From NCBI GenBank assembly GCA_029258695.1, contig JARIBR010000032.1, positions 1 to 12,575 on the forward strand: 12,575 bases of DNA, given 5' to 3'. Under the pieces are notes generated by a model. The model was given only the letters and a program-made list of their open reading frames with translations, was not told the origin of the DNA and made no database searches. This document shows positions 1-12,575 of this stretch, piece by piece. Source of the DNA: Quadrisphaera sp. (GTDB lineage: Bacteria > Actinomycetota > Actinomycetes > Actinomycetales > Quadrisphaeraceae). Both the position numbers and the translations under genes were made by a program. Positions within the stretch are counted from its first letter, which is position 1; each line of letters opens with the position of its first letter.

Positions 1-35
1 GGCGCGGTGGTCGGCGCGGTCGCGGTGGTGGTCAT
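1..35 (-). CDS. 2-oxo-acid dehydrogenase E1 component, beta subunit (N-terminal fragment)
   Basis: Only the first 11 codons (MTTTATAPTTA) are inside the window; the gene continues past the left edge. The ATG shares four bases with the TGA of the E1 alpha gene (ATGA overlap). A strong Shine-Dalgarno sequence, AAGGAG (minus strand, 48 to 43), lies seven bases before it. The identity is inferred from position: in actinomycetes the E1 alpha gene of pyruvate or branched-chain 2-oxo-acid dehydrogenase is normally followed by E1 beta and then the E2 acyltransferase. The 11 residues themselves are not diagnostic, since E1 beta N-termini vary. A different coupled gene cannot be excluded from this window alone. 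Confidence 0.6.
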   Translation of the reverse strand, partial: MTTTATAPTTA

Positions 36-1231
36 GGCTGCTCTCCTTCGGCGTCCCAGTCCTGCACCCAGGCCCGGTCGGCGTCGACCAGGGGGTGGGG
101 GTCGGCGTAGACGTGGTCGAACATCGATCCCGGCTCCGGGTCGGGCAGGGAGCGGACGTCCTCGCGCAGCGCCTCCCCGAGCTTGTCGGCCTCCGCGGCG
201 ACCCCGGCGAGGAAGGCGTCGACGCCCCCCTCGTCGTCGGCCGCGACGCCCGCCGCGTCGTCGAGGGCCCGCAGGTGCGCCTCGAGGCGCACCAGCGGGT
301 CCAAGGGAGCCCAGCCCGCGTCGTGCTCGTCCTCGCGGTAGCGGGTGGTGTCGTCCGACGTGGTGTGGGCGGACACGCGGTAGGTCCACGCCTCGACGAA
401 GGACGGCCCACCGCCGCTGCGCGCACGGTCGGCGGCGGCGCGGACCACGGCCTCGACGGCGATGACGTCGTTGCCGTCCACCCGCACCGCGGGGAGCCCG
501 AACCCGGCGGCCCGCTCGGTCAGGGGGGCGGCGAACTGGCGGCTGGTGGGCACGGAGATGGCCCACTGGTTGTTCTGGCACAGGAAGACCACCGGGGCGC
601 CGAACACCGCGGCCCAGGACAGGGCCTCGTTGACCTCGCCCTGGGCGGTGGCCCCGTCGCCCAGGCACGCGAGCACCGCGGTGTCCACGTCCGCGTCGCC
701 GGTGCCGACGGCGTGGTCGCGCTGGACGCCCATGGCGAAGCCGGTGGCGTGGAGCGTCTGCGCGCCGATGACGAGCGTGTACCCGTGCGTGTTCGTCTCG
801 GCGGCGTCCCAGCCGCCGTGGGAGGTGCCCCGGTACAGGCGCAGCAGGTCCAGGGGGGCGACCCCGCGGCTCAGGGCAAGCGCGTGCTCGCGGTAGGTGG
901 GGAAGACGTGGTCCTGGGGACGCAACGCCCGCGCCGCGCCGATCTGCGCGGCCTCCTGGCCGCGGGAGGAGGCGTGCAGCGCCAGCTCACCCTGGCGCTG
1001 GAGGGAGGTGGCCTCGATGTCGAGGCGGCGCGCCAGCGTCATCGCGCGGTAGCGCTCGCGCAGGGCTGCGGCGTCGAGGTGGGCGACCAGCGGGTCGTGC
1101 TCCGCGTCGGGGACCCGCTCGCCGCTCGGCGTGAGGAGCTGGACCATCGCCGGCTCGTCGCCGGGCGGCCTCGCGGGAGCACCGGCCGTGCGGCTGCCGC
1201 TGCTGGTGTCGGTGCTGACGGTGTCGGTCAC
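32..1231 (-). CDS. bkdA: 2-oxo-acid dehydrogenase (branched-chain/pyruvate type) E1 component, alpha subunit
   Basis: This is the thiamine-diphosphate-dependent E1 alpha subunit. It decarboxylates a 2-oxo acid and passes the acyl group to E2 lipoyl domains in a cytoplasmic complex. The 399-residue protein has the ThDP-binding GDGATAQGE at about 191-199, ending at the NN of CQNNQWA (220-221), the SSRGQEAAQIG segment (88-98), and a C-terminal loop SAHTTSDDTTRYR (287-298 region). That loop resembles the phosphorylation loop of branched-chain E1 alpha (HSTSDD in the human enzyme). I therefore lean to branched-chain substrates, although pyruvate (pdhA) is possible. I chose the GTG at 1231 because GAGGGAG lies nine bases upstream. 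The frame is open further upstream, but that stretch carries promoter and operator sequence. The first 30 residues are Thr/Ser/Pro-rich and probably disordered. It overlaps E1 beta by four bases, so the two are probably translated together. Confidence 0.9.
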   Translation of the reverse strand: MTDTVSTDTSSGSRTAGAPARPPGDEPAMVQLLTPSGERVPDAEHDPLVAHLDAAALRERYRAMTLARRLDIEATSLQRQGELALHASSRGQEAAQIGAARALRPQDHVFPTYREHALALSRGVAPLDLLRLYRGTSHGGWDAAETNTHGYTLVIGAQTLHATGFAMGVQRDHAVGTGDADVDTAVLACLGDGATAQGEVNEALSWAAVFGAPVVFLCQNNQWAISVPTSRQFAAPLTERAAGFGLPAVRVDGNDVIAVEAVVRAAADRARSGGGPSFVEAWTYRVSAHTTSDDTTRYREDEHDAGWAPLDPLVRLEAHLRALDDAAGVAADDEGGVDAFLAGVAAEADKLGEALREDVRSLPDPEPGSMFDHVYADPHPLVDADRAWVQDWDAEGEQP

Positions 1232-1258
1232 GACCACGGGCTCCCTCGGGGATCGGCT

Positions 1259-1276
1259 GGTTACGCCACCGTAACC
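1259..1276. promoter_or_regulatory. 18-base perfect inverted repeat, likely operator of the E1 operon
   Basis: GGTTACG-CCAC-CGTAACC has perfect 7-base arms around a 4-base spacer. It sits about 28 bases before the E1 alpha start codon, over the expected transcription start of the promoter at 1283-1312. A repressor bound here would block initiation. The arm length and spacing are typical of dimeric helix-turn-helix repressors (TetR or GntR type). I do not recognise the specific regulator, and none is encoded in the flanking genes. The heptamer CACCGTA also occurs as a direct repeat at 1267-1273 and 1282-1288, 15 bases apart. Confidence 0.6.
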
Positions 1277-1282
1277 GACGGC

Positions 1283-1312
1283 ACCGTAGGTTCTGCTGGG
1301 CGCCGGAGGCAA
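1283..1312 (-). promoter_or_regulatory. Probable promoter of the E1 alpha/beta operon
   Basis: On the minus strand there is TTGCCT (1312 to 1307), an 18-base spacer and TACGGT (1288 to 1283), a reasonable housekeeping-sigma promoter. Transcription would start near 1276, leaving a leader of about 45 bases before the GTG at 1231. A second TACGGT lies at 1273-1268 inside the inverted repeat but has no matching -35 box. Confidence 0.45.
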
Positions 1313-1343
1313 GCCGCCCACCACGCTGTCCCCCAGATGCCGC

Positions 1344-2207
1344 TCACCCGCCGCTCCCGCTCTCCATGGACGCGACGTGACCCTTCCCGGCCATGTCCGT
1401 CATGCCGTCCATCTCCGTCATGCCTGGCCCCGTCGGCTCCCCGGCCGGCCCGAAGGCCATCGCCAGGAGCATGAACGCCATCGACGCGCTCATGAGGGTC
1501 AGCGTCACCCGCAAGGACCTGCCGTGCCAGGCCGATCCGGCCCGCTGGTGCGTGCGCGCCCGGCCTGCGGCCTGCGCCGGCTCGGCGTCCGGCGTCCCTG
1601 CGGAGGGCTGCGTCGCCTCCCGCCCGCGGGCCGTGCTCGATCCGGGGCTCGTCCCGGTACCGCTCAGCGCGGGGACGGCCTCGCCGCCGCCTGCCACCGG
1701 GAGCTCGAGGTGCAGGTCGTGCTCGGACGCGCGCACGAGCCACCCGCTCGCCCAGCCGAGGGTCTCGAGGACGAACCACGCACCGATCACCGCGTGGACG
1801 CCGGCGGGCCCCATGCTCATCGACCCGGCGGCCATGGCGCCCGTCGCCTCGCCGAGCGGCGCCATGGTGACGAACATCCAGACCATCGCCGCCATGTCGA
1901 GCGCGAGCAGCGGCCACACCAGGGTCCACCGCCCGCGCCTCGCGCGGTCCACGACGCCCCAGGACAGGGCGGCCACCGCCGCCAGGGCGAAGACCACGCG
2001 GCCGATCACGCCGGACGGCGGCTCCAGGAGCAGGCCCGAGGGCCAGAACATGGCGATCATCCCGAGGGCCATGGTGACGTGGCCGAGGTGCCACCACCGG
2101 GTGACGTCCGGCAGGCGCACGAGGTGGCGCACGTGCACCAGCGCGACGACGGCCAGAGCCACGACCCAGGCCCAGCCGAGCCACGGGGGGAGCCAGCCGT
2201 TGGTCAT
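1344..2207 (-). CDS. DUF5134-like polytopic membrane protein with a Met/His-rich tail
   Basis: This is a 287-residue integral membrane protein of unknown function. Hydrophobic segments lie roughly at 12-28, 42-60, 66-86, 94-116 and 134-158. A low-complexity hydrophilic stretch (about 170-225) follows, then one more hydrophobic helix (about 232-252), giving about six membrane segments. Its N-terminal layout (a short tryptophan-rich start, then His-containing helices with [11 protein letters not shown]) resembles actinobacterial DUF5134 proteins. I make that match from memory at moderate confidence. The last 30 residues are rich in Met with one His ([20 protein letters not shown]), and Met/His pairs recur in the membrane core ([15 protein letters not shown]). 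Such spacing is common in copper-handling membrane proteins, but metal binding here is inference. The ATG at 2207 is favoured by GGAGG seven bases upstream. It is divergent from cysE, with a 70-base gap. Confidence 0.75.
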
Positions 2208-2263
2208 CCGTGCCTCCACGTGGTGTGCCCGCTCCGCCCCCGGGGGCAGGGGCGGCCCCACGG

Positions 2264-2277
2264 TAGCGTCGGGAACC
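2264..2277 (+). promoter_or_regulatory. -10 box of cysE, apparently leaderless
   Basis: TAGCGT at 2264-2269 matches TAnnnT and lies eight bases before the GTG at 2278, while no Shine-Dalgarno sequence precedes that GTG. In actinomycetes this arrangement usually means transcription begins at or next to the start codon. No good -35 box is visible; the expected position is all G and C. Confidence 0.45.
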
Positions 2278-3270
2278 GTGCCGAACCAGGGACGGGCGCC
2301 CGATCGCCCGAGCGGACCAGCGCCCGGGACCCACGTCGACGCCGGGGCAGGGCTGGGGGAGCCCGGGGGTGGCGCGCCCCCCCTCGACCCCTCGCTGGTC
2401 GCGACCCTCGCCGCGGAGCGCGCGGCGCTCGCCCTCCCCCGCGAGCTGCCGCAGCGCGCCGAGCAGGTCATCCACGCCTCGCTCGCCCTCCTCTTCCCCC
2501 ACTACGGCGGGAAGGACCCCCGGGCGAGCGAGCGCGAGGTCGCCGACGACGCGGCCGCGCTGCACGCGCTCCTGGTGCGCACGCTCACCGGCACCGTCGA
2601 CGAGGCCGCGGCGAAGGACCTCGCCGACGCCCAGCTCGCGGCCCTGCCCGCGGTGCGCGCGGCGCTGCTGCTCGACGCCGGCGCCACCGCCGAGGGGGAC
2701 CCCGCGGCCTCCGGGGTCGACGAGGTGATCCTGTGCTACCCCGGCTTCTTCGCCACCGCCGTGCACCGCCTCGCGCACCAGCTGCACGTGCGCGGCGCCC
2801 CGCTGGTGGCGCGGCTGCTCGGTGAGCTGGCGCACCGCGCCACCGGCATCGACATCCACCCCGGGGCGCACGTCGGCCGGTCCTTCGCGATCGACCACGG
2901 CACCGGCGTCGTCGTGGGCTCGACGGCCGTGGTCGGCGACCGGGGGCGGCTCTCCCAGGGGGTCACGCTCGGGGCCACGCGCGTGGCCAAGCACCTCGCC
3001 ACGAGCAAGCGCCACCCCACCCTGGGTGACGACGTCGTCGTCTACGCCGGGGCCACCATCCTCGGCGGCACCACCGTCATCGGCGCGGGCAGCCGCATCG
3101 GCGGCAACGTGTGGCTCACGCGCAGCGTCCCGCCCGGCTCGCTGGTCTCCACGAGCGCCGGTATCGACCGCCTGCGCCCCCGCGCCGACGGGGGCCTCGG
3201 CGACGGTGACGAGGTACTCCCGGTGGGTGACGGGGATGACGGGGAGCCCGCTCTGGAGTTCCACATCTGA
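2278..3270 (+). CDS. cysE: Serine O-acetyltransferase (EpsC/CysE type)
   Basis: It acetylates L-serine with acetyl-CoA to give O-acetylserine, the committed step of cysteine synthesis in the cytoplasm. The protein has 330 residues from the GTG at 2278. An alpha-helical N-terminal domain (about 38-185) is followed by a left-handed beta-helix of hexapeptide repeats (about 188-295). Family motifs are [11 protein letters not shown] (158-167), [11 protein letters not shown] (190-200), the catalytic pair DH in FAIDHGTG (206-207; Asp157-His158 in the E. coli enzyme), and RHP in KRHPTLGDD (His246, matching E. coli His193). The N-terminal part is long, as in the EpsC branch. The C-terminal tail is acidic and Gly-rich and ends in EFHI. 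A C-terminal Ile is the residue that E. coli and plant CysE insert into CysK. The start is uncertain: no ATG or GTG follows before the conserved domain, and the frame is open upstream. It forms an operon with cysK, 44 bases downstream. Confidence 0.9.
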
Positions 3271-3314
3271 GAACGCTCCGCAGCCGCGGCGCGCCGAACC
3301 CCCGCGGAGGACCC

Positions 3315-4232
3315 ATGAAGGCCGACAGCATCCTCGACACCATCGGTGGCACGCCGCACGTGCGGCTCTCGCGCCTGTTCGGGGACCGCGTCGAGGTGTG
3401 GATGAAGCTCGAGCGCGCGAACCCCGGCGGCTCCATCAAGGACCGCGTGGCGCTGGCGATGATCACCGACGCCGAGGAGCGTGGCGAGCTCTCCGCCGGC
3501 TCCACGATCGTGGAGCCGACGTCGGGCAACACCGGGATCGGGCTCGCGATGGTCGCCGCGGTGAAGGGCTACGACCTGCTGCTGGTGATGCCCGAGTCGA
3601 TGACCGTCGAGCGCCGACGGGTCCTGTCCGCCTACGGGGCGCGGTTCGAGCTGACGCCGAAGGCCGAGGGGATGAAGGGCGCCATCGCGCGCGCGGGCGA
3701 GGTCGTCGCCGCGACGCCGGGAGCGTGGATGCCGGGCCAGTTCGACAACCCGGCCAACGTGGAGGTCCACCGGCGCACCTCGGCGCAGGAGGTCCTCGCG
3801 GACTTCCCCGAGGGGATCGACGTCCTCATCACCGGCGTGGGCACCGGCGGGCACGTCACCGGGGTCTCCGAGGTGCTCAAGGAGCGGTACCCCGCGATGA
3901 GGACGTACGCGGTGGAGCCCGCCAAGTCACCGGTCATCGGCGGCGGGGAACCGGCGCCCCACCGGCTGCAGGGGATCGGGGCGGGGTTCGTGCCCGCCAA
4001 CCTGCACACCGCCACCCTCGACGGGACGATCTCCGTCTCCGAGGAGGACGCCTACGCCATGACGGTGGAGGTGGCGCGGACCGAGGGGATCTTCGTGGGG
4101 CCGTCGTCGGGGGCCTCGCTGGCCGCCGTCGCCCAGAAGCTGCCGGATCTGCCCGACGGGACCCGGGTCCTCACCTACTGCTACGACACCGGGGAGCGCT
4201 ACCTCTCCGTGGAGGGCCTCTTCGAGGCCTGA
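3315..4232 (+). CDS. cysK: Cysteine synthase A (O-acetylserine sulfhydrylase)
   Basis: This PLP enzyme converts O-acetylserine plus sulfide to cysteine and acetate, using the product of the gene just upstream. At 305 residues it has the normal family length. It carries the PLP lysine in NPGGSIKDR (Lys42), the substrate loop TSGNTG (69-74), the phosphate-binding [10 protein letters not shown] (174-183) and the PLP-ring-binding PSSGAS (263-268). MKGAI at 120-124 is typical of true CysK rather than cystathionine beta-synthase. There is no C-terminal CBS or regulatory domain. GGAGG lies four bases before the ATG. The gene sits 44 bases after cysE on the same strand, so co-transcription is likely, and the C-terminal Ile of CysE suggests the pair can form the cysteine synthase complex. 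It ends facing hisC across a repeat-rich gap. Confidence 0.96.
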
Positions 4233-4265
4233 CCCGCGCGCCCGCCAACCCGCCCGCCCGCACTC

Positions 4266-4295
4266 CCTCACTCCCCCACCCCTCACTCCCCCACC
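4266..4295. repeat. Perfect tandem duplication of a 15-base C-rich unit
   Basis: CCTCACTCCCCCACC occurs at 4266-4280 and again at 4281-4295 without a mismatch. A partial copy (CACTCCCTCACTC) begins just upstream at 4261. The minus strand is correspondingly made of G-runs of three to five separated by T or AGTGA, which fits the pattern of a potential G-quadruplex. It is non-coding and lies between the convergent cysK and hisC genes. Confidence 0.85.
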
Positions 4296-4300
4296 CCACG

Positions 4301-4404
4301 GCACTTGGTCGACCAAGTGCGGTGGAGGGTGCGTGGCCGCGCGCACTTGGTCGACGAAGTGCGGGAATCGGGGCCCCGCTCACCGCACTTCGTCGACGAA
4401 GTGC
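4301..4404. repeat. Three 20-base palindromes at an exact 42-base period
   Basis: Copy 1 (4301-4320) is GCACTTGGTCGACCAAGTGC, a perfect palindrome. If one G/G mismatch is allowed, its stem extends to 4296-4325 through CCAC/GTGG. Copy 2 (4343-4362) has the left arm of copy 1 and the right arm of copy 3, leaving one mismatched pair. Copy 3 (4385-4404) is GCACTTCGTCGACGAAGTGC, perfect and extendable to 24 bases (4383-4406). Both spacers are 22 bases and unrelated in sequence. The array fills the gap between convergent cysK and hisC. It could serve as a set of bidirectional terminator hairpins (there is no T-tract), as protein-binding sites on one DNA face, or as a REP-like element. The sequence shows the structure but does not settle its role. 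Confidence 0.9.
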
Positions 4405-4423
4405 GGGCGGGGCGGGGCGGGTG

Positions 4424-5515
4424 TCAGGGGGCCCAGGTGGCGGCGAGCTCGAGGAAGCGGTCGTTGGCCTCCACCTCGCCGATGCTGACCCGCACGCCCT
4501 CGCCGGCGAAGGGGCGGACGCTGAGCCCGACGCGCCCCGCGGCCTCCACGAACGCCGCGGTCCGCTCCGCCAGCGGGAGCCACACGAAGTTGGCCTGCGC
4601 GTCGGGCAGGTCCCAGCCCTGCTCGGCGAGGGCTGCGACGACGCGGTCGCGCTCCACCACGAGGGCGTCGACCCGCCCCAGCAGCTCGTCGCGCGCCGCG
4701 AGGGACGCCGTGGCAGCCAGCTGCGCGATGCTCGAGACGCCGAACGGCACCGAGGCGGTGCGCACCACGCGGGCCACCTCGGGGTGGGCGACCGCGAGAC
4801 CGACGCGGAGGCCGGCGAGCCCGTACGCCTTGGAGAACGTGCGGAGCACCACGACGTTGCCACGCTCGCGCCATGCCGCCAGGCCGTCGGCCGCGGACGG
4901 GTCTCGCACGAACTCCACGTAGGCCTCGTCCACGACGACGAGGACGTCGGAGGGCACCGCGTCCAGCAGGCGGTCCAGCTCGGCGGCGCTCACCACCGGT
5001 CCGGTGGGGTTGTTGGGCGTGCACACCAGCACCACGCGGGTCCGCTCGGTGACCGCCGCGATCATCGCGTCGACGTCGTGGCGCCCGTCGGGGCCCAGCG
5101 GCACGGGGACGGGAACGCCCCCGGCGACGGTCACCGTGATCGGGTAGGCCTCGAAGGAGCGCCACGCGTGGACCACCTCGTCGCCGGCCTCGCAGGCCGC
5201 CGACACCACGTGCCCGAGCACCGCGACGGAGCCCGTGCCCAGCACGAGGCACTCGGGCGGCACGTCCAGCGCGGTGGCCAGCGCCGCCACGAGGTCGGCT
5301 GCGGCGGCGTCCGGGTAGCGGTTGAGCTCCGCGGCGGCATCGGCCACCACCTCGAGCACCCCCGGCAGGGGCGGGTAGGGGTTCTCGTTGGAGGAGAGCT
5401 TGTAGGGCGTGACGCCCGCCGGGACGGGCGCCCTCGCTCCCGGGACGTAGCCGGGCAGGTCGGTCAGCGCCGCCCGCATGCGTGGCTGGGGGCCGGTGGA
5501 GGGAGGGGCGCTCAT
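4424..5515 (-). CDS. hisC: Histidinol-phosphate / aromatic amino acid aminotransferase (HisC/Pat family)
   Basis: This is a fold-type I PLP aminotransferase of 363 residues. The family members either convert imidazole-acetol phosphate to histidinol phosphate or transaminate aromatic amino acids. Visible motifs are KLSSNENPYPP (39-49), the Asn-containing CTPNNPTGP (165-173), DEAYVEF (196-202), the PLP lysine in FSKAYGLAGLRVG (Lys229, with Arg237), and the C-terminal carboxylate-binding Arg in VRVSIG (about 345-350). The gene stands alone: no other his gene is nearby and the neighbours concern cysteine and lipids. That fits the second HisC copy (Pat or HisC2) that actinomycetes often carry besides the his-operon copy, so the physiological substrate may be phenylalanine or tyrosine. 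The ATG at 5515 has no Shine-Dalgarno sequence but lies six bases after a TAGCCT -10 box. Confidence 0.9.
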   Translation of the reverse strand: MSAPPSTGPQPRMRAALTDLPGYVPGARAPVPAGVTPYKLSSNENPYPPLPGVLEVVADAAAELNRYPDAAAADLVAALATALDVPPECLVLGTGSVAVLGHVVSAACEAGDEVVHAWRSFEAYPITVTVAGGVPVPVPLGPDGRHDVDAMIAAVTERTRVVLVCTPNNPTGPVVSAAELDRLLDAVPSDVLVVVDEAYVEFVRDPSAADGLAAWRERGNVVVLRTFSKAYGLAGLRVGLAVAHPEVARVVRTASVPFGVSSIAQLAATASLAARDELLGRVDALVVERDRVVAALAEQGWDLPDAQANFVWLPLAERTAAFVEAAGRVGLSVRPFAGEGVRVSIGEVEANDRFLELAATWAP

Positions 5516-5527
5516 GGGGTCAGGCTA
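5516..5527 (-). promoter_or_regulatory. -10 box of hisC, leaderless
   Basis: Read on the minus strand, TAGCCT (5527 to 5522) is followed by GACCCC and then the ATG at 5515. The TAnnnT-N6-ATG spacing puts the transcription start at the A of the start codon, and no ribosome-binding site is present. The -35 region has no clear match. Confidence 0.55.
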
Positions 5528-5599
5528 GGGCGCTGCGCCGTGGTCGGTCGCCACGTGCGCCTGCTGCACCTGCGGCCGAGCGTGCCCGCCCCTGCCCGG

Positions 5600-6742
5600 T
5601 CAGCCGCGGGTGCGGGGGCGGTGGCTCGCGAGGATGGGGCACTCGAAGGGGTCACGCTGGCCCAGGCCGACGCGGTTGAGGTAGCGCACCACGATGCCGT
5701 AGGACGCCCACACCGTGGTCTCGGTGTAGGCCACGTTCTTCTCCGCGCAGAACGGCTTGACCACCGCGCGGGCGCGAGCGAGGTTCGGCCGCGGCATCGA
5801 GGGGAACAGGTGGTGCTCGATCTGGTGGTTCAACCCCCCGAAGACGAACGAGGTCCAGGCGTTGCCGGTGATGTTGCGGCTCATCAGCACCTGCCGGCGC
5901 AGGAAGTCGACCCGCGAGCCCGCGGGGACCTGGGGCATGCCCTTGTGGTTCGGCGCGAACGAGCACCCCATGTACACCCCGAACAGCCCCAGCTGGACAC
6001 CGACGAACGCTGCCGCCTTGCCCGGGGGCAGCACGAGGAAGACCGCGGCGAGGTAGCCGACCAGGCGGACGGTGACGAAGGACAGCTCGACCCACCGGCG
6101 CTTGACCGGTTCGGGCACCAGCAGGGACTTCACGGACTGCACGTGCAGGTTCGCGCCCTCCAACAGCAGCAGGGGGAAGAAGAACCAGCCCTGACGCGCG
6201 CCCAGCCACCGGCCCACCGGCCCACGACGCTTCGCCGCGTCGGGGGTGAAGGCCAGCACCGAGGACTCGATGTCAGGGTCCTTGCCCAGCTGGTTCGGTG
6301 CGGAGTGGTGCTTGGTGTGCTTGCGCGCCCACCACTGCGAGCTCATCCCCGAGACCAGGTTCGCCAGCAGCAACGACGCCCACTCGTTGCGCTTCGCGGA
6401 GGCGAAGACCTGACGGTGACCGGCGTCATGGGCCAGGAACGCGACCTGGGTGGCGATCACGGCCAGCGCGGCGGCCAGCAGCAGCTGGAACCACGAGTCC
6501 CCCAGCAGCACGAACCCGGTCACGACGCCGGCCAGGGCCAGCGCCATGATCGAGGCCTTGACCCAGTAGTAGCCGTAGCGCCGCTCCATCAGTCCCAACG
6601 CCTGGACGCGACCCAGCACGTCAGCGAACTCCGAGGGACCCGCCGCAGCCTGAGCAGCGCGCCGCCGCCGGCGACGCTCCTCCAGGGGCAGCTGCGCGCT
6701 CGAGAGGGCGTCGGGCTGGCGGGCGGGGGCGTCGACGGACAT
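5600..6742 (-). CDS. Membrane fatty acid desaturase (acyl-CoA / front-end type)
   Basis: This 380-residue di-iron desaturase would introduce a double bond into a fatty acyl chain at the membrane, using electrons from a ferredoxin or flavoprotein partner that is not encoded here. The three histidine boxes are present and correctly spaced: HDAGH (105-109), HTKHH (142-146) and QIEHH (307-311). The Gln in place of the first His in box 3 is characteristic of front-end and DesA3-like acyl-CoA desaturases. An extra NHKG (265-268) lies before box 3. Hydrophobic segments lie around 64-80, 86-104, 184-200 and 222-260. The N-terminus (21-30) is a run of basic residues. I chose the ATG at 6742 because GGAG lies four bases upstream; a GTG at 6802 would add 20 residues. 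The regiospecificity cannot be read from the sequence. It lies alone between hisC and a hydrolase operon, all on the minus strand. Confidence 0.92.
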   Translation of the reverse strand: MSVDAPARQPDALSSAQLPLEERRRRRRAAQAAAGPSEFADVLGRVQALGLMERRYGYYWVKASIMALALAGVVTGFVLLGDSWFQLLLAAALAVIATQVAFLAHDAGHRQVFASAKRNEWASLLLANLVSGMSSQWWARKHTKHHSAPNQLGKDPDIESSVLAFTPDAAKRRGPVGRWLGARQGWFFFPLLLLEGANLHVQSVKSLLVPEPVKRRWVELSFVTVRLVGYLAAVFLVLPPGKAAAFVGVQLGLFGVYMGCSFAPNHKGMPQVPAGSRVDFLRRQVLMSRNITGNAWTSFVFGGLNHQIEHHLFPSMPRPNLARARAVVKPFCAEKNVAYTETTVWASYGIVVRYLNRVGLGQRDPFECPILASHRPRTRG

Positions 6743-6853
6743 GAGGCTCCAGGGCGGGTCGGCAGCGCCGTCCGGGGCCGGGAGGCGAGGCAGCGCGGTC
6801 ACCGCGCCACGGGGATCGTCGCACGCCTTCCTGGCAACGCGCCCAGGGAGCGA

Positions 6854-8356
6854 TCACGAGGATGACCTGGACGGACGCCCCGCCGTGCCCGGGTCCGCCG
6901 AGGCGTCGAGGTCGAGCCCGGTCCGGACGAGCCGGAAGCGGCTGACCGTCGTCGTCTCGTCCATCGCCAGGAACGGTTCGAGCGCGGCTCTCGTGTCGAC
7001 CAGGGACGGGTCGTCGCTCGCGTCGACGAGGGCGCCGGTCCTGGCATAGCTGTCCGCGTCGTGCGGCTCCCCGTCCGGCACCGCCCGCACCGTCGTCCAG
7101 CCGGGGAGGTCGGGGTTCTGCGCACCGTCGAGCGCGGGCACCGGGTCGCCGTCGTGCTCCAGCGAGAGCACCGTGACGTCACCGGGCGGGGTCTGCGTGG
7201 CCGTCGGCGAGCCGGCCGTGACCACCGCCCGCGGCGTGGACATCGCCCTCACCCGGGGGTCGGCCGCGAGCTGCACCGCGCTGAGACCACCCTGGCTGAA
7301 GCCGACGAAGGCCACCTCGTCGCCGGGGAGCACGCCGGCCTGACGCATGGCCTCGATCGTCCCGTCGGTCACCGCCGTGCTCCGGCCGGCGACGGCGAGC
7401 AGGTTGGTGTCCATGTCCGCTGGGTTCGAGCCGCCGCCGTCCACGCCCGCCTGCGTGGCCGGCAGGAAGACGACGACCCTCCCCGGCTCCCCCGGAGCTC
7501 CCGGCGTGCGCGCGACGTCCACCGCCGCCGGGATCCCCGACGCGGCGACCCGCAGGCGGCCGGCGCCCGCGACGAGGGCGCCCACGCCGGCCACCGGCTC
7601 GGCACCCCGGCGCGGCGCTCCCTCCGGACGGGCGATCGCCGTCGTGGGCTGGCCGTAGAGACCGCTGGCGGCGAGCCCTGCCGCCAGCGGTGCGGACGGC
7701 ACCACCGACAGCACGCCGTGGACGCCGAGGTCGGCCACCTCGTCCTGGTACGGGCCCACGGCGTCCCAGGCCGCGGCCACGGCTGCCGCCACGGCCGCCG
7801 ATGCCTCGTCCCTGAGCCCCTCCTCGACGGCGTCGCCGAGGGCGGCCGCGCCGGCGTCGGTGACGCCACGGCTGCGCGCCCACACCTGCGTGAGCTCGCC
7901 GGCCACCGACGTCCCGACCCATCCAGCGCCGACGAGCGCCCCCACCGGCACGGCGGCCGGCAGCACGAGCCCCTGGAGGACCGCACGACCCAGAGCCGCC
8001 TTGAGCACCTCGCCGGCAGCGGCCGTCTGCGCGTCCCACGCCCGGTACGCCCCCACCGCCCCGGTGACCGCGCCGGCCGTCGCGGCCAGACCACCCCCCA
8101 GCGCCGTCAGGTCGTGGACGCACCGCGAGAGGCGGCCCAGCACGTCGGCGGCGCCGCGCGGGTCCAGCGCCGCGCTGAGCAGCAGCTCCGGCGAGGCCGC
8201 GACGCGGGCCACCGAGGCGCCGGCGCCGGAGGCGGCCACGGCGCCACGGCCGAGCCCGGCTGCCAGCGCGTCGAGGGCCTCGAGGTCAGCCGTGGTCCCG
8301 TGCGAGCCACCCGTGACGTGCAGGCTGTCGACCGCGGGGCTCGGTGCCGCTCTCAC
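6854..8356 (-). CDS. Two-part protein: helical Ala-rich N-terminal half and C-terminal serine alpha/beta hydrolase (possible type VII secretion substrate)
   Basis: This is a 500-residue protein of unproven function. Residues 1-290 are Ala/Gly-rich and mostly helical, with a hydrophobic stretch at about 126-152. From about 292 on it looks like an alpha/beta hydrolase: strand RVVVFLPATQ, a NPADMDTN loop (311-318), the nucleophile elbow GFSQGG (Ser354), the acid in EHDGDPVP (Asp402 or Asp404), and the histidine in EPHDADSYA (His432, in an H-x4-Y context). The triad order Ser-Asp-His is correct. No signal peptide is visible. A NP-x-D-x-TN loop before GxSxG and an EH-D-VP acid recur in uncharacterised actinobacterial proteins encoded beside WXG100-like genes, by my recollection. 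The small gene immediately upstream overlaps it and is WXG100-like. GTG at 8356 gives a GTGA-type overlap with GGGAG six bases upstream; GTG at 8359 is the alternative. No secretion apparatus is in the window. Confidence 0.75.
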   Translation of the reverse strand: MRAAPSPAVDSLHVTGGSHGTTADLEALDALAAGLGRGAVAASGAGASVARVAASPELLLSAALDPRGAADVLGRLSRCVHDLTALGGGLAATAGAVTGAVGAYRAWDAQTAAAGEVLKAALGRAVLQGLVLPAAVPVGALVGAGWVGTSVAGELTQVWARSRGVTDAGAAALGDAVEEGLRDEASAAVAAAVAAAWDAVGPYQDEVADLGVHGVLSVVPSAPLAAGLAASGLYGQPTTAIARPEGAPRRGAEPVAGVGALVAGAGRLRVAASGIPAAVDVARTPGAPGEPGRVVVFLPATQAGVDGGGSNPADMDTNLLAVAGRSTAVTDGTIEAMRQAGVLPGDEVAFVGFSQGGLSAVQLAADPRVRAMSTPRAVVTAGSPTATQTPPGDVTVLSLEHDGDPVPALDGAQNPDLPGWTTVRAVPDGEPHDADSYARTGALVDASDDPSLVDTRAALEPFLAMDETTTVSRFRLVRTGLDLDASADPGTAGRPSRSSS

Positions 8357-8715
8357 CACCTGCTCCCGACCGCGCCGGGCCCGAGGCCCTCCACGGCGAC
8401 GCGCAGGACGCCGGACCCGCCACCCAGCAGGTGCTCCGCCCCGACGCCGCTCGCCGCGACCGCCGCCCGCAGCGCCGCCACCGCCGCGTCGGCCGACGCG
8501 GCGTGGGCCCGCAGAGCGGCCGCCGCGTCATCGAGCTCGACCAGGACCTCGGCCGCCGCGGCGACGCGCTCGTCCACGGTCGCCCGGCACACGGTCGCGG
8601 CCGGCCCGACCCAGTCCGTGGTCCGCAGCGCCCTCAGGGCCCTGACGTCGGCCTCGACGCCGCTCGCCACGGCGTCGATCCGCGCCGCCAGCCCCCGTAC
8701 CGCCGTCCCGTCCAC
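8353..8715 (-). CDS. WXG100-like small helical protein
   Basis: The 120-residue protein consists of two long Ala-rich amphipathic helices (about 4-32 and 38-88) joined at DWVGPAA, where W35-V-G37 sits at the turn. This is the hallmark of WXG100/ESAT-6-type proteins, which form dimers and travel with partner substrates through type VII secretion systems. A less conserved tail with a Gly-rich stretch (98-103) follows. It overlaps the downstream hydrolase gene, implying coupled translation and a 1:1 partner. The GTG start at 8715 has a weak GAGAGG upstream at a slightly long distance. The similarity is structural and motif-based, and many short coiled helical proteins could look alike, so the family call is moderate. 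One Cys (C43) lies just after the turn. Confidence 0.65.
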   Translation of the reverse strand: MDGTAVRGLAARIDAVASGVEADVRALRALRTTDWVGPAATVCRATVDERVAAAAEVLVELDDAAAALRAHAASADAAVAALRAAVAASGVGAEHLLGGGSGVLRVAVEGLGPGAVGSRW

Positions 8716-8871
8716 CTGCAGCCCGCCTCTCCCGCTCCGACCCGATGCCGCCGACGGTAGGGACGGGCGTCGCCGTGCTCCCTGCTCGGGCCCGCAGGCT
8801 GTGGACTCACGCCGCCCGGCGGTGGCGGGGTGGGGACAACGGCCGGGGGGATGCCGTGGCCGGGCGCCGCG
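8716..8871. other. 156-base gap upstream of the WXG100-like operon
   Basis: No gene is visible here. On the minus strand a TACCGT (8759 to 8754) could be the -10 box for the WXG100-like operon, but no -35 box matches. The stretch 8810-8860 is very G+C-rich with short, imperfect inverted repeats. It could end transcription of the hydrolase gene at 8872-9549, but no convincing stem is present. Confidence 0.3.
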
Positions 8872-9549
8872 TCACCCCGAGGAGCGCTCCAGCGCCTCCA
8901 GCACGGCCCGCTGCAGCCGCGGGTCGGACAGCACCCGGAAGTGCCCGACGGCGTCGACCTCCACGTTGGTCGCCCCCTCCAGCCGGCTGCTCGCAGGGAT
9001 GTTGGGATCCACGGCGCTGAAGATCGAGGTGATCCGGGCGTTGACGCCCCGGGCCCGCTCCAGGTCGCCGAGCACCGCCGTCCCGGGCACGAACGCGCGC
9101 ACCGCCGGCAGGGGGAACCACCGGGCCCGCACCGACCCGGAGAACGGGGTGTTGACGGTGACCATCGCCCGGACGCGCTCGTCGGGGTCGAGGTGGACCA
9201 TGACGTGCTTGCCGATCAGACCCCCCTTGCTGTGCCCGAGGACCACCAGCGGCCGGCGCGCGCCGAGGTCGCGGTCCTCCACGTGCTGGCGCACCGCCAC
9301 GGCCGCGGCCGGGATCGGCCCGGCGTTCAGCCCCAGCGCGGGGACGACGTGCACCCGGTGCCCGGCGTCGCGGACGGCGGTGATGAGGGGCTCGAGGAAG
9401 CGCCACGACTCGTAGACCCCGGGGAGCACCAGCACGTCCAGGCCGCGCGAGGGTCCGCCGGCCTCGGCGGGCAGCCGCTGGTTCGGGGCGAGGCTGCGCG
9501 CCTGCCGGACCAGCGCGTACCACCAGTCCGCCGCGACCAGCCCGAGCAC
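8872..9549 (-). CDS. Alpha/beta hydrolase, triacylglycerol-lipase-like
   Basis: This is a 225-residue serine hydrolase. The oxyanion-hole strand VLVLPGVYESW (39-49) is followed by the nucleophile elbow GHSKGG (Ser107), a substrate-lid region around VNTPFSGS (132-139), the acid in FSAVDPNIP (Asp181) and the histidine in VGHFRVLSD (His203). The pattern of an Asp before P-x-x-S-x-x-L-x-G-A-x-N-V and then a GH resembles small bacterial lipases and esterases that cleave acyl esters. An N-terminal hydrophobic stretch (1-16) is too short and polar for a confident signal peptide. The start is uncertain: GTG at 9549 avoids overlap with the divergent gene at 9577, while a GTG at 9591 would overlap it by 15 bases. 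The substrate cannot be told from the sequence. Confidence 0.8.
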   Translation of the reverse strand: MLGLVAADWWYALVRQARSLAPNQRLPAEAGGPSRGLDVLVLPGVYESWRFLEPLITAVRDAGHRVHVVPALGLNAGPIPAAAVAVRQHVEDRDLGARRPLVVLGHSKGGLIGKHVMVHLDPDERVRAMVTVNTPFSGSVRARWFPLPAVRAFVPGTAVLGDLERARGVNARITSIFSAVDPNIPASSRLEGATNVEVDAVGHFRVLSDPRLQRAVLEALERSSG

Positions 9550-9576
9550 CGCGAGCCGCGATGACAGGGTGGCGCG

Positions 9577-10446
9577 ATGGGGATCCTCCACGACGCCGCC
9601 GCCGTGCCCGCCTCGTGGTGGATGCGCCGTCACGCCGAGCGCACGCTCTCCGAGGACGGGGACGCCCCGGTCCTCGTCCGCCGGGACCGCGTCGAGACGG
9701 CCGGAGGAGCCGGTGCGCTGACCTGGGTCGCCCGGCGCCCCCGGGGCAGCGCCGCGCCGGGCGCGCCGACCCTGGTCATGGTCCACGGGCTGGGAACCTC
9801 CGGCGCCTCGCTGGTGCGGCCGATGACGGCCCTGGGGCCCGCGGTGGACCCGTGGGCCCCCGACCTGCCCGGCTTCGGGGCCACCGAGCGACCCGGCAGC
9901 GCGCTGGACCTCGCGGAGCTGGCGGACGCGCTGGTGGCCTGGATGGACGTCGTCGGGCTGGACCGGGTCGCCATGATGGGCCACTCCCTGGGCTGCCAGG
10001 TGCTCACCCACGTCGCGACCCGCCACCCGGAGCGCATCAGCCACGCGATCCTCGTGGGCCCGACGCTGGACCCCACGGCCCGCAGCGCGGTCCGCCAGGC
10101 GGGACGCCTGGCGCTGGACGGTCTGCGCGAGCCCCTCTCGGAGCTGCCGTGGGTGGTGGCCGACTACTTCCGGTGCGGGCCGGCGCGGATGCTGCAGACG
10201 CTGCGCGACGCCCTCACCGCCGACGTCGAGGAGCGTCTGCGGGTCATGGCTCTGCCGGTGCTGCTGGTGCGGGGCGAGGGTGACCCCGTGGCGCCCCAGC
10301 CGTGGCTGGACCACGCCGCGTCGCTGCTCCCCGACGCGAGCGTCGCGGTGCTGCCCGGCGCGCACGCCGTCACCTACAGCCACCCCGAAGAGCTCGCCGA
10401 CGCCATCGCCGCCTTCCTCGACGCCGACGGGCCGGACCACCCCTGA
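9577..10446 (+). CDS. Alpha/beta hydrolase
   Basis: This 289-residue serine hydrolase has the classic fold order: the oxyanion loop VHGLGTSG (69-76), DLPGFGATERP (96-106), the nucleophile elbow GHSLGC (Ser137), the acid in GEGDPVAP (Asp236) and the histidine in PGAHAVTYSHPE (His263). The DLPGFG-x(1-2)-S/T-x-P signature is typical of the large family that includes esterases, epoxide hydrolases and ring-cleavage hydrolases. The sequence does not separate these. No signal peptide or membrane anchor is visible, so it is probably cytoplasmic. It starts 27 bases from the divergent hydrolase gene. No strong Shine-Dalgarno sequence precedes the ATG; instead CAGGGT lies six bases upstream, which may be a leaderless -10 box. 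Transcription ends facing the stress-protein gene, with a hairpin between them. Confidence 0.88.
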   Translation: MGILHDAAAVPASWWMRRHAERTLSEDGDAPVLVRRDRVETAGGAGALTWVARRPRGSAAPGAPTLVMVHGLGTSGASLVRPMTALGPAVDPWAPDLPGFGATERPGSALDLAELADALVAWMDVVGLDRVAMMGHSLGCQVLTHVATRHPERISHAILVGPTLDPTARSAVRQAGRLALDGLREPLSELPWVVADYFRCGPARMLQTLRDALTADVEERLRVMALPVLLVRGEGDPVAPQPWLDHAASLLPDASVAVLPGAHAVTYSHPEELADAIAAFLDADGPDHP

Positions 10447-10463
10447 GGGCAGCCCGGCCCGGA

Positions 10464-10486
10464 GCGCCGTCAGGCGCGGACGGCGC
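10464..10486. terminator. Hairpin between convergent genes, probable bidirectional terminator
   Basis: GCGCCGTC (10464-10471) and GACGGCGC (10479-10486) form a perfect 8-base stem with a 7-base loop. An outer AGCCC/GGGCT pair (10451-10455 and 10492-10496) could extend it. It fills the 49-base gap between the stop codons of the plus-strand hydrolase and the minus-strand stress protein. There is no T-tract, as is usual for actinomycete terminators. Confidence 0.5.
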
Positions 10487-10495
10487 GGTCTGGGC

Positions 10496-10972
10496 TCAGA
10501 CCCGCGGCGCGCTCAGCATCTGGCGGGCGCGCGACGCGTTGGCCGTGTCCACCGTGACGCTGTAGGACTCCGCCTCCAGGGCCTTGACGCTGGAGAAGTC
10601 ACGCCGGCCGCCGGTGGTGGCGTGGGCGATGAGCCCGAAGACCGCCCCGAACACCGCCCCGAGGAGCACGCTCCACAGCACGATCCACAGCCAGCCGAAG
10701 CCGACGGTGAACAGGGTGAACAGCAGGCCGAGCAGCAGCCCGAACCACGCACCCGTCCCCGCCCCGGCGAGCGCGGACTTGCCGTTGGTGAGCCGCCCGG
10801 TGACCTGCTCGACGCTGCGGATGCCGGTGCCGATGATGCGCACGCCCTCGACGGGGAACCCGCCGTCGGACAGCTGGTCCACCATCGCCTGGGCGCTGGC
10901 GTAGTCGGTGAACTCGGCGATCACCTCGCTGCCGGTGGTGGGGTGCGGAAGGGACTGCGCGGGCGTGCTCAT
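10496..10972 (-). CDS. YflT-type general stress protein with a two-helix membrane hairpin
   Basis: This 158-residue protein resembles the heat-induced/general stress YflT family (general stress protein 17M). The N-terminal domain (about 15-65, starting VIAEFTDYASAQAMVDQL) is followed by a Gly-rich glycine-zipper-like hydrophobic hairpin, with helices at about 72-91 and 94-117. A short C-terminal strand segment SYSVTVDTANASRARQML (137-153) ends the protein. The exact function of the family is unknown; members are induced by general stress in Bacillus. GAGGAG lies four bases before the ATG. It is transcribed divergently from a marR gene with 88 bases between the start codons, and its promoter overlaps a probable MarR operator, so repression by that MarR is the likely control. 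Confidence 0.82.
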   Translation of the reverse strand: MSTPAQSLPHPTTGSEVIAEFTDYASAQAMVDQLSDGGFPVEGVRIIGTGIRSVEQVTGRLTNGKSALAGAGTGAWFGLLLGLLFTLFTVGFGWLWIVLWSVLLGAVFGAVFGLIAHATTGGRRDFSSVKALEAESYSVTVDTANASRARQMLSAPRV

Positions 10973-11004
10973 CGTTCTCCTCGATCGGTGCGGTTGAGGT
11001 CTCC

Positions 11005-11033
11005 AGCGTACGACTTTTGGTTGGTTGCGTCAA
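11005..11033 (-). promoter_or_regulatory. Promoter of the YflT-type stress gene
   Basis: On the minus strand there is TTGACG (11033 to 11028), a 17-base spacer and TACGCT (11010 to 11005). This is the closest match to a consensus housekeeping promoter in the window. Transcription would start near 10998, giving a leader of about 25 bases that contains the GAGGAG ribosome-binding site. Confidence 0.65.
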
Positions 11034-11039
11034 ACCAAC
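11020..11039. promoter_or_regulatory. 20-base inverted repeat, probable MarR operator
   Basis: GTTGGTT-GCGTCA-AACCAAC has perfect 7-base arms and a 6-base spacer, the size range bound by MarR dimers. It covers the -35 boxes of both divergent promoters (11028-11033 on minus, 11025-11030 on plus). MarR regulators usually repress themselves and a divergent neighbour from such a site, so the adjacent marR product is the obvious candidate. An extra TTGG directly before it (11017-11020) makes a TTGGTTGGTT direct repeat. Confidence 0.7.
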
Positions 11040-11060
11040 TTGTCGATCTAGGATGGGTCG
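11025..11060 (+). promoter_or_regulatory. Promoter of marR, leaderless
   Basis: TTGCGT (11025-11030), an 18-base spacer and TAGGAT (11049-11054) are followed by six bases and the ATG at 11061. There is no Shine-Dalgarno sequence, so the mRNA probably starts at the A of the ATG. The -35 box shares bases 11028-11030 with the -35 box of the divergent stress-gene promoter. Confidence 0.6.
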
Positions 11061-11573
11061 ATGCCCCCGTCCGCCACACCGCCGACCGACGAGGCCGCTC
11101 ACGACGCCGACGGCCGCCCCGACGCGCCAGCCCAGATCCAGGCAGCGCTCTCCCAGGTGGTGCGGTGGCTGGGGCGCAGCGACGTCCGCGCAGCGCTGCG
11201 CGGCACCAGCGGCGAGGACCTGTCAGCCACCGACCTGTGGGTGCTGGCCGCGATCGCCGACGCCGAGCCCGTCCGCTCCTCCGCGCTGGCGACCTGGCAG
11301 GGCGTCGACAAGTCCACCGTGGCCGGGCAGGTGCGCCGCCTGGCCGACCGGGGCCTGCTCCAGCGCTCGGAGGACCCCGACGACGGCCGGGCCGTGCTGC
11401 TCACCCTCACACCGCGGGGCCGCTCCACCTTCACCGCCCTCAACGCCACGCGCGCGACGGTCTTCCGGTCGCTGCTCGCCCGCTGGGACGAGGAGGACCG
11501 CGCGCGCCTCGCCACCCTCCTCGGGCGGCTGTCCGACGAGCTGCCCGGCCGAGGGCGCACCAGCGTGACCTGA
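11061..11573 (+). CDS. MarR-family transcriptional regulator
   Basis: This 170-residue winged-helix repressor is longer than most MarR proteins because of a hydrophilic N-terminal extension of about 22 residues. Helix 1 (about 24-47) and the C-terminal helices (about 123-162) would form the dimer interface. The helix-turn-helix spans about 55-98, with the recognition helix in DKSTVAGQVRRLADRGLL (83-100). The wing carries the family signature DPDDGRAVLLTLTPRG (105-120), whose Asp-Arg pair contacts DNA. No conserved cysteine suggests redox sensing; the protein has no Cys. The likely targets are its own promoter and the divergent YflT-type gene, through the inverted repeat at 11020-11039. The inducer is unknown. 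An alternative role for the downstream purB is unlikely, since purB has its own -10-like box. Confidence 0.92.
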   Translation: MPPSATPPTDEAAHDADGRPDAPAQIQAALSQVVRWLGRSDVRAALRGTSGEDLSATDLWVLAAIADAEPVRSSALATWQGVDKSTVAGQVRRLADRGLLQRSEDPDDGRAVLLTLTPRGRSTFTALNATRATVFRSLLARWDEEDRARLATLLGRLSDELPGRGRTSVT

Positions 11574-11578
11574 GCGCC

Positions 11579-11599
11579 GCCGGTCACCCGGCCACCGGC
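11579..11599. terminator. Small hairpin between marR and purB
   Basis: GCCGGT (11579-11584) and ACCGGC (11594-11599) can pair around a 9-base loop in the short gap after the marR stop codon. It lacks a T-tract and the stem is short. Termination here would keep marR and purB transcription separate, but this is weak evidence. Confidence 0.3.
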
Positions 11600-11616
11600 C
11601 TGGGACGATGGGCGGT

Positions 11617-12575
11617 GTGAGCACCCCTCTCGCCGACGCCGGCATCGCCCTCGGCCCCCTCGACGGTCGCTACCGCCGGGTCGTCGCCCCCCTCGTCGAG
11701 CACCTCTCCGAGGCCGCGCTGAACCGCGAGCGCCTGCGCGTGGAGGTCGAGTGGCTGGTCCACCTCACCGCCACCGGCGCGGTGCCCGGCGCCCGTCGCC
11801 TCACCGAGGTCGAGGCGGCGACCCTGCGGGGCCACGTCGAGGCGTTCGGCCCCGAGCAGGTCGCCGAGCTGGCCGAGATCGAGGCGGAGACCGCCCACGA
11901 CGTCAAGGCGGTGGAGTACTTCCTGCGCCGGCGCCTGGCCAGCACGAGCGCGGCTGACGTCGCCGAGCTGGTGCACTTCGCCCTGACCAGCGAGGACGTC
12001 AACAACCTCGCGCACGCGCTGACGATCCGCGGGGCGCTGCACCAGGTGTGGCTGCCGGCGGCCCGGCGCCTGCACGCGGCGCTGGTGGAGATGGCGCTGG
12101 CGCAGGCCGGCACCGCCATGCTCGCGCGCACCCACGGCCAGGCGGCCACGCCCACCACGGTGGGCAAGGAGGTCGCCGTGGTGGCCGCTCGCCTGGACCG
12201 CCAGCTGCGCCGGGTGGAAGCGACCCGGCCGCTCGGCAAGCTCAACGGCGCCACCGGCACCTACGCCGCGCACGTGGTCGCCGTCCCGGGCACCGACTGG
12301 CCGGCGGTCGCGCGCGCCTTCGTCGAGGGCCTCGGGCTCGACGTCAACCCGCTCACGACGCGGATCGAGAGCCACGACTGGCAGGCCGAGCTGTTCTCCG
12401 ACGTCGCCCGCTTCAACCGGGTCCTGCACGACTGGTGCACCGACGTGTGGTCCTACGTCTCCCTCGGGTACTTCGCGCAGGTCCGCGGGCAGGGCACCGT
12501 CGGCTCCTCGACGATGCCGCACAAGGTCAACCCCATCCGCTTCGAGAACGCCGAGGCCAACCTCGAGGTCTCCTG
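11617..12575 (+). CDS. purB: Adenylosuccinate lyase (partial, cut by the window end)
   Basis: It cleaves SAICAR to AICAR plus fumarate, and adenylosuccinate to AMP plus fumarate, in purine synthesis. The first 319 residues are present; the remainder lies beyond the right edge. Motifs are ALGPLDGRY (11-19), TSEDVNN (124-130), the ARTHGQAATPT segment with the catalytic His (H173), GKLNGATGTY (207-216) and the superfamily signature SSTMPHKVNP (297-306) on the flexible catalytic loop. The DVNNLAHAL region and long N-terminus place it with the E. coli-type, long PurB branch. I chose the GTG at 11617 because a GACGAT -10-like box lies seven bases upstream with no ribosome-binding site. An in-frame ATG at 11608 overlaps that box and would add three residues. 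It follows marR by 43 bases. Confidence 0.95.
   Translation, partial: MSTPLADAGIALGPLDGRYRRVVAPLVEHLSEAALNRERLRVEVEWLVHLTATGAVPGARRLTEVEAATLRGHVEAFGPEQVAELAEIEAETAHDVKAVEYFLRRRLASTSAADVAELVHFALTSEDVNNLAHALTIRGALHQVWLPAARRLHAALVEMALAQAGTAMLARTHGQAATPTTVGKEVAVVAARLDRQLRRVEATRPLGKLNGATGTYAAHVVAVPGTDWPAVARAFVEGLGLDVNPLTTRIESHDWQAELFSDVARFNRVLHDWCTDVWSYVSLGYFAQVRGQGTVGSSTMPHKVNPIRFENAEANLEVS

What the first reader, a model, noticed from the sequence alone, without database searches (positions are those of the whole stretch)
4296..4406. Three palindromes phased at exactly 42 bases between cysK and hisC
Three near-identical 20-base palindromes with a GTCGAC core start at 4301, 4343 and 4385. Their spacers are equal in length (22 bases) but unrelated in sequence. 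Forty-two bases is about four turns of B-DNA, so all three would face the same side of the helix, which is unexpected for simple terminator hairpins. Copy 2 combines the left arm of copy 1 and the right arm of copy 3, so it looks like a recombination or conversion product or a decaying copy. Conserved palindromes with diverged spacers suggest selection on the palindromes and on their spacing. Candidate roles are a binding array for a dimeric DNA-binding protein, a stacked bidirectional terminator, or a REP-like mobile palindrome.
Basis: partly seen in the sequence, partly recalled or inferred. Interest (0 to 1): 0.7.

Follow-up and report, generated by a model that had tools for sequence, protein, structure and literature searches.

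The report
Palindromes locked 42 bases apart
Just after gene ends, bacteria related to this sample carry groups of short mirror-image DNA words spaced almost exactly four helix turns apart, perhaps docking sites for a still unknown protein.

Summary
The three palindromes are real (4301, 4343, 4385; period 42) and not chance. No genome is held for the window, but its relatives (13-genome family of Pseudokineococcus) share the architecture. A pair pattern allowing 27-57 bp hit 9 of 13 family genomes (169 pairs, reversed control 0); in the order, only 2 further genomes of 396. Listed pairs are 41 or 42 apart, except one 43 and one 45. In fetched DNA of four relatives, 55 of 55 exact-arm elements have a partner at 41/42. 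A second, unrelated palindrome class keeps the same ruler (28 of 28 spacings). In orthologous arrays spacers fall to 7/21 identity but stay at 41/42. Arrays favour convergent gene ends (18 of 274 gaps versus 23 of 1435 others). No REP transposase (0 of 15), no T-tract in the window, no RNA-strand bias in stem mismatches. Best reading (0.4): phased binding arrays for an unidentified dimeric protein, acting as a two-way barrier at gene ends. Protein and effect are inferred. Stacked hairpin terminators remain the main rival.

The parts
4301..4320 (.). palindrome copy 1, class A, GCACTTGGTCGACCAAGTGC
4321..4342 (.). spacer 1, 22 bases
   Evidence: the length is the conserved feature in relatives
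4343..4362 (.). palindrome copy 2, left half as copy 1, right half as copy 3
4363..4384 (.). spacer 2, 22 bases, 41% identical to spacer 1
4385..4404 (.). palindrome copy 3, GCACTTCGTCGACGAAGTGC
4233..4300 (+). C-rich, G-poor leader from the cysK stop to the array (69% C, 12% G); resembles a Rho-loading (rut) site, inferred
   Evidence: in relatives 55.6% C / 22.5% G at 72 stops before class A arrays versus 43.7 / 35.7 at 902 stops without
4405..4423 (-). C-rich leader from the hisC stop to the array on the other strand (79% C, 16% G)
3315..4232 (+). cysK-like PLP enzyme (PALP), ends into the array
4424..5515 (-). hisC-like aminotransferase, convergent, ends into the array

Best explanation
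The element is one member of a family-wide set of phased palindrome arrays placed just after gene ends. Each palindrome is a duplex-DNA site for a dimeric protein; neighbouring dimers touch, or belong to one higher oligomer, and this fixes the centre-to-centre distance at 41-42 bp (four B-DNA turns) so that all sites face one side. The resulting nucleoprotein block would act on both convergent transcription units as a barrier: it halts RNA polymerase coming from either side, with release helped by Rho on the C-rich leaders, and so stops read-through into the opposing gene. Shown by computation: the ruler, its conservation in orthologous arrays, the lack of single class A copies in the DNA examined, two palindrome classes with one ruler, the 3'-end location. 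Inferred: the protein, its oligomerisation, the barrier effect and the part of Rho.
For: Ruler: pair pattern with 27-57 bp allowed, 169 pairs in 9 of 13 genomes, reversed control 0; the rows listed are 41 or 42, plus one G426 locus at 45. Relaxed scan of G422 stretches and the window: 33 of 33 spacings at 41 (24) or 42 (9). Arm-agnostic inverted-repeat scan: where a peak exists (G420, G422, G423, G424) it is at 41/42 and its doubles. Class B: 28 of 28 spacings 41/42 and 11 of 11 pairs, in 4 of 396 genomes, with 27-57 allowed. Pairs: 55 of 55 class A elements. Spacers diverge, length does not: 5 orthologous arrays, 8 spacers, identity 7/21 to 18/21, 41<->42 switches in 5 of 8, none outside. A/T at spacer position 4 in 67 of 70 edges (35 arrays of G422/G423, background 17%), without left-right pairing of flanks: a sign of duplex readout. 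In tandem gaps G.T versus A.C mismatches in the sense strand 3:6 (class A) and 21:18 (class B); element orientation 16:14. Class A hairpins are weak as RNA (-5 to -13 kcal/mol). Location: convergent gaps 18 of 274 versus 23 of 1435 others; in tandem gaps 13 of 18 arrays start 13-31 bp after the upstream stop.
Against: No binding protein was identified, and two unrelated palindrome classes would need two proteins or one with two specificities. The A/T rule is 97% at inner and 77% at outer edges of G422/G423, 82% and 62% in G424/G425/G418, and absent in G419/G420 (11% at inner edges); the window's spacers keep it at 1 of 4 edges. Stem position 6 covaries left-right in G422, G423 and G424, which a hairpin would also explain, and a class B hairpin is stable as RNA (-19 kcal/mol). 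Class B has singles: 7 outside and 7 inside called genes. At some orthologous gaps other genomes show, by eye, a long hairpin instead, as expected if arrays are a kind of terminator. Five of 41 intergenic arrays lie in gaps called divergent. In G417, G419, G420 and G425 spacers within an array are 75-83% alike, so tandem duplication makes part of the regularity. The strand tests rest on small numbers.
Confidence: 0.4

Rival explanations
1. Stacked bidirectional terminator: each palindrome is transcribed into a hairpin that stops or trims RNA from both genes; the regular spacing is a by-product of tandem duplication or of RNA polymerase geometry.
For: In tandem gaps 13 of 18 arrays follow the stop by 13-31 bp, and arrays favour convergent gaps. 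At orthologous gaps G425 (site C) and G423/G425 (site F) have, by eye, long hairpins where G422 has an array. The window gap folds far better than shuffles on both strands (z -6.56 and -5.39). Position 6 covaries. A class B hairpin is stable.
Against: No T-tract in the window gap. Class A hairpins are weak, and a half-swapped G420 copy loses most of its stem (-5.0 kcal/mol). No excess of G.T over A.C in the transcript strand. Single hairpins should suffice, yet single class A copies were not found in four relatives. A 41-42 ruler kept across unrelated spacers and two palindrome classes is unexplained.
Confidence: 0.25
2. REP/BIME-like dispersed repeat: oriented imperfect palindromes spread as doublets by a transposase or gene conversion, function secondary.
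For: Genome-specific cores with an internal asymmetry shared by dispersed loci; intergenic 3' location as reported for REPs (PMC3733652, passages); doublets dominate, as in REPINs (PMC3116915, passages).
Against: No Y1 transposase in any of 15 genomes, while 5 of 14 control genomes rang. Adjacent copies are direct 26, inverted 13, against 93% inverted REP doublets in the REPIN paper. Spacers of different loci are little alike (32-52% identity, random letters 30%). One G422 array as query found only weak short matches among plasmids and phages; viral contigs gave one class A pair at 27 bp and no class B pair.
Confidence: 0.2
3. Topological insulator: arrays attract gyrase between convergent genes to remove positive supercoils, as considered for E. 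coli BIME-2.
For: Convergent enrichment; gyrase cleavage sites are over-represented in BIME-2 (PMC6379681, passages).
Against: The gyrase motif spans about 130 bp with 10.75-bp periodic GC, whereas a two-copy array is about 62 bp; in the flank profiles of classes A and B I saw by eye no shared periodic pattern, but ran no periodicity test.
Confidence: 0.1

Closest known systems
REP / BIME / REPIN extragenic palindromes (E. coli, Pseudomonas, Stenotrophomonas, Xanthomonas)
   Same: Short imperfect extragenic palindromes, clustered, 3' of genes and between convergent genes (passages).
   Different: No Y1 transposase found; direct neighbours outnumber inverted ones; strict 41-42 bp ruler across two unrelated palindrome classes; no lone class A copies in four relatives; spacers little alike between loci.
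Haemophilus uptake-signal dyads that form terminator stems (core AAGTGCGGT; PMC5217627, passages)
   Same: The class A half-site is AAGTGCG, and dyads lie at gene ends; the window holds the full 9-mer at 4315 and 4382.
   Different: Half-sites are not enriched outside arrays in 7 of 7 relatives tested; a fixed 42-bp pairing is not mentioned in the passages seen.
Paired operators with helical phasing (for example NrdR boxes; recalled, no call)
   Same: Two palindromic sites at a fixed number of helix turns, bound by an oligomer.
   Different: Those are promoter operators; these are gene-end arrays of 2-10 copies at many unrelated genes.
Protein roadblocks of transcription (PMC10310618, passages)
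   Same: A DNA-bound protein can stop RNA polymerase and lead to its release.
   Different: No dedicated gene-end array with a ruler appears in the passages seen.

Membership tests
REP/BIME/REPIN | associated RAYT (Y1_Tnp) transposase in the genome | tested here: not met
   PF01797 0 of 15 genomes; 5 of 14 control genomes positive
REP/BIME/REPIN | adjacent copies mostly inverted or alternating | tested here: not met
   26 direct, 13 inverted among copies with a readable orientation in G422/G423/G425
REP/BIME/REPIN | extragenic, mostly 3' of genes | tested here: met
   41 of 42 arrays outside called genes, convergent enrichment
REP/BIME/REPIN | GTAG or CGTC tag beside the palindrome | not tested
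   not scanned
Intrinsic (Rho-independent) terminator | hairpin followed by a T-tract | tested here: not met
   0 found in window 4200-4460; relatives not scanned
Intrinsic (Rho-independent) terminator | RNA 3' ends at the stem | not testable with these tools
   no RNA data
CRISPR array | one or few loci with many direct repeats | tested here: not met
   26 dispersed class A arrays of 2-3 copies in 20 G422 stretches
CRISPR array | adjacent cas genes | not tested
   no cas search was run
DNA uptake signal | lone half-sites enriched genome-wide | tested here: not met
   AAGTGCG outside arrays near expectation in 7 of 7 genomes
Phased operator array for a dimeric protein | fixed helical distance between sites that come in pairs or more | tested here: met
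   class A; class B, though class B also has 14 singles
Phased operator array for a dimeric protein | identified binding protein | not testable with these tools
   no binding data; no candidate sought by homology
Rfam RNA family | match at gathering score | tested here: not met
   0 matches in the window

The most novel reading that the evidence does not exclude
This actinobacterial family uses an unreported gene-end device: two separate families of palindromes, different in sequence but with one 41-42 bp ruler, are bound by related oligomerising DNA-binding proteins that form phased nucleoprotein blocks after stop codons and can stand in for hairpin terminators between convergent genes.
Probability: 0.3. 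Interest if true: 0.8.

Novelty: new variant of a known kind. Interest (0 to 1): 0.62.

Why it matters
A distance held to within one base pair across unrelated spacers and two unrelated palindromes is a rare and directly testable sign of a protein ruler at gene ends. It would bear on how high-GC actinobacteria keep convergent transcription units apart where no T-tract terminator is seen, and could give a portable two-way insulator if the protein is found.

Tried and rejected
Own-genome search: impossible, no genome held. Exact window palindrome elsewhere: 0 of 25 genomes, 0 of 394, 0 viral contigs; so I moved to arm-only patterns. A perfect-palindrome scan was too strict and a six-base-arm scan too noisy. 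REP transposase: 0 of 15. DNA uptake signal: rejected by half-site counts. Mobile carriage: one G422 array as query gave only weak short hits in plasmids (11 records) and phages (37 records), best E about 1 in the rows shown; viral contigs gave one class A pair with a 27-bp period, not read further, and no class B pair. Conserved array at the window's own gap: none of 12 family hisC loci showed a paired array within 300 bp downstream; in most of them the neighbour is not cysK. G417 has the convergent pair with the aligned gene ends 35 bp apart and no array. Literature: nine searches listed no paper that by title or abstract treats such arrays; sequence strings of both classes gave one unrelated paper. 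The library lacks most subscription papers, and only listings were seen except for the passages named in the report.

Limits of the counts: the 20 G422 stretches were chosen around listed pairs, and parts of G420, G418 and G424 too. define arrays by lags of 41/42 (36 and 44 also by a few other lags), so the spacing claim rests. print only part of the pairs. Off-ruler results: G452 one pair at 43, G426 one at 45; single arm-agnostic lags of 30, 52, 54, 71 and 89 in relatives, each once. Gene calls come from my own codon model. Long hairpins were recognised by eye, not folded; site G is not a comparable gap and was not used.

Full report
Observation. The window holds three 20-base palindromes at 4301, 4343 and 4385, period exactly 42, between the stops of convergent cysK (3315-4232, +) and hisC (4424-5515, -). 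None of 200 shuffles gave three matches. The window is itself a 12,575-base contig (P0001), with no genome held. G418 is probably Quadrisphaera sp. DSM 44207, judged from an equal contig length (243,559); G001 is the genome of L008, Pseudokineococcus marinus.

The exact word is private, the architecture is not. The exact palindrome was found in 0 of 25 and 0 of 394 genomes (the second with any base at the two S positions). Allowing three mismatches, 13 of 13 family genomes had hits (238 forward against 66 for the reversed control), and many listed ones came in runs 41 or 42 apart, some 82-83. A pair pattern with only the arms fixed (GCACT-N10-AGTGC twice, start-to-start 27 to 57) hit 9 of 13 family genomes: G424 57, G422 43, G423 39, G425 14, G420 7, G417 4, G418 3, G416 1, G426 1; control 0. 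Four family genomes had none (G001, G419, G421, G427). In 396 genomes of the order 11 had a pair: those nine plus G279 (42) and G452 (42, 42, 43); the G426 pair is at 45, every other listed pair at 41 or 42. In a class sample of 296, only G279.

The ruler. A relaxed scan of the window and 20 stretches of G422 gave 33 successive spacings: 24 at 41, 9 at 42. A scan for inverted repeats of any sequence peaked at 41/42 and their doubles in G420, G422, G423 and G424, with GCACT arms; G418 had one pair at 42, G425 and G426 none. In 79 loci from outside the family (263 gaps, 98 kb) one palindromic repeat pair turned up, at 79; in relatives a few single lags off the ruler occur too (30, 52, 54, 71, 89). 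Exact-arm elements in fetched DNA: 55 of 55 in G418+G420+G423+G424, and 55 of 56 in G422, have a partner at 41/42; G425's 200 kb held no such element.

A second class. A lag scan of gaps revealed an unrelated 24-base palindrome, CCGCRRCCGRGCGCYCGGYYGCGG, also at 42. A relaxed scan found 28 spacings, 26 at 42 and 2 at 41. This class does have singles: 7 outside and 7 inside called genes. The pair pattern with 27-57 allowed hit 4 of 396 genomes (G423 3, G424 1, G426 2, G427 5 pairs), all 41/42, control 0. At one orthologous gene end G422 has a class A pair and G424 a class B pair at 42.

Selection on length. Five arrays lie at orthologous gene ends in G422 and G423. Their eight comparable spacers are 7/21 to 18/21 identical, palindromes 14-20 of 20; five of the eight differ by one base (41 versus 42), none leaves that range. 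Against a pure selection reading: in G417, G419, G420 and G425 spacers within an array are 75-83% alike, so tandem duplication contributes.

Duplex or RNA. In G422/G423 the fourth spacer base from a palindrome edge is A or T in 67 of 70 edges (first spacer of 35 arrays, background 17%); left and right flanks do not pair beyond chance, so the symmetric unit ends at about 22 bp. G424/G425/G418 show it at 82% of inner edges, G419/G420 do not, and the window shows it at 1 of 4. In tandem gaps, stem mismatches in the sense strand are G.T 3 versus A.C 6 (class A) and 21 versus 18 (class B), and element orientation relative to transcription is 16 versus 14: no mark of RNA-strand selection, with small numbers. 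Elements carry an internal asymmetry (G422 position 7 agrees in 7% against 48% for shuffled halves); position 6 does covary in G422, G423 and G424. Adjacent copies are direct 26, inverted 13; 12 of the 13 are in one arrangement and 11 of those 12 are at 41. Folded alone as RNA, class A words give -5 to -13 kcal/mol and a class B word -19.

Location. With my own gene calls in six genomes, arrays of both classes lie in 18 of 274 convergent, 18 of 1158 tandem and 5 of 277 divergent gaps, 1 within a called gene; convergent versus the rest odds ratio 4.3, p=1.7e-5. In tandem gaps 13 of 18 start 13-31 bp after the upstream stop; the others at 51, 56, 97, 103 and 245. Leaders from stop to array are C-rich and G-poor compared with stops lacking an array. 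At orthologous gaps of other genomes I saw by eye a long hairpin instead (site C in G425, site F in G423 and G425) or one class B palindrome (site D in G425); at site H a large hairpin precedes the array in G422 and G420. At the window's own gap, G417 has the convergent pair with the aligned ends 35 bp apart and no array.

Interpretation. The position argues for a role in ending or insulating transcription; the exact distance, the pairing of sites and the lack of strand marks argue that duplex DNA, not RNA, is read. I therefore prefer a phased protein array acting as a two-way barrier (0.4), with hairpin stacks (0.25), REP-like spread (0.2) and gyrase sites (0.1) as rivals. REP membership fails on transposase and orientation. 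The resemblance of the half-site to the Haemophilus uptake word AAGTGCGGT (passages of PMC5217627) was tested; there is no genome-wide enrichment.

Papers seen: passages of PMC3116915, PMC12306157, PMC2817692, PMC3733652, PMC6379681, PMC5217627 and PMC10310618; others only as search listings.

Noticed in passing
G426:C1 18661, 120077, 183953 (within loci L238-L247): Three class B arrays (7, 3 and 3 copies) lie in gaps that my gene calls mark divergent, against the gene-end rule.
   Followed up: no
G422/G423/G425 class A arrays: Inverted neighbours are in one arrangement in 12 of 13 cases and then 41 apart in 11 of 12, as if an off-centre contact point set the distance.
   Followed up: partly
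orthologous gaps C, D, F, I: Long hairpins (by eye) or class B palindromes stand where G422 has class A arrays, so these gene-end elements seem exchangeable.
   Followed up: partly
window 4265-4294: Two copies of a 15-base C-rich repeat (CCCTCACTCCCCCAC) lie in the leader before the array.
   Followed up: no
window 1344-2471 (-) and 1393-3270 (+): A DUF5134 ORF overlaps a long ORF whose C-terminal part weakly matches hexapeptide repeats (cysE-like, name recalled); its true start is probably well inside the ORF.
   Followed up: no
window 6854-8359 and 8353-8715 (-): An ORF without a Pfam match beside a small ORF that looks WXG100-like (recalled, not tested).
   Followed up: no
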